Shown: piece after piece, positions 1-64,000 of the stretch | How the letters are laid out: each line of letters opens with the position of its first letter | How positions within the stretch are numbered: position 1 is the stretch's first letter | From: Azospirillum thermophilum | GTDB taxonomy: Bacteria > Pseudomonadota > Alphaproteobacteria > Azospirillales > Azospirillaceae | Reading direction: 5' to 3' | NCBI RefSeq assembly: GCF_003130795.1 | Contig: NZ_CP029358.1 | Span: 124,001 to 188,000 of the forward strand | DNA: 64,000 bases | Made by a program: the position numbers and the translations under genes | The notes under the pieces: model-generated | The model's database searches: none | Told to the model about the DNA's origin: nothing | Seen by the model: the letters and a program-made list of their open reading frames with translations, nothing else

Positions 1-1
1 G

Positions 2-283
2 CTGGCGTCCCTCGCCGGCATCATCCTGACCGCCCGGCTGGAGAGCGCCCAGCCCACCGCCGGCGCCGGCTACGAGCTGGACGCCATCGCCGCGGTGGTG
101 GTCGGCGGCACCGGCCTGTCGGGCGGCAAGGGAACGCTGTTCGGCACTCTGGTCGGCGCCCTCATCATCGGGGTGCTGAACAACGCCCTGAACCTGATGG
201 ACGTGTCCTCCTACTACCAGATGATCGCAAAGGGCGCGGTCATCCTGCTTGCGGTGCTCGCCGACAGCCGCAGGTCGCAGTGA
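2..283 (+). CDS. rbsC: ABC sugar transporter permease, RbsC-like (C-terminal part)
   Basis: This is the last 93 residues of an inner-membrane permease of a ribose-type ABC importer; the 5' end lies outside the window. The visible part has the glycine-rich segment with [18 protein letters not shown] and a final hydrophobic helix ([15 protein letters not shown]), both typical of the RbsC/BPD_transp_2 C-terminus. It precedes the binding protein by about 118 bases and is probably cotranscribed with it. The substrate is inferred as ribose or a related pentose from the ribokinase and LacI regulator that follow. Confidence 0.85.
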
Positions 284-400
284 GCCGGCCGCCGCGTGAC
301 GGCCGGCCCATCATCGGCAAGGTCAAGACCAACCCAGCTCAAGACCGACCCGGGCCAGGACCGGCCCAGGGCGGGACCATCCAGGAAGGAGTGCCCAACC

Positions 401-1282
401 ATGCGTAAGTTCCTGACTGCGGCCGCCGTCGCGGCCACCGCCCTGATGGCGACGGCCAACGCCCAGGCCGCGGACACCATCGCGCTCGTCGTCTCCACCC
501 TCAACAACCCGTTCTTCGTCACGCTGAAGACCGGGGCGGAGACCAAGGCGAAGGCGCTGGGCTACACCCTGCTGGTCCTCGATTCCCAGAACGACCCGGC
601 CAAGGAGCTGGCCAACGTCGAGGACGTGGTGAACAAGAAGGTCAAGCTGCTGCTGGTCAACCCGACGGATTCCGACGCGGTGCGCTCGGCCGTGCGGGCC
701 GCCAACCGCGCCAAGATCCCGGTGGTGACGCTCGACCGCTCGGCCAGCGGCGGCGAGGTGGTGTCGCACATCGCCTCCGACAACGTGGCCGGCGGCCGGA
801 TGGCCGGCCAGCTCGTCGTCGACATGCTGAAGGGCCAGGGTGCGGTGGTGGAGCTGCAGGGACTGCCGGGGGCGTCGGCCGCCCGCGACCGCGGCAAGGG
901 CTTCCACGATGTGGTGGACAAGGCGTCGGGCCTGAAGGTGGTGGCGAGCCAGCCGGCCGACTTCGACCGCACCAAGGCGCTGAACGTCATGGAGAACATC
1001 CTCCAGGCCCAGCCGAAGATCGACGCGGTGTTCGCCCACAATGACGAGATGGCGCTGGGTGCCGCCAAGGCGATCCAGGCCTCCGGCCGCAAGATCCCGG
1101 TGGTCGGCTTCGACGGCACCGACGAGGGCGTCGCCGCCGTGAAGGCCGGCGCGCTCGCCGCCTCGGTCGCCCAGCAGGCCGGCCTGATCGGCGAGAAGGG
1201 CGTCGAGACCGCCGACAAGGTGCTGAAGGGCGAGAAGGTCCCGGCCTTCACCCCGGTCGAACTGAAGGTGGTGACGAAGTAA
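401..1282 (+). CDS. rbsB: Periplasmic sugar-binding protein, RbsB-like
   Basis: This 293-residue protein is the substrate-binding subunit of the ribose-type importer. It starts with a Sec signal peptide ([17 protein letters not shown], cleavage probably after AQA near residue 23). The mature part begins with the RbsB-like strand and motif [16 protein letters not shown] and contains the hinge-region stretch [16 protein letters not shown] of the periplasmic binding protein I fold. The start at 401 is chosen over the longer upstream reading because it gives the signal peptide and has an AGGAAGGA ribosome site at about 382. Ribose specificity is inferred from family and context; other pentoses or hexitols are possible. 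Confidence 0.9.
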
Positions 1283-1356
1283 GCTTCGCGTCCGCCGCCC
1301 GGCGCCGCGTCCCGTGGCGCCGGGCGGTCCCCCTCTGTCCTGCCGGAGCAGCCGCC

Positions 1357-2373
1357 ATGGTGACGATCAGGGATGTGGCCCGCGAGGCCGGCGTGTCGGT
1401 GAGCACCGTCTCCCACGTCATCAACGCCACCCGCTTCGTGGCGCCGGAGACCGAGCGGCTGGTGCGCGACGCCATCGAGCGGCTGGGCTATGCCCCCAAC
1501 GGCATCGCCCGCGCGCTGAAGGGCAGCCGCACCCGCACGCTGGGCATGATCGTCACCGCCAGCTCCAACCCCTTCTTCGCGCAGGTCATCCACGGGCTGG
1601 AGACGGCGATCTCCGAGCGCGGCTACAGCCTGATCCTGTGCAACAGCGACGACGAGCCCGAACGGCAGCTCCGCGCCTTCGACGCGCTGCACAACCGCCG
1701 CATCGACGGGCTGGTGGTGATGACCACCGACGCCGACCTCGGCTTTCTCGACACGGTGCAGGCGCGGGCGCCGTCGCTGCCGCTGCTGCTGCTCGACACC
1801 GACCCGCGGCCGGGCGCCTGCGCGGTGGCCGACGATTCCGCCAGGGGCGGGCTGCTCGCCGCCCGGCTGCTGGCCGGGCGCGGCTTCCGCCGCATCGCCT
1901 GCATCACCGGGCCGGCACGCCACCCGCGGTCCCGCGCGCGGCTGATCGGCTTCGCCGAAGGGCTGGGCGAAGCGCGCATGGCGCTCGATCCCGCCCTGCT
2001 GCGCGAATCCGACCTGACCATCGCCGGCGGCTACGCCGCGGCGGTGTCGCTGCTCGACGACGACCTGCCGCCCGATGCGGTCTTCGCCTTCAACGACCTG
2101 ATGGCGGTCGGCGTGCTGCGTGCCGCGGCCGAGCGCGGCCTGTCCGTCCCGGGATCACTGTCGGTGCTGGGCTATGACGACATCGAGCTGGCCGCCTACC
2201 TCACCCCGCCGCTTTCGACCGTGCGCCAGTCGGCGGCCCTGCTGGGCGCCCGCGCGGCGGAGCTGCTGATCGACCACCTGGAGGAGGGCCGGCCCCTGCC
2301 GGACCTGCTGTCCCTGCCACCCGACCTCGTCCTGCGCGATTCGGTCGGCTGGCCTTCCGCGAGGCACCCATGA
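1357..2373 (+). CDS. rbsR: LacI-family transcriptional regulator of the ribose operon
   Basis: This 338-residue repressor has an N-terminal LacI helix-turn-helix (IRDVAREAGVSVSTVSHVIN, residues about 4-23) followed by the hinge helix (NGIARALKG) and a periplasmic-binding-protein-like effector domain (TLGMIVTASSNPFFAQVI onward, to about residue 330). It lies between the binding protein and ribokinase, and its stop codon overlaps the ribokinase start (ATGA), so it is probably an autoregulated local regulator. The effector is inferred to be the transported sugar or its phosphate. Confidence 0.88.
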   Translation: MVTIRDVAREAGVSVSTVSHVINATRFVAPETERLVRDAIERLGYAPNGIARALKGSRTRTLGMIVTASSNPFFAQVIHGLETAISERGYSLILCNSDDEPERQLRAFDALHNRRIDGLVVMTTDADLGFLDTVQARAPSLPLLLLDTDPRPGACAVADDSARGGLLAARLLAGRGFRRIACITGPARHPRSRARLIGFAEGLGEARMALDPALLRESDLTIAGGYAAAVSLLDDDLPPDAVFAFNDLMAVGVLRAAAERGLSVPGSLSVLGYDDIELAAYLTPPLSTVRQSAALLGARAAELLIDHLEEGRPLPDLLSLPPDLVLRDSVGWPSARHP

Positions 2374-3316
2374 CCACCGCTTCCCCCATCCCGGCCGCGG
2401 CGCGGCCCATCGTCGTCTTCGGCAGCGTCAACATCGACGTCTGCGCCTACAGCGAGCGGCTTCCCCGCCCCGGCGAGACGGTGCACGGCTCGCGCTATGC
2501 CATGGGGCTGGGCGGCAAGGGGGCCAACCAGGCCTCCGCCGCCTCGCGGCTCGGCGGGCTGGTCGAGATGGTCGGGCGGACCGGCGGCGACGCCTTCGGC
2601 GAGATGGCGCGCAGCCGCCTGGCCGGGTTCGGCGTGCGGACCGGCCACCTGCTGAGCGACCCGGCGGCGGCGACCGGCATCGCGGTCATCGGCGTCGAGT
2701 CCTCGGGCGAGAACTGCATCACCGTGATCGGCGGCGCCAACATGGCGGTGAGCGGGGACGACGCGGCGCGCAACGCCGCCCTGCTGGGCAGTGCCGCCGT
2801 GCTGCTCCTGCAGCTGGAGGTGCCGATGCCGGCCGCCCTGGCCGCGGCGGCGGCGGTGCGGGCCGGCGGGGGGCGGGTGATCCTCGACCCCGCCCCGGCC
2901 CCGCGCGGCGGCCTGCCGGACGAGGTGTTCCGCGCGGTGGACGCCATGACGCCGAACGAGACGGAGACCGAAGCGCTGGTCGGCCTGCGCCCGTCGACAC
3001 CGGAGGAGGCCGCCGCCGCCGCCGGGCGGCTGACGGAGCGCGGCCTGTCCATCGCCATCGTCAAGATGGGAGCGAAGGGCGTCTGTTTCCGCGGCCCCGG
3101 CGAGCAGGGGTTCGTGCCGCCCTTCCCGGTGACGGCGATCGACACGGTGGCGGCCGGCGACTGCTTCAACGGCGGCCTCGCCTTCGCGCTCGCCGCGGCG
3201 ACGGGCTGGGCGAGGCCGTGCGCTTCGCCGCCGCCTGCGGGGCGCTCGCCACCACCCGTCCGGGCGCGGCGGAGTCCGCCCCGACCCTGGCGGAGGTGAC
3301 GGCGCTGCTCGGCTAG
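2370..3316 (+). CDS. rbsK: Ribokinase (PfkB family), 3' end frameshifted
   Basis: This encodes a cytosolic sugar kinase that phosphorylates ribose at O5. The N-terminal PfkB signature (GLGGKGANQASAASRLGG) and the C-terminal signature with the catalytic Asp (DTVAAGDCFNGG, near residue 265) are present. Directly after this signature the frame is lost: one G appears to be missing near 3197. Read as it stands, the protein ends at 3299 with an arginine/proline-rich tail. Restoring one base continues into a normal C-terminus ending ALLG with the stop at 3314-3316. The active site is intact, so this is either a base-calling error or a recent truncation. The start overlaps the rbsR stop. Confidence 0.85.
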
Positions 3317-3428
3317 GCAGGTTTTCCGACCTCCGCCCACACATGGGCGGGCTCGGAGAACCTGCGGATCCTTGGGTTTGCAGGTTTCTCCGGCCGGGCC
3401 ATGCGTGGTCCGATCTGGAGAAACCTGC
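3317..3428. repeat. Pair of 49-nt palindromic (REP-like) units
   Basis: Two inverted repeats of equal length, 3317-3365 and 3380-3428, are separated by 14 nt. Both open with GCAGGTTT (or GCAGGTTTT) and close with AACCTGC. Unit 2 has a perfect 12-bp outer stem (GCAGGTTTCTCC / GGAGAAACCTGC); unit 1 has nearly the same stem plus an inner CGCCCA/TGGGCG stem. They fill the whole gap between the convergent rbsK and decarboxylase genes, so they may act as a two-way terminator or belong to a dispersed REP/BIME family. Copy number elsewhere in the genome is unknown. Confidence 0.75.
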
Positions 3429-4844
3429 TTAGGCCGCCAGACACGCCTCTACCGCCTCGGCGAGGCTCAGGATGTCCGCCGGCCCGGTCGCCGGGTTCAT
3501 CAGGGCCAGCCGCAGCCAGCGCCGGCCGCGGAACTCCGTCGTGGAGATGTAGTGCCGCCCGGCCTCGGTCAGGCGCCTGCGCAGGTCGAGCTGCAGCGCG
3601 TCGTCGCCCTGGACGCGGAAGCAGACGATGTTGGATTCCGGGTCCACCGCCAGTTCGAAGCCCGGGCGGGAGCGGAGGATCGCCGCGGCCTCCCGCGCCA
3701 GCGCCGTCTGGCGGTCGATGAAGGCCGCCGCCGCGCGCTCCCCGTCCGCGGCCAGCGAGAAGAACAGCCGAAGCCCCAGAGCCGCCTTGGTGCATTCGAC
3801 GGTGCGGTGGATGAAGTCGAAGCCGGGCTGCTCCTTCTCGTGGAACAGGTAGCTCGCCTCCTCCTGGAACGCCCCGTCGAGGGTCCGGTGGTCGCGCACC
3901 AGGACGGCGGCGCAGAGCGTCGGGGTCCGCAGCATCTTGTGGGCATCCCACACCAGGGAGTCGGCCAGTTCGACCCCGTCGAGCCGGCCGCGCTGCCGCT
4001 CGGACAGCAGGGCCGACGCGCCGTGCGCGCCGTCGACATGCAGCCAGACCCCGCGGTCCCGGCAGACGGCCGCGACGGCACGGATCGGGTCGTAGAGACC
4101 GGCGGCGGTGGCGCAGGCGTTGGCGACCACGGCCAGGATCTCCGATCCGCTCCGCCGCAGGCCGTCGATGAGGTCCGGCAGGCGGGCCGGGTCGAGGCGG
4201 CCGTCCGCATCGGTCGGGGCGCTCCGCACCGCCCTCTGGCCGAGTCCGAGGATGCCGGCGGCCCTGGCGATGGAATAGTGGCAGCCGGCCGGGGCGACGA
4301 TCACCAGATTGCCCGGCGTGCCGTCCCGCCAGGCCTCCGGCGCCACGCGGGCACGGGCGGCCGACAGGGCGGTCAGGTTGGCGAGCGAGCCGCCATGGGT
4401 CAGGACGCCGCCGCCATGGTGGTCGGCCGGCTCCCCGGAACCGGGCATCGGGGCCGGCCGCCAGCCAACCTTGCGCAGCATCCAGTTGAGGACCGCCTGC
4501 TCGACCGTGGCGGCGGCGGGACCCATCTCGTAGATGGCCATGGCGTTGTTGGTGAAGGCGTCGACCAGTGCGGCGACGGCGCCGGCCGGGTGGGGCACGG
4601 CGACCTGATGCGCCATGTAGCCGGGATGGTGCAGTCGCGTCGACGAACCGAGATAGGCGGCGAGGAACCGGCGCAGCGCCTCGTCCCGCAGCCCGCCCTC
4701 CGCGATCAGCCGGTCGAGGTCGAGCGTACGGGCGAGATCGGCCATCGGCGTCTGGCGGATGACCGGGACGCGCCGCTCCAGCGCGTCGGCCGCGTACTCT
4801 TCCAGTGCCGAAATTGCGGCGTCGCAATCCATTCGCAGGGTCAT
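3429..4844 (-). CDS. PLP-dependent group II decarboxylase
   Basis: This 471-residue fold-type I PLP enzyme is of the aromatic-amino-acid/L-2,4-diaminobutyrate/glutamate decarboxylase family. HVDGAHGASALL carries the cofactor-binding Asp, and LVWDAHKMLRTPTLC carries the Schiff-base lysine; SSTRLHHPGYMAHQV near residue 80 matches the substrate-side region of the family. The start at 4844 has a good ribosome site (GGGAGGACAGCC) directly upstream; longer readings run into the neighbouring regulator. It is divergent from an Lrp/AsnC regulator, which likely controls it in response to an amino acid. The substrate (tyrosine, tryptophan, diaminobutyrate or cysteate-like) cannot be fixed from sequence alone. 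Confidence 0.88.
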   Translation of the reverse strand: MTLRMDCDAAISALEEYAADALERRVPVIRQTPMADLARTLDLDRLIAEGGLRDEALRRFLAAYLGSSTRLHHPGYMAHQVAVPHPAGAVAALVDAFTNNAMAIYEMGPAAATVEQAVLNWMLRKVGWRPAPMPGSGEPADHHGGGVLTHGGSLANLTALSAARARVAPEAWRDGTPGNLVIVAPAGCHYSIARAAGILGLGQRAVRSAPTDADGRLDPARLPDLIDGLRRSGSEILAVVANACATAAGLYDPIRAVAAVCRDRGVWLHVDGAHGASALLSERQRGRLDGVELADSLVWDAHKMLRTPTLCAAVLVRDHRTLDGAFQEEASYLFHEKEQPGFDFIHRTVECTKAALGLRLFFSLAADGERAAAAFIDRQTALAREAAAILRSRPGFELAVDPESNIVCFRVQGDDALQLDLRRRLTEAGRHYISTTEFRGRRWLRLALMNPATGPADILSLAEAVEACLAA

Positions 4845-5006
4845 GGCTGTCCTCCCTTTCCGGATGCCTGTGGCAGCCCGGTGCCGATCATGTCCGGATA
4901 TCCGCGACGATGCACCCGGAGGGGCGAGCGTGTCCTTGCGAAGATTGCCGGGACCTGCCAGGGAATGGGACGATTCCACCAAAGAGCCCGCCCTCCGGAG
5001 TGATCC
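4845..5006. promoter_or_regulatory. Divergent promoter region, decarboxylase / Lrp regulator
   Basis: These 162 bases separate two divergent start codons and must hold both promoters. The Lrp-type regulator encoded on one side is the obvious candidate to bind here. No clear operator repeat stood out by eye. Confidence 0.5.
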
Positions 5007-5480
5007 ATGCTCAAATCGATGGATGAGTTCGACCGCCGCATCCTGCGGGAGCTGCAGATGGAGGGCCGCCTGCCGAACACGGAACTGGCGGATCGCATCG
5101 GCCTGTCGGCCACGCCCTGCCTGCGGCGGGTGCGGGCGCTGGAGCAGGGCGGGGTGATCCGCGGCTATCGCGCCGACCTCGACCGGACGCGGATCGGGCT
5201 GGGCCTGACGGTGATGGTCGGGGTGAAGGTGGACGGCCACCGCGACGACAGCGCGACCGCCATCCAGCAGGCCTTCCGGGCGATGCCGGAGGTCGTGTCC
5301 TGCCATCTGATCTCCGGCGAGGCCGACTTCCTGCTGGAGGTCGTCGTCGCCGACCTGCCGAGCTACGAGCGGTTCCTGCTCGGCACGCTGCTGACGCTGC
5401 CGATGGTCAAGGACGTCCGCAGCAACTTCGTCATCCGTACGGTCAAGGACCGCACGCCGCTGCCGCTGGAACAGCCGTGA
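5007..5480 (+). CDS. Lrp/AsnC-family transcriptional regulator
   Basis: This 157-residue DNA-binding protein has an AsnC-type winged helix-turn-helix (FDRRILRELQMEGRLPNTEL through SATPCLRRVRALEQGG, residues about 7-50) and a C-terminal RAM/ligand domain (MPEVVSCHLISGEADFLLEVV, residues about 92-115). The start at 5007 is supported by GGAG six bases upstream; an in-frame ATG at 5019 is an alternative. Its divergent position suggests local control of the PLP decarboxylase with an amino acid effector, which is inference. Confidence 0.9.
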   Translation: MLKSMDEFDRRILRELQMEGRLPNTELADRIGLSATPCLRRVRALEQGGVIRGYRADLDRTRIGLGLTVMVGVKVDGHRDDSATAIQQAFRAMPEVVSCHLISGEADFLLEVVVADLPSYERFLLGTLLTLPMVKDVRSNFVIRTVKDRTPLPLEQP

Positions 5481-5493
5481 CGGCGCCCGCCGG

Positions 5494-6648
5494 CTATGCC
5501 GCCGGGGCGTCGTGGAACTGGCGCTGGATGTCCAGGATCGCCTGCGGATCGGCCAGCAGCGCCTCGACGCAGGCCGGGTCGAACTTCCGGCCGGCATGCT
5601 CGCGCAGGAAGGCGGTCGCCTCCTCGTTGCTCCAGGCTTCCTTGTAGGGGCGCCTGGAGGTCAGGGCGTCGAACACGTCGGCGACCATGACGATGCGGCC
5701 CTCCAGCGGGATGTCCTCGCCGGCGAGCCCCCGCGGATAGCCGCTGCCGTCATAGCATTCGTGGTGGCAGCCGACGACGTTGCGCAGCACGCTGCGCAGC
5801 GGCAGGGCCTCCAGCCCGTGGTCGCGCACCATGGCGTCGATGATTTCCACGCCCTTGGCGACATGGCCCCGCATGATCTCCAGCTCCGCCGGCTCCAGCC
5901 GTCCCGGCTTCAGCAGGATGTTGTCGGGGATCGCCACCTTTCCCACGTCGTGCAGCGGCGCATACTGGAAGACGTATTCGACATATTCGTCCGACAGGCC
6001 GCGCTGCAGGGCGACGCGCTGGGCGATCAGTTCGGCATAGTGGCTCATGCGGTCGAGATGGGCGCCGGTCTCCTCGTCGCGGTACTGGCTGACCTGGAGC
6101 GCGGTGCGCACCGCCGCCAGCATGGCGCGCTGGCTGGTCAGCTCGCTCGTCACCAGGACGTCGATCAGCCGCCGGAAGGGCGTCAGCGCGGCGATCACGG
6201 CATCCGTGAAGTAGCCGGCGCGGCGCGAGTTGAAGAACAGCAGCCCGTACAGCGTGGTGCCGCGGTGGATGCGCACCACGTAGCGCGAGCGGAAGCCGTG
6301 CAGCAGGAGCTGCGCCCCGGGACCGTCGCTGCGCTCCGGACCGGCGATGGCGTTGTCCACCCAGGGCTCCCCCGTCCGCGCGACATGGAGCAGGGCGGCA
6401 TGATGCTGCAGCCTGTCGCTGACGCGGTCGAACGGCCGCGGTCCGGCATTGGCCTCCAGGAAGGTGCGGAGCTGGTCCGTGCCGGCATCATGGACGGCGA
6501 CGGAGATGCGGTCCACCGCCTCCAGGCCGGGAATGCCGCGGATCTCCTGGTGCAGGGCGCCCAGCCGCTCCGCCAGTCCGCCACCCATGGCGACCCAGGC
6601 GTCGTCCTGCGGACGGGTGTCGGATGAGAGAGCGGCCATGTGCTGCAT
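5494..6648 (-). CDS. HD-GYP domain cyclic-di-GMP phosphodiesterase with GAF-like N-terminus
   Basis: The C-terminal half is an HD-GYP domain: YAPLHDVGKVAIPDNIL carries the HD metal ligands (near residue 230) and GSGYPRGLAG carries the GYP signature, with CHHE and VADVFDALTSRRPYKEAW also conserved, so it should hydrolyse c-di-GMP. The first 170 or so residues look like a GAF-type sensor. The reading frame stays open to 6759, but that ATG lies inside a perfect hairpin (6742-6758), so a start at 6648 (MQHMAAL) or 6639 is preferred; ribosome site support is weak for both. The ligand sensed is unknown. Confidence 0.85.
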   Translation of the reverse strand: MQHMAALSSDTRPQDDAWVAMGGGLAERLGALHQEIRGIPGLEAVDRISVAVHDAGTDQLRTFLEANAGPRPFDRVSDRLQHHAALLHVARTGEPWVDNAIAGPERSDGPGAQLLLHGFRSRYVVRIHRGTTLYGLLFFNSRRAGYFTDAVIAALTPFRRLIDVLVTSELTSQRAMLAAVRTALQVSQYRDEETGAHLDRMSHYAELIAQRVALQRGLSDEYVEYVFQYAPLHDVGKVAIPDNILLKPGRLEPAELEIMRGHVAKGVEIIDAMVRDHGLEALPLRSVLRNVVGCHHECYDGSGYPRGLAGEDIPLEGRIVMVADVFDALTSRRPYKEAWSNEEATAFLREHAGRKFDPACVEALLADPQAILDIQRQFHDAPAA

Positions 6649-6741
6649 CGCGCCCGGGTTTCGTTGTTGGGACGGAACGGTAAAGACACTGAATAGCATC
6701 CATTTGTCATTAATCCGCCAAATTTCCATATCCCGTCTTTG

Positions 6742-6758
6742 TGCGGCATTGTGCCGCA
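6742..6758. terminator. Hairpin downstream of napC
   Basis: A perfect 7-bp stem (TGCGGCA / TGCCGCA) with a TTG loop lies just past the napC stop and upstream of the HD-GYP gene on the same strand. It has no T-run, so termination is only plausible. Confidence 0.45.
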
Positions 6759-6771
6759 TCTTCCGGCCTCC

Positions 6772-7392
6772 CTACCGGGCCGCCGTCTCGCTCCAGCCCG
6801 GCGGAACGCCGTTCATGTCGGGAAGCTGGTGAGCGATGCCCTTGTGGCAGTCGATGCAGGTGCGCTGCCCGGTGAAGAGGAACTGCTGGTGGATGCGGGC
6901 GGCGCGCGCACCCTGCTTCGTGATGTCCATGGACTCCGCACTGTGGCAGTTGCGGCATTCCAGCGAGTTGTTGGCCTTCAGCCGCGACCACTCGTGCTCG
7001 GCCAGCTCCCGCCGCTTGTCGAGGAACTTGTCGCGCGTGTCGATGGTGCCGAAGATCTTGCCCCAGACCTCCTTGGAGGCCTGCATCTTGCGGGCGATCT
7101 TGTCGGTCCACTGATGCGGGACGTGGCAGTCCGGGCAGGTCGCCCGTACGCCCGACCGGTTGGTGAAGTGGATGGTCTGCTTCAGCTCCTCGTAGACGTT
7201 GGAGCGCATCTCGTGGCAGCCCACGCAGAATTTCTCCGTATTGGTCGCCTCCAGCACGGTGTTGAAGCCGCCCCAGAACATGACGCCCGCCACGAAGCCG
7301 CCGAGCGTCAGGAAACCGAGGGGGAGATAGCGGCTGGGGCTGGCGATGGTGTGCCAGCACCGTTGCAGGAGGGTGGGGAGCCTGAGCCTCAT
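6772..7392 (-). CDS. napC: Periplasmic nitrate reductase, membrane-anchored tetraheme cytochrome NapC
   Basis: This 206-residue NapC/NirT-family cytochrome moves electrons from the membrane quinol pool to NapB/NapA. One N-terminal anchor helix ([21 protein letters not shown]) is followed by four CXXCH heme sites: CVGCH, CPDCH, CRNCH and CIDCH, facing the periplasm. Its start overlaps the napB stop by 4 bases, indicating translational coupling at the end of napEFDABC. Length and heme spacing match the family. Confidence 0.97.
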
Positions 7393-7868
7393 CGCCGGTC
7401 ACCCCCGTCGGACGGACGGCTGATGAGGCTGTCGACGTCCTTGAAGCCGTTGGGCACGACCGGCTGCGCCACCGTCTGCGGCACATGGCACTGCATGCAG
7501 AAGTAGCGCCGCGGCGACACCGCCCCCAGCGTCTGGCCGTCGCGGTCGACGTAATGGGTGATGCTGATCATCGGCGCCTGGACCGCCTCGGTGTACTGCC
7601 GGCTGTGGCAGGTCAGGCAGCGGTTGGTGTTCAGGTTGATCTGGTAGTCGCGGACATTGTGCGGGATGACCGGCGGCTGTTCGGGATAGTTCCGGGCCAC
7701 CCGACGGTCGTCGGTGACGTCGGCCGGCACCGGCGGCGCGGGGGTCTCGTCGGTGAAGGTCACCGGCGGCCGAAAGGGCGAGTCGATCCGCGGCGTGCCC
7801 TGGGCGGAGAGCAGGGCCGGGACGAGGCAGGGCAGGGCCGCCAGAACGGCCAGATGACGCAGTCGCAT
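7389..7868 (-). CDS. napB: Periplasmic nitrate reductase, diheme cytochrome c subunit NapB
   Basis: This 159-residue exported cytochrome is the small subunit that passes electrons to NapA. It has a Sec signal peptide ([19 protein letters not shown]) and two heme c sites, CLTCH and CMQCH, in the usual NapB context ([19 protein letters not shown]). It sits 16 bases after napA and overlaps napC, consistent with a single transcript. Confidence 0.97.
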
Positions 7869-7884
7869 GGGTCCGGCTCCTTCC

Positions 7885-10377
7885 TCAGACGGCGACGATC
7901 CTGACGGCGCACTTCTTGAAGTCGGTCTGCTTGCTGATCGGGTCGGTGGCGTCGAGCGTGCACTTGTTGATCAGCCGGGCGGAGTCGAACCAGGGCACGA
8001 AGACCACGCCGCGCGGCGGCCTGTTGCGGCCGCGCGTCTCCACGCGGGTGCGCATCTCGCCCCGGCGCGACACCACCCGTACCTCCGACCCGCGGCGCAG
8101 GCCGCGGTCCTTCGCGTCGTCCGGATGCATGTAGACCAGCGCCATCGGCACCGCCTTGTAGAGCTCCGGCACCCGCATGGTCATGGACCCGCTGTGCCAG
8201 TGCTCCAGCATGCGGCCCGTCACCAGCCACAGGTCGAAATCCTTGTCGGGCGATTCCGCCGGCGGTTCGTAGGGGAAGGCGAAGACGTTGGCCTTGCCGT
8301 CGGGATTGCCGTAGAAGCGCAGCCCCTCGCCGGCCGGGACGAAGGGGTCGAGCCCCTCGCGGTAGCGCCAGCGCGTCTCCTTGCCCTCCACCACCGGCCA
8401 GCGCAGGCCGCGCACCTGGTGGTACTGGTCGAAGGGTGCCAGATCATGCCCGTGGCCGCGCCCGAAGGTGGCGTACTCCTCGAACAGGCCCTTCTGCACG
8501 TAGAAGCCGAAGGCCTTGGACTCCTGGTTCTCGTAGGCGGCGTCGAGCTCCGCGACGGGGAACCGGTCGACCTGTCCGTTGCGGTAGAGCACGTCGAACA
8601 GCGACTTGCCGCGGAAGCCGGGGTTGGCGTCGAGGACCTCCTTCGGCCACACCTCGTCGGTGGTGAAGCGCTTGGAGAACTCCATGATCTGCCAGAGGTC
8701 GGAGCGTGCCTCGCCCGGCGCGGTGACGAGCTGATGCCAGAAATGCGTGCGGCGTTCGGCGTTGCCGTAGGCGCCCTCCTTCTCCACCCACATGGCGGCG
8801 GGCAGGATCAGGTCGGCGGCCGAGGCCGTCACCGTGGGATAGGCGTCCGACACCACGATGAAGTTGGCGGGGTTGCGGTAGCCGGGGAACGTCTCGTTCC
8901 CGGTGTTGGGCGCCGCCTGAAGGTTGTTGTTGACCATGATCCAGAAGGCGTTGAGCTTGCCGTCCTTCAGCATCCGGTCCATCTGCACGGCGTGATAGCC
9001 GACCTTGCCGGGCAGCAGGCCCTTCGGCACCTTCCAGATCTCCTCGGCATGGCTGCGGTGGATCGGGTTCGCCACCTGCATGTCGGCGGGCAGCCGGTGC
9101 GAGAAGGTGCCGACCTCGCGCGCCGTGCCGCAGGCCGAGGGCTGGCCGGTCAGCGAGAAGGGGCTGTTGCCCGGCTCGGAGATTTTCCCGGTCAGCAGGT
9201 GGATGTTGTAGACCATGTGGTTGGCCCAGACGCCGCGCACATGCTGGTTGAAGCCCATGGTCCACAGCGACATGACCCTGGTCTTCGGGTCGGCGTAGAG
9301 CTCGGCCAGGGCGAGCAGCCGCTCCTTCGGCACCTTGCTGAGCTCCGCCGCCTTGTCGACCGTATAGTCGCTGACGAAGCGGGCGAACTCCTCGAAGCTG
9401 ATCGGCTTGGAATCGGCGGGGTCCTTGGCGTTGGCGGCCCGCACCTCCAGCACATGCTCCGGCCTGAGGCCATAGCCGATGTCCTTCTGGCCCAGGCGGA
9501 AGTTGCAGTGCTTCCCGATGAACTCCGTGTTGACCCGGCCGGTCTGGATGATGTGGTTGGCGATGAAGTTCAGGATCGCCAGGTCGGTCCCCGGCTCGAA
9601 CAGCATGGGAATGTCGGCCAGCTCGAAGCTGCGGTGCTCGAAGGTGGAGAGCACGGCGACCTTGGCGCCGGCGTGGCTGAGCCGCCGGTCGGCGATGCGC
9701 GTCCACAGGATGGGGTGCATCTCCGCCATGTTGGAGCCCCACAGCACGAAGGCGTCGGCCGCCTCGATGTCGTCGTAGCAGCCCATCGGCTCGTCCATGC
9801 CGAAGGTCCGGATGAAGGCGACGGCGGCGGACGCCATGCAGTGGCGTGCGTTGGGGTCCAGGTTGTTGGTGCGGAAGCCGGCGCGCATCAGCTTGGACGC
9901 CGCATAGCCTTCCCAGATCGTCCATTGGCCGGAGCCGAACATGCCGACCGCCTCCGGCCCCTTCTCCTTCAGCACGCGCTTCCATTGGCGGGCCATCTCG
10001 TCGAAGGCCTGGTCCCAGGTGACGGGCTGGAACTCGCCCTCCTTGTCGTATCTGCCGTCCTTCATGCGCAGCAGCGGCCGGGTCAGCCGGTCCTCGCCGT
10101 ACATGATCTTCGACAGGAAATAGCCCTTCACGCAGTTCAGGCCGCGGTTGACCTCCGCCTGCATGTCGCCGTGGGTGGCGACGACGCGGTTCTCCTTCAC
10201 CGCCACCATGACGCCGCAGCCGGTGCCGCAGAAGCGGCAGGGCGCCTTGGACCATTTGAGCTGCGCATCCTCCCCGGCGATCATCGAGGTCTGGGCCGCC
10301 GCCGGCAGGGAAAGCCCGCCGGCCGCCGCCGCCGCGGCCACCGCCTGCGCCTTGATGAAGTCCCGCCGATCCATCAT
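7885..10377 (-). CDS. napA: Periplasmic nitrate reductase catalytic subunit NapA
   Basis: This 830-residue molybdenum bis-MGD enzyme reduces nitrate to nitrite in the periplasm. It carries a Tat signal ([18 protein letters not shown]), an N-terminal [4Fe-4S] motif ([14 protein letters not shown], with the last Cys at GLNCVKGY) and the Mo-ligand cysteine region ([13 protein letters not shown]). Full length for the family. It follows napD by 51 bases and precedes napB. In Azospirillum-type bacteria Nap serves aerobic/microaerobic nitrate reduction, redox balancing or denitrification; which applies here cannot be read from the window. Confidence 0.98.
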
Positions 10378-10428
10378 CGCAAGGTCCTCCCATTCTTCAT
10401 TGTCGTGGTGCGCGAGATCGGGCGCGCC

Positions 10429-10716
10429 TCAGATCGCGCCGGCTTCCGCCGGTCCGGCATGGTGGAAGACGAGAAGGGCGGCCAGCACCCCGTCGAGATG
10501 CTGGATGTCGCTCATGCGTCCGGCGATCCAGCCTTCATCCGGACCTTCCAGGGTCACCACCATCTTCGCCCGCTCCTGCAGGGCGATCTCCGTGCCGGGC
10601 ATGGCTGCGAGGGCGGTGCGCACCGCCGCCTCCCGGTCCGGCCGGACCTGGACGAGCAGCGAGGCGATGTGCAGCTCGCCGGCAGCGGTATCAGGGCGCG
10701 TGGGCGGTGCGGTCAT
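10429..10716 (-). CDS. napD: NapA maturation chaperone NapD
   Basis: This 95-residue cytoplasmic chaperone binds the NapA Tat signal peptide. The segment HIASLLVQVRPDREAAVRTAL and the later GTEI and KMVVTLEGP motifs match the ferredoxin-like NapD fold. The ATG at 10716 overlaps the napF stop by 4 bases and so fixes the start inside a longer open frame. Confidence 0.93.
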   Translation of the reverse strand: MTAPPTRPDTAAGELHIASLLVQVRPDREAAVRTALAAMPGTEIALQERAKMVVTLEGPDEGWIAGRMSDIQHLDGVLAALLVFHHAGPAEAGAI

Positions 10717-11243
10717 GCGCGGTCTCCTGTCATGGCGCCGGCAGCCGGGCGGACGGCGACGGCGCCGGTCGGGCAGGGCGCCACGCAGGCGCCGCAGCCG
10801 GTGCACAGGGCGGCGTCCACCGCGGTGTCGGCAAGTCCGCCCGGGGCCGGCGCGATGCGGATGGCGGATTCGGGGCAGGCGTCGCGGCAGCTCCGGCAGA
10901 CGATCCGCCGGTTGCCCAGGCAGTCCGCCCCGATCGTGGCGGTCAGCGTCCAGGGGTGCCCGGTGCGGTCGAACAGCGGGGCAGGGCAGGCGTCGGCGCA
11001 GGCGCCGCAGAAGCTGCATTCGCCATGTCCGAACCGGATCTCCGGGAAGCCGCCGTCGCCCGGCTGCAGGATGCCTTCGGGGCAGGCCCCGCCGCAGGCG
11101 CCGCAGCGGGTGCACAGGGCGGCGAAGCGCTCGGGCGACGACCAGGGTGGCCGGATGGGGGCCGGGTCGCGCGCTTCCCGGCCGCGCCGTGCGCCGCCGC
11201 GCAGGAATCGCCGTCTCGCGAGGTCGATGCCGTCGCCGGTCAT
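10713..11243 (-). CDS. napF: Ferredoxin-type protein NapF
   Basis: This 176-residue cytosolic iron-sulfur protein has four [4Fe-4S]-type cysteine clusters: CTRCGACGGACPEG, CSFCGACADACPAP, CRSCRDACPES and CTGCGACVAPCPTG. NapF interacts with NapA precursor and is thought to help its iron-sulfur or cofactor loading. The N-terminal ARRRFLRGGARRG is twin-arginine-like but without a proper hydrophobic core, as is common in NapF. It lies 18 bases after napE. Confidence 0.95.
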   Translation of the reverse strand: MTGDGIDLARRRFLRGGARRGREARDPAPIRPPWSSPERFAALCTRCGACGGACPEGILQPGDGGFPEIRFGHGECSFCGACADACPAPLFDRTGHPWTLTATIGADCLGNRRIVCRSCRDACPESAIRIAPAPGGLADTAVDAALCTGCGACVAPCPTGAVAVRPAAGAMTGDRA

Positions 11244-11261
11244 GGTGGCCTCCGCCGCCGG

Positions 11262-11495
11262 TCAGACCGGCGGCGGGCCCGGCGGCCCGGCGATGAGCTG
11301 GTACATCCAGACACAGAAGCCATAGCCGCCGACCACCGCGATGGACAGGATCGGCCAGATCACCACGGCCAGCAGCAGGAACATGGCGACTTCCTGCCGC
11401 CGCGTCGCAGGGGACGCGGCCTGCGCCGCCGTCCCGGCTTCGGTCGCCCGGTGCGATGCCGGACGTTCCGGTCCGGATCTGTGGAATTGGCTCAT
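11262..11495 (-). CDS. napE: Small membrane protein NapE
   Basis: This 77-residue protein has one transmembrane helix (MFLLLAVVIWPILSIAVVGG, about residues 38-57) followed by the NapE-type end GFCVWMYQLIAGPPGPPP. The ATG at 11495 is taken as the start because the longer open frame runs back into the promoter region and the hemerythrin gene. It heads the nap operon; its biochemical role is not established in any organism. Confidence 0.9.
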   Translation of the reverse strand: MSQFHRSGPERPASHRATEAGTAAQAASPATRRQEVAMFLLLAVVIWPILSIAVVGGYGFCVWMYQLIAGPPGPPPV

Positions 11496-11640
11496 GGCGG
11501 TTACGGTCGAAGTGTCGGTGCAAGAATCCCAACCGCAGGCGGCACAGGAAGTTCCGGTGCCGGGACGGGGTCCGCAACGGTGCGGCGCGCGCGCTGTTGG
11601 GAGGATTGAGGATTCCACGACATCAGGAGGCACGGGCACC
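11496..11640. promoter_or_regulatory. Divergent promoter region, napEFDABC / hemerythrin
   Basis: These 145 bases separate napE from the divergent hemerythrin gene and must hold both promoters. A ribosome site (AGGAGG) for the hemerythrin gene ends about 10 bases before 11641. No convincing FNR box (TTGAT-N4-ATCAA) or NarL heptamer pair was found by eye. Confidence 0.5.
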
Positions 11641-12213
11641 ATGCAGAGGAGGAGAGGACGCGGTCTGTTTTCCGCCGGCAGCCTGGCGGCGTTCGCCGGG
11701 GGTGCCGTCGTCGCGGTGATCGCCAGCCGGGTGCTGCCGCCGCTGCTGGCGCAGGCTGCCGGGAGCGCGACCGGGCGCGATCCGTTCGAGGCGCTGGCCG
11801 ACGACCATCGGCATATCATGGCCCTGCTCACCGAGATGGAGCGGACCCGGCCGGACGAGACCTTCCGGCGCACCCAGCTCCTGCTGCGGCTGAAGCGCCG
11901 GCTCGCCGCCCATGCCCTGGCGGAGGAGGACGTGGTCTATCCGCTGCTCCACGACCGGGCCCACGAGGAGGGCGACACGCGCCGCCTCTACGGCGAGCAT
12001 GCCGACATGAAGATGCACCTGTTCGCGCTGGAACAGATGCCGAAGGACGACCCCGCCTGGCGCAGCCGCCTGAGCGCGTTGAAGACGCTGATCGCCGGAC
12101 ATGTCCGCCAGGAAGAAGAGGTGGATTTCCCGAAGCTGCGCGGCGCGCTCGGGCAGCAGGCCACCGGGCGCCTGTCCGGCACCGTGCAGCGGGAAAAGGC
12201 GCTGATCCTTTAG
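11641..12213 (+). CDS. Membrane-anchored hemerythrin HHE-domain protein
   Basis: This 190-residue protein begins with a basic stretch and a hydrophobic segment (AGSLAAFAGGAVVAVIASRVL, roughly residues 11-31), so it is probably anchored or exported. Residues about 50-170 form a hemerythrin-like four-helix bundle with candidate di-iron ligands in DDHRHIM, AHALAEEDVVYP, GEHADMKMH and GHVRQEEEVDFP. HHE proteins bind O2 or NO or help repair iron-sulfur centres. Being divergent from napEFDABC suggests a link to nitrite/NO or oxygen stress, which is inference. AGGAGG precedes the ATG. Confidence 0.88.
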   Translation: MQRRRGRGLFSAGSLAAFAGGAVVAVIASRVLPPLLAQAAGSATGRDPFEALADDHRHIMALLTEMERTRPDETFRRTQLLLRLKRRLAAHALAEEDVVYPLLHDRAHEEGDTRRLYGEHADMKMHLFALEQMPKDDPAWRSRLSALKTLIAGHVRQEEEVDFPKLRGALGQQATGRLSGTVQREKALIL

Positions 12214-12232
12214 CCGGCGCCATGCCCGCCAT

Positions 12233-12269
12233 CGGGACCCGCCTGCCTGGCGCAGCGGGGCGGGTCCCG
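12233..12269. terminator. Bidirectional hairpin between convergent genes
   Basis: A perfect 11-bp inverted repeat (CGGGACCCGCC / GGCGGGTCCCG) with a 15-nt loop lies between the hemerythrin and GGDEF genes, which converge here. It lacks a T-run; as a stable GC hairpin it can still act as a transcript end. Confidence 0.6.
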
Positions 12270-12322
12270 CCGGTGGCGGACACGCGCGGGATAAGTTGAA
12301 TTATGGAAACAATAGCCCGGGG

Positions 12323-14164
12323 TCAGGAGGCGAGGGAGCCGGCATCGAATTCCGGGGAATAGAAGCGCCAGCCGCCGCGGCCCTGGCGCTTGGCCTGGTA
12401 CATCGCCATGTCCGCGTTCTTCACGAGCTGCTGAAGGTCGGTCCCATGGTCCGGCGCGAAGGTGATGCCGATGCTGGCGGAGATGTGCAGCGTCTGGCCG
12501 GCGATGAGGAACGGCTCCTCCAGATGCTCGAGCAGGCGGCGGGCGACGGCCTCGACCTCCGCATCGTCCCTGATCTCCGACAGGATGACGGTGAACTCGT
12601 CGCCGCCGATGCGCGCCACCGTTTCCGAATCCCGGATGCAGGAGGCCATGCGGTGCGCCGCCTCGCGCAGCAGCAGGTCGCCGATCCGGTGGCCGAAGCT
12701 GTCGTTCACCCACTTGAAGCGGTCGAGGTCGAGGAACAGCAGGGCCATGCGCTGGTGACAGCGCACCGCCCGGCGGATCGCCTGCTGCAGGCGGTCGTAG
12801 AACAGGGTGCGGTTGGGCAGGTCGGTCAGGGCGTCGTAGGTCGCCTGATGGCGGATCAGCTCCTCCGCCTGCTTGCGCTCGGTGACGTCCTGGATCGCCG
12901 TGATGAGGCCGAGCACGAGGCCGCCGGCATCGTGGAAAGGCTGGCCGACCTCCTTCAGGTAGAGGGTGCGGCCGTCCCAGGCCGTCACGGCGAACTCGAT
13001 CTCGAAGCGCCTGTTCTCGGCCCAGGACTGGCGGTAGGCCTCCTGCACCTCGGCGCGGTGCCGGGGGGTGACGCGGTCGAGGAACGTGCCGGCGGTCGTC
13101 GGGCTGGCGCCGGCCGGAAGGCCGAGAATGTCGCCGAGATTCTCCGAAACCTCCAGCTCGTCCTCCGGCAGGTGGACCGTGTAGGCCAGCCGGGCGACGC
13201 GCTGCGCCTGGGCCAGCCGCGCCTCGCTGAGGCGCAGGGGCTCCTGCCGCTTGAGGTCCAGCAGCACGCGCAGCATCGTCAGGAACAGGGCGGCCAGCGC
13301 CAGGACGAAGACCGCGCCGTAGGGGGCGGTATCCCGGACCAGCGTCCGGCCGGGCTGTTCGGGCGTCCAGGTGAGATGGCCGAGCGGCTGCCCAGCCATG
13401 TCGCGCAGCGGCAGCGCCGCGAGATGGTCCGGCGCCGACAGTCCCGCGGCCCCCCTGCCCGCCTCCAACCTCTTCCGCTCGTCCTCGCCGCCGGCAACGA
13501 AGCGCAGGTCGCCGATGCGGCGCGAACCGGCGACCTTGGTCAGCTCCTTGTCGAGCGACACGAGAAACACCTGCACCGGCCGGTCGGGGTTGGGCGGGAG
13601 CGGCGCACGGCCCTCCTCATACTCGATGATGCGCGCGCCGAAGATGAAGAGGGTCCGCCCGATCCGGATCAGCCCGCCGAAGGCGTCCCGCCGTGCGCGT
13701 GCCAGGGCGACGAGCGCCATCAGCTCCGCGTTCTCGCGCGCGGCCTCTCCCAGGTCGGTGCGCAGGGCGCCGTTCTGCGAGGCATAGACGAGGGTGTCGT
13801 TGCCCGCCCACGCATAGGAGCGGTCGAGGCCCCACAGCCGCTCCGCATAGGGACCGACATTGGCATTGACCCAGTTGCTGTCGAAACGGACGACGATGTT
13901 GTCGACCGCGTCGTTCCACAGGCTGTATTCCTCGGCCTTCTTCGCCATGGCCCGGGTCAGCTCGCCCAGCGCCTCGTCGACCTCCGCCCGCGTCCGCTCG
14001 GCCGAGGCGGTGTCGATCCGCCGCGTCGATTCCAGGACGATGAACAGCCCGAAGGCGATGCTGATCACCACCAGGGCGATAGAAAGCAAGCCAAGTACAT
14101 TAAGACGACGTGTGTCGTCCGAATCCTGGCCGAAGTATCTATGACTGCTGGTGCGGGTCATCAT
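12323..14164 (-). CDS. Diguanylate cyclase with CHASE4, PAS and GGDEF domains
   Basis: This 613-residue membrane sensor makes c-di-GMP. An N-terminal helix (LGLLSIALVVISIAFGLFIV) is followed by a periplasmic CHASE4 domain (EYSLWNDAVDNIVVRFDSNW is typical), a second helix (AVFVLALAALFLTMLRVLL), a PAS domain of about 120 residues, and a C-terminal GGDEF domain (YDALTDLPNRTLFYDRL ... VARIGGDEFTVIL). The active-site GGDEF is intact; no EAL domain follows. The start at 14164 (MMTRTSS) is preferred to 14206. The ligand of the CHASE4 domain is unknown. Confidence 0.92.
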   Translation of the reverse strand: MMTRTSSHRYFGQDSDDTRRLNVLGLLSIALVVISIAFGLFIVLESTRRIDTASAERTRAEVDEALGELTRAMAKKAEEYSLWNDAVDNIVVRFDSNWVNANVGPYAERLWGLDRSYAWAGNDTLVYASQNGALRTDLGEAARENAELMALVALARARRDAFGGLIRIGRTLFIFGARIIEYEEGRAPLPPNPDRPVQVFLVSLDKELTKVAGSRRIGDLRFVAGGEDERKRLEAGRGAAGLSAPDHLAALPLRDMAGQPLGHLTWTPEQPGRTLVRDTAPYGAVFVLALAALFLTMLRVLLDLKRQEPLRLSEARLAQAQRVARLAYTVHLPEDELEVSENLGDILGLPAGASPTTAGTFLDRVTPRHRAEVQEAYRQSWAENRRFEIEFAVTAWDGRTLYLKEVGQPFHDAGGLVLGLITAIQDVTERKQAEELIRHQATYDALTDLPNRTLFYDRLQQAIRRAVRCHQRMALLFLDLDRFKWVNDSFGHRIGDLLLREAAHRMASCIRDSETVARIGGDEFTVILSEIRDDAEVEAVARRLLEHLEEPFLIAGQTLHISASIGITFAPDHGTDLQQLVKNADMAMYQAKRQGRGGWRFYSPEFDAGSLAS

Positions 14165-14497
14165 GGAATGCTTCTGCGATGTCCACGATTCGAGAAATGG
14201 TCGCACTCGGGCGTTAATTTTCTCCTTATGAAGGCCATTCGCGGATGAGCAACTTCCCCCGCCGTTCCGACCAAAGTTCCAGCCCGTCCTGTCCCGCAGC
14301 TATTTGTTGCACTGCTTCCTGTTGCTGTCAGCAATGGGAGATTCGGCGAAGGACGGCAACTTTTTCTTCACCATATTCGCATGATGCGGGTTCGATCTAT
14401 AATCTGTGTCGTCAGCATTGCGGCGGCGGGCGGTCCGCTCTATAAAACGAGCGTTCGCTCGGAAATTGACCGTGCCAGCGAACCGGTGGGAGGAAGC
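14165..14497. promoter_or_regulatory. Intergenic region, GGDEF gene / SDR operon
   Basis: These 333 bases separate divergent genes and are visibly more AT-rich than the coding DNA. They hold the promoter of the GGDEF gene on the left. On the right they hold a TATAAA-like -10 element (14441-14446) directly followed by an operator-like palindrome (14448-14461). No open frame with coding character was seen. Confidence 0.6.
14448..14461. promoter_or_regulatory. Operator-like palindrome before the SDR/acyl-CoA dehydrogenase operon
   Basis: CGAGCG-TT-CGCTCG is an inverted repeat with 6-bp arms, flanked by AAA and GGAAA. It touches the TATAAA-like -10 element, so a bound repressor would block the promoter. 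Shape and position suit a TetR-type regulator of acyl-CoA catabolism; no such regulator is encoded in the window. Confidence 0.6.
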
Positions 14498-15283
14498 ATG
14501 AGCGTCACCATGACCCTGGCCGGGCGCAGCGCGCTCGTGACCGGCGCCTCCAGCGGGCTCGGCCGTCATTTCGCGCAGGTTCTGGCCGCGGCCGGGGCGC
14601 GGGTGGCGCTCGCCGCCCGGCGCAGGGAGGCGCTGGAGGAAACCCGCGCCGCGGTCGAGGCCGCGGGCGGCAGTGCCGTCGTCCTGGCGATGGACGTCAC
14701 CGATCCCGCCTCCGTCGCCCGCGCGGTGGCCGAGGCGGCCGAGGCGCTGGGCGGCATCGACGTCCTGGTCAACAATGCCGGCGTCACCGCCACCACCCCC
14801 TTCCTCGACCTGGAGGAGGAGGAGTGGGACCGCGTCATCGCCACCAACCTGACCGGCTGCGCCCGCGTGGCCCGCGAAGTCGCCCGGCACATGCGCGACG
14901 GTGCAGCGGACGGAACCGGCCGGACCGGCGGCTCCATCGTCAACATCGCCTCCATCCTCGGACTGCGGGTCGCCGGACAGGTCGCGCCCTACGCGGCGTC
15001 CAAGGCCGGGCTGGTGCAGTTGACCAGGGCGATGGCGCTGGAACTGGCCCGCCACGGCATCCGGGTCAACGCGCTCTGCCCCGGCTATCTCGAAACCGAA
15101 CTGAACCGCGACTTCTTCGCCACCGATGCAGGACGGGCGCTGGTCCGGCGGATTCCGCAGCGCCGGCTCGGCCGGCTGGAGGAGCTGGACGGCCCGCTGC
15201 TGCTGCTGTGCTCCGACGCCGGCTCCTACATGACGGGTTCCGTGATCGCCGTGGACGGCGGCCACCTCGTCTCCTCCCTCTGA
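14498..15283 (+). CDS. Short-chain dehydrogenase/reductase (SDR)
   Basis: This 261-residue classical SDR has the cofactor loop GASSGLGRHF (residues about 14-23), NNAG (VNNAGVTATTPF) and the catalytic YAASK with the Ser upstream in SILGLRVAG. The C-terminal GSVIAVDGGHLVSS is typical of FabG-like enzymes. The ATG at 14498 has a GGGAGGAAG ribosome site; the longer open frame would start inside the promoter. It is followed 41 bases later by an acyl-CoA dehydrogenase, suggesting a 3-hydroxyacyl-CoA or other hydroxy-acid dehydrogenase in the same pathway. The substrate is not known. Confidence 0.9.
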   Translation: MSVTMTLAGRSALVTGASSGLGRHFAQVLAAAGARVALAARRREALEETRAAVEAAGGSAVVLAMDVTDPASVARAVAEAAEALGGIDVLVNNAGVTATTPFLDLEEEEWDRVIATNLTGCARVAREVARHMRDGAADGTGRTGGSIVNIASILGLRVAGQVAPYAASKAGLVQLTRAMALELARHGIRVNALCPGYLETELNRDFFATDAGRALVRRIPQRRLGRLEELDGPLLLLCSDAGSYMTGSVIAVDGGHLVSSL

Positions 15284-15324
15284 GCGCCCGCCGCCCCCTC
15301 TCCCCGACCGAGGACAAGAGCCCC

Positions 15325-16521
15325 ATGGACTTCACGCTGCCGCCCGAGCTGGACGACCACCGCCGCCGCGTCCGCGCCTTCGTCGAGGAGGAGATCCTCC
15401 CGGTGGAGGGCGACCGGGCGAACTGGGACGAGCATGAGAACATCGCCGCGGAGCCGCTGGAGCGGCTGCGCGCCAAGGCGAAGGCCGCCGGGCTGTGGGC
15501 GCTGCAGCTTCCCCGCGAGTGGGGCGGCCAGGGGCTGCCGATGGTCGGGCTCGCCGCCTGCTACGAGGAGATGAACCGCTCGATCTTCGGGCCGGTCTGC
15601 TTCAACGCCGCCGCTCCCGACGACGGGAACATGCGGTTGCTGAGCCAGGTCGCCACGCCGGCCCAGAAGGAACGCTGGCTGCGCCCGATCGCCGAGGGGC
15701 GGGTGCGCAGCGCCTTCGCGATGACCGAGCCGCATCCCGGCGGCGGCTCCGACCCGTCGATGATGCGCACGCGGGCGGAGCGCCGGGGCGACCGTTGGGT
15801 GGTCACCGGGCACAAGTGGTTCATCACCGGCGCCGGCGAGGCGCAGCACTTCATCCTGATCGCCCGCACCTCCGACGACCCGCGCAAGGGTCTGAGCGCC
15901 TTCCTGTTCGACCGCGACCAGCCGGGCTGGCGCATCGAGCGGCGCATTCCGATCATGGGGCCGGAGGAGCATGGCGGCCATTGCGAGCTGATCTTCGACG
16001 GTCTGGAGATCGCGGACGAGGATGTGCTGATGAGCATCGGCGACGGGCTGAAGGCGACGCAGATCCGCCTGGGGCCGGCGCGGCTGACCCACTGCATGCG
16101 CTGGACCGGGCTCGCCAAGCGCTGCCTGGAGATCGCCGGTGCCTACGTCAAGGAGCGCGAGAGCTTCGGCAGCACGCTGGCCGAGCATGAGGGGGTGCAG
16201 TGGCTGCTGGGCGAGGCGGCGATGCAGATCGAGATCGGCCGGCTGCTGACCATGAAGGCGGCATGGGCGCTCGACCACGGCAGCTATGCCCGCAAGGAGG
16301 TGTCGATGGCCAAGGTGCAGGTTGCCGACACGCTGTTCAAGGCGGTGGACACCGCCGTGCAGCTCTGCGGCGCGCGGGGCTACTCCAAGGATACGGTGCT
16401 GGAGTGGATCTACCGCTATGCCCGCCAGGCCAAGCTGGTGGACGGCGCGTCGGAGGTCCACAAGATGGTGCTCAGCCGCTCCTACCTCGCGGAGGGCGAC
16501 GGGTTCTGGCGCTGGGGGTGA
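15325..16521 (+). CDS. Acyl-CoA dehydrogenase, ACAD10/11-like
   Basis: This 398-residue FAD-dependent dehydrogenase has the family motifs FAMTEPHPGGGSDPSMM, HKWFITGAGEAQHF and KERESFGSTLAEHEGVQW. At the position of the usual catalytic Glu in MCAD (YEGT) it reads LVDGASEVHK, that is Asp in a DGxxEVH context, as in the ACAD10/ACAD11 branch that handles 4-hydroxyacyl-CoA. The function is therefore more likely in unusual or hydroxylated acyl-CoA breakdown than plain beta-oxidation (inference). It is cotranscribed with the upstream SDR. Confidence 0.88.
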   Translation: MDFTLPPELDDHRRRVRAFVEEEILPVEGDRANWDEHENIAAEPLERLRAKAKAAGLWALQLPREWGGQGLPMVGLAACYEEMNRSIFGPVCFNAAAPDDGNMRLLSQVATPAQKERWLRPIAEGRVRSAFAMTEPHPGGGSDPSMMRTRAERRGDRWVVTGHKWFITGAGEAQHFILIARTSDDPRKGLSAFLFDRDQPGWRIERRIPIMGPEEHGGHCELIFDGLEIADEDVLMSIGDGLKATQIRLGPARLTHCMRWTGLAKRCLEIAGAYVKERESFGSTLAEHEGVQWLLGEAAMQIEIGRLLTMKAAWALDHGSYARKEVSMAKVQVADTLFKAVDTAVQLCGARGYSKDTVLEWIYRYARQAKLVDGASEVHKMVLSRSYLAEGDGFWRWG

Positions 16522-16799
16522 GCGCCGGCAGGGCGTCCAACCTTCAACGGCACACCACCCGCTCCCGCCTTGTTGACGGTTGTGGTTCCCAGTCTCCTCC
16601 GAATCCGGTGACGCACCCGTCCGCCTTTCGCAGGGGGGTGCGGCAAGTTGGCACAACGGCCGTGGTGCTATGCCGTCGTATATAACAAAAATGAAATGAA
16701 TAAGCCGAACGGCAGACGCTGGCCGGGCAATGGCGGGGATCCCCAAGGGAACCGGAAGTCCAGGCCAGCCAACCCCTCTCATGGGAGCGAGAGACCATC
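16522..16799. other. Intergenic region before the chemoreceptor gene
   Basis: These 278 bases contain no coding frame with support. A TATATAAC stretch near 16680 inside an A-rich patch is a possible promoter -10, and a GGGAGCGAGAG ribosome site precedes 16800. A TGGCAC at 16649 lacks the matching -12 GC and is not taken as a sigma-54 site. Confidence 0.4.
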
Positions 16800-18500
16800 A
16801 TGCCAACCACCCTGCCCACCCGACCCGATCCCTTATCCTCCCTTTGGGAGACGGGACTGCCCCAGTTCGCCGCGGCCTTCGGAGCCGCCGTTCCCGACGC
16901 CGTGGACGCGGCGATTGCTTGCACGGGGGCGGGCGGCGCCGAGCGCGACGCGCTTGCCGGTTTCAGGACCGACATCGTCGCCTGCTGGCGCGACCTGCTC
17001 CAGGGCGCGCCGGCCGCCGCGCTGGCCGTCCGGTTCGACGGCATCTCGGCCGGGCTCGCGGCCAAGGGGGTCGGCGGGGAGCGGCTGCGGGCGCTCGACT
17101 GGCTGATCGCGGCGGAGCTGGCCTCGCGGGTTCCCGGCTGGGTCCGCCTGCGGCCGTCCCGGGCGGCGGCCGGCATCCGGGCCCTGCTGGCGCGGGTGGC
17201 GGAACTGCGCTCCACCGCGTCCGCTTCCGACGCCGCCGGGGCGGCCTCCGGCGCGGCCGGCGCTCCGCCGGTCTTCGCGGCGGAGCTGATGGACCGTACG
17301 GTGGACGTGGCGATCGCCATCAACGACGCTTCCGTCGCCAACGCCCAGATGGCGAGCCAGCTCCACGAGGTGGATTGCGACGCCCAGAGCATCGCCGCCG
17401 CCACCGAGGAGACCGTCACCGGCGTGTCGGAGATCGCGGAGCGCACCCGCGACGTCGTCGCCCTGTCGCGCGAGACCAACGGCGCCACCGCCCGCGGCCG
17501 CGAGACGGTGCAGGCGGCGCTCGGCCGGATGGATGCGATCGCCGAGGCCGTCGCCCAAGCGGCCCGGCGGGTTGGCGAACTCGCCTCCGCCTCGGAGCGG
17601 ATCGCCGAGATCGTCGACACCATCGAGACGATCGCCAAGCAGACCAACCTGCTGGCGCTGAACGCGACGATCGAGGCGGCGCGGGCGGGAGAGGCCGGCA
17701 AGGGCTTCGCCGTCGTCGCCAGCGAGGTCAAGACCCTGTCCAACCAGACCGCCAAGGCGACAGAGGACATCCGCACCCGTATCGATTCGCTGAAGCACGA
17801 GATGGTGACGATCATCGGCGCCATGGACGACGGCACCCGCGCGGTGTCCGCCGGGCAGGAGGCGATGCGCGAGGTGACCGATCATATGGCCGAGGTGGCG
17901 CACGCCATCGACGCCACCACCCAGCGCATGGCCGAGATCTCCAGCATCCTGACCCAGCAGACCGCGGCGGCGAACGACGTGTCGGCCGGGGTGGTGCGCA
18001 TCGCCGACCGCAGCGCCGTCAACAGCCGCGCCATCCTGCGCAGCGTCGAGGCGACCAAGAGCGTCGAGGGACTGCTGGCCAGCCAGCTCAAGCAGCTGAT
18101 GGAACAGGACATCCAGCACAAGATCCTGAAGATCGCCAAGGTCGACCACGTCATCTGGAAGAAGCGTCTGGCCGACATGGTGGCCGGGCTGGAGACGCTG
18201 AACTCCGCCGACCTCGCCAGCCACGAGGCCTGCCGCCTCGGCAAGTGGTATTACGGGCCGGGCTCCCTGCAATACCGCCAGCACTCCGCCTTCGCTGCGC
18301 TCGAGGAACCGCACCGGCGCGTCCATGCCCATGGCAAGGCGGCGGTCGATGCCTTCAACACCGGCCGCACGGAACAGGCCATGGAGGAGATCGCCCGGGT
18401 CGAGGACGCCTCGAAGGAGGTGCTGCGCCTGCTCGACGCCCTGCAGAAGCCGGCCGGTTCCCCCGGCGTCTTCACCGGCGGCACCCAGGCCGCCTTCTGA
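16800..18500 (+). CDS. Soluble methyl-accepting chemotaxis protein with C-terminal CZB domain
   Basis: This 566-residue protein has no transmembrane helix. About 140 N-terminal residues of unassigned, alanine-rich sequence are followed by a methyl-accepting signalling domain with the conserved tip [20 protein letters not shown] and [20 protein letters not shown]. The C-terminal 110 residues are a chemoreceptor zinc-binding (CZB) domain: DHVIWKKRL, the [14 protein letters not shown] core and [10 protein letters not shown] supply the His/Cys zinc ligands. CZB receptors respond to zinc or to reactive oxidants such as HOCl through the zinc-cysteine. No other chemotaxis gene is nearby. Confidence 0.9.
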
Positions 18501-18517
18501 CGGGGCCGTCGCTCCCT

Positions 18518-18543
18518 GCCCTGTCCGCCGAGGAAGACAGGGC
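18518..18543. terminator. Hairpin after the chemoreceptor gene
   Basis: An 8-bp perfect stem (GCCCTGTC / GACAGGGC) with a 10-nt loop lies 18 bases past the stop. There is no T-run, so termination is only probable. Confidence 0.45.
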
Positions 18544-18636
18544 GGGGGCCTGCTGTCTGCGGCGGCGGACAGGCGGCCGGTACCGGGTTTCGCGCCCGGG
18601 CCCGGAAACCCGCGCTTTTCGGTCGCGGGCGGGAGC

Positions 18637-18652
18637 TGGCACAATGATTGCC
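18637..18652 (+). promoter_or_regulatory. Sigma-54 (-24/-12) promoter of the ketone-body operon
   Basis: TGGCAC-AATGA-TTGCC matches the RpoN consensus TGGCAC-N5-TTGCW, with the invariant GG and GC exactly 10 bases apart. It lies 66 bases before the CoA transferase A start in a non-coding gap. Expression should need RpoN and a bacterial enhancer-binding protein, as for E. coli atoDAEB under AtoC; that activator is not in the window. Confidence 0.85.
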
Positions 18653-18717
18653 AAGCGGACTGTTGCCTATGCCATCATGGGCGCCCGGTCTGCCTCTCCC
18701 GCCTGGAACCGTCCGAG

Positions 18718-19389
18718 ATGAACAAGCTGATCGCCCTGGAAGACGCCGTCGAGCGCATCCCCGACGGAGCCTCGCTCCTCATCGGCGGCTTCATGGCCGT
18801 CGGTGGTCCCAACCGGCTGGTGGACGAGCTGATCCGCCAGGGCAAGCGCGAGCTGACGATCATCGCCAACGACACCGCCCGCCCGTCCCAGGGGTTGGGC
18901 AAGCTGGTGGTCGAGCGGCTGGTGCGCAGGGTGGTGACCAGCCACATCGGCCTCAACGCCGAGACCCAGCGCCAGATGATCGCCGGCGAGATCGAGGTGG
19001 AGCTGGTCCCGCAGGGGACGCTGGCCGAGCGGATCCGGGCCGGCGGCGTCGGTCTGGGCGGCGTGCTGACCCCGACCGGCGTCGGCACGGTGGTCGAGGA
19101 GGGCAAGCGCACGCTGGAGATCGACGGACGCTCCTACCTGCTGGATCTGCCGATCCGGGCCGACTTCGCGCTGATCGCGGCCAAGCAGGCCGACCTCTAC
19201 GGCAACCTGACCTATGCGCTGACCGCGCGGAACTTCAACCCGATCATGGCGCTGGCCGCCGAGACGGTGATCGCCGAGGCCGACGACATCGTGCCGGTCG
19301 GCTGCATCCCGCCCGACGCGGTGATGACGCCCTCGGTGCTGGTCGACCATCTGGTGACCGCCCGCCATCCGCACCACCCGCAGCACTGA
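18718..19389 (+). CDS. atoD: 3-oxoacid CoA-transferase subunit A
   Basis: This 223-residue alpha subunit transfers CoA from succinyl-CoA or acetyl-CoA to acetoacetate or a related oxoacid. The N-terminal glycine loop (LLIGGFMAVGGPNRLVDEL) and LVPQGTLAERIRAGGVGLGG are family motifs. It pairs with the beta subunit 19 bases downstream. Whether it is of the ScoA (succinyl-CoA) or AtoD (acetyl-CoA) type is not decided by sequence alone; the downstream 3-hydroxybutyrate dehydrogenase argues for ketone-body/PHB monomer use. The start at 18718 follows a sigma-54 promoter; the ribosome site is weak. Confidence 0.9.
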   Translation: MNKLIALEDAVERIPDGASLLIGGFMAVGGPNRLVDELIRQGKRELTIIANDTARPSQGLGKLVVERLVRRVVTSHIGLNAETQRQMIAGEIEVELVPQGTLAERIRAGGVGLGGVLTPTGVGTVVEEGKRTLEIDGRSYLLDLPIRADFALIAAKQADLYGNLTYALTARNFNPIMALAAETVIAEADDIVPVGCIPPDAVMTPSVLVDHLVTARHPHHPQH

Positions 19390-19408
19390 CGCGACAGGAG
19401 GCAGCGCC

Positions 19409-20071
19409 ATGGATGAGAAGACCCTGATCGCCCGCCGCGTCGCGCTGGAGCTGCGGGACGGCGACCTCGTCAACCTGGGCATCGGCCTGCCCACCCTGGT
19501 CGCCCGCTACATCCCGGCCGGCCGCAACATCTTCCTGCAGTCGGAGAACGGCATCGTCGGCATGGCCGGCCCGGTGGCGGGGGCGGAGAACCGCGACCTG
19601 ACCGATGCCGGCGGCATGCCGATCGGCGCCATGCCGGGGGCGGCGGCCTTCGACAGCGCCCTGTCCTTCGGGCTGATCCGCGGCGGGCATCTGGACGTCA
19701 CCGTGCTGGGCGGCCTGCAGGTGGACGAGGAGGGACGGCTTGCCAACTGGATGGTCCCGGGCAAGATGGTTCCCGGAATGGGCGGTGCCATGGATCTGGT
19801 CAGCGGCGCGCGCAAGGTCATCGTCGCCATGCAGCACAGCGCCCGGGGCGAGTCCAAGATCGTGAAGCGCTGCAGCCTGCCCGTCACCTCGGTCCGCCGG
19901 GTCGATCTGGTCGTCACCGATCTCGCGGTGATCCAGCCGACCGGGCGCGGGCTGGTCCTGAAGGAAACCGCGCCGGGGGTGACCGTGGCGCAGGTCCTCG
20001 CCAACACCGGCGCCGAGCTGATCGTCGCCGGGGACGTTCCCACCATGCCGCTGGAAGGTTTGAGCACATGA
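19409..20071 (+). CDS. atoA: 3-oxoacid CoA-transferase subunit B
   Basis: This 220-residue beta subunit carries the catalytic glutamate in LQSENGIVGMAGP, which forms the glutamyl-CoA intermediate. NLGIGLPTLVARYIP and GAAAFDSALSFGLIRGGHLD are also conserved. An AGGAGG ribosome site precedes the ATG. Its stop overlaps the start of the next gene (ATGA), so the three genes are translationally linked. Confidence 0.93.
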   Translation: MDEKTLIARRVALELRDGDLVNLGIGLPTLVARYIPAGRNIFLQSENGIVGMAGPVAGAENRDLTDAGGMPIGAMPGAAAFDSALSFGLIRGGHLDVTVLGGLQVDEEGRLANWMVPGKMVPGMGGAMDLVSGARKVIVAMQHSARGESKIVKRCSLPVTSVRRVDLVVTDLAVIQPTGRGLVLKETAPGVTVAQVLANTGAELIVAGDVPTMPLEGLST

Positions 20072-20853
20072 GTCTGAAAGGAAAATCCGCCGTCGTCACC
20101 GGGTCCACGAGCGGCATCGGGCTTGGCATCGCGCGGGCGCTGGCGGCGGAAGGCGCCGACCTGATGCTGAACGGCTTCGGCGACCCGGCGGAGATCAAGG
20201 CCCTGCAGGACGGCCTGTCCGCCGAATTCGGCGTGCGCGTCGGCTATCACGGCGCCGACATGAGCAAGCCGGACCAGATCGCCGACCTGATCGCCACCGC
20301 CGGCCGCGAGCTGGGCAAGGTCGACATCCTGGTCAACAACGCCGGCATCCAGCATGTCGCCCCGGTCGACGCCTTCCCGGCGGAGCGCTGGGACGCCGTG
20401 ATCGCCATCAACCTGTCGGCGGTCTTCCACGGCATCTCCGCCGCCCTGCCCGGCATGAAGGAGCGCGGCTGGGGCCGGATCATCAACATCGCGTCGGTCC
20501 ACGGCCTCGTCGCCTCGGTGAACAAGTCGGCCTATGTCGCGGCCAAGCATGGCGTCATCGGCCTGACCAAGGTCACGGCGCTGGAGACGGCGGAGACCGG
20601 TGTCACCTGCAACGCCATCTGCCCCGGCTGGGTGCTGACCCCGCTGGTGCAGAAGCAGATCGACGCGCTGGCCGCCGCCCGCGGCGTCGGCGTCGACGAG
20701 GCGGCGCGCGAACTGGTGGGCGAGAAGCAGCCCTCCAAGTCCTTCGTGACGCCCGACCAGCTCGGCGCGCTGGCCGTCTTCCTCTGCTCCGACGCGGCGT
20801 CGAACATGCGCGGCGCGGCGCTCGCCATGGATGGCGGCTGGACGGCGCAATAA
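20068..20853 (+). CDS. bdhA: 3-hydroxybutyrate dehydrogenase (SDR)
   Basis: This 261-residue NAD-dependent SDR interconverts 3-hydroxybutyrate and acetoacetate. It has TGSTSGIGLGIARAL, VNNAGIQHVAPVDAFP and the catalytic YVAAKHGVIGLTK; the motifs GIQHV, CNAICPGWVLTPLVQKQI and EKQPSKSFVTPDQLG are highly characteristic of BdhA. It completes a CoA-transferase/dehydrogenase operon that feeds PHB-derived or external hydroxybutyrate to acetoacetyl-CoA. Confidence 0.95.
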   Translation: MSLKGKSAVVTGSTSGIGLGIARALAAEGADLMLNGFGDPAEIKALQDGLSAEFGVRVGYHGADMSKPDQIADLIATAGRELGKVDILVNNAGIQHVAPVDAFPAERWDAVIAINLSAVFHGISAALPGMKERGWGRIINIASVHGLVASVNKSAYVAAKHGVIGLTKVTALETAETGVTCNAICPGWVLTPLVQKQIDALAAARGVGVDEAARELVGEKQPSKSFVTPDQLGALAVFLCSDAASNMRGAALAMDGGWTAQ

Positions 20854-20873
20854 AGCTAAAATTTAACCGCCTG

Positions 20874-20902
20874 CGCGGGCTGCGGCACCTTGGCAGCCCG
20901 CG
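20874..20902 (+). terminator. Hairpin after bdhA
   Basis: A perfect 10-bp inverted repeat (CGCGGGCTGC / GCAGCCCGCG) with a 9-nt loop begins 21 bases past the bdhA stop. No T-run follows, so it is a GC-rich hairpin rather than a classical terminator. Confidence 0.55.
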
Positions 20903-20950
20903 GGCGACCGCCTATCGTGCGGGGTACCCCGGACCCGCAGCACGAGCGCC

Positions 20951-22675
20951 ATGGCGAAGCGACCGACCGAGTTGGCCTATTGGGTGGACGAGCGTCCCCC
21001 TCCCCTCCCCCTTCTCCTCCTGTCGCTTCAGCATTTCGCCCTCGTCACCATCTTCCTGGTGGTGGCGGTGACGATCGCGCGGATGGCGCATCTCGATGCG
21101 GAGGCGGGCAGCCGGCTGGTCAGCCTGACCATGGTCGCCGGCGGGATCGCCACCATCCTGCAATGCCTGGGGCGGGGCGGCGTCGGCTCCGGCTACATGG
21201 TGCCGGCGACCACCACCACCATCCTGCTGCCGCCCGCCGCGGTGGCGCTGCAGCAGGGCGGGCTGCCGCTGCTGTTCGGCATGAGCGCCTTCGCCGGGCT
21301 GGTGGCGATGGCGCTGTCGCGGGTGATCCACCGGCTGCGCCCGCTGTTCCCGACGGAGATTGCCGGCTTCGTCGTCTTCATGATCGGCCTGACGGTGATG
21401 ATCCTGGCGGTCCGCCAGCTCCTGGGGATGGGCGGGGCCCAGGGCGAATATGCCCACTATGCGGCGCTGGGCCTGCCCGTGCTGGCGATCATCGTCGGGC
21501 TGAACGTCTGGGGCGGCCGGACGCTGCGCCTCTACTGCTCGCTGATCGGGGTGGCGCTGGGCTACGGGCTCGGCCTGGCGGAGGGCTGGATTTCGGAGGC
21601 CGACCTGCGGACGCTGGCCGCCGCCGACCCCTTCGAGGTGCCGGTGCCGGGCGGCTGGGGCCTCGCCTTCGATGCCGAGCTGATGCTGCCCTTCCTCATC
21701 ACCGGGCTCGCCATGGCGCTGAACTCGGTCGGGGCGGTGACCGCGGCGCAGAAGGCCAACGACGCCGAGTGGAAGCGGCCGGACATGGCGAACATCGGCC
21801 GCGGCATCTTCGCCGACGGGCTGTCCAACCTGCTGGCGGCCCTGCTGGGCGGCGTCGGGCAGGCGGCGACCTCCGGCGCGGTCGGGCTGTCGGCGGCGAC
21901 GGGGGCGACCAGCCGCTATATCGGCTTCGGGGTCGGCGCCCTGCTGATCGCGCTGTCCTTCTCGCCGAAGGTGGCGACGGCCCTGCTGATCATGCCGCCG
22001 CCGGTGATCGGGGCGGCGCTGATGACCAGCGGCTGCTTCCTGGTGATGAACGGCGTGCAGGTCATCAGCTCCCGCATGCTCGATTCGCGGAAGATCTTCG
22101 TGCTGGGGATCGCGCTGGCCTTCGGGCTGGCCCGGCTGGTCGATCCGCAGTTCTTCAACCTGCTGCCGCGCTGGATGCAGCCCTGGGTCGGGTCGCCGCT
22201 GACCGTGGCGGTGGTGCTGGTGGTGGCGCTGAACGGCGTCCTGCGCATCGGCACCGCCAAGCGCAGCCGGGTGCGCCTCGACCTGTCGCAGCTCGCGCCG
22301 GAGCGGCTGTCCGAGGTGCTGACCGAGCAGGGCCAGATCTGGGCGGCGGAGCCGGAGACCATCTACCGTGTCCGCTTCGCCCTGCAGGAGGTGTTCGAAC
22401 TGCTGATCCAGCACGACATGGTGCTGGAGGAGGCCGGCGGCAGCCGCTATGTCGACCTCCAGACTCGCTTCGACGAGTTCACCTTCACCGTGACCGTCGC
22501 CTATGCCGGGATTCCGCTGACCGTGACGACGGCCCGCCCGACCGAGGACGAGATTCTGGAGTCCGAGGACGGTGCCCGCCGCCTCGCCTCCTTCCTGATC
22601 GGGCGGGTCGCGAACCAGGTCCGCACCGGCCTGCGCAACGGCCGGTGCGAGCTGACCCTGGCCTTCACCGCCTGA
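20951..22675 (+). CDS. NCS2 nucleobase permease with fused C-terminal GHKL/RsbW-like domain
   Basis: Residues 1 to about 440 form an NCS2 (xanthine/uracil/urate) permease of about 14 helices, with the TM1 QH motif (LSLQHFALV), the TM8 region AMALNSVGAVTAAQKAN and the TM10 region GVGQAATSGAVGLSAATGATS. Residues about 440-574 are an extra soluble domain. ALQEVFELLIQHD resembles the N-box helix of RsbW-type ATPases without the Asn, then come strand pairs and GARRLASFLIGRVANQV ... CELTLAF. A paralogue with the same layout lies at 42505. Guanine deaminase and urate oxidase nearby suggest purine substrates. Confidence 0.9.
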   Translation: MAKRPTELAYWVDERPPPLPLLLLSLQHFALVTIFLVVAVTIARMAHLDAEAGSRLVSLTMVAGGIATILQCLGRGGVGSGYMVPATTTTILLPPAAVALQQGGLPLLFGMSAFAGLVAMALSRVIHRLRPLFPTEIAGFVVFMIGLTVMILAVRQLLGMGGAQGEYAHYAALGLPVLAIIVGLNVWGGRTLRLYCSLIGVALGYGLGLAEGWISEADLRTLAAADPFEVPVPGGWGLAFDAELMLPFLITGLAMALNSVGAVTAAQKANDAEWKRPDMANIGRGIFADGLSNLLAALLGGVGQAATSGAVGLSAATGATSRYIGFGVGALLIALSFSPKVATALLIMPPPVIGAALMTSGCFLVMNGVQVISSRMLDSRKIFVLGIALAFGLARLVDPQFFNLLPRWMQPWVGSPLTVAVVLVVALNGVLRIGTAKRSRVRLDLSQLAPERLSEVLTEQGQIWAAEPETIYRVRFALQEVFELLIQHDMVLEEAGGSRYVDLQTRFDEFTFTVTVAYAGIPLTVTTARPTEDEILESEDGARRLASFLIGRVANQVRTGLRNGRCELTLAFTA

Positions 22676-22760
22676 GGCGGCGCTCAACGGCACGGCACCC
22701 GGCCGGATCAGGCCCGGCGCAGTCGTCCGCTGATGGTCCGGGGGCCAGGGAGAACGGGGT

Positions 22761-22800
22761 AAGGCCGCCATCGCGGGGAACCCCCGCAGGGGGCGGCCTT
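22761..22800. terminator. Strong bidirectional hairpin between NCS2 and mntP
   Basis: AAGGCCGCC (22761-22769) pairs perfectly with GGCGGCCTT (22792-22800), and an inner GCGGGG/CCCCGC stem closes the loop. It lies between convergent genes and has AA/TT ends that give short U-runs in both directions. Confidence 0.75.
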
Positions 22801-22831
22801 CGCTCAATCCCCGTCTCGTCGTCGATCTCCG

Positions 22832-23389
22832 TCAGCCCAGCGTGTGCTCGATCAGGATGTTCAGGCCGATGCCGATCAGGATGATGCCGCCGAACAGCTC
22901 CGCCCAGCGGCCGAGCCGGTCGCCCGCCGCCCGGCCGATCAGCACGCCGCCGAAGGCGACCGCGAAGGTGACGGCACCGATCAGCATGGCGGTGGTGACC
23001 ATGTCGATGTCGACCAGGGCCAGCCCGGCCCCGACCGCCGCGGCGTCGATGCTGGTGGCGACGGCGGTGGTCAGCAGGGCCATCCAGCCGCTGCGGCTGT
23101 CCGCCTCCTCATCCTCTTCGCCCGCCAGGAAGTTGCGGATCATCGCGCCGCCGACCGCCAGCAGCAGGCCGAAGGCGATCCAGTGGTCCACCGCCTCCAC
23201 GAGGCTGGCGAAGGCGATGCCCACCGCCCAGCCGAGCAGCGGCATGGCGCATTGGCAGATGCCGAAGGCGGCACCGACCCGCATCGCCTCCGGGAAGCCC
23301 GGACGGCGCAGGACGGCGCCACGGCCGAGGGCGGCGGCGAAGGAATCCATGGAGAGGCTGAAGGCAAGCGCCAGGGAGGTGCCGATCAT
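22832..23389 (-). CDS. mntP: Manganese efflux pump MntP
   Basis: This 185-residue six-helix inner-membrane protein exports Mn2+. It has the two MntP repeats with acidic motifs: SLALAFSLSMDSFAAALGRG in helix 1 and AVATSIDAAAVGAGLA in helix 4. The frame is open back to 23533, but that stretch is the riboswitch leader, so the ATG at 23389 (MIGTSLALAFS) is the start; the resulting length is normal. It sits between purine genes without an obvious functional tie. Confidence 0.93.
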   Translation of the reverse strand: MIGTSLALAFSLSMDSFAAALGRGAVLRRPGFPEAMRVGAAFGICQCAMPLLGWAVGIAFASLVEAVDHWIAFGLLLAVGGAMIRNFLAGEEDEEADSRSGWMALLTTAVATSIDAAAVGAGLALVDIDMVTTAMLIGAVTFAVAFGGVLIGRAAGDRLGRWAELFGGIILIGIGLNILIEHTLG

Positions 23390-23464
23390 TCTGCTACGCG
23401 TCTCCGGCCAGACGGAACGACAGTGGATGCGGACCGACTCCGGCTGGCCTCCGGAGGTCTCCGC

Positions 23465-23592
23465 TCCACTGGTCTCGCCTGGTCGCCTGACGGCCACTGC
23501 CCGCGCCATGGCGGTCTCCGCAAGCGGGACCATCCAAGTCTGTTGACGCGCGCCCCGCCCGGAACCGGCGGGTGGCTACTCCCCAATGACGG
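23465..23592 (-). promoter_or_regulatory. yybP-ykoY manganese riboswitch upstream of mntP
   Basis: Read on the minus strand, the leader contains GGGGAGTAGCC (23584-23574), then GCGTCAACAGAC (about 23549-23538), and GCGAGACC (23478-23471). These are the three conserved blocks of the yybP-ykoY Mn2+ aptamer in the right order, with GC-rich helices between. TCATT before the first block can pair with AGTGG after the last to form P1. About 75 bases of expression platform follow before the mntP ATG. Manganese would be expected to turn mntP on. Confidence 0.87.
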
Positions 23593-23697
23593 GCGAGTTC
23601 CTACAGGAAGTAGGGGCTTGCGTCAACGCCGGCGGCACCGCCTGCGGCGATCGGCCGCCCGCCGCCCCTGTTCCAAGGCCCCGTTTCAGAGCCTCCG

Positions 23698-25002
23698 TCA
23701 CAGGACCGGGCGGCCCCGCACATAGGTCTGGCGCACCGCCCGGTCGTCGCCCAGCGTCATCAGGATGAACAGCTCCTCCTCCAGGTCGCCGGCCACCGTC
23801 TCCATGCGGTGTTCCATCGCGGCGGTGGCGCGGGGGTCGAGCACGACGAGGTCGGCCCAGCGGCCGGGCTCCATCATGCCGATCTCCCCCTCCATTCCCA
23901 GCGCCGCCGCGTTGCCGCGCGTCATCAGGTCGAAGGCGGCGAGCGCCGGCAGGTTCTGCCGGCCGAGCTGCAGCACCTTGTAGGCCTCCGCCGCGGTGCG
24001 CAGCATCGAAAAGCTGGTCCCACCGCCGACGTCGGTGGCGAGCGCCACCCGCACCGGCCGCTCCGGCCGGCGCAGCGAGGCGAGGTCGAACAGGCCGCTG
24101 CCGATGAACAGGTTGGAGGTCGGGCAGAAGACCGCGACCGAGCCGCTCTCCGACAGGCGGCGCTGCTCCTCCTCGCTCAGGTGGATGCAATGGCCGAAGA
24201 GCGAGCGCGGCCCCAGCAGCCCGTAGCGGTCGTAGACATCGGTATAGTCGCGGGCCGCGGGGAACAGCCGGCGGACGGTGGCGATCTCCTCCGCGTTCTC
24301 CGACAGGTGGGTCTGCAGGAAGACGTCGCCATGCTCGCGCAGCAGCGCGCCCGCCGCCTCCAGCTGCGCCTCGGTCGAGGTGATGGCGAAGCGCGGGGTG
24401 ACGGCATAGCGCTGCCGCCCGCGTCCGTGCCAGCGGCGGATCAGCGCCTTGCTCTCCTCATAGCCGCGCCCGGCGCTGTCGGTCAGGGCGGCCGGTGCGT
24501 TGCGGTCCATCATCACCTTGCCGGCGATCATGCCGGCGCCGGCGCGCTCGGCCTCCGCGAACAGCGCCTCCACCGATGCGGGATGGACGGAGCCGTAGGC
24601 GACGGCGGTGGTGGTGCCGTTGCGGAACAGCTCCTCCAGGAAGAAGCGGGCGTTGCGGGCGGCGTGTTCCGGGTCGGCGTATCTCTGCTCCTCCGGGAAG
24701 GTGTAGGTCTCCAGCCAGTCGAGCAGCCGCGCGCCGTAGGAGGCGATGACCTGGGTCTGCGGCAGGTGGATGTGGGTGTCGATGAAGCCCGGCAGGATCA
24801 GGGCGTCGGGATGGTGCGCCACCGCCACCCCGGCGGGCAGGCGGCCGGCCAGTTCGGCATGGGGGCCGACGGCGGCGATGCGGCCGTCCTCGGCCAGCAG
24901 CAGGCCGTCCTCGATATAGCGGTAGCTCGCGCTGTCGCCGGGGCCGGCGGGAGCCTGCCGGAAGCTCAGCAGGCGGCCGCGGATGGCGGTGGTCTCAACC
25001 AT
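23698..25002 (-). CDS. guaD: Guanine deaminase
   Basis: This 434-residue amidohydrolase converts guanine to xanthine and ammonia. The zinc-binding HxH is in LPGFIDTHIHLPQTQV, the GuaD-specific segment is SYGARLLDWLETYTFPEEQRYAD, further metal ligands lie in LQTHLSEN and FGHCIHLSEEE, and the substrate-binding end is FCPTSNLFIGSGLF with the metal Asp in ATDVGGGTSFSM. It follows the urate oxidase gene by 66 bases on the same strand, forming a purine breakdown unit. Confidence 0.95.
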   Translation of the reverse strand: MVETTAIRGRLLSFRQAPAGPGDSASYRYIEDGLLLAEDGRIAAVGPHAELAGRLPAGVAVAHHPDALILPGFIDTHIHLPQTQVIASYGARLLDWLETYTFPEEQRYADPEHAARNARFFLEELFRNGTTTAVAYGSVHPASVEALFAEAERAGAGMIAGKVMMDRNAPAALTDSAGRGYEESKALIRRWHGRGRQRYAVTPRFAITSTEAQLEAAGALLREHGDVFLQTHLSENAEEIATVRRLFPAARDYTDVYDRYGLLGPRSLFGHCIHLSEEEQRRLSESGSVAVFCPTSNLFIGSGLFDLASLRRPERPVRVALATDVGGGTSFSMLRTAAEAYKVLQLGRQNLPALAAFDLMTRGNAAALGMEGEIGMMEPGRWADLVVLDPRATAAMEHRMETVAGDLEEELFILMTLGDDRAVRQTYVRGRPVL

Positions 25003-25068
25003 TGTCCTGTCCCGTTCGTCCCTTTCGGCCGCCGTTTGCCGGCCGTTCTTCGTGGTGCCGCCCGGCCG

Positions 25069-26274
25069 TCACTCTCGCCCGGTCCAGGCGGCCAGCACGG
25101 CGCGCTCCCCGGCGGTCAGGCCGGTCACGTTGGCGGGCGGCATAGCACGGCTGAGCCCGGCCTGCACGCGGATCGCCCCGGCATGGCGCAGGATGGCCGC
25201 CGGGCTGTCGAGCGTGACGCCGCGCGGCGCGGTGACGATGCCCTCCCACACCGGCTGGGCGGCATGGCACATGGTGCAGCGGGTGGAGACGATCTCCTCC
25301 ACCTCGGCGAGGCCGACCCTGGCTCGTGGGCCGGCCGGCCGGGTGGCGGCGCTGTCGCCGGCCGGAAGGGCGGGGCCGAAGCCGCTCAGCCAGACCGCCG
25401 CCAGCATGCCGGCGGCGGCCACGCCCCAGGTCCACCAGGGCGTCGGCTTGCCGGCGTGGCGCGAGTTGAAGAAATGGCGGATCGCCGCGCCGGCCACCAG
25501 CACGATGGCGACGATCACCCAGTTGAAGCGGGTGGAGGTCGCCAGCGGATAGTGGTTGCCGATCATCAGGAAGATGACCGGCAGCGTCAGGTAGTTGTTG
25601 TGCAGCGACCGCTGCTTCGCCTTCTTCCCCAGGGCCGGATCCGGCGTCTCGCCGCGCAGCATGGCGGCGATGGTCCTGCGCTGGTTCGGCATGATGACCA
25701 GGAAGACGTTCGCCGCCATCATGGTGCCCATCAGGGCGCCCATCTGCAGCATGGCGCCGCGTCCGCTGAACAGCCGGGTCATCGCCCAGGCCGTCGCCAC
25801 CAGCAGCACGAACCCCGCGGCGGCGAGGGCCGCGTCGTTGCGCCCCAGCGGCGACCGGCACAGCCCGTCATAGGCGAGCCAGCCGGCGGCGAGCGCCGCG
25901 ACGCTGATCGCCACCGCCTGCCAGGGCTGCAGCGCCAGCACCTCCGCGTCGATCAGGAACAGGTCGGCGCCGCGGTAATAGAGGACGCACATCAGGAAGA
26001 AGCCGCTGATCCAGGTGGTGTAGGCCTCCCACTTGAACCAGGTCAGCTCGTCGGGCAGCCGCGGCGGGGCGACCAGATACTTCTGCATGTGGTAGAAGCC
26101 GCCGCCGTGGATCTGCCAGGCCTCCCCCGCCGTGCCGGCCGGCAGGTGGTCGCGCCGCCTCAGCGAGGCGTCGAGATGGATGAAATAGAAGGACGATCCG
26201 ATCCAGGCGACCGCGGTGACGACGTGCAGCCACCGGCCCAACAGGTTGACCCACTCCCAGATGATCGGATCCAT
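25069..26274 (-). CDS. puuD: Membrane-bound urate oxidase (urate hydroxylase) PuuD with cytochrome c domain
   Basis: This 401-residue protein oxidises urate to 5-hydroxyisourate and passes electrons to the respiratory chain. The N-terminal 300 or so residues are the multi-helix urate oxidase N domain (WEWVNLLGRWLHVVTAVAWI, GGGFYHMQKY, WFKWEAYTTWISGFFLM). The last 90 residues are a cytochrome c with one heme site, STRCTMCHAAQPVW. The ATG at 26274 follows AAGGAGG; 13 further upstream codons are open but lack such support. It begins the puuD-guaD unit. Confidence 0.93.
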   Translation of the reverse strand: MDPIIWEWVNLLGRWLHVVTAVAWIGSSFYFIHLDASLRRRDHLPAGTAGEAWQIHGGGFYHMQKYLVAPPRLPDELTWFKWEAYTTWISGFFLMCVLYYRGADLFLIDAEVLALQPWQAVAISVAALAAGWLAYDGLCRSPLGRNDAALAAAGFVLLVATAWAMTRLFSGRGAMLQMGALMGTMMAANVFLVIMPNQRRTIAAMLRGETPDPALGKKAKQRSLHNNYLTLPVIFLMIGNHYPLATSTRFNWVIVAIVLVAGAAIRHFFNSRHAGKPTPWWTWGVAAAGMLAAVWLSGFGPALPAGDSAATRPAGPRARVGLAEVEEIVSTRCTMCHAAQPVWEGIVTAPRGVTLDSPAAILRHAGAIRVQAGLSRAMPPANVTGLTAGERAVLAAWTGRE

Positions 26275-26435
26275 CCCGCCCGCCTCCTTCGCGCCGCACC
26301 ATGACCGGGACAACTGTAAGGCCGGACGGGCGCGGGGCGGAAGCGCGGCAGCCGCGCGAACTGCTTCAAAGAATCGTGAAGGGTCGTCCCGGCGGCCTGT
26401 GCTATCACCGGGGCCGTTCGTGACGAGGGCCGGTC
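26275..26435. promoter_or_regulatory. Divergent promoter region, puuD / RND pump
   Basis: These 161 bases lie between two divergent starts and must contain both promoters. No repeat or operator could be identified with confidence. Confidence 0.45.
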
Positions 26436-29400
26436 ATGCCGATTACCCGCATCAGTGTCGATAACCCCGTCTTCGCCACCATGATGATGGTGGCCCTGAT
26501 GGTGCTGGGCCTGTTCTCCTACCAGCGGCTGGGGGTCGACCAGTTCCCCGACGTCGATTTCCCGGTGGTGGTGGTCTCGACCCAGTATCCCGGCGCCAGC
26601 CCGGAATCGGTCGAGACCGACGTGACCCGCCCGGTGGAGGATGCGGTCAACACCATCGCCGGCATCAAGACGCTGACCTCCCGCTCCTACGAGGGGCAGT
26701 CGGTGGTGATCGCCGAGTTCGACCTGAAGACCGCCTCGGCCCAGGCGCTGCAGGACGTGCGCGAGAAGGTCTCGGCCATCCGCGCCGCCTTCCGCGACGA
26801 GGTGAAGGACCCGCAGATCACCCGCTTCAACCCCGACGACCAGCCCATCCTGTCGATCGCGGTGAAGTCGGACATCCGCGGCCTGCGCGACCTCACCACC
26901 CTGACCGACCAGATCATCGTGAAGCGGCTGCAGAACGCCCGCGGCGTCGGCAAGGCGACCATCGCCGGCGGCGTGAAGCGCCAGATCCTGGTGCGCCTGA
27001 AGCCCGAACGGCTGGAGGCGCTGCACATCGGCGTGGACGAGGTGATCCGCACCATCCGCAGCGAGAACCAGGACGTGCCGGCCGGCACCGTCTCCGGCAA
27101 CGGGGCGGAGCGGGTGGTGCAGGTGGACGGCCGGGTGGCGGAGCCGCGCCAGATGCTCGACCTGATCGTGGCGCGCCGCGGCGGCGCCCCGGTGCGGCTC
27201 GGCCAGGTGGCGGAGGTGCTGGACGGGCAGGAGGAGCAGGACTCGGCGGCCCTCTTCAACGGGGTGCCGGCGCTCGCCGTCGACATCGTGAAGATCCAGG
27301 GTTCCAACACGGTGGAGGTCGCCCGCGGCCTCTACCGCGCCATCGACGAGCTGAAGGCGGCCGGCTCGCTGCCCTCCGACGTGACGCTGGAGGTGGTGCG
27401 CGACAGCTCCCGCGGGATCACCAACTCGCTGACCAACGTGCAGCGCACCCTGGTGGAAGGCGGCGCGCTGACCGTGCTGATCGTGATGATCTTCCTGGGC
27501 TCCTGGCGCAGCACCGTCATCACCTCGCTGACCCTGCCGGTGGCGGTGCTCGGCACCTTCGGGGTGCTGGCCGCCTTCGGCTTCACGCTGAACGTCATGA
27601 CGCTGATGGCGCTGTCGCTCGCCATCGGCATCCTGATCGACGACGCCATCGTGGTGCGCGAGAACATCATGCGCCATCTCGGCCGCGGCCAGACCCACCG
27701 GCAGGCGGCGCTGGACGGCACGGCGGAGATCGGGCTGGCCGTGCTGGCCACCACGCTGACCATCGTCGCGGTCTTCCTGCCGGTCGCCTTCATGGGCGGC
27801 ATCATCGGGCGCTTCTTCTTCCAGTTCGGCGTCACCGTCTCGGCTGCCGTGCTGATCTCGCTGTTCGTCTCCTTCACGCTCGACCCCATGCTGTCCAGCC
27901 TGTGGTACGACCCGGCGGCCCACGGGCGCCACGGCCGCGGCCCCTTCGGCCGCTTCGCCGCCGCCTTCGAGCGGGGGTTCGAGCGCATCGCCCACGGCTA
28001 TGGCCGGATGCTGCGGCTGGCGCTGCGCCGGCGCTGGCTGGTGCTGCTGGCGGCGGGGCTGATCTTCTTCGGCAGCTTCGCGCTCGTCCCGCGCATCGGC
28101 GTGGAGTTCGTGCCGGCCGCCGACCTCGGCGAACAGGTGATCGACGTGGAGACGCCGGTGGGCTCCTCCCTCGACTACACCGCGGCCAAGATGCGGCAGG
28201 TGGAGGCGGCGATCCGCGAGTTTCCGGAGATCGCCTACACCTACACCACGGTCAACACCGGCGTGTCGGTCGGCAAGAACCGCGGCAGCGTCTACATCCG
28301 CTACAAGCCGATCGAGCAGCGCCGGCGCTCGCCCAACGACCTCGCCCCGCTGCTCCGCGACCGGCTGTCGGCCATTCCCGGCATCACGGCCGGCGTCGGC
28401 ATTCCCGGCGTCGGCGGCACCCAGAAGCAGATCCAGGTGTCGGTCCAGGGCCGCGACATCGCCGAGCTCGACCGCATCTCCCGCCGGGTGGTGGAGGCGA
28501 TGCGCGGGATCGCCGGATTCGTCGATCTCGACACGACGCTGAAGGCGGCCAAGCCGACCCTGTCGGTGCGGCTCGACCGCGAGATCGCCAGCGACCTCGG
28601 CATCGGCACCGGCCAGGTGGCCGAGACGCTGCGCCCGCTGTTCGCCGGCGACAAGGTGTCGAGCTGGAAGGCGCCGGACGGCGAGAGCTACGACGTGCTG
28701 GTCCGTCTGCCGGAGACCAGCCGGACGGGCCGCGCCGACCTCGACCGCATCTACCTGACCGGCAGCGCCGATGCCAACGGCACGCCGCGCATGGTGCCGC
28801 TGTCCCAGGTCAGCCATGTGGAGACGACGCTGGGCGCCTCGCAGATCAACCGCCGCGACCTGCAGCGCGAGGTGAACGTGCAGGCCAACGTGCAGGGCCG
28901 CGCCGTCGGCGACGCCGGCCGGGAACTGCAGGCGGCGCTGGCGGCGATCGAGCTGCCGCCGGGCTACCGCATCGTCTATGGCGGCTCCACCAAGGACATC
29001 GCCGAGACGACCGGCTATGCCGCCCAGGCGCTGGCGCTGGCCGTCATCCTGATCTACCTGATCCTCGCCTCGCAGTTCGGCAGCTTCCTCCAGCCGGTCG
29101 CCATCATGGCGTCGCTGCCGCTGTCGCTGGTCGGCGTGTTCCTCGGCCTGCTGGCGGCGGGCAGCACGCTGAACATCTTCAGCGCCATCGGCTTCATCAT
29201 GCTGATGGGGCTGGTGACCAAGAACGCCATCCTGCTGGTCGATTTCGCCAACCAGGCCCGCGCCCGCGGTGCCGACCTGCGCGACGCGGTGGTGGAGGCC
29301 GGCATCATCCGCCTGCGCCCGATCATCATGACGACCATGGCGATGATCTTCGGCATGATCCCGCTGGCGCTCGGCCTGGGAGAGGGGGCGCAGCAGCGCG

Positions 29401-29567
29401 CCCCCATGGCGCACGCGGTGATCGGCGGCCTCATCAGCTCCACCCTGCTGACGCTGGTGGTGGTGCCGGTGATCCTGACGTACCTCGACGGCCTCTCCAC
29501 CCGCCTGAAGCGCCGCTTCGCCCACAAGGACCCCGACGCCGAGGCGCCGGGGATGCCGGCGGAGTGA
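26436..29567 (+). CDS. RND efflux transporter permease (AcrB/MdtBC type)
   Basis: This 1043-residue inner-membrane pump of the HAE-1 RND family has the usual 12 helices and two large periplasmic loops. The N-terminal MPITRISVDNPVFATMMMVA and the proton-relay motif GILIDDAIVVRENIM with its two Asp residues (near 405) are conserved, as is the second-half helix GLVTKNAILLVDFAN with its Lys. It exports drugs or other amphiphiles by proton exchange. No membrane fusion protein or outer-membrane channel gene is adjacent, so it must borrow partners from elsewhere. Confidence 0.94.
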   Translation: MPITRISVDNPVFATMMMVALMVLGLFSYQRLGVDQFPDVDFPVVVVSTQYPGASPESVETDVTRPVEDAVNTIAGIKTLTSRSYEGQSVVIAEFDLKTASAQALQDVREKVSAIRAAFRDEVKDPQITRFNPDDQPILSIAVKSDIRGLRDLTTLTDQIIVKRLQNARGVGKATIAGGVKRQILVRLKPERLEALHIGVDEVIRTIRSENQDVPAGTVSGNGAERVVQVDGRVAEPRQMLDLIVARRGGAPVRLGQVAEVLDGQEEQDSAALFNGVPALAVDIVKIQGSNTVEVARGLYRAIDELKAAGSLPSDVTLEVVRDSSRGITNSLTNVQRTLVEGGALTVLIVMIFLGSWRSTVITSLTLPVAVLGTFGVLAAFGFTLNVMTLMALSLAIGILIDDAIVVRENIMRHLGRGQTHRQAALDGTAEIGLAVLATTLTIVAVFLPVAFMGGIIGRFFFQFGVTVSAAVLISLFVSFTLDPMLSSLWYDPAAHGRHGRGPFGRFAAAFERGFERIAHGYGRMLRLALRRRWLVLLAAGLIFFGSFALVPRIGVEFVPAADLGEQVIDVETPVGSSLDYTAAKMRQVEAAIREFPEIAYTYTTVNTGVSVGKNRGSVYIRYKPIEQRRRSPNDLAPLLRDRLSAIPGITAGVGIPGVGGTQKQIQVSVQGRDIAELDRISRRVVEAMRGIAGFVDLDTTLKAAKPTLSVRLDREIASDLGIGTGQVAETLRPLFAGDKVSSWKAPDGESYDVLVRLPETSRTGRADLDRIYLTGSADANGTPRMVPLSQVSHVETTLGASQINRRDLQREVNVQANVQGRAVGDAGRELQAALAAIELPPGYRIVYGGSTKDIAETTGYAAQALALAVILIYLILASQFGSFLQPVAIMASLPLSLVGVFLGLLAAGSTLNIFSAIGFIMLMGLVTKNAILLVDFANQARARGADLRDAVVEAGIIRLRPIIMTTMAMIFGMIPLALGLGEGAQQRAPMAHAVIGGLISSTLLTLVVVPVILTYLDGLSTRLKRRFAHKDPDAEAPGMPAE

Positions 29568-29580
29568 GGACGCGGCGACC

Positions 29581-30132
29581 TTATCCCGTGACGGCCGGTT
29601 CGGCGCCGAAGCGCTCCGAATAGGCCCGGTGCATCTCGTCGAACAGCGGCCAGAGGGCCGGTGGTTCGCGCCCGGCCAGCCGGTCGGCGAGGATGGCGAG
29701 GTGGGTGTGCCAGCCGCCCGACACGGTGAGAAGGGAGCCATCGGCGGGAAGCCGCCGGTGGGTCAGGACCAGCCGGACCTTGTCGCCCTCCTCGCTCAGT
29801 TCGATGGTCACCTCCGAGGGAGCCTCCGCCCGGCCGCCCCAACTGAAGGCGAGCAGCCTCGGCGGATCGCAGCGCAGAACCCTATGGCCGGTGGCCATCG
29901 GCTTGTCGAAATGGCGGAACCGCTCCGGCGCCGGTGCCCCCGGAGACAGCCGGCCGTTGTTGAAAAGCAGCTCGAACGACACACCGGCGCGCGGTTCCAT
30001 CTCGCCGGCGGCGAGCCATTGGCTGCGCTTGTCGGACTCGACCAGATAGGACCAGACGCGCCCGATCGGGCCGGGCAACAGCCGCTCGAACCGCACCGCA
30101 TCGGAAGACAGACGCTCCGCGAACCCGTTCAT
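29581..30132 (-). CDS. SRPBCC (AHSA1/CalC-like) family protein
   Basis: This 183-residue protein has the START-like fold of the AHSA1 family. FERLLPGPIGRVWSYLVESDKRSQWLAAG is the diagnostic N-terminal helix-grip region, followed by alternating strands (LLAFSWG, EVTIELSEEGDKVRLVLTHRRL) and the long C-terminal helix. No catalytic residue can be assigned; these proteins bind small hydrophobic ligands or act in stress responses. It is the second gene of an ArsR-SRPBCC pair, a very common arrangement, and converges on the RND pump gene with a 13-base gap. Confidence 0.88.
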   Translation of the reverse strand: MNGFAERLSSDAVRFERLLPGPIGRVWSYLVESDKRSQWLAAGEMEPRAGVSFELLFNNGRLSPGAPAPERFRHFDKPMATGHRVLRCDPPRLLAFSWGGRAEAPSEVTIELSEEGDKVRLVLTHRRLPADGSLLTVSGGWHTHLAILADRLAGREPPALWPLFDEMHRAYSERFGAEPAVTG

Positions 30133-30214
30133 CTCCGAATCTCCGCTGTTGATGGTGAAAGGCAGGGCCGCCCGTCCGGTGCCGGACGGGTCGTGGAGGG
30201 GGCCGGAGCGGTGG

Positions 30215-30574
30215 TTACCTCCCGCCGCCGGACCGGCTCTTGTCCGTTTCGTCCTGGTCGAGCAGCGCTTCCAGCCGGTCGAGACGACCGGTCCAGAACC
30301 GCTCGTAGAAGCGCAGCCAGTCCTCCGCCGCGGCGAGCGGTGACGGGTCGATTCGGCAGAGATGGGTCCGTCCCACCACCCGGCGCCGGACCAGCCCCGC
30401 TTGCTCCAGCACCTTCACATGCTTGGAGGCCGCCGCGAGGGACATGGCGAAGGGGGCCGCAAGCTCCCCGATGTTCCGCTCCCCCTCCGCCAGCGAGCGC
30501 AGCATTGCGCGCCGCGTCGGATCGGACAGGGCATGGAAGACGCCATCCAGGATCATCGCTTGATTATCAACCAT
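30215..30574 (-). CDS. ArsR-family winged-helix transcriptional regulator
   Basis: This 119-residue repressor has the ArsR/SdpR helix-turn-helix (FHALSDPTRRAMLRSLAEGE, then PFAMSLAAASKHVKVLEQAG with the recognition helix). It lacks the CxC metal-binding motif of arsenic sensors, so it is not a metal regulator by sequence. The ATG at 30574 is embedded in a perfect 16-bp palindrome, implying autorepression. It is cotranscribed with the SRPBCC gene 82 bases downstream. Confidence 0.9.
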   Translation of the reverse strand: MVDNQAMILDGVFHALSDPTRRAMLRSLAEGERNIGELAAPFAMSLAAASKHVKVLEQAGLVRRRVVGRTHLCRIDPSPLAAAEDWLRFYERFWTGRLDRLEALLDQDETDKSRSGGGR

Positions 30575-30622
30575 ATGGTTGAGAATAGGGGCGGTGCGCC
30601 GTTTAGTCAACCATATAGTTGA
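30567..30622. promoter_or_regulatory. Twin palindromic operators of the ArsR-SRPBCC operon
   Basis: TCAACCATATGGTTGA (30567-30582) is a perfect 16-bp palindrome. TCAACCATATAGTTGA (30607-30622) is a second copy with one change. Their start points are exactly 40 bp apart, about four helical turns, so bound dimers would lie on the same face. The first copy covers the arsR start codon. Confidence 0.85.
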
Positions 30623-30739
30623 GCATTTCGCCCGGTTCTTGCCGGAGCGCGGCGGGGGCCGGGCTGGCGCGGGTCGGGTGGCCGGCCGACCCCGGGGAGG
30701 GCGCGGGGCGCCGGCAGTGTCCCGCCCCCGCGGCCCGTC

Positions 30740-32953
30740 TCAGCCCGTCGGCGTGCCGCCGCGGCCGGCGGCCGGGTCCTTCAGCGGGGCCAGGATGCGC
30801 TGCACCTCCGGATCCTCGGCAAGCTGCTCCACCGTCACCGACAGGCGGCGGCGCCAGTTGGGGTGCTCGTCGACCGTGCCGGGCAGGTTGGCCTGTTCGA
30901 CCTCCTGCAGGGCGTCCTCGATCTGCGCCATGACGATCTGCGAGGGGGTGCGGGCCATGTAGGCGTGGACGGCGGCGGCCAGCTCCGGACGGTAGGGCTG
31001 GTCGCCCTCGTCGGTCGGGTAGCTGGCCGGGCGCAGCCCTTCCCGGCCGAGCGCCTGCAGCAGGCGCCAGCGGTCGACGCCGCGGTCCCAGGCGTCGCGG
31101 TCGCGGGCGGCCTCGGTCGGATAGAGGTCGAGCCGGCGGCGCCAGTCGAGGTCGTGGCCGGTCCAGAAGCCCTTGAAGGCGGCGAGGTCATGGGTGCTGA
31201 CGCTGGCGAGCGCACCCTGCGGATACTCCGCCGGAGCCTTGAAGCCGCCATCGGCCGACCGCTCGAAATACAGCACGCGGTAGCTGAGGATGCCCGCCCG
31301 CTCCAGCGCCGGCCGGAATCCCTCCGGCACCGTGCCGAGATCCTCGCCGATGACGATGCAGCGGTTGCGCCGGCTCTCCAGCGCCACGATGCGCAGCAGG
31401 TCGCGGAAGGGATATTCGACGTAGGCGCCGTCGCTGCCGTCCTCCGGGATCCAGAACAGGTGCTGCAGCGCCATGACATGGTCGATGCGCAGCGCCCCGG
31501 CATGGCGCATGTTGGAGCGCAGCAGCGCCACGAAGGGGCCGTAGGCCGCCTCGCGCAGGCCGATCGGCGACAGGGGCGCGAGGCCCCAGTTCTGGCCCTT
31601 CAGGTTGAACTGGTCGGGCGGCGCCCCGACATTGGCGCCCTGCACCAGGATGCCCTGGTCGGCCCAGGCGGCACCGCCACCGGGATGCACCGCCACCGCG
31701 AGGTCGCGGTAGAAGCCGACCGAAAGCCCGGCCGCCCTGCCCCGCTCCGCCGCCGTGCCGAGCTGCCGGTCCGCCTCCCACTGCAGATATTCGTAGAAGG
31801 CGACGCGGTCGGCCTTCCCGGCGGCGAAGGCCTCGACTTCCGGGCTCGCCGGGTTGTGGTAGGCCGGCGGCCAGCTCCGCCACATCCACCTGGTGGCGTC
31901 CTGGCGGAAGAAATGCTCGTGCAGCGCCTCGAACACCGCCTGCCGGCGCAGCGGCTCGCCCATCACCTGCCGGAAGGCCTCGAAGGACTGGCGGCGCGGA
32001 TGGTCGGCGGGCAGCGACCGGAAGGTGGCGTGCAGCGCCTCCAGCACCGGCAGCTTCAGGCCGGCGGCCAGCGGGTAGTCGACCAGCGCCGCCGTGCGGG
32101 CGGCGGCCAGCCGTTGCCGGAAGGCGGGAGAGGCGATCTGCTCCTGCGCGCCGGGAGTCGAGTCCAGCTCCGGCACCGCGGCGGGGTCGATGTAGAGGAT
32201 GTTGAGGAAGCTGCGGCTCGACGGCGAATAGGGGCCGATGTGGTTGGGGTCGGCGGGGAACAGCGCATGCAGCGGGTTCAGCCCGACCAGCCCCGCCCCC
32301 TGCCGGGCCGCCACCTCGGCGAAGCGGCCGAGCACCGAGAAATCGCCGACGCCCCAATCCTCGTCGCTGCGCAGCGAGTAGAGCTGGACGCCGATGCCCC
32401 AGGTCCGGCCGCCCGGCACCGCCTCGTCCACCGTCATGCAGCGGGCGGGGGTCAGGATCAGGGTGGTGGTGCCCTCCAGCGTCCCGCCCACGCCCGGCAG
32501 GCGCACCGTCACCGTCAGCCGGTGGTATCCCAGCGGCAGCCGCACCGGCAGCCGGGCCGCCAGCGTGCGCCGCTCGAAGGCCAATCCCTCCAGCACGGCG
32601 GTCCCGGATTGCGGCAGCTCGCCGACGCGGGCATGGCCGCTGTGGGCGAAGCCCGATTCCTCGGTCAGCCACCAGGCGAGCTCGGCATCGTCCATCCCCG
32701 CGGGCAGCGCCACGGCGAGGTCCGGCAGTTCCCCCTCCTCCACCACCAGGACGGGGGGCAGCAGCCGGCGCCACCCCGCCTCGTCCAGGCGGCGCAGGCT
32801 GGCCTGGGCCTCGTCATCCGTCCCGGCCGCCAGCCCCATCGCGCGCAGCAGCGCCCGCTTCGTCGCGTCGGAGGTCTCCCGCCGGTTGCCCCAGATGTCG
32901 TGGTAGAAGGGTTCGATCCCCGCCAAGCCGGCCAGCCGGTCCAGAACGCTCAT
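30740..32953 (-). CDS. malQ: 4-alpha-glucanotransferase (amylomaltase)
   Basis: This 737-residue GH77 enzyme moves alpha-1,4-glucan segments between chains, releasing glucose. Catalytic regions are visible: ALRIDHVMALQHLFWIPE (nucleophile Asp), CIVIGEDLGTVPEGF (acid Glu) and ASVSTHDLAAFKGFW (stabilising Asp). About 150 N-terminal residues form an extra beta domain as in the long bacterial MalQ form. The ATG at 32953 gives MSVLDRLAGLAGI; longer frames are unsupported. It belongs to the glycogen/trehalose block transcribed leftward. Confidence 0.95.
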   Translation of the reverse strand: MSVLDRLAGLAGIEPFYHDIWGNRRETSDATKRALLRAMGLAAGTDDEAQASLRRLDEAGWRRLLPPVLVVEEGELPDLAVALPAGMDDAELAWWLTEESGFAHSGHARVGELPQSGTAVLEGLAFERRTLAARLPVRLPLGYHRLTVTVRLPGVGGTLEGTTTLILTPARCMTVDEAVPGGRTWGIGVQLYSLRSDEDWGVGDFSVLGRFAEVAARQGAGLVGLNPLHALFPADPNHIGPYSPSSRSFLNILYIDPAAVPELDSTPGAQEQIASPAFRQRLAAARTAALVDYPLAAGLKLPVLEALHATFRSLPADHPRRQSFEAFRQVMGEPLRRQAVFEALHEHFFRQDATRWMWRSWPPAYHNPASPEVEAFAAGKADRVAFYEYLQWEADRQLGTAAERGRAAGLSVGFYRDLAVAVHPGGGAAWADQGILVQGANVGAPPDQFNLKGQNWGLAPLSPIGLREAAYGPFVALLRSNMRHAGALRIDHVMALQHLFWIPEDGSDGAYVEYPFRDLLRIVALESRRNRCIVIGEDLGTVPEGFRPALERAGILSYRVLYFERSADGGFKAPAEYPQGALASVSTHDLAAFKGFWTGHDLDWRRRLDLYPTEAARDRDAWDRGVDRWRLLQALGREGLRPASYPTDEGDQPYRPELAAAVHAYMARTPSQIVMAQIEDALQEVEQANLPGTVDEHPNWRRRLSVTVEQLAEDPEVQRILAPLKDPAAGRGGTPTG

Positions 32954-33114
32954 GCCGTATCCCCGAACAGTGTGCCCGCGGCGCCGCCCCGCCGCGGGAC
33001 GGGGAAAGGCGCCAGTCGAAACAGTGCCCCGAACATCGCCCGAGCCGGCCCGCGCCGTCCAGCCCGGACCATCGGGACAACAGGCCGGCGGCGCGGTTGC
33101 TGCGCCCGGCCGCG

Positions 33115-34200
33115 TCAACCCGTCGCAGCGGTGGCCGCGCCGGCGGGGTCAGCAGGCGCCGTCTCCCCCACCGGATCGGCCGCCGGATCGGGGGGCGGAT
33201 CGGGGGGCGGCGCCGGAGGCTGCGCCGCGGCCGCCTTGGCCTGGGCCATCTGTTCGAGCCGGGTGCGGTAGCCGATGACGGCGGTGGAGACCTCGGCGGC
33301 CATCGCCTCCAGCGGGCGGGACGGGTCGACGGCGTGCAGCAGCGTGTTGGTGGTGAGCTGCAGCTCGGTGAGGTCACGGGCGTTCACCGGACCGCTTTCC
33401 GCCTGGCCGCGCACCGCCTCGGCCATGGCGCGCAGCGAGCGGCCGACCGCCTCCACCGCCGCATGGTCGCCCTCCTCCTGGTCGAGGCGGCGCAGCAGCT
33501 CGTCGATGAAGCCGGGGACGCGGGCGAGATGCTCCACCGCCATGCGCTCGGGCACCGGCTGGGCCAAGCCGATCAGCGCGAATTCGATCAGGAAGGCGAT
33601 CTGGATGCCGATGCGCAGCCGCTTCTGTTCGGTGACGAAGCGGTTGGCCTCGGTCAGCAGCGAGCGCGCGGCGGCCTGGGTGAAGCGGCCGGTCGCCTTC
33701 AGCCGCAGGGTGTTCGGCGCCTCCAGCACCGGGATCTGGGTGCCTTCGCGCGGAGCCTTGCGGCGGTCGGGGCCGGTGTAGTCGGCGGTGACGACGAAGC
33801 CCTTGCGCGCCTCGATCAGGCTGGCGATCCGGTCCTGCACCTGCTTGGGCGACACCGGCTTCATCAGCAGGTCGTCGGCGCCGGCATTCTTCACCCGCAT
33901 CAGCAGGGTCGAGGTCGGCTGCCAGGTGGTCACGATGACGCAGGCGTAGGGGTTGGCGGTGGTCAGCTCGTGGCGGACGGCGCGGATGAAGCGCAGGGTC
34001 TCCGCCTCCTCCGAATCGGCGTCGATCAGCATCAGGTCGGGCGTGCCGCTGCCGAGCAGGCCGGCCGCCGTCCGCGCCGAATCGAAGATCTCGACCCGGC
34101 GGAACCCCAGCCGCGCCAGAACCTCGCGCAGGACGCGCGCGGGATTGTGCTGCGTGTCGATGATCGCGGCATCGACCTGGGAAAAATCATACTCGGCCAT
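33115..34200 (-). CDS. Response regulator with REC domain and unassigned C-terminal region
   Basis: This 361-residue protein has a receiver domain in residues 1 to about 125: PDLMLIDADSEEAE holds the phospho-acceptor Asp and DDLLMKPVSPKQVQ the conserved Lys. The remaining 230 residues are mostly helical with no recognised output domain, and the last 40 are rich in Pro and Ala (QPPAPPPDPPPDPAADP). No histidine kinase is nearby. Sitting between malQ and glgX on the same strand, it may link a phosphorelay to reserve glucan metabolism, but nothing direct shows this. The start at 34200 is preferred over 34269. Confidence 0.8.
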   Translation of the reverse strand: MAEYDFSQVDAAIIDTQHNPARVLREVLARLGFRRVEIFDSARTAAGLLGSGTPDLMLIDADSEEAETLRFIRAVRHELTTANPYACVIVTTWQPTSTLLMRVKNAGADDLLMKPVSPKQVQDRIASLIEARKGFVVTADYTGPDRRKAPREGTQIPVLEAPNTLRLKATGRFTQAAARSLLTEANRFVTEQKRLRIGIQIAFLIEFALIGLAQPVPERMAVEHLARVPGFIDELLRRLDQEEGDHAAVEAVGRSLRAMAEAVRGQAESGPVNARDLTELQLTTNTLLHAVDPSRPLEAMAAEVSTAVIGYRTRLEQMAQAKAAAAQPPAPPPDPPPDPAADPVGETAPADPAGAATAATG

Positions 34201-34314
34201 GGCCCTACCCGGACGCCCGCGGCGGAGCTCCCGCCGCGGGCGCAACAGTAGCACGGACCGGGCGTACACGTAACGCAGGCAAAGCGCTGCTGCGGCACGA
34301 AGTCCGCGGCCGGG

Positions 34315-36462
34315 TCAGTAGCCCGGCTGCTCGACAAGGGTGAAGACGAGCGTGCTGCGCGCGTCCACCATCAGCGGCCGGCCGGACAGGTAGATGCGCT
34401 CGTCCCCCGCCCCGTCCGCGCTGCGGGTGTCGAGCACGCAGCGCCAGCCGCGCCCGCCCGGCACCTCCGGCAGCAGGACCGACATCAGCTCCGCATGCGC
34501 GTTCAGCACGATCAGCAGGACGCCGTCCTCCAGCGGCTGGCCGTCCGGCCCGGCGTGGCGGCCGGCGCGGCCGTTCAGCAGCAGGCTGATGCAGCGCGCC
34601 TCGACGTTGCGCCAGTGCTCGGCCGTCTTCTCCTGCCCCTGCGGATTGTACCAGACGATGTCCTTCAGCCCGTTGGCCGCCACCTCGCGCCCGTGCAGGA
34701 ACAGCGGCCGGCGCAGCACCGGATGGGCCTTGCGCAGCGCGATCAGGCGCCTGACGAAGGCCAGCAGCGGCGCCCCGTCCTTCAACCCGCGCGCCCAGTC
34801 CAGCCAGGTCAGGTCGTTGTCCTGGCAATAGGCGTTGTTGTTGCCCTTCTGGCTGTGGTTCAGCTCGTCGCCCGCCAGCATCATCGGGGTGCCCTGCGAC
34901 AGCATCAGCGTGGCCAGCAGGTTGCGTTTCTGCCGCGCCCGCACCGCGAGGATGGCGGGGTCCGCCGTCTCCCCCTCCACGCCATAGTTGGCGGAGTGGT
35001 TGGCGGAATGGCCGTCGCGGTTCTCCTCCCCGTTGGCCCAGTTGTGCTTCTCGCTGTAGGAGACGAGGTCGTGCAGGGTGAAGCCGTCATGGGCGGTGAC
35101 GAAGTTGACGCTCGCCCAGGGGCGGCGCCCGCGCTTCTCGAACAGGTCGGCCGAGCCGGCGATGCGGCCGGCCAGCTCCGGCAGCATCCCCTGGTCGCCG
35201 CGCCAGTAGCGCCGCACCGTGTCGCGGAAGCGGTCGTTCCACTCCGCCCAGCCCGGCGGGAAGTTGCCGACCTGATAGCCGCCGGGGCCGACGTCCCAGG
35301 GCTCGGCGATCAGCTTCACCTCGGCCAGCACCGGGTCCTGGCGCACCGCGTCGAGGAAGCCCGACCCGGGGTCGTAGCCATAAGGCTCGCGCGCCAGCAC
35401 GGTGCCGAGGTCGAAGCGGAAGCCGTCGACATGCATGTCGGTGACCCAGTAGCGCAGGCTGTCCATCGCCATCTGCACGACGCGCGGATGGGCGAAGTTC
35501 AGCGTGTTCCCGGTCCCGGTGTCGTTGATGTAGAAGCGCGGGTTGTCCGGCAGCAGCCGGTAGTAGCTGAGGTTGTCGATGCCCTTGAAGCTCAGCGTCG
35601 GGCCCAGGTGGTTGCCCTCGGCGGTGTGGTTGTAGACCACGTCCAGGATGACCTCGATCCCCGCCTCGTGCAGGCGGGCGACCATGGTCTTGAACTCCGA
35701 CAGCACGCCGGTGGTCATGTAGCGCGGCTCCGGCGCGAAGAAGCCGATGCTGTTGTAGCCCCAGTAGTTGGTCATCCCGCGGGAGACGAGGTGCTGCTCG
35801 TCCGCCACCGCATGGACCGGCAGAAGCTCGACCGAGGTGATGCCCAGCGCCTTCAGGTAATCGACCACGGCATGGGTGGAGAGGCCGGCGAAGGTGCCGC
35901 GCAGCGGGGCCGGCACCTCCGGATGGCGCATGGTGAAGCCGCGGACATGCGTCTCGTAGACGATGGTGTCGGGCCAGGGGGTGGCGGGATGGCGGTCGCT
36001 GCCCCAGGTGAAGGCGCGGTCGACCACCCGGCATTTCGGCATGCCGCGGGCGTTGTCCCGCCGGTCGAAGGACAGATCCTCCCGCGTCGAGCCGACCCGG
36101 TAGCCGTAATGGGCGTCCGACCACTTGAAGCCGCCGAACAGCGCCTTCGCATAGGGATCGATCAGCAGCTTGTTGGGATTGAAGCGGTGCCCCGCCCCCG
36201 GCTCGTAGGGGCCGTGGACGCGGTAGCCGTAGAGCAGCCCCGGCCGGGCGTCCGGCAGATAGCCGTGCCAGACCTCGTCGGTATGCTCCGGCAGGGCGAT
36301 CCGCTCGATCTCCCGCTGGCCGGTCTTGTCGAACAGGCACAGCTCCACCTTCTCGGCATGGGCGGAGAACAGCGCGAAATTGACCCCGAACCCGTCCCAG
36401 GTGGCGCCCAGCGGATAGGGCTTGCCGGGCCAGACGGCGGTGCGCAGGGGAGCAGGGGGCAT
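34315..36462 (-). CDS. glgX: Glycogen debranching enzyme GlgX
   Basis: This 715-residue GH13 isoamylase-type enzyme hydrolyses alpha-1,6 branches of limit-dextrin glycogen. A CBM48 domain opens the protein (PLGATWDGFGVNFALFSAHA), and the catalytic barrel shows GFRFDLGTVLARE (Asp nucleophile), VKLIAEPWDVGPGGYQVG (Glu acid) and NFVTAHDGFTLHDLVSY (Asp). GlgX signatures such as WFDSDG-like NDLTWLDW near the C-terminal third are present. The ATG at 36462 is the first consistent start; longer frames read through a non-coding gap. Confidence 0.95.
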   Translation of the reverse strand: MPPAPLRTAVWPGKPYPLGATWDGFGVNFALFSAHAEKVELCLFDKTGQREIERIALPEHTDEVWHGYLPDARPGLLYGYRVHGPYEPGAGHRFNPNKLLIDPYAKALFGGFKWSDAHYGYRVGSTREDLSFDRRDNARGMPKCRVVDRAFTWGSDRHPATPWPDTIVYETHVRGFTMRHPEVPAPLRGTFAGLSTHAVVDYLKALGITSVELLPVHAVADEQHLVSRGMTNYWGYNSIGFFAPEPRYMTTGVLSEFKTMVARLHEAGIEVILDVVYNHTAEGNHLGPTLSFKGIDNLSYYRLLPDNPRFYINDTGTGNTLNFAHPRVVQMAMDSLRYWVTDMHVDGFRFDLGTVLAREPYGYDPGSGFLDAVRQDPVLAEVKLIAEPWDVGPGGYQVGNFPPGWAEWNDRFRDTVRRYWRGDQGMLPELAGRIAGSADLFEKRGRRPWASVNFVTAHDGFTLHDLVSYSEKHNWANGEENRDGHSANHSANYGVEGETADPAILAVRARQKRNLLATLMLSQGTPMMLAGDELNHSQKGNNNAYCQDNDLTWLDWARGLKDGAPLLAFVRRLIALRKAHPVLRRPLFLHGREVAANGLKDIVWYNPQGQEKTAEHWRNVEARCISLLLNGRAGRHAGPDGQPLEDGVLLIVLNAHAELMSVLLPEVPGGRGWRCVLDTRSADGAGDERIYLSGRPLMVDARSTLVFTLVEQPGY

Positions 36463-36623
36463 CAGGCCTCCATCCCCTCTCTCCCCTGAGGGAGAAAGGA
36501 GGCGACGCCAGGAGGCCGGAGGTGGGTGGTCATCATGGCAGGAGGCGCTTCGGGGGACGTTGAGGAGGCAAGATCTTCGATAAGAAAGCCTCCCCACTCC
36601 CCCGTCAAGCGCCGGGTGATATA
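36463..36623. other. Gap between glgB and glgX
   Basis: These 161 bases hold no supported gene. They include CTCTCCCCTGAGGGAGA, a small inverted repeat near 36479-36495, and an AT-rich patch near 36580. A separate promoter for glgX is possible. Confidence 0.35.
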
Positions 36624-38870
36624 TCAGGTTGGCCTGCGCTCCAGAATCAGCGTCCCCAGCGGCGGAATCGTCAGATCCAGCGAGTAGGGGCGGCCGTGCC
36701 AGCTCGTCTCCTCGGCGTCGAGGCCGCCGGCGTTGCCGACTCCGCTGCCGCCATACTCCGGCGCGTCGGTGTTCATCACCTCGGCATAGCGGCCGGGCAG
36801 CGGCACGCCGACGCGGTAGCCCTGGCGCGGAACCGGGGTGAAGTTGCACACCACGACCAGCACATGCTCCGGATCGTCGGCCTTGCGCAGGAAGCTGTAG
36901 ACCGAGTTCTCGTTGTCGTTCGATTCGATCCACTCGAAGCCCGACGGGTCGCAGTCGGTGCGGTGGAGCGCCGGCTGCGTCCGGTAGATGCGGTTCAGGT
37001 CGCGGATCAGGCTCTGGATGCCCTTGTGCGGCGCCTCCTCCAGCAGGTGCCAGTCCAGGCTCTGGTTGTAGTTCCACTCCCGCCACTGCGCGAACTCGCC
37101 GCCCATGAACAGCAGCTTCTTGCCGGGATGGGCGAACATGAAGCCGTAATAGGCGCGCAGGTTGGCGAACTTCTGCCAGTCGTCGCCCGGCATCTTGGCG
37201 ATCAGCGAGCCCTTGCCGTGCACCACCTCGTCATGGCTGAGCGGCAGGACGAAATTCTCCGAGAACTGATAGATCAGCCCGAAGGTCATGTCGTGGTGAT
37301 GGTAGCGGCGGTGGATCGGATCCTTCGACATGTAGTTCAGCGTGTCGTGCATCCACCCCATGTTCCACTTGTAGCCGAAGCCGAGCCCGCCGAGATACGT
37401 CGGCTTCGACACCATCGGCCAGGAGGTCGATTCCTCCGCCACCGTCATGGCACCGGCATTGTTGCCGTAGGCCAGTTCGTTCATCCGCTTGAGGAAGGCG
37501 ATGGCCTCCAGGTTCTCCCGCCCGCCGAAGCGGTTGGGGATCCACTCCCCCTCCTTGCGGCTGTAGTCGAGGTAGAGCATCGAGGCGACGGCATCGACGC
37601 GCAGCCCGTCCAGCCGGTAGTGGTCGAGCCAGAACAGCGCGTTGTCGAGCAGGAAGTTCGACACCTCCGTCCGCCCGAAATTGTAGATCAGCGTGTTCCA
37701 GTCCTGGTGGTAGCCCTGGCGCGGGTCGGCATGCTCATAGAGATGGGTTCCGTCGAACAGGCCGAGCCCGTGCTGGTCGGTCGGGAAATGGCCGGGCACC
37801 CAGTCCAGCAGGATGCCGATTCCCGCCCGGTGGCAGGCGTCGACGAAGGCCTTGAAATCCTCCGGCGTGCCGTGGCGGCTGGTCGGGGCGTAGAGCCCGA
37901 TCGGCTGGTAGCCCCAGGAGCCGTCGAACGGGTGCTCGGTGATCGGCAGCAGCTCGATATGGGTGAAGCCCATGTCGGTGACGTAGGGGATCAGCCGCTC
38001 CGCCAGCTCGGCATAGGTCAGGAAGCGGTTGTCCTCGTCGGGCGCCCGCATCCAGGAGCCGAGATGCACCTCGTAGATCGAGACCGGCGCCTTGCGGTCG
38101 GCGGTGGAGGCGCGGCTGCGCATCCACTCCTCGTCCTGCCACTGGTAGTGCGGCAGGCCGTGGACGACGGAGGCGGTCAGCGGCCGCATCTCCGCCTGGA
38201 AGGCGTAGGGGTCGGCCTTCAGCGGCAGCAGGTTGCCGCCCGGTCCCTTGATCTCGAACTTGTAGCGCTGGCCGACGCCGGCGTGCGGCACGAAGATCTC
38301 CCAGACGCCGACCTCCACGCGCTTGCGCATCGGCAGGCGGCGACCGTCCCAGTCGCAGAAGTCGCCGACCACGCTGACCCGCCGGGCGCTCGGCGCCCAG
38401 ACGGCGAAGGCGACGCCGGGCACGCCGTCCACCTCGCGCGGGTGGGCGCCCAGCCGCTCGTAGGCGCGCAGATGGGTGCCCTCGCCCAGCAGATGGATGT
38501 CCAGCTCGCCCAGCACCGGGCCGAAGCGGTAGGCATCCTCGAACTCCGTCGTCGTCAGCGGGAACTCCACCCGCAGGCGATAGCGGAAGCGCTGCGTGCG
38601 GTCGGCCAGCACGGCGATGAAGAAGCCGTCCTCATGGACGCGCTCCGCCTCGCCGGCCACCTCGCCGGTGGTGCTGTCGATCACCCAGACGCGCAGCGCG
38701 CCGGGGAGGAAGCTGCGGACCTCGACCGGCTCCCCTTCCCCGCCCTGGTGCATGCCGAGGATGGCGAAGGGATCGCCGTGATCGGCACGGACCACCGCCT
38801 CCACCCCGCCGCGCAGCGATGCGAGACGCTGCTCCTCGGCGCGGATTCCCGTGCGGACTTCATTCGGCAT
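36624..38870 (-). CDS. glgB: 1,4-alpha-glucan branching enzyme GlgB
   Basis: This 748-residue GH13 enzyme makes alpha-1,6 branches in glycogen. It has the two N-terminal beta modules of long GlgB forms (DPFAILGMH ... and [20 protein letters not shown]), and the barrel has [18 protein letters not shown] (nucleophile), [16 protein letters not shown] (acid) and [15 protein letters not shown] (Asp). It follows the treS-maltokinase gene by 63 bases, as in GlgE-type maltose-1-phosphate pathways where TreS, maltokinase and GlgB work together. Confidence 0.97.
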
Positions 38871-38933
38871 CGGCTGGACTCCCCTGGAACCACTCGTGGC
38901 GTGAACATACCGCCGGCGATATCGTCACACCAT

Positions 38934-42233
<3,300 letters not shown>

Positions 42234-42504
42234 CGGTGGAGCGCTTCCCCGGGCCAGTTGTTACGCGACGCGTCGCGACGCGCCGTCCTCGCGCAGACAC
42301 GGAGCCTTAAACAGGCTTGCCGGGCTGAAGGTTGCAATCTCCGGCGGCGTCGCCGCCACCCCCCAACTCGGGTAGGGGGCCGGACCCGTCCGGCGGCGAA
42401 GCGGACGTCGGAGTTAATCCGTCCGGTCAATGGTCGCTGGACAGGCTCGGGGTGCTTCGTTCACAAATCCTTCTTCCGCATGACCTTTCCGCCGGGACCG
42501 GAAG
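42234..42504. promoter_or_regulatory. Divergent promoter region, treS / second NCS2 permease
   Basis: These 271 bases contain a perfect 12-bp palindrome GCGACGCGTCGC (42265-42276) about 31 bases before the treS start, a possible operator. The rest is GC-rich and shows no coding support. Confidence 0.45.
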
Positions 42505-44223
42505 ATGAACGATCGCCCGCAGAACCTGCTCTACGCCGTGGACGAGCGGCCGCCGCCCCGCGTCCTGGGCGTGATGGCCATGCAGCACATGGTGCTGGGC
42601 CTGATGTTCATGATGTATCCGGTCATCGCGGCGGGCGAGATCGGACTGGACGCGGCGGCGCGGCAGGCGCTGGTGACGACGGCGACGCTGGCCGTCGGCT
42701 TCGCCACCATCCTGCAGGCCTCGCCGATCGGCAGCGGCTTCCTCGCCGTGGCCCTGCCGAACCCGCTGGTGCTGCCGGTCTTCGTCGGCGCGGCGCGCGC
42801 CGGCGGGCTGGGGGCGGCCTGCGGCACGCTGGCGGTGTGCGGCCTGATGCAGATGGGGCTGGCGCGCATGCTGCCGCGGCTGCGCGTGCTGTTCCCGCCG
42901 GAGGTCTGCGGCGTGGCGGTCACCATGCTCGGCGTGTCGATGATCGGCGGCGGCGTCCGGCGCTTCAGCGGCTTCGACCCGCAGACCATGACGGTCAGCG
43001 GCGGCTCGCTGGCGGTCGGCTTCGCCACCTTCGGCACCATCGCCGCGCTGTCGGTGTGGTCGAAGGGGCAGCTCCGGCTCTACGCCATGCTCGCCGGCTG
43101 CGTGCTCGGCTACGGGGCGGCGGCGGCGCTCGGCAAGCTGGGGCCGGAGGCCTGGACGGCGGTGGCCGACGCGCCGCTCCTCGGGCTGCCGGTGCCGCAC
43201 ATCCCGGCGCTGTCCTTCAGCTTCGACCTGCTGACCCCGCTGTTCATCGCGATCCTGCTGACGGTCACCGATTCCGTCGGCTGCTTCATCACCATGGACA
43301 AGATGAACAAGGCGCACTGGGCGCGCACCGACATGAAGGTGCTGAGCCGCGGCGTCTTCGCCGAGGGGCTGGCCAACACGCTGGCCGGCGCCGCCGGCAC
43401 CTTCGGCGTCGGGCTGTCCTCGGCCAACATCGGCCTGTCCTTCGCCAGCGGCGTCACGGCGCGCGTGGTCGGGATGGCCGCCGGCATCCTGCTGATCGCC
43501 GCCGCCTTCGTGCCGAAGCTGACCACCCTGCTGATCCATATGCCGGAGCCGGTGATCGGCGCCGTGCTGGTGTTCACCGCCGCCTGCCTGATCACCGCCG
43601 GGATGGAGCTGATCATGTCGCGCATGCTGAACGACCGGCGCATGCTGGTGATCGGCCTGTCGATGATCCTCGGCCTGTCGGTCCAGTCGGTCCCCGGCCT
43701 CTACAAGAGCCTGCCCGCCTGGTTCGAGCCGCTGGTCCATTCGGAGCTGACGGTGGGCGCCGTGGTGGCGCTGGTGCTGAACCTGCTGTTCCGCATCGGC
43801 ATCGCCAGGCGCGCCACGCTGGAGTTCCAGCCGGGGACGACCCCGCTCGGCGCCGTCTACGACTTCATGGAGCGGCAGGGCTCGCTCTGGGGAGCCCGGC
43901 GCGACGTGGTGCAGCGCGCCACCCAGGGGCTGGTCGAGGCGCTGGAGACCCTGCAGCAGAGCAACCCGCGCGGCGCCAGGGTGACGGTGGAGGCGACCTT
44001 CGACGAGCTGGCGCTGGACCTGCGCCTGCGCTACCCGGGCGCGGCGATGGTGCTGGAGCCGGCGGCGCTGGACATGGAGGCGCTGCTCGACAGCGACGAC
44101 CATGGGGCGCTCGACACCGCGCTGCGGCAGGTGTCGGCCACCCTGCTCACCCGCATCGCCGACCGCGTCTCCGCCTCCAACCGCAACGGCGAGGCGATGC
44201 TCTACCTGCATTTCGCCCACTGA
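42505..44223 (+). CDS. NCS2 nucleobase permease with fused C-terminal GHKL/RsbW-like domain (second copy)
   Basis: This 572-residue paralogue of the permease at 20951 shares the N-terminal YAVDERPPP signature and fold. TM1 has the QH motif (VMAMQHMVLGLMFMM), TM8 reads LLTVTDSVGCFITMDKMNKA, and TM10 reads GTFGVGLSSANIGLSFASGV. After about residue 440 comes the same type of soluble tail (QRATQGLVEALETLQQSNP ... VSATLLTRIADRVSASNRNG ... MLYLHF). Here TM8 has Thr/Asp where the first copy has Leu/Asn, so substrate specificity likely differs. No purine enzyme is adjacent to this copy. Confidence 0.88.
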   Translation: MNDRPQNLLYAVDERPPPRVLGVMAMQHMVLGLMFMMYPVIAAGEIGLDAAARQALVTTATLAVGFATILQASPIGSGFLAVALPNPLVLPVFVGAARAGGLGAACGTLAVCGLMQMGLARMLPRLRVLFPPEVCGVAVTMLGVSMIGGGVRRFSGFDPQTMTVSGGSLAVGFATFGTIAALSVWSKGQLRLYAMLAGCVLGYGAAAALGKLGPEAWTAVADAPLLGLPVPHIPALSFSFDLLTPLFIAILLTVTDSVGCFITMDKMNKAHWARTDMKVLSRGVFAEGLANTLAGAAGTFGVGLSSANIGLSFASGVTARVVGMAAGILLIAAAFVPKLTTLLIHMPEPVIGAVLVFTAACLITAGMELIMSRMLNDRRMLVIGLSMILGLSVQSVPGLYKSLPAWFEPLVHSELTVGAVVALVLNLLFRIGIARRATLEFQPGTTPLGAVYDFMERQGSLWGARRDVVQRATQGLVEALETLQQSNPRGARVTVEATFDELALDLRLRYPGAAMVLEPAALDMEALLDSDDHGALDTALRQVSATLLTRIADRVSASNRNGEAMLYLHFAH

Positions 44224-44263
44224 GCGGGCCGGGCGGAGCGCAGCGAATTCGGTGGGCGGGGGC

Positions 44264-45265
44264 TCAGTCGGCGGGGGCTGCGGCCTCCGTCGCCGTCGCC
44301 TCCGCCCGCGCGGCATAGCGGCGGGACATGGCGGCGCCGACCATCAGCTGGATCTGGTGGAAGATCATCACCGGCAGCAGCACCATGCCCACCGTCGCCG
44401 GGGCGAACAGGACGCCGGCCATCGGCACGCCGCTGACCAGCGACTTCTTGGAGCCGCAGAAGACGATCGCCGCCTCGTCCTCCCGGGAGAAGCCGAAACG
44501 CCGCGACAGGACGGTCGTCAGCGCCAGCAGCAGGCCCAGGATCACGGCGCAGACCACCGCCACGGTCAGCAGCGACACCGGCGGGATCTGGTGCCACAGC
44601 CCGCGGGTCACCGCCTCGCTGAAGGAGAGATAGACCACCAGCAGGATCGACCCGCGGTCGGTCACCTGCAGGATCCTCCTGTTGCGCGTCACCCAGCCTC
44701 CCAGCCAGCGGTGCAGCACCTGCCCCAGAACGAAGGGCAGCAGGAGCTGGGCGGCGATCGCCTCCAGCGATTCCAGCGACAGGCCGGCGCCGCTGGTCTT
44801 CATCAGCACCGCCACCAGCAGCGGCGTCACCGCGATGCCCACGATGTTGGAGATGGTGGAGCTGCACACCGCCGCCGCGACGTTGCCCCGCGCGATGGAG
44901 GTGAAGGCGATCGACGACTGCACGGTGGACGGCAGCAGGCAGAGGAACAGCACCCCGCTCGCCAGCGTCGGCGACAGCAGCCGCTCCGGCATCACCGCGG
45001 TCACCGCCAGCCCGAGCAGCGGGAAGATGGCGTAGGTCACCAGGAAGACCAGCAGGTGCAGCCGCCAGTGCGTGACGCCGCTGACCACCGCCTCGCGCGG
45101 CAGGCGGGCGCCGTGCAGGAAGAACAGCCAGGCGATCAGCAGGTCGGCGATCTGCCGCCCCACCTCGGCCGGCGGTCCGCTGATCGGCAGAAGGCTGGCG
45201 AGCAGCACGGTGCCGACCAGGAGCAGGGTGAAGAGGTCGACCGGCAGGCGCGGAATCCGGAACAT
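44264..45265 (-). CDS. Bile acid:sodium symporter (SBF/YfeH-like) family transporter
   Basis: This 333-residue inner-membrane protein has about ten helices and belongs to the SBF-like (PF13593) group. The helix-4 segment LFLCLLPSTVQSSIAFTSIARGN and the helix-9 segment IVFCGSKKSLVSGVPMAGVLF are the two broken-helix core motifs of the fold. Substrates of bacterial YfeH proteins are poorly known (organic anions are likely). It lies 148 bases after chrR on the same strand and may or may not share its transcript. Confidence 0.85.
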   Translation of the reverse strand: MFRIPRLPVDLFTLLLVGTVLLASLLPISGPPAEVGRQIADLLIAWLFFLHGARLPREAVVSGVTHWRLHLLVFLVTYAIFPLLGLAVTAVMPERLLSPTLASGVLFLCLLPSTVQSSIAFTSIARGNVAAAVCSSTISNIVGIAVTPLLVAVLMKTSGAGLSLESLEAIAAQLLLPFVLGQVLHRWLGGWVTRNRRILQVTDRGSILLVVYLSFSEAVTRGLWHQIPPVSLLTVAVVCAVILGLLLALTTVLSRRFGFSREDEAAIVFCGSKKSLVSGVPMAGVLFAPATVGMVLLPVMIFHQIQLMVGAAMSRRYAARAEATATEAAAPAD

Positions 45266-45413
45266 CGCGGCATCTTCGGCAAGGGATGGTCTGCGGACGC
45301 CCCGAGCGGAGCGTCCCCCTGTCCGTTGATAAGCACACGGCGCCTGACGTGCAAAGTGTAAATACCCGATGCGATCCGGACCCAGCCCGGCGGCCGGCGC
45401 AGGTCTCGCCGGG

Positions 45414-46100
45414 CTAAAGTCCGATGAAGGGCTGCATCAGCCGGCCCACCAGCCCGGTGAAGCGCAGCGGCGCATCGGTGGCGATCAGGCAGATGCAGTC
45501 CTCGTGGCTGTCGGCGATGGGCTGGTGCCGCGTCTCGCCGTCGGCCTCCGCGATGTCGCCCGCGGTATAGCGGCCGAGCTCGTCGGCATAGGAGCCGGCG
45601 AAGACCAGCGTCAGTTCCGTCCCGCCATGGCCGTGGTGGGGAAGCGCGGTGCCGGGCGCGATGCGCAGCAGATGCGCCGTGCCGCCGCGGGCGGTGCGCG
45701 GCATCACCTCGATGCGGCGGACGCCGGGCGCGATGCGCTGCCACCGCTGATCCATCCCCGGCCCGACATAGGAGCGCAGCGGCTCCGGCAGCAGCGCCGC
45801 GCCGTCCAGGGCGCGGCAGGGGTTGGGTGCGGGGAGGCGGACCGGGGCGGCATCCCGCCGCATCCAGCCGTCCGGCGCGTCGATGCGGGCGAAGAGGGAG
45901 GACAGCGCGTCCGCCGCCAGCGGCTCCGGCGCAAGCTCCTCCAGCAGGGCGCCGCCCAGCGCGTCGATCTCGGCGGCGGCGGCGCGGCAGAGCGGGCAGC
46001 GGGCGAGATGGGTCGCCACCGCCAGGGACAGGGCCTCGCCCAGGCTGCCGGACCCATAGGCGACCAGCAGGGCGTCGCTCGGATGGTGTTTCGGCATCAT
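45414..46100 (-). CDS. chrR: Zinc-binding anti-sigma factor ChrR
   Basis: This 228-residue anti-sigma factor of ECF sigma RpoE has an N-terminal zinc anti-sigma domain (AVATHLARCPLCRAAAAEI with the HxxxCxxC ligands near residues 31-38) and a C-terminal cupin (ALPHHGHGGTELTLVFAGSYADE with a second metal site). In Rhodobacter, singlet oxygen triggers ChrR loss and frees RpoE. It overlaps rpoE by 4 bases (ATGA). A second ATG at 46097 is possible. Confidence 0.94.
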   Translation of the reverse strand: MMPKHHPSDALLVAYGSGSLGEALSLAVATHLARCPLCRAAAAEIDALGGALLEELAPEPLAADALSSLFARIDAPDGWMRRDAAPVRLPAPNPCRALDGAALLPEPLRSYVGPGMDQRWQRIAPGVRRIEVMPRTARGGTAHLLRIAPGTALPHHGHGGTELTLVFAGSYADELGRYTAGDIAEADGETRHQPIADSHEDCICLIATDAPLRFTGLVGRLMQPFIGL

Positions 46101-46705
46101 GGGTCTTCATCTCCAAGAGCCTTGCGGATCTTGCCGAGGGCAAGGCGCAGGCGCGACTTCACGGTTCCAAGGGGCAGGTTCAGGCGTTCGGCGATCGCCG
46201 GATGGGCGAGGTCGGCGAAGAAGGACAGCCGCACCACCTCCGCCTGTTCCGGCGACAGGCCGGCGAGCGCCGCCCGCAGCCGGCGCGCCCGCTGTCCGGC
46301 GGCCAGCAGGGCGTCGGCCGGCGGCCGGTCGTCCTCCTGCTGCTCCAGCAGCTCGTCCGACACCTCCGGGTGACGCTCCCGGCGCAGGGCGTCGATGCGC
46401 AGGTTGCGGGCGATGGTGAAGACCCAGGTGGCCGGCTCCGCCCGGGCGGGGTCGTAGAGCCCGGCCTTGCGCCACACCGTCAGCATCGTCTCCTGCGCCA
46501 GATCCTCCGCCCGCGCCTGCGGCATCCCGAGCTTCAGCATGTAGGCCTTCACCCGCGGGGCGAAATGCCCGAACAGCAGGGCGAAGGCCTGCCGGTCGTG
46601 CCGCTCCGCCACCGCCCGCAGGGCGGCGGCCAGAGGCTCGACGGCCGCGCCGTCGGGCGGCGGGTCGGGCGGGGGCGTCACGGGTTGGGCTGCGGTCGCG
46701 AACAT
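46097..46705 (-). CDS. rpoE: ECF RNA polymerase sigma factor RpoE (ECF11, ChrR-linked)
   Basis: This 202-residue sigma factor has region 2 (FALLFGHFAPRVKAYMLKLG ... EDLAQETMLTVWRKAGLYDP) and region 4 (LSPEQAEVVRLSFFADLAHP ... LNLPLGTVKSRLRLALGKIR). The ChrR partner and the region 4 sequence place it in the singlet-oxygen response group. The ATG at 46705 is preceded by its own target-type promoter (46712-46739), pointing to positive autoregulation. The probable regulon lies 2-10 kb to the right. Confidence 0.94.
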   Translation of the reverse strand: MFATAAQPVTPPPDPPPDGAAVEPLAAALRAVAERHDRQAFALLFGHFAPRVKAYMLKLGMPQARAEDLAQETMLTVWRKAGLYDPARAEPATWVFTIARNLRIDALRRERHPEVSDELLEQQEDDRPPADALLAAGQRARRLRAALAGLSPEQAEVVRLSFFADLAHPAIAERLNLPLGTVKSRLRLALGKIRKALGDEDP

Positions 46706-46711
46706 GCCCCC

Positions 46712-46739
46712 TCTACGCAGGCTCCCGGCGATCGGATCA
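46712..46739 (-). promoter_or_regulatory. RpoE-type (ECF11) promoter of rpoE-chrR
   Basis: On the minus strand TGATCC (46739-46734) is followed after exactly 16 bases by CGTAGA (46717-46712), just before the rpoE start at 46705. The -35/-10 pair and its spacing recur before the two arms of the lipid-modification cluster. Confidence 0.85.
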
Positions 46740-46858
46740 CACGAACCTTTCGCAGACGATTTTTTGCGGCCCGGCCGGCCGGCCGGCGGGGAACCGGGCA
46801 TGCCGGACCGCGGTTGCCGTCCGGAGACCGACCGATCCGACCGGCAATGGAGACAGCC

Positions 46859-48613
46859 ATGGCGAGAACCGCTTCCGACATCCTGGTGGACGTGCTGGTG
46901 GACTGGGGGGTCGACACGGTCTTCGGCATTCCCGGCGACGGCATCAACGGCATCATGGAGGCGCTGCGCACGCGCAAGGACGAGATCCGCTTCGTCCAGG
47001 TCCGGCACGAGGAGGCCGCGGCCTTCGCCGCCTGCGGCTACGCCAAATTCACCGGCCGGCTCGGCGTCTGCCTCGCCACCTCCGGCCCCGGCGGCCTCCA
47101 TCTGCTGAACGGGCTCTACGACGCCAAGCTCGACCACCAGCCGGTGCTGGCGATCACCGGGCTGCAGTTCCACGACCTGGTCGGCACCTACACCCAGCAG
47201 GACGTGGAGCTCGACAAGGTCTTCCAGGACGTGGCGCTCTACAACCAGCGCATCATGGGCGCCGCCCATGTCCACAACATCACCACGCTGGCCTGCCGCA
47301 CCGCGCTCGCCCACCGCGGGGTCGCCCACATCACCATCCCCGTCGACCTGCAGGACCAGCCGGCGGGCGACGACCTGCGCGCGCCGCGCAACGTCAAGGG
47401 CCACAACACCAGCCTCTTCGCGCCGGAGCTGCCGGTTCCCTCGGAGGAGCAGGTGAAGCGGGCCGTCGGGATCCTGGACGCCGGGCAGCGCATCGTCATC
47501 CTCGCCGGCCAGGGGGCGCTGAAGGCGACCGACCAGCTCGAGCGGCTGGCCGACCGGCTGGGGGCGGTGATCGTCAAGGCGCTGCTGGGCAAGGCCGCGG
47601 TGCCCGACGACAGCCCCTTCACCACCGGGCAGGTCGGCCTGCTCGGCACCGCTCCCTCGCAGGAGGCGCTGGAGACCTGCGACACTCTGCTGATCGCCGG
47701 CTCCACCTTCCCCTACATCGAGTATTACCCGAAGCCGGGGCAGGCCCGCGCCATCCAGATCGACATCGACGCCGCGCGCATCGGGCTGCGCTATCCGGTG
47801 GAGGCCGGGCTGGTCGGCGACTGCCGCGTGGCGCTCGACATCCTGCTGGAGCGCGCCGCCCCGCATCCCGACCGCTCCTTCCTGGAGACGGCGCAGGCCG
47901 GCAAGGCCGGGTGGCTGAGGCTGATGGAGGAACGCGGCACCCGCCCCGACCTGCCGATGAAGCCGCAGGTGGTCGCCTGGGAACTCGGCAAGCGGCTGAC
48001 CGACACCGCCATCGTCGCCTGCGACAGCGGCACGATCGCGACCTGGTGGGCGCGGCAGATTCCGGCGCGGCGCGGGCAGATGCACTCGCTGTCCGGCAAC
48101 CTCGCCACCATGGCGCCCGGCCTGCCCTACGCCATCGCCGCGCAGCTCGCCCATCCCGACCGGCAGGTGGTCGCCTATGTCGGCGACGGCGGCTTCTCCA
48201 TGCTGATGGCCGACTTCGCCACGGCGGTGAAGTACGGGCTGCCGATCAAGGTGGTGATCAACAACAACCGGTCGCTGGGCCAGATCAAGTGGGAGCAGAT
48301 GGTCTTCCTCGGCAACCCGGAATATGGCTGCGACCTGCATCCCATCGACTTCGCCAGGGTGGCGGAGGCCTGCGGCGGCAAGGGCTTCACCATCACCGAT
48401 CCCAAGGACTGCGGCGCGGCGCTCGACGCCGCGCTCGCCCATCCCGGGCCGGTGGTGGTCGACTGCATCGTCGACGGCAACGAGCCGCCGATGCCGCCGA
48501 AGGTCCAGGCCAAGCAGGCCCTGCACCTGACCGAGGCGCTCGCCCGCGGCACGCCCGACGCCCTGAAGATCGCCGCGACGGTGTTCAGGAACCGGGCGCG
48601 GGAGATCATCTGA
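46859..48613 (+). CDS. Thiamine pyrophosphate-requiring enzyme (pyruvate oxidase/POX-like)
   Basis: This 584-residue cytosolic TPP enzyme has three domains. The N-terminal Pyr domain has the catalytic Glu in QVRHEEAAAFAACGYAKFTG, the middle domain begins near residue 195, and the C-terminal PP domain has YVGDGGFSMLMADFATAV ... VVINNNRSLGQIKWEQM (the GDG...NN cofactor motif). It most resembles pyruvate dehydrogenase (quinone)/oxidase-like proteins, but the reaction is not certain. A start at 46847 (METAMARTA) is also open; 46859 is preferred because GGAGA lies at the right distance. It is divergent from rpoE. Confidence 0.88.
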   Translation: MARTASDILVDVLVDWGVDTVFGIPGDGINGIMEALRTRKDEIRFVQVRHEEAAAFAACGYAKFTGRLGVCLATSGPGGLHLLNGLYDAKLDHQPVLAITGLQFHDLVGTYTQQDVELDKVFQDVALYNQRIMGAAHVHNITTLACRTALAHRGVAHITIPVDLQDQPAGDDLRAPRNVKGHNTSLFAPELPVPSEEQVKRAVGILDAGQRIVILAGQGALKATDQLERLADRLGAVIVKALLGKAAVPDDSPFTTGQVGLLGTAPSQEALETCDTLLIAGSTFPYIEYYPKPGQARAIQIDIDAARIGLRYPVEAGLVGDCRVALDILLERAAPHPDRSFLETAQAGKAGWLRLMEERGTRPDLPMKPQVVAWELGKRLTDTAIVACDSGTIATWWARQIPARRGQMHSLSGNLATMAPGLPYAIAAQLAHPDRQVVAYVGDGGFSMLMADFATAVKYGLPIKVVINNNRSLGQIKWEQMVFLGNPEYGCDLHPIDFARVAEACGGKGFTITDPKDCGAALDAALAHPGPVVVDCIVDGNEPPMPPKVQAKQALHLTEALARGTPDALKIAATVFRNRAREII

Positions 48614-48623
48614 CGATGCGGCG

Positions 48624-48646
48624 GAGGCATCGGCGTCCGGTGCCTC
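48624..48646 (+). terminator. Hairpin after the TPP enzyme gene
   Basis: GAGGCATCGG pairs with CCGGTGCCTC (one T-G wobble) around a CGT loop, 11 bases past the stop codon. It is followed by TTCC rather than a T-run. Confidence 0.6.
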
Positions 48647-48718
48647 TTCCTGGAAGAGCGTAAGAACATTTGTGGATTTTTCTTATCTGGCGTGGCGTCG
48701 GGGAAAAGGAGGCGCTGC

Positions 48719-48895
48719 ATGGCGACCATGACCGTTTCCCTTCCCTATCCGATGAAGGAATGGGTAGAGGCCCAGGTCCGCTCCGGTGAATACGCCAGTT
48801 CGAGCGACGATGTGCGCGATCTCATCCGGCGGGACCGTGAACAGAAGGACCGTGCTGACCGGTTCGGTCGTGGCGGGCATCCGGCCGCCCGGTGA
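48719..48895 (+). CDS. Orphan ParD/CopG-type antitoxin, shortened
   Basis: This 58-residue ribbon-helix-helix protein is the ParD type: MTVSLPYPMKEWVEAQVRSGEYASSSDDVRDLIRRD is the full DNA-binding and dimerisation part. The toxin-binding C-terminal arm is short and does not match (REQKDRADRFGRGGHPAAR), and no ParE toxin gene follows, so this is a solitary or decayed half of a toxin-antitoxin pair. A strong ribosome site (AAAAGGAGG, 48704-48712) precedes the ATG. The stretch just upstream (48660-48690) is AT-rich for this genome. Confidence 0.75.
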   Translation: MATMTVSLPYPMKEWVEAQVRSGEYASSSDDVRDLIRRDREQKDRADRFGRGGHPAAR

Positions 48896-48902
48896 AACAC
48901 GG

Positions 48903-48930
48903 TGATCCATATCCGAACGGGTAACGTAGA
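48903..48930 (+). promoter_or_regulatory. RpoE-type (ECF11) promoter of the rightward lipid-modification operon
   Basis: TGATCC (48903-48908) and CGTAGA (48925-48930) are 16 bases apart, the same pair and spacing as before rpoE. Transcription would begin about 48936, before the ATG at 48966, making the FAD oxidoreductase operon a direct RpoE target. Confidence 0.87.
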
Positions 48931-48965
48931 CGGGACTGTTGACTGGTCCCGCAGGGTTGCCCGCC

Positions 48966-50345
48966 ATGAGTGTCCTCCCCTTCCGCCCCTCCTCCGCCCC
49001 GTCCGACGGCGGTCCGCTGGAGATCGCCGTCATCGGCTCCGGCATCTCCGGCCTGTCGGCGGCCTGGCTGCTGTCCAAGGCCCACCGCGTCACGCTCTAC
49101 GAGAAGGAGGACCGGCCGGGCGGGCATGCCAACACCGTCGAGGCGGCAGGGAGCGGGCCGGTCGACACCGGCTTCATCGTCTATAACGAGCCCTGCTATC
49201 CCAACCTCGTCGCGCTGTTCGACCATCTCGGCGTGGCGACGCGGGCGACCGACATGTCCTTCTCCGCCTCGCTCGACGGCGGGCGGGTGGAGTATGCCGG
49301 CAGCACGCTCGGCACGCTGTTCGCGCAGAAGAGCAACCTGCTGCGCCCCCGCTTCTGGCGGATGCTGCGCGACCTGCTGCGCTTCTACCGCGAGGCGCCG
49401 CGCCTGCTGAGCGATCCGGCGGCGGACGGGCTGACGCTCGGTCAGGTACTGGACCGCGGCGGCTATTCCGACGCCTTCGTGCGCGACCATCTGCTGCCGA
49501 TGGCCGCCGCCATCTGGTCGAGCCCGGTCGAGACGATGCGCGACCATCCCGCCGCCGCCTTCGTCCGCTTCTGCGAGAATCACGGCCTGCTGAAGATCAC
49601 CGGCCGCCCGGTCTGGCGCACGGTCGAGGGCGGCAGCCGCGCCTACGTCTCGCGCATCCTGCAGGACATGGGCGGCGCCTTGCGGCTCAACACGGCGGTG
49701 GAGGCCGTGACGCGCGAGCCGGGCCGGGTACTGGTGCGCGACCGCAAGGGCGACGTGCGCAGCTTCGACCATGTCGTGCTGGCGACCCATGCCGACCAGG
49801 CGCTCGCCCTGCTCGACGATCCCGGCAGCGACGAGACGGCGCTGCTCGGCGCCTTCGCCTACGAGCGCAACATCGCCATCCTGCACGGCGACGCCTCGCT
49901 GATGCCGCGCCGCCGCAAGACCTGGTCGAGCTGGAACTACCTGTCGCAGCGCGGCGAGGACGGCAGCGACGCCGTCTGCGTCACCTACTGGATGAACCGG
50001 CTGCAGGGGTTCCTGCCGGCGGAGCGCGACCTGTTCGTCACGCTGAACCCGGTGCGCCCGCCGCGCGACGGCAGCATCCTGCGCAGCTTCCTCTACGACC
50101 ACCCGATCTTCGGCATGGGGGCGCTCGCCGCCCAGAAGAGGCTGTGGAGCCTGCAGGGGCAGCGCAACACCTGGTTCGCCGGCAGCTATTTCGGCGCCGG
50201 CTTCCACGAGGACGGGCTGCAGGCCGGGCTCGCCGCGGCGGAGGCGCTGGGCGGGGTCAGGCGCCCCTGGCGGGTGTCGGACGAATCCGGCCGCATCCAC
50301 ATCGGCCCGGCCCCGGCGGTCGCCCGTCCGATGGAGGCCGCGTGA
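48966..50345 (+). CDS. FAD-dependent amine oxidase/desaturase-like oxidoreductase
   Basis: This 459-residue flavoprotein has an N-terminal Rossmann FAD motif (IAVIGSGISGLSAAWLLSKA with the following YEKEDRPGGHANTVE) and the flavin-containing amine oxidase fold to the end (GSYFGAGFHEDGLQAGLAAA). It belongs to the RpoE-regulated lipid gene set, linked in Rhodobacter (RSP1087-1091 region) to furan fatty acid formation, where a flavoprotein acts as desaturase; the same role here is inference. The frame opens at 48939, but the promoter at 48903-48930 and the ATG favour 48966. It overlaps the next gene. Confidence 0.9.
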   Translation: MSVLPFRPSSAPSDGGPLEIAVIGSGISGLSAAWLLSKAHRVTLYEKEDRPGGHANTVEAAGSGPVDTGFIVYNEPCYPNLVALFDHLGVATRATDMSFSASLDGGRVEYAGSTLGTLFAQKSNLLRPRFWRMLRDLLRFYREAPRLLSDPAADGLTLGQVLDRGGYSDAFVRDHLLPMAAAIWSSPVETMRDHPAAAFVRFCENHGLLKITGRPVWRTVEGGSRAYVSRILQDMGGALRLNTAVEAVTREPGRVLVRDRKGDVRSFDHVVLATHADQALALLDDPGSDETALLGAFAYERNIAILHGDASLMPRRRKTWSSWNYLSQRGEDGSDAVCVTYWMNRLQGFLPAERDLFVTLNPVRPPRDGSILRSFLYDHPIFGMGALAAQKRLWSLQGQRNTWFAGSYFGAGFHEDGLQAGLAAAEALGGVRRPWRVSDESGRIHIGPAPAVARPMEAA

Positions 50346-51193
50346 TGGCCGACCCCTCCCTCCCCGACTTCGCCTCCGCGCTTTATGTCGGCACGGTGGT
50401 GCATCGCCGGCTGAAGCCGGTGCGGCACCGCCTGTCCTACCGGGTGTTCAGCCTGCTGGCCGACCTGGAGGAACTGCCGGAGCTCGACCGCCGCCTGCGG
50501 CTGTTCTCGCACAACCGCGCCGGGCTGCTGGGGTTCCGCGACCGCGACCACGGGCCGGGCGACGGGCGCCCCCTGCGGGCCTGGGCCGACGCGCAGCTCG
50601 ACCGCGCGGGAATCGAGGGCGGCGGGCCGGTGCGCATCCTGTGCTTCCCGCGCGTGCTCGGCTTCGTCTTCAACCCGCTCAGCGTCTGGTTCTGCCACCG
50701 GCGCGACGGCAGCCTGTCGGCGATCCTGCACGAGGTCACCAACACCTTCGGGCAGCGCCACAGCTACCTGATCCCCGCCGCGGTCGGACCGGACGGGCTG
50801 GTGCGGCAGAGCTGCGACAAGCGCTTCTACGTCTCCCCCTTCATGGCGATGGAGACCGCCTACCAGTTCCGCATCCGGCCGCCCGGCGAGCATCTGGCTG
50901 TCGCCATCCACCAGACCGACGCCGAGGGGGCGGTGCTGCATGCTTCGCTCGCCGCCCGCCGGGTGGACCTCAGCGACGCCGCCCTGCTGCGCGCCTGGGC
51001 GCGCCACCCGCTGATGACCGCCAAGGTGGTCGCCGGGATCCACTGGGAGGCGCTGCATCTCTGGCGCAAGGGGCTGAGGCTCCATCCCCGCCCCGAGCCG
51101 CCCGCCGAGCCGGTGACCGTCGTCCCGACGGCCGCGCCAGCCGCCCTCTCCTCCGCGACGCCGTCCTCTTCCGCCAGGGAATTCGCCGCATGA
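50345..51193 (+). CDS. DUF1365 family protein
   Basis: This 282-residue protein of unknown reaction belongs to DUF1365, nearly always found between an FAD oxidoreductase and a cyclopropane-synthase-like gene. Conserved blocks are VGTVVHRRLKPVRHRLSYRV, FPRVLGFVFNPLSVWFCHR, LHEVTNTFGQRHSYL and KRFYVSPFMAMETAYQFRIR. The C-terminal 30 residues are a low-complexity Pro/Ala/Ser tail. The ATG at 50345 overlaps the previous stop, and the 3' end overlaps the next start (ATGA). A GTG at 50342 could also serve. Confidence 0.9.
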   Translation: MADPSLPDFASALYVGTVVHRRLKPVRHRLSYRVFSLLADLEELPELDRRLRLFSHNRAGLLGFRDRDHGPGDGRPLRAWADAQLDRAGIEGGGPVRILCFPRVLGFVFNPLSVWFCHRRDGSLSAILHEVTNTFGQRHSYLIPAAVGPDGLVRQSCDKRFYVSPFMAMETAYQFRIRPPGEHLAVAIHQTDAEGAVLHASLAARRVDLSDAALLRAWARHPLMTAKVVAGIHWEALHLWRKGLRLHPRPEPPAEPVTVVPTAAPAALSSATPSSSAREFAA

Positions 51194-52409
51194 CCGATTT
51201 CGCCGCGTCCACCACCCGCCCGCCGCGCTGGTGGAGCCTGCTGCTGCCCGGCCGCAATCCGGCGACGGAAGCCCTGCTGCGTCTCGCCTCCCGCATCCGC
51301 CACGGCCGGCTGACGCTGCGGCTGCCCGACGGCCGCTCCGTCAGCTTCGGCGACGGGCGCAGCGGGCCGGTGGCCGACCTGATCCTCGACCATCCGGCCG
51401 CCGCGCGGCGCCTGCTGCTGGGCGGCGACATCGGCTTTGCCGAAGCCTATGGCGACGGGCTGTGGCGCACCGGCGACCTGCCCGCGCTGATCGAGCTCGC
51501 CATCCGCAACGAGGCGGAGCTGGGACGGGGAATCACCGGCTCCGCCGCGGCCGGCTGGCTGAACCGCCTGTTCCACCGCAGCCGGGCCAACAGCCGGCGC
51601 GGCAGCCGGCGCAACATCGCCGCCCATTACGACCTCGGCAACGCCTTCTACCGGCTGTGGCTGGACGAGGGGATGACCTATTCCTCCGCCCTCTACGAGC
51701 GGCCGGACCAGAGGCTGGAGGAGGCGCAGGACGCCAAGATCCGCCGCGTCGGCGAGCTGCTGGACCTGTCGCCCGGCATGCGGGTGCTGGAGATCGGCTG
51801 CGGCTGGGGCGGTCTGGCCGACCATTTGACCCGCGACCGCGGTGCCTGGCTGGTCGGCCTCACCCTCTCCACCGAGCAGCTCGCCCACGCCACGGCCCGG
51901 CTGGGGGAACGGGCGGAGCTGCGCCTGCAGGACTACCGCGACGTGACCGGCAGCTTCGACCGCATCGCCTCCATCGAGATGATCGAGGCGGTGGGCGAGG
52001 AGCATTGGCCGCGCTACTTCGCCACGCTGCGCGACCGTCTGGCGCCCGGCGGGCCGCCGTCGTCCAGGCGATCACCATTGCCGACGAGCGTTTCCCCGGC
52101 TACCGCAGCGGCTGCGACTTCATCCAGCGCCACATCTTCCCCGGCGGCATGCTGCCCTGCCCGACGGCGTTGCGCGAGCAGGCGGCACAGGCCGGGCTGC
52201 AGGTCGACCATGTGGAGACCTTCGGTCCGTCCTACGCCCTGACCTGCGCCGAATGGCGCAGGCGTTTCCAGGCCGCCTGGCCGCGGATCACCGCGCTGGG
52301 CTTCGACGAGCGGTTCCGCCGCCTGTGGGACTATTACCTGGCCTATTGCGAGGCCGGCTTCCGCAGCGGGACGATCGACGTCGGGCTCTGGCGCTTCCGC
52401 AAGCCGTGA
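51190..52409 (+). CDS. Cyclopropane-fatty-acid synthase-like SAM methyltransferase, frameshifted
   Basis: This is a CFA-type methyltransferase acting on phospholipid acyl chains. The motif NIAAHYDLGNAFYRLWLDEGMTYSSAL is followed by the SAM site MRVLEIGCGWGGLADHL and IEMIEAVGEEHWPRYF. After LRDRLAPGG the frame breaks: one base is missing near 52050-52053, and the natural C-terminus (AITIADERFPGYRSGCDFIQ ... GTIDVGLWRFRKP) continues in the next frame to 52409. In the known RpoE/ChrR regulon the homologous methylase makes the methylated precursor of furan fatty acids. Intact function depends on whether the missing base is real. Confidence 0.88.
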
Positions 52410-52419
52410 GGGCGCCGGC

Positions 52420-53757
52420 ATGACCCCCGGCCGGCTCGCGCTCTACGCCCTGCCGGCCCTGCCGCTCGCCCTGCCGACGATCCCGGTCGCGGTCCTGCTG
52501 CCGGCCCATTACGCCGACACGCTGGGCCTCGGCCTCGGGGCGACCGCGGCGGCGCTGGGTGCCGCCCGGCTGCTCGACGTGCTGAGCGATCCGCTGGTGG
52601 GGATGTTGAGCGACCGCGGCGGGCGGTTCGGGCGGCGCAAGCCCTGGATCCTTGCCGGCGCCCTGATCGCCGGCATCGCGCTGCTCAACCTGTTCAGCCC
52701 GCCCGCCGGGGCCGGGGCGGCGCACCTCTTCGGCTGGAGCCTCGCGCTCTATCTCGGCTGGACGATGGTGCAGGTGCCCTATCAGGCCTGGGGGGCGGAA
52801 CTCGCCGCCGGCTACCACGAGCGCGCCCGCATCGCCGGCGCGCGGGAGGCCGCCGGGGTGGTCGGGCTGCTGCTGGCGGGCGGCGTGCCGGCGCTCGCCG
52901 CGTTCCTCGGCTGGCCGGCGACGGCCGGGCTGGCGGCACTCGCCTGGGCGACGGTGGCGCTGGGCGCCCCGGCCGTCGCCGGGCTGCTGTGGGGCGTGCG
53001 CGAGGCGGCCCCGCGGGAGGCGGAGCATGCCGCACCGGAACTGCCGCATTCTGCGGTGTGGCGCGGCCTGCTGGGCAACCGGCCCTTCCTGCGGCTGCTG
53101 GCCGCCTGGACGGTCAACGGGCTCGCCACCGGCGTGCCGGCGACGCTCTTCCCCTTCTTCGTCGGGTCGGTCCTGGCGCTGGGGGAGACGGCCAAGGGGC
53201 TGTTCCTGCTGCTCTACTTCCTGTCGGCGGTGGCGGCGGTGCCGCTCTGGCTGCGGCTGGCGCGGCGGCTGGAGAAGCACCGGACCTGGTGCCTCGCCAT
53301 GATCCTCGCCTGCGCCGCCTTCCTCTGGGTGCCGCTGCTCGGGCCGGGGGACGGGGCGGCCTTCGCGGTCATCTGCCTCGTCACCGGGGCGGCGCTCGGC
53401 GCCGACCTCGCCCTGCCGCCGGCCATGCAGGCCGACGTGGTGGACTATGGCGCGCTGAAGGAGCGTGGCCGCCCGCGCGCCGGCCTCTATTTCGCCCTGT
53501 GGACGATGGCGACCAAGCTGGCGCTCGCCGCCGCCGTGGCGCTGGCGCTGCCGGCGGTCGGGCTGTTCGGCTTCGACCCGCAGGCGGACGTGCAGCTGCC
53601 GGGCGCCCTCGCCGCGCTTGCGGTGATCTATGCCGGGCTGCCGACCGTAGCCAAGGTCGCGGCGGTCGCGCTGGTGTGGGGCCATCCGCTGACCCGCCGG
53701 CGCCATGCCGCGATCCGCCGCCGCCTCGACAAGCACCGGAGCCCGGAGCCGCCATGA
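52420..53757 (+). CDS. MFS transporter (GPH sugar:cation symporter-like)
   Basis: This 445-residue inner-membrane protein has 12 predicted helices. The loop after helix 2 has the GPH/MFS motif LLDVLSDPLVGMLSDRGGRF followed by RRKPWILAG, and LGWTMVQVPYQAWGAELA lies in helix 4 and its loop. A carrier of this type is always part of the RpoE-ChrR lipid cluster, but its substrate is unknown; a lipid-like or lysophospholipid substrate fits the context better than a sugar (inference). Its stop overlaps the next start (ATGA). Confidence 0.85.
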   Translation: MTPGRLALYALPALPLALPTIPVAVLLPAHYADTLGLGLGATAAALGAARLLDVLSDPLVGMLSDRGGRFGRRKPWILAGALIAGIALLNLFSPPAGAGAAHLFGWSLALYLGWTMVQVPYQAWGAELAAGYHERARIAGAREAAGVVGLLLAGGVPALAAFLGWPATAGLAALAWATVALGAPAVAGLLWGVREAAPREAEHAAPELPHSAVWRGLLGNRPFLRLLAAWTVNGLATGVPATLFPFFVGSVLALGETAKGLFLLLYFLSAVAAVPLWLRLARRLEKHRTWCLAMILACAAFLWVPLLGPGDGAAFAVICLVTGAALGADLALPPAMQADVVDYGALKERGRPRAGLYFALWTMATKLALAAAVALALPAVGLFGFDPQADVQLPGALAALAVIYAGLPTVAKVAAVALVWGHPLTRRRHAAIRRRLDKHRSPEPP

Positions 53758-54374
53758 GCCCGCGACGCCTGCATCGTTTCCTTCTCCCGCTGATCCTCCT
53801 GTTCGCCCTCAACGGATGTGCCGCCATGGACCCCAAGGACTTCGCAGGCCGCAGGCCGGAGTTGCGGATCGAGGAGTATTTCGCCGGCCGCACCAATGCC
53901 TGGGGCATCTTCGAGGACCGCTTCGGCACGCTGCGGCGCGAGTTCACCGTCACCATCGACGGGCGCTGGGACGGGCGCGAACTGGTGCTGGACGAACAGT
54001 TCCTCTATTCGGACGGCGAGACGGACCGGCGCGTCTGGCGCATCACCAGGACGGGCGAGCACGACTACGAGGGCAGCGCCGGCGACGTGATCGGCACCGC
54101 CACGGGCAAAGCCTACGGCAACGCGCTGAACTGGAGCTACGACATGGACCTGAAGGTCGGCGACGGCACCTGGCGGGTGCGGTTCGACGACTGGATGTTC
54201 CTCCAGCCCGGCGGGGTGCTGATCAACCGTGCCAACGTCTATCGCTGGGGCGTGTGGATCGGCACCGTCACCCTGTTCTTCCAGCCGGAGGCCGGCGCCA
54301 CCCTCAACCGGGCGGAAAGCGGCCGAGCCGCCGCCGGATCGCCCGCAGCGGCGCCCCCAGCAGGGGGAGCCTGA
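53754..54374 (+). CDS. DUF3833 family lipoprotein
   Basis: This 206-residue exported lipoprotein has the signal LHRFLLPLILLFALNGC with a lipobox cysteine near residue 22. The DUF3833 body has AGRTNAWGIFEDRFGTLRRE, DEQFLYSDGETDRRVWRI and GNALNWSYDMDLKVGDGTW. The function is unknown; it belongs to the conserved RpoE-ChrR cluster. Its last 71 bases overlap the convergent NTF2-like gene on the other strand, so the C-terminal Ala/Pro tail is encoded by shared DNA. Confidence 0.88.
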   Translation: MSPRRLHRFLLPLILLFALNGCAAMDPKDFAGRRPELRIEEYFAGRTNAWGIFEDRFGTLRREFTVTIDGRWDGRELVLDEQFLYSDGETDRRVWRITRTGEHDYEGSAGDVIGTATGKAYGNALNWSYDMDLKVGDGTWRVRFDDWMFLQPGGVLINRANVYRWGVWIGTVTLFFQPEAGATLNRAESGRAAAGSPAAAPPAGGA

Positions 54375-54753
54375 GGTAGATCTGCTCCCCCGCGTCCCAG
54401 TGGTCGACATGCTCCGACACCCGGCCGTCGGCCGCCTGCCGGACCTCGCTGGTGCCGATGGTGTCCACCCGGCCGACCACCGGCAGCGTAGCGGCGAAGC
54501 GCCAGCGGAGGATCGCCAGATCCTCGGCGAGCAGCCGGTGCGTGACGGTGAAGCGCAGGTCGCGGCAGCCCTCCAGCGTGTGGGCGAGCACCGCGCGCAG
54601 CTCGTCCCGGCCGCGGCAGTCGTTGAAGGGGTCGCGGAAACGCACCTCGGCGGTGGTCAGCTCCGGCAGCCGGTCGAGGGCGGCATGGTCCAGCGTCTCG
54701 AAGAAGCGGACCCAGCCGTCGAGCCCCTGCACGCGGTTCTCATCGATGGTCAT
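54304..54753 (-). CDS. NTF2/SnoaL-like protein
   Basis: This 149-residue protein has the cone-shaped NTF2/SnoaL fold: VRFFETLDHAALDRLPELTTAEVRFRDPF, then LRFTVTHRLLAEDLAILRWRF and GTSEVRQAADGRVSEHVDHWD. No catalytic assignment is possible; such proteins act as small cyclases, isomerases or binding proteins. It is translationally coupled to the upstream SDR (ATGA overlap) and overlaps the end of the DUF3833 gene tail to tail. Confidence 0.87.
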   Translation of the reverse strand: MTIDENRVQGLDGWVRFFETLDHAALDRLPELTTAEVRFRDPFNDCRGRDELRAVLAHTLEGCRDLRFTVTHRLLAEDLAILRWRFAATLPVVGRVDTIGTSEVRQAADGRVSEHVDHWDAGEQIYLRLPLLGAPLRAIRRRLGRFPPG

Positions 54754-55507
54754 GTGCCGGTCACCTTGCGCACCAGGGGGAAATAGAGCCGGTAGGGCAG
54801 CAGCCGGGCCGCCTTGACCGCGCGGGCGAAGCGGCGGGGAAGGTGATCTCGAACCGGTCGGTCTTCAACCCGTCCACCAGCGCCCTCGCCGCCTCCTCCA
54901 CCGGCATCAGGTCCGGCATCGGGAAGGGGTTGCGGTCGGTCAGCGGTGTCGCGACGAATCCCGGATTGACCAGATGCAGCCGGATCCCGGCGCGGTCGCA
55001 CTCCGGCTTCAGCGCCTCGCACAGGTTGATCAGCGCCGCCTTGGTCGGGCCGTAGGCCGCGGCGGTCGGCAGGCCGCGATAGCCGGCGACCGAGGAGACG
55101 ACGGCGATCCGCCCCGCCCCGCGCGCCTTGAAGCGCGGCAGCAGGGCGGCCAGCCCGTGGACCACGCCCATGTAGTTGACCTCCATCAGCGTCCGCGCCG
55201 TCTCCGCCGAGAAATCGTCGAGCCCCATCGGGATGTGCGTCGCGGCGTTCAGGATGGCGAGGTCCAGCGGGCCGAGCCGGTCTTCCGCGGCGGCGACGGC
55301 GGCCTCCACCGCCGCCGCGTCGGTGACGTCCAGCGGCAGCGGCAGGATGCGGCGGGCGGAGGTGGCGGCGACCGCCTGCAGCCCCAGGGTGGAACGGGCG
55401 GAGGCGGCGACCGTCAGCCCCTCCCCGGCCAGCCGCAGGGTCACCGCGCGGCCGATGCCGCTGCTGGCCCCGGTGACCCAGGCCGCCTTGCCGAGAGGGC
55501 CGCTCAT
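54750..55507 (-). CDS. Short-chain dehydrogenase, frameshifted near the 3' end
   Basis: This SDR has AAWVTGASSGIGRAVTLRLA, the NNAG-equivalent AILNAATHIPMG, the catalytic VSSVAGYRGLPTAAAYGPTK (Ser, Tyr, Lys) and HLVNPGFVATPLTDRN. After FEITFP one C is missing in the run at 54836-54839; adding it continues into RRFARAVKAARLLPYRLYFP and a stop at 54750 that overlaps the next start. Without it the protein ends in a different tail. It is part of the RpoE-linked cluster, and its substrate is unknown. Confidence 0.87.
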
Positions 55508-56178
55508 GGCGACCGTCCGGCGATCTGCGGCCCGGCGTCGCAGCGGCGGCAGACATAGTCGATGGTCGAGCCGTCGCGGGCGGCGAAGCGCAGCCCGACC
55601 CAGGAGCCGGCGTCGTCGTACCAGACGGTGGCCTCCAGGTCGCCGCGATATGAATAGCGCGTGGCGCTGCGCCGCCCGTCGCCGGCCGGCACCTCCTCCC
55701 GCCCCTCGCGCGTCATGCGGACCTCGTTGATCTTGCCGGTGATGGTGTTCAGCACCTGCCGCGCCCCGATCACCGCCGGATTCCAGTGGTCGGTCGGCAT
55801 CAGTCCGGCGGGCGCGCCCACCCGTCCGTCCGCCCCTTCGACCAGCAGGGAGCCGCCGTCGGCGCGGGCGCCGACCCGGGTCACCGTGCCGTCGTCGTCG
55901 GTGACGGTCTGGAGCGACTGCAGCCGGCCTCCCGCCCACAGGCTGTCCGACCGGTAGTCGAAGCGGTAGACGGGGATGCCGAGCAGCCGCACGGTGATCT
56001 CGCTGTGCGCCTCCACCCGCAGCCGCTCGCCGTCGGGCTGCAGCGTCACGCGGTGGGTTCCGACCGGCGTGCCGTTGCGTCGGATCTCGAACAGATAGTC
56101 GGCGGCTTGTGCCTGTCCGCCCGGCAGGGCCAGCACGACACCCAGGGTGCCGACTGTCAGGAAGTTGCGCGCGCGCAT
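55504..56178 (-). CDS. Exported DUF3108/DUF6134-type protein
   Basis: This 224-residue secreted protein has a Sec signal (MRARNFLTVGTLGVVLALPG, cleavage near AQA) and a beta-rich body (YLFEIRRNGTPVGTHRVTLQ, YRFDYRSDSLWAGGRLQSLQ, DHWNPAVIGARQVLNTITG). The fold resembles DUF3108/DUF6134 proteins of the periplasm; the reaction is unknown. The start at 56178 gives the signal peptide, with an in-frame ATG at 56199 as alternative. It heads the leftward arm of the RpoE cluster and its stop overlaps the SDR start. Confidence 0.8.
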   Translation of the reverse strand: MRARNFLTVGTLGVVLALPGGQAQAADYLFEIRRNGTPVGTHRVTLQPDGERLRVEAHSEITVRLLGIPVYRFDYRSDSLWAGGRLQSLQTVTDDDGTVTRVGARADGGSLLVEGADGRVGAPAGLMPTDHWNPAVIGARQVLNTITGKINEVRMTREGREEVPAGDGRRSATRYSYRGDLEATVWYDDAGSWVGLRFAARDGSTIDYVCRRCDAGPQIAGRSP

Positions 56179-56213
56179 CGGTCGGGGCCTCCGTTCCAAG
56201 GTCCGGGACCCCC

Positions 56214-56241
56214 GGTACGCGCGGAAAGGGCCGGCGGATCA
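56214..56241 (-). promoter_or_regulatory. RpoE-type (ECF11) promoter of the leftward lipid-cluster arm
   Basis: On the minus strand TGATCC (56241-56236) and CGTACC (56219-56214) are 16 bases apart, matching the promoters before rpoE and the FAD oxidoreductase. It lies 36 bases before the exported-protein start and overlaps a hairpin (56228-56252). Confidence 0.83.
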
Positions 56242-56252
56242 CCCGCCGGCCC
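56228..56252 (-). terminator. Hairpin terminator of the ALDH gene, overlapping a promoter
   Basis: GGGCCGGCGG pairs perfectly with CCGCCGGCCC around a 5-nt loop. On the minus strand it is followed by TTT and lies downstream of the ALDH stop at 56328. The loop contains most of the TGATCC -35 element of the next transcription unit. A run of eight T (56271-56278) lies to its right. Confidence 0.65.
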
Positions 56253-56327
56253 TGCCCCAACCCTCACCCGTTTTTTTTATGGAGTTCCGCGGCCCGGGTG
56301 ACGGTCAGCCGCGATACCGGTGCGGCG

Positions 56328-57829
<1,502 letters not shown>

Positions 57830-57873
57830 CGGGGTGGCTCCTTCTCGGGGATGCTCGGGCGTACTTGGACTGG

Positions 57874-59529
57874 TTACTTGCGGCCGGCCGCGCGGATCTC
57901 GGACAGCGTCCGGGTCGGCGTCAGGGCCTCGGGGTCGAGCTTCACATGGATGATGGCCGGCAGGCCGGAGGCGCGGGCGCGCTCGAAGGCGGGGGCGAAC
58001 TCCTCCGTCCGCTCCACCGTCTCGCCATGGCCGCCATAGCTGCGGGCGAAGGCGGCGAAGTCGGGGTTCTGCAGCCTGGTGCCGGAGACGCGGCCGGGAT
58101 ACTCCCGCTCCTGATGCATGCGGATGGTGCCGTACATGCCGTTGTCGATGACCAGCACGATGACGGCGGCCCCCTCCTGCATGGCGGTGCCGAACTCCAG
58201 CCCGGTCATCTGGAAGCAGCCGTCGCCGGCGAAGCAGACGACGTTGCGGGTGCGGTGGTTCAGCTTCGCCGCGATGGCGGCCGGCAGGCCGTAGCCCATC
58301 GAGCCGCAGACCGGCGCCACCTGCGTGCCGAAGCGGCGGAAGCGCCAGAAGCGGTGGATCCAGGTGGCGTAGTTGCCGGCCCCGTTGGTGAGGATGGCGT
58401 CGTCCGGCAGCGTCTTCAGCAGCCAGGACATGATGGCGCCCATCTGCACCGCGCCGGGGATGGCCTGCGGCGGCTGGCTCCACGCCTCATAGGCGGCGTG
58501 GGCGGCCTCGGCGCGTCCCGTCCGGGCGGGCTTTGCCGCGGCGGGCAGCGCATTGGCCGCTTCGAGGAAGCTGCCGGGCGTGGCGTTGACGGCCAGCGTC
58601 GGGTTGTAGACCCGCCCCAGCTCCTCGGGCGCGGGATGGACGTGGACCAGCGTCTTGCCCGTCTCGGGAATCCCGAGCAGCCCGTAGCTCTGCGACGGCA
58701 CTTCGGAGAGGCGGCCGCCGAGCAGCAGGATCAGGTCGCTCTCCGCCACCAGGGCCGACAGCTTGGGGTTGATGCCCAGCCCGATGTCGCCGGCATAGAG
58801 CGGGTGGTCGTGGTTGAACAGCATCTGGCGGCGGAAGCTGCAGGCGACCGGCAGGCCGTGCCGCTCGGCGAAGCCCTGCAGCGCGGCGACGCCGTCCGCC
58901 GTCCAGCGCGAGCCGCCGGCGATGACCAGCGGCTTCTCCGCCCCGGCGAGCAGGGCGGCGAACCGCTCCATCTGCGCCGGTGTCGGGGCGGGCTCGGCCG
59001 GTTCGGCGATGCGGGCGACGGGGGCGTCCGCCAGCTCGGTCAGCACGTCCTCGGGCATCGCCAGCACCACCGGGCCGGGCCGGCCGGCCATCGCGGTGTG
59101 GAAGGCGCGGGAGATCATCTCCGGAATGCGGGCGGCGCTGTCGATCTCCGCCACCCATTTGGCCATGCCGCCGAACAGCTTGCCGTAATCGACCTCCTGG
59201 AAGGCGTCGCGTCCGCGCATGCCGCGCTCGATCTGGCCGACCAGCACGACCAGCGGCGTGCTGTCCTGCTGGGCGACATGGATGCCGGAGGCGGCGTTGG
59301 TGGCGCCGGGGCCGCGGGTGACGAGGCAGACGCCGGGCCGGCCGGTCAGCTTGCCCATGGCCTCCGCCATCATGGCCGCACCGCCCTCGTGGCGGGCGAC
59401 GATCATCTCGATGGGGGACCCGTGCAGCGCGTCGAGCACCGCCAGATAGCTCTCGCCCGGCACGCCGAACACCCGCCGGACGCCCTGGGCCTCCAGCGCC
59501 GCAACGATCAACTGGCCACCGGTCTTCAT
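57874..59529 (-). CDS. Thiamine pyrophosphate-binding protein (acetolactate synthase-like)
   Basis: This 551-residue TPP enzyme has the Pyr domain with the catalytic Glu in IVARHEGGAAMMAEAMGK, a middle domain, and the PP domain with CFAGDGCFQMTGLEFGTAMQ ... VIDNGMYGTIRMHQE. The overall form is like acetolactate synthase/benzoylformate decarboxylase-type proteins, but the reaction is not determined and no regulatory subunit lies nearby. The start at 59529 (MKTGGQLIVAALE) is chosen over 59778, which runs through non-coding DNA. It is cotranscribed with the ALDH7 gene. Confidence 0.85.
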   Translation of the reverse strand: MKTGGQLIVAALEAQGVRRVFGVPGESYLAVLDALHGSPIEMIVARHEGGAAMMAEAMGKLTGRPGVCLVTRGPGATNAASGIHVAQQDSTPLVVLVGQIERGMRGRDAFQEVDYGKLFGGMAKWVAEIDSAARIPEMISRAFHTAMAGRPGPVVLAMPEDVLTELADAPVARIAEPAEPAPTPAQMERFAALLAGAEKPLVIAGGSRWTADGVAALQGFAERHGLPVACSFRRQMLFNHDHPLYAGDIGLGINPKLSALVAESDLILLLGGRLSEVPSQSYGLLGIPETGKTLVHVHPAPEELGRVYNPTLAVNATPGSFLEAANALPAAAKPARTGRAEAAHAAYEAWSQPPQAIPGAVQMGAIMSWLLKTLPDDAILTNGAGNYATWIHRFWRFRRFGTQVAPVCGSMGYGLPAAIAAKLNHRTRNVVCFAGDGCFQMTGLEFGTAMQEGAAVIVLVIDNGMYGTIRMHQEREYPGRVSGTRLQNPDFAAFARSYGGHGETVERTEEFAPAFERARASGLPAIIHVKLDPEALTPTRTLSEIRAAGRK

Positions 59530-59804
59530 CGCGCCTGCTTCCCCCCTGGAATGACTTCGCGTCCGCAGCCGAACGGTGCCCTGCCGACAGTGTGTTCCGC
59601 AATCGACTTTATTTCCACAGGTCATGAGCGGCGGTAATGACCTCCGGCGGATCGGCCGTGCCGACGCCGGCCGTCCGCGGGGAGCCCCCCGCGGGGACGG
59701 CCATTCAACAGGAACAGGTTGTAGTGGCGAAGCCGCGCGAAAGCCTCTAAGACGGAGCGGCTTCGCAAATCTTCGCAACCCCCGACTCCCAGCATTTCCA
59801 GGCT
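59530..59804. promoter_or_regulatory. Divergent region, TPP enzyme / bioMNY
   Basis: These 275 bases hold promoters for both directions and the hairpin at 59669-59702. No BioR-like box (TTATCTATAA type) or BirA-type operator was found by eye. Confidence 0.45.
59669..59702. repeat. Large stable hairpin in the bioMNY leader
   Basis: The arms GGCCGTCCGCGGGG and CCCCGCGG-GG-ACGGCC pair over 14 bp with a 2-nt bulge. The centre (CGCGGGGAGCCCCCCGCGG) resembles the centre of the terminator at 22761-22800, so both may belong to one class of dispersed GC hairpin. It could also act as a leader attenuator. Confidence 0.6.
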
Positions 59805-60479
59805 ATGATCGAGCTTCGCAACGTTTTTCATAGCTATGACGGGCGGCCGGTGCTGAACGGCATCTCCCTGTCGCTGGCGGAGCGCCGCATCGCCGTCCTC
59901 GGTTGCAACGGTTCGGGCAAGAGCACCTTCGCGCGCCTGCTGAACGGCCTGATCCTGCCGACCGAGGGGGAGGTGCTGGTGGACGGCCACGATACCCGCC
60001 GCGACGCCCGCGCGGCGCGGCAGCGGGTCGGCTTCGTCTTCCAGAACCCCGACGTGCAGATCGTCTACCCCACGGTGGCCGAGGACATCGCCTTCGGCCT
60101 GAAGGCGCGCAAGCTGCCGAAGGAGGAGATCGCGCGCCGGGTGGAGGCGGTGCTGGACCGCTACGGCCTCGGCCGCTACCGCGACCACCCCGCCCACAAG
60201 CTGAGCGGCGGCGAGAAGCAGCTTCTCGCCATTGCCGGGGTGCTGGTGCTGGAGCCGCATCATCTGGTGTTCGACGAGCCGACCACGCTGCTCGACCTGC
60301 GCAACCGCCGCAAGGTGATCGAGATGATCCGCGGCCTGTCGCAGACCGTCATCGTGGTGACCCACGACTTGGACATGGTGAGGGAGTTCGACCGCGTGCT
60401 GGTGCTGGAGGACGGCCGGGTGGTGGCGGACGACCTGCCGGCCGTGGCGGTGCCGGCCTATGTCCGGCGGCTGTCCTGA
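59805..60479 (+). CDS. bioM: Biotin ECF transporter ATP-binding subunit BioM
   Basis: This 224-residue ATPase of the energy-coupling-factor type powers biotin uptake. It has Walker A ([16 protein letters not shown]), the Q-loop [17 protein letters not shown] typical of ECF ATPases, the signature [15 protein letters not shown] and Walker [13 protein letters not shown]. It overlaps the bioN start (TGATG) and forms bioM-bioN-bioY. Confidence 0.95.
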
Positions 60480-61107
60480 TGCTCGGCCTCTATCTCCACC
60501 GCGACTCCCCGGTCCACCGCTGGGCGGCCTCGGTCAAGCTGGGCGGGCTGCTGCTGGTGACGGTTGCGGTGCTGGCCGCGCCCGGCGCCTGGGGGCCGCG
60601 GCGGCGGGGCTGCTGGCTGTCGGGCTGGCCGGGCTGGCCCGCCTGCCCGTGGGGCCGGTGGCGCGGTCGCTGTGGCCGGTCCTGCTGATGCTGGCGCTGC
60701 TGTTCGCCGTGCAGGTGCCGTTCGGCGAGCTGTCATGGGGCGAGGCGATGGTCGCGGCGGCGCGTTTCCTGGCGCTGGTGCTGCTGGCCACCGTCGTCAC
60801 CATGACCACCCGCGTGACCGAGATGGTCGACCTGTTCGAGCGGGTCTTCGCGCTCGCCCGGCCGCTGGGCGTCGATCCGGCGAAGCTGGCGCTGATGCTG
60901 GCGCTGACCATCCGTTTCATTCCCCTGCTGGTCGAGCAGGTGCGGGAGATCCGCCAGGCGCAGCAGGCGCGCGGGGTGGAGCGCAGCATGGCCGCCCTGT
61001 TCGTTCCCCTGCTGGTCAAGGTGCTCACCTTGGCCGATGATCTGACCGCGGCATTGGAAGCCCGCGGCTATGACCCCGCCGACGGTTCCAACGGAAGGAA
61101 GGCTTGA
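60479..61107 (+). CDS. bioN: Biotin ECF transporter transmembrane subunit BioN, frameshifted
   Basis: This T-subunit couples BioM ATP hydrolysis to BioY. The N-terminus ([20 protein letters not shown]) reads from 60479. One G is missing in the run at 60591-60595, and the rest (LLAVGLAGLARLPVGPVARS ... FIPLLVEQVREIRQAQQARG, the ECF coupling helix with ArgGly motif) is in the next frame to 61107. With the base restored the length (about 209) and membrane pattern are normal, so an intact gene is likely. Confidence 0.87.
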
Positions 61108-61111
61108 GGAC

Positions 61112-61660
61112 ATGCTGAGCACCCGCGACCTCGTCTATTGCGCCCTGTTCGCCGCCATGGTCGCGGCGCTCGGCATGGTTCCGCCCATTCCGCTGGGCTT
61201 CCTGCCGGTGCCGGTCACCGCCCAGACGCTGGGCGTCATGCTGGCCGGCATCCTGCTGGGGGCGAAGCGCGGCGGCATCGCGCTGGTGCTCTTCCTTCTC
61301 CTGGTCGCGGCCGGGCTGCCGCTGCTGGCCGGCGGCCGCGGCGGCATCGGCGTGCTGATGGGGCCGACCGCCGGCTTCGTGCTCGCCTGGCCGGTCGGCG
61401 CCGTCGTCGCCGGCCTGATCGCCGAGCGGCTGGGGACCGGCGCCCGCCCGATCCCGCTGTTCCTCGCCGCCGCGGCCGGCGGAATCCTGGTGGTCTATGC
61501 CGGCGGCATTCCCTGGCTGTGGCTGGTCGCCGGCCTGCCGCTGGAAAAGGCGGCCATGGGGTCGCTCGCCTTCATTCCCGGCGACCTGATCAAGGCGGGC
61601 GTCGCCGCCGCGACCGCCGCCGCCGTGCGCCGCGCCGGCGTGCTGCCGGCCCACGCCTGA
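61112..61660 (+). CDS. bioY: Biotin transporter substrate-binding subunit BioY
   Basis: This 182-residue S-component with six helices binds biotin in the membrane. BioY motifs are clear: PPIPLGFLPVPVTAQTLGVMLAG near residue 22 and LLLVAAGLPLLAGGRGGIGVLMGPTAGFVLAWPVGA. The ATG at 61112 follows TTGAGGAC; the longer frame overlaps bioN. A four-base gap separates it from the ligase gene. Confidence 0.96.
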   Translation: MLSTRDLVYCALFAAMVAALGMVPPIPLGFLPVPVTAQTLGVMLAGILLGAKRGGIALVLFLLLVAAGLPLLAGGRGGIGVLMGPTAGFVLAWPVGAVVAGLIAERLGTGARPIPLFLAAAAGGILVVYAGGIPWLWLVAGLPLEKAAMGSLAFIPGDLIKAGVAAATAAAVRRAGVLPAHA

Positions 61661-61664
61661 CCCC

Positions 61665-63116
61665 GTGCCGCTCTTCGCCCCCTTCGCCGGGGCGGCGGCC
61701 CGTCATGCCGACCGGCCGGCCCTGCTGGTCGACGGCACGCCGCTCCGCTACGGCGACCTGCTGCGCCTCAGCCTGAAGGCGGGCGCCGGGGTCGCCGCCC
61801 TGCCCCGCGGAGCGGGCGGGGAGCCGCCGCGCGTCGCCCTGCGGCTCGGCAACTGCGTGGAGCTGCTGGCGCTGGTTCTCGGCACCGTGGCGGCGGGCGG
61901 GACGGTCGTCCTGCTCGACCCGAAATGGAGTGCGGAGCAGCTTGCCGCCGGGCTCGACACCGTCCGTCCCGCCCTGCTGGTGGAAAGCGCCGCGCAGGCG
62001 GCCGCCTGGATCACCGGCCAGCCCGACGGATGGACGCCGCCGCCGGTCGATCCGCGCACGCCCTTCCTGATCGGCTTCACCTCCGGCACCACCGGCCGGC
62101 CCAAGGCCTTCGTCCGCGACCAGGGCTCCTGGCGGGCGACGCTGGAGGCGAGCTGGGCGGAGTTCGGCATCGGCCCGCAGGACGGCGTCCTGGTTCCCGG
62201 ACCGCTCGTCCACGGCCTCGGCCTCTATGGCGCCGTGGAGGGGCTGGCGGCGGGCGCCACCGTCCATGTCCAGCCGAGATTCGACGCGGCCGATGCGGTG
62301 CGCCGTCTGGCGGAGCATGGGCTGACCACCATCGTCGCCGTGCCGACCATGCTGGTCGGGCTGCTCGACGCCGCGGAGGCCGCCGGATCGCGCTTTCCGG
62401 CGGTGACGCGCGTCGTCTCCTCCGGCGCGAAGCTCTCCCCCGCCCTGCACGACCGTCTGGCGGCGGCCTTCCCCGGCGCCACGGTCTTCGAATATTACGG
62501 CGCCTCGGAGCTCAGCTTCATCAGCCTGCGCTCCTCGCGCGAGGGCGCCCCGGCGGACAGCGTCGGCCGCGCCTTCCACGGTGTCGCGCTGGAGCTGCGC
62601 GGCGGCGACGGCCGGCCGGTGCCGCGAGGGGCGGTCGGCACCGTCTGGGTGCGCAGCGCCATGCTCAGCGACGGCTATATCGGCCCGACCGACGGCGGCG
62701 GCTTCCGCGCCCACCGGGGCTGGGGGACGGTCGGCGACTATGGCTGGATCGACGGGGACGGCTGGCTGCACCTGATCGGCCGGGCCGGCGACATGCTGAT
62801 CTCCGGCGGCCTCAACATCTATCCGGCGGAGGTGGAGGCCGCCCTGCGCGCCCATCCCGCGGTGGCGGAGGCGGTGGTCTTCGGCCTGCCCGACCCCTAT
62901 TGGGGCGATGCGGTGTCGGCCGTCCTGTGGTGGCGGGGCGGGGCGCGCGCCACCGCGGCGGACCTCCGCTCCTGGTGCCGCGGCCGGCTGGAGGGCTACA
63001 AGGCGCCGCGCCGCTGGTTCGCCGCGACCGACATGCCGCTGACCGGCAGCGGCAAGATCGCCCGCGCCACCGTGCGCGAGCGCGCCGCCGCCGGTACCCT
63101 GGAGGCGCTGACATGA
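61665..63116 (+). CDS. Class I AMP-dependent acyl-CoA ligase in the biotin operon
   Basis: This 483-residue ANL-family enzyme activates a carboxylic acid as acyl-AMP then acyl-CoA. The phosphate loop FTSGTTGRPKAFVRD, EYYGASELSF, GDYGWIDGDGWLHLIGRAGDM and the catalytic Lys region GSGKIARATV are present. It starts with GTG four bases after bioY and overlaps the thiolase start (ATGA). The same order, bioY-ligase-thiolase, occurs in B. subtilis yhfU-yhfT-yhfS under BirA control, so a biotin- or pimelate-like substrate is suspected but not shown. Confidence 0.88.
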   Translation: MPLFAPFAGAAARHADRPALLVDGTPLRYGDLLRLSLKAGAGVAALPRGAGGEPPRVALRLGNCVELLALVLGTVAAGGTVVLLDPKWSAEQLAAGLDTVRPALLVESAAQAAAWITGQPDGWTPPPVDPRTPFLIGFTSGTTGRPKAFVRDQGSWRATLEASWAEFGIGPQDGVLVPGPLVHGLGLYGAVEGLAAGATVHVQPRFDAADAVRRLAEHGLTTIVAVPTMLVGLLDAAEAAGSRFPAVTRVVSSGAKLSPALHDRLAAAFPGATVFEYYGASELSFISLRSSREGAPADSVGRAFHGVALELRGGDGRPVPRGAVGTVWVRSAMLSDGYIGPTDGGGFRAHRGWGTVGDYGWIDGDGWLHLIGRAGDMLISGGLNIYPAEVEAALRAHPAVAEAVVFGLPDPYWGDAVSAVLWWRGGARATAADLRSWCRGRLEGYKAPRRWFAATDMPLTGSGKIARATVRERAAAGTLEALT

Positions 63117-64000
63117 GGGGAGGCCGCGCCGTCATCGTCGCCGCGCGCCGCACCCCGGTGGGACGGATCGGCGGGATGCTGCGCGACCTGCCCGTCGAGC
63201 ATCTCGCCGCCCCGGTGATCCGCGCCGTCCTCGCCGATGCCGGGCTGGACGGGGCGGAGGTGGAGGAGGTCATCCTCGGCAACGCGGTCGGGCCGGGCGG
63301 CAACGTCGCCCGCCTGTCGGCGCTGCAGGCCGGTCTCCCCGTCGCGGTTCCCGGCGTGACGGTCGACCGCCAGTGCGGGTCCGGGCTGGAGGCGATCAAC
63401 CAGGCGGCCCGGCTGATCGAATCCGGCGCCGTCGACGTCGTGCTGGCCGGCGGGGTGGAGAGCACCAGCACCGCCCCCTGGCGGGTGGAGAAGCCCGACA
63501 GCCTCTACCGCAGCCCGCGCTTCTACGGCCGCGCCCGCTTCGCCCCGGATGCGGTCGGCGACCCCGACATGGGGGTGGCGGCGGAGAATGTCGCGGAGGC
63601 CTGGGGGATCGGCCGCGGGCGGCAGGACGCCTACGCGCTGGAGAGCCACCGCAAGGCGGTCGCCGCGCAGGCTGCCGGCCGCTTCACGCGGGAGATCGTG
63701 CCGCTCACCCTGCCGGACGGCCGGATCGCCGCGCAGGACGAATGCCCGCGTGCCGACACCTCGGCCGGGAAGCTCGCCCGGCTGCGGCCGGTGTTCCGCG
63801 AGGGCGGGACGGTCACCGCCGGCAACGCCTGCCCGGTCAATGACGGCGCCGCCGTCGTGGCGCTGGTGTCGGAGGAGCGCTTCCGCCGGATGGGCCGGCC
63901 GGCCGGACTGCTGGTGGCCGATTCCGCCGCGGCCGGGGTGGAGCCGCGGCTGCTCGGCACCGGTCCGATTCCGGCGGTGCGCCGGCTGCTCGCGCGCAAT
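63113..64000 (+). CDS. Acetyl-CoA acyltransferase (thiolase), cut by the window end
   Basis: The first 296 residues of a thiolase are visible: AVIVAARRTPVGRIGGML, the nucleophile Cys in VTVDRQCGSGLEAINQAARL (near residue 86), GGVESTSTAPWRVEKP and GNACPVNDGAAVVAL. The C-terminal part with the GHP and CGG motifs is beyond the window. It overlaps the ligase gene by 4 bases and so belongs to the bioMNY transcript. It may catalyse thiolytic cleavage or Claisen condensation of the acyl-CoA made by the ligase. Confidence 0.92.
   Translation, partial: MRGGRAVIVAARRTPVGRIGGMLRDLPVEHLAAPVIRAVLADAGLDGAEVEEVILGNAVGPGGNVARLSALQAGLPVAVPGVTVDRQCGSGLEAINQAARLIESGAVDVVLAGGVESTSTAPWRVEKPDSLYRSPRFYGRARFAPDAVGDPDMGVAAENVAEAWGIGRGRQDAYALESHRKAVAAQAAGRFTREIVPLTLPDGRIAAQDECPRADTSAGKLARLRPVFREGGTVTAGNACPVNDGAAVVALVSEERFRRMGRPAGLLVADSAAAGVEPRLLGTGPIPAVRRLLARN

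Follow-up and report, generated by a model that had tools for sequence, protein, structure and literature searches.

The 64,000 nucleotides of Azospirillum thermophilum DNA analysed here (the window) carry what we take, with a probability of about 0.85, to be a singlet-oxygen regulon of the ECF11 RpoE-ChrR type that has a complete gene set for furan fatty acids and a leaderless rpoE-chrR mRNA, to which a further arm acting in the cell envelope is added as a hypothesis. Regulons of this kind are already known and, as read from its sequence, the locus extends the described singlet-oxygen response to this Azospirillum. RpoE would fire three promoters of the window, and it would also drive rpoH, a second rpoE-chrR pair and the genes for a glutathione peroxidase and a DUF2256 protein.

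The sigma factor, its anti-sigma factor and their promoters

The regulatory part of the window comprises the following features:

45414..46100, minus strand: chrR, zinc anti-sigma factor; overlaps the rpoE stop codon within ATGA and retains eight metal ligands
46097..46705, minus strand: rpoE, ECF11 sigma factor with sigma regions 2 and 4; leaderless start predicted at 46705
46714..46739, minus strand: putative ECF11 promoter of rpoE-chrR, TGATCC-N16-CGTA; exact pattern match, spacing conserved
48903..48928, plus strand: putative ECF11 promoter of the ufaDOM-MFS-DUF3833 operon; exact pattern match, kept in relatives
56216..56241, minus strand: putative ECF11 promoter of the DUF6134-SDR-NTF2 operon; exact pattern match, kept in relatives

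An earlier note, written from the letters of the window, had assigned the pair to the ECF11 RpoE-ChrR group, and the sequence bears this out. The ECF sigma gene is followed by a gene of the ChrR family and preceded by its own TGATCC-N16-CGTA, a site supported by sequence and conservation. ChrR scores 209.6 bits against TIGR02451 (cut-off 124.5) and retains the ligand spacing of both metal sites, H-x24-H-x3-C-x2-C for zinc (H6, H31, C35, C38) and H-x-H-x3-E-x29-H in the cupin part (H156, H158, E162, H192).

The same note placed identical promoters before rpoE, the FAD-oxidoreductase operon and the exported-protein operon. An exact pattern scan recovers all three and only these, where 0.01 copies would be expected and where none of 100 shuffles reached three; both boxes and the 16-base spacing are the same, whereas the 16 spacer bases differ. 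From CGTA to the start codon the distance is 8 bases for the ATG of rpoE and 37 for those of both ufaD and the exported-protein gene, with additional in-frame TTGs 10 and 28 bases past CGTA in ufaD and a TTG at 16 in the exported-protein gene. Relatives keep the site in front of 58 of 66 rpoE orthologues, 51 of 78 ufaD orthologues and 25 of 39 of the third operons, while each other spacing tried between 8 and 25 occurs at most twice at orthologous genes. The three window sites are unlikely to be there by chance because they recur at orthologous genes, and the three-promoter layout is conserved in relatives. That a shared promoter commands two operons converging on one block, as had been proposed, is supported by sequence.

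The genome scan that the note had suggested gives 13 matches at spacer 16 in 6.78 Mb. All spacers from 4 to 34 together give 138, hence about 4 for each other spacing (Poisson P 0.0004 for 13), and chance could account for about one third of these matches. The control used here was the set of other spacings; the reversed pattern was set aside as unfair because it contains CTAG, a word that is scarce in many bacteria.

A start codon at the predicted start of transcription

It is worth considering the 8-base distance at rpoE in a wider sample. Among 116 ECF11 rpoE genes with the exact motif, 80 have an ATG 8 or 9 bases past CGTA, and it is in frame in 80 of these 80 loci, against one third by chance; the base before it is a pyrimidine in 70 of 73 distinct cases, compared with a frequency of 0.53-0.59 at the starts of other genes. 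No ufaD gene out of 69 has an ATG at that place. The remaining 36 rpoE genes are without an in-frame ATG at 8 or 9, and in the second rpoE of this genome the in-frame ATGs lie at 3 and 12. Judged by its position and by base preference, the rpoE start codon sits where transcription should begin past the -10 box, and at the ECF11 target promoters the pyrimidine-purine start signal is weak. Position, frame and preceding pyrimidine lead us to predict a leaderless message: the first base of the rpoE-chrR mRNA is most likely the A of the AUG that opens rpoE, with no ribosome-binding leader.

It might be objected that this ATG is not the start codon, and that a codon further downstream in the same frame is used behind a normal leader, as was proposed for ecfF of Bradyrhizobium (group 16), where the mapped transcript start overlaps with the annotated start codon, an ATG, and where, in the part of the paper available, the authors favoured a more distal codon (PMC3420878). 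Other candidates are indeed at hand, as only 1 of the 80 loci lacks any other in-frame start codon before sigma region 2, and only 22 lack another in-frame ATG. Against this stand the invariable frame, the pyrimidine at -1 and an excess of changes at third codon positions ahead of the start codon that follows (36 of the 83 substitutions counted in 7 disjoint pairs, P 0.036), and we regard a downstream start as unlikely.

We keep the leaderless start as the preferred account, and consider it likely that a leaderless mRNA is a built-in property of ECF11 sigma genes in the Alpha- and Betaproteobacteria. Transcription would begin on the start codon of rpoE, the -10 box being held 8-9 bases before the AUG; translation of RpoE would proceed with no Shine-Dalgarno leader and would draw chiefly on transcripts that RpoE itself begins at its own promoter, and translation of chrR would be coupled to that of rpoE through the ATGA overlap. 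If this is true, the positive loop is coupled to the choice of the transcription start, translation under stress could be favoured, and the target operons, unlike rpoE, retain ordinary leaders. A conserved start of this type would amount to a new rule for the wiring of an ECF sigma feedback loop.

The furan fatty acid genes

The first target operon opens with three genes that are named here by family and gene order:

48966..50345, plus strand: ufaD-like FAD oxidoreductase (fatty acyl desaturase)
50345..51193, plus strand: ufaO-like DUF1365 protein (furan-ring monooxygenase)
51190..52409, plus strand: ufaM-like methylase of the CFA family; frame broken near 52053, one base missing

In Rhodobacter sphaeroides and Rhodopseudomonas palustris, as far as the literature at hand describes them, oxidants cause the breakdown of ChrR, which frees RpoE; UfaM, UfaD and UfaO turn a membrane acyl chain into a furan fatty acid, and full activation of RpoE by singlet oxygen needs UfaD and UfaO. 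Homologues of all three are present in the window in the order D-O-M, and these Pfam families and this order support the link of the block to furan fatty acids that had been suggested. The accompanying view that DUF1365 has no assigned reaction is contradicted by the available text of PMC7380195, which shows that the DUF1365 protein UfaO (RSP1090, RPA2570) uses O2 to form the furan ring and identifies RSP1091, to which the FAD oxidoreductase corresponds, as the desaturase UfaD. The claim stands for DUF3833, the NTF2-like protein and the exported protein, and the SDR and the MFS protein are likewise without a reaction. The block had been called the most promising under-described pathway of the region; it is less under-described than that, because the reactions of UfaO and UfaD are assigned.

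In the assembly, ufaM and the SDR gene of the convergent operon each carry a one-base frame break, and one may wonder whether the cluster is a decaying copy, with ufaM and SDR as pseudogenes and a regulon that no longer makes furan lipids; with a genuine break in ufaM, the strain should lack furan fatty acids. That two genes are hit speaks for decay. Yet both breaks lie in or beside runs of G or C, the other genes of the cluster read open, protein similarity to relatives carries on at both sides of each break, and no relative compared shares it (0 of 7 for ufaM, 0 of 6 for SDR). The pattern looks typical of long-read error, so that decay appears improbable and an error of sequencing or assembly is probably the cause. 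Programmed frameshifting in ufaM was dropped as a candidate, being absent from all relatives compared.

A possible envelope arm

The remainder of the block is made of five genes:

52420..53757, plus strand: transporter of the MFS_2/GPH type
53754..54374, plus strand: DUF3833 protein with a lipobox; the model shows a calycin-like barrel of ten strands
54304..54753, minus strand: NTF2/SnoaL-like protein; shares 71 bases at its 3' end with DUF3833
54750..55507, minus strand: short-chain dehydrogenase (SDR); frame broken near the 3' end, one base missing
55504..56178, minus strand: exported DUF6134 protein; the model shows a beta structure like that of EipB/LolA

In structural models, the DUF3833 protein is folded as a lipocalin-like barrel and the DUF6134 protein adopts an EipB/LolA-like fold; sequence searches of the PDB with both gave chance-level matches only, and a search of the literature on DUF3833 and DUF6134 returned nothing relevant as judged by title. 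The fold matches give both proteins a concrete lipid-binding hypothesis within a lipid-modifying stress operon. They do not prove lipid binding, given that the top structural match of the DUF3833 model is a designed barrel and that the DUF6134 model is also near the enzyme VioE and an axonemal protein. Binding of haem by DUF3833, in the manner of nitrobindin, was rejected for want of a conserved haem-ligand histidine. Membership of the DUF6134 protein in the EipB family (DUF1849) was also discarded: Pfam, up to E 0.1, gives DUF6134 only, and 6ntr is alike by fold alone. EipB of Brucella (PDB 6ntr; PMC10787603, available in part) belongs to another Pfam family, with 8% identity and another gene neighbourhood.

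Co-occurrence of genes of the block was counted over loci of relatives, leaving out those fetched twice (L132, L133, L134, L165, L171, L232), those at contig ends (L067, L101), those where DUF3833 had less than 4 kb of flanking sequence on one side or the other, and those that lacked ufaO or contained at most one of ufaD, ufaO and ufaM; discordant rows were retained (L186, L192, L197, L207, L216, L221, L225, L231, L233). The raw counts are strong, at 64/5/4/17 for MFS and lipobox, 52/17/2/19 for MFS and DUF6134, and 52/15/2/21 for NTF2 and DUF6134. Independent pairs supported on a quick UfaD+UfaO tree gave, in the same order, a mean of 3.2 same, 0.0 opposite and 3.8 without change (median P 0.25), 4.0, 0.1 and 2.9 (P 0.125), and 4.6, 0.1 and 1.3 (P 0.0625). 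Joint gain and loss of DUF6134, MFS and the DUF3833 lipobox was accordingly not retained, and the co-occurrence of the three is suggestive only, because the tree-based pairs are not significant.

A lipid-handling arm in the envelope is no more than possible: the DUF3833, DUF6134 and MFS proteins might bind or move modified or oxidised lipid there. It is nearly as plausible that they have nothing to do with lipids, and that the stress regulon is the only feature they share. Single deletions of RSP1087, RSP1088 and RSP1089 in R. sphaeroides left the fatty-acid profile without detectable change, according to the part of PMC7380195 available, and a shared fold shows no function, the enzyme VioE being in the same fold class as DUF6134. 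The conservation of the operon over many genera and the lipid-binding proteins found within the matched fold classes weigh on the other side.

Comparison with known systems

The following comparisons rest on the accessible portions of the papers cited. In R. sphaeroides, as in the window, rpoE-chrR lies beside an RpoE-driven operon that holds UfaD (RSP1091) and UfaO (RSP1090) within RSP1091-1087 (PMC7380195, PMC3818230, PMC6852236), together with an SDR and a lipoprotein-type gene (names from PMC5507510), and the metal-ligand spacing of its ChrR is identical. Its CFA-type methylase (RSP2144) is found at another locus, whereas ufaM of the window is inside the operon, and its SDR belongs to the UfaD operon while that of the window is in the convergent operon headed by DUF6134. 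RPA2571-2569 of R. palustris have the order ufaD-ufaO-ufaM of the window, but the portion of PMC7380195 at hand describes no MFS/DUF3833/DUF6134 arm.

For PSPTO_1043/1042 of Pseudomonas syringae the consensus derived from ChIP, TGATCC-N16-CGTA, is identical to that of the window, and the core regulon likewise includes an SDR, a lipoprotein, an RSP1090 orthologue, an FAD oxidase and a CFA-like protein; unlike in the window, the genes are arranged differently, a photolyase heads the operon, and the lipoprotein gene is reported to lie elsewhere, with no copy of the motif (PMC5507510). ECF11 control of photolyase was rejected for the present genome, where the only DPRP photolyase is convergent to the DUF2256 promoter, not behind it. 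Finally, rpoE2-chrR of Shewanella oneidensis shares the motif, the overlap of the two genes and a periplasmic glutathione peroxidase as a target, and its mapped start is an A that follows the -10 box (PMC4336711).

The regulon and its gene content

Exact pattern search of the window finds the ECF11 motif TGATCC-N16-CGTA at three places, each in front of one operon:

46739-46714, minus strand, before rpoE-chrR
48903-48928, plus strand, before the ufaD operon
56241-56216, minus strand, before the DUF6134-SDR-NTF2 operon (third promoter)

The same search found no fourth copy in the rest of the window. For the window 0.01 match is expected, and three were reached in 0 of 100 shuffles. On the sigma side Pfam identifies an ECF sigma factor and ChrR (Cupin_7), the latter matching TIGR02451 at 209.6 bits and displaying metal ligands (H6, H31, C35 and C38, with H156, H158, E162 and H192) spaced as in R. 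sphaeroides ChrR; the rpoE stop and the chrR start overlap as ATGA. On the ufa side Pfam gives a flavin amine-oxidase-type protein, DUF1365, a CFA-type methylase, an MFS_2 transporter and DUF3833, and in the third operon SnoaL/NTF2, SDR and DUF6134, the last being the 'DUF3108/6134-type' protein of the earlier note. Gene start codons were checked a second time. The frames of ufaM (near 52053) and SDR (towards the 3' end, about 54850) are each broken by one base within or beside a G/C run; the same break is absent from the 7 ufaM and 6 SDR relatives compared, and both are likely to be assembly errors. These two genes were searched piecewise, their sequences left unmended.

According to PMC7380195, UfaM, UfaD (RSP1091) and UfaO (RSP1090, DUF1365) are sufficient for furan fatty acid, their R. 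palustris genes being RPA2571 (ufaD), RPA2570 (ufaO) and RPA2569 (ufaM). The claim that DUF1365 lacks an assigned reaction was thus mistaken, as UfaO is a DUF1365 protein. PMC3818230 reports that singlet-oxygen ChrR proteolysis depends on RSP1090 and that RpoE activation requires both RSP1090 and RSP1091, a RSP1090/RSP1091-ChrR-RpoE loop that also appears in PMC6852236; the P. syringae ECF11 consensus given in PMC5507510 is identical to the window promoter. Judged by family, gene order and promoter, the window proteins would be orthologues of those of R. sphaeroides. The core regulon was reportedly defined by Dufour in 2008. The locus is a known regulon, soundly observed, and its value lies in a conserved start of rpoE, predicted to be leaderless, together with fold matches for two unassigned envelope proteins.

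Two minor features may be recorded here. A 58-residue ORF at 48719-48895, ParD-antitoxin-like by eye, has no Pfam match at E 0.01, and many aligned DUF3833 proteins have ...AAE or a close variant as their C-terminus.

Conservation of promoters and layout

Contigs of genomes were scanned with the DUF1365 protein, and the best 80 of 224 loci were kept. Among loci that contain the gene and sufficient flanking sequence, the exact spacer-16 motif precedes rpoE in 58 of 66, ufaD in 51 of 78 and the NTF2-SDR(-DUF6134) operon in 25 of 39; each of the spacers 8-15 and 17-25 gave at most 2 matches in any of the three gene sets. Azospirillum, Thalassospira and Insolitispirillum all show the layout chrR-rpoE / ufaD-ufaO-ufaM-(MFS)-DUF3833 facing NTF2-SDR-(DUF6134), and Nisaea shares it but for rpoE-chrR, absent from the stretch. 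A DUF6134-type gene was found in 39 of these 80 loci; its place within the neighbourhood is a different one in Acetobacteraceae and some Burkholderiales (one checked and confirmed as DUF6134). Eight of the compared Azospirillum loci lack DUF6134: in six of them SDR follows the third promoter directly, and no SDR was found in the other two (L057, L058). ChrR occurs in 45/45 Azospirillum genomes and a UfaO match in 24/45, one of these only at E 1e-5.

In the window a thiamine-pyrophosphate enzyme gene (46859-48613) sits between rpoE and ufaD, whose domains are only 216-426 bases apart in 11 other Azospirillum loci; DNA of 86-89% similarity is found on other Azospirillum plasmids. Six loci from other genera of the family (L136, L138, L140, L142, L145, L147) hold DUF6134, SDR and NTF2-like genes in a common neighbourhood, in which neither ufaD/O/M nor the exact motif was found; the ORFs examined in L136, L140 and L142 include a photolyase-type gene between DUF6134 and SDR. 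In rhizobial loci (L061, L062, L064, L072, L079, L081 and others) a second CFA-type methylase, about 30% similar, adjoins chrR and might perform a FufM-like second methylation.

A leaderless rpoE mRNA is predicted

The window's rpoE ATG starts 8 bases past CGTA. We examined 223 loci, a few genomes appearing twice: the window, 80 UfaO loci, 80 further loci, L135, L150, and 60 chrR-centred regions chosen, among the listed chrR places, outside loci already collected. The rpoE-chrR pair is missing from 83 and the motif from 11, leaving 129 with motif, 116 of them exact. Among these 116, an in-frame ATG follows at 8 or 9 bases in 80 and an in-frame ATG, GTG or TTG at 8-10 in 91; wherever an ATG occurs 8 or 9 bases on, its frame is that of rpoE (80/80). 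Merging identical 30-base leaders gives 73/109 and 84/109, respectively. Taken by itself, the chrR-centred set has 40 exact cases, which give 20 and 28, the latter spanning 17 of 25 families. Betaproteobacterial loci (L113, L117, L118, L119) also have ATG at 8 or 9, as do 6 of 13 one-mismatch cases. In an earlier, partly overlapping control set, a start codon stands at 8-9 in 65/79 rpoE (63 ATG), 0/69 ufaD and 6/36 DUF6134 genes (2 ATG).

Bacterial transcription usually starts at a purine that a pyrimidine precedes. C or T directly precedes the rpoE ATG in 70 of 73 cases (the rest being 2 G and 1 N), against a pyrimidine fraction of 0.33-0.48 at other gap positions and 0.53-0.59 before the start codons of ufaD, DUF6134, NTF2 and ufaO (P 1e-15 against 0.56), and one of five Shine-Dalgarno-like 4-mers occurs in only 17/73 gaps. 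The stretch that is coding only if that ATG starts displays a third-position excess (36/83 substitutions in 7 disjoint pairs, P 0.036); the comparison was made without gaps, which keeps this result modest. Several points speak against a leaderless start: 36 of the 116 exact-motif loci deviate from it, further in-frame start codons lie downstream in nearly all loci, and the promoters of ufaD and DUF6134/SDR have a weak start signal. Mapping in S. meliloti gave 171 leaderless transcripts, every one beginning with AUG (PMC3616915), and leaderless mRNAs therefore occur in this class. The matches listed by a literature search include no paper pairing 'leaderless' with 'ChrR'. Taken together, the sequences predict a leaderless, conserved start of rpoE.

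Other candidate targets in the genome

The window is bases 124001-188000 of C7 (405,625 bases), one of nine contigs in a genome of 6.78 Mb. The genome scan suggested in the earlier note does reveal an excess at spacer 16 (13 sites, against 138 for spacers 4-34 together, P 0.0004), but other spacings have about 4 sites each, and some genomic matches are therefore not promoters. Three of the 13 are those of the window. For the remaining ten the sequence was examined for a downstream gene; the first four below look plausible as targets, and a spacer-17 site closes the list:

C2:2436659, second ECF11 rpoE-chrR
C2:2455242, rpoH
C2:2413100, glutathione peroxidase
C3:296748, DUF2256 gene (54 aa), ATG 20 bases behind the site
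C2:1092505, MCP-type gene, Pfam-confirmed
C5:439653, MCP-type gene, by eye
C2:66709, folE-like gene, by eye
C2:1839210, C2:2047773 and C6:378903, further sites
C7:200083 (spacer 17), MsrP-like molybdopterin oxidoreductase (Pfam Oxidored_molyb)

Shewanella RpoE2 targets include a periplasmic glutathione peroxidase and a photolyase, as reported in PMC4336711. The DUF2256 gene with its ECF11-type promoter (L244:7749-9402) is convergent with a DPRP photolyase gene, the only one in the genome. At C2:2047773 (L007, G000:C2:2047773) the ATG of a 494-residue ORF lies 7 bases past the site, possibly another leaderless start.
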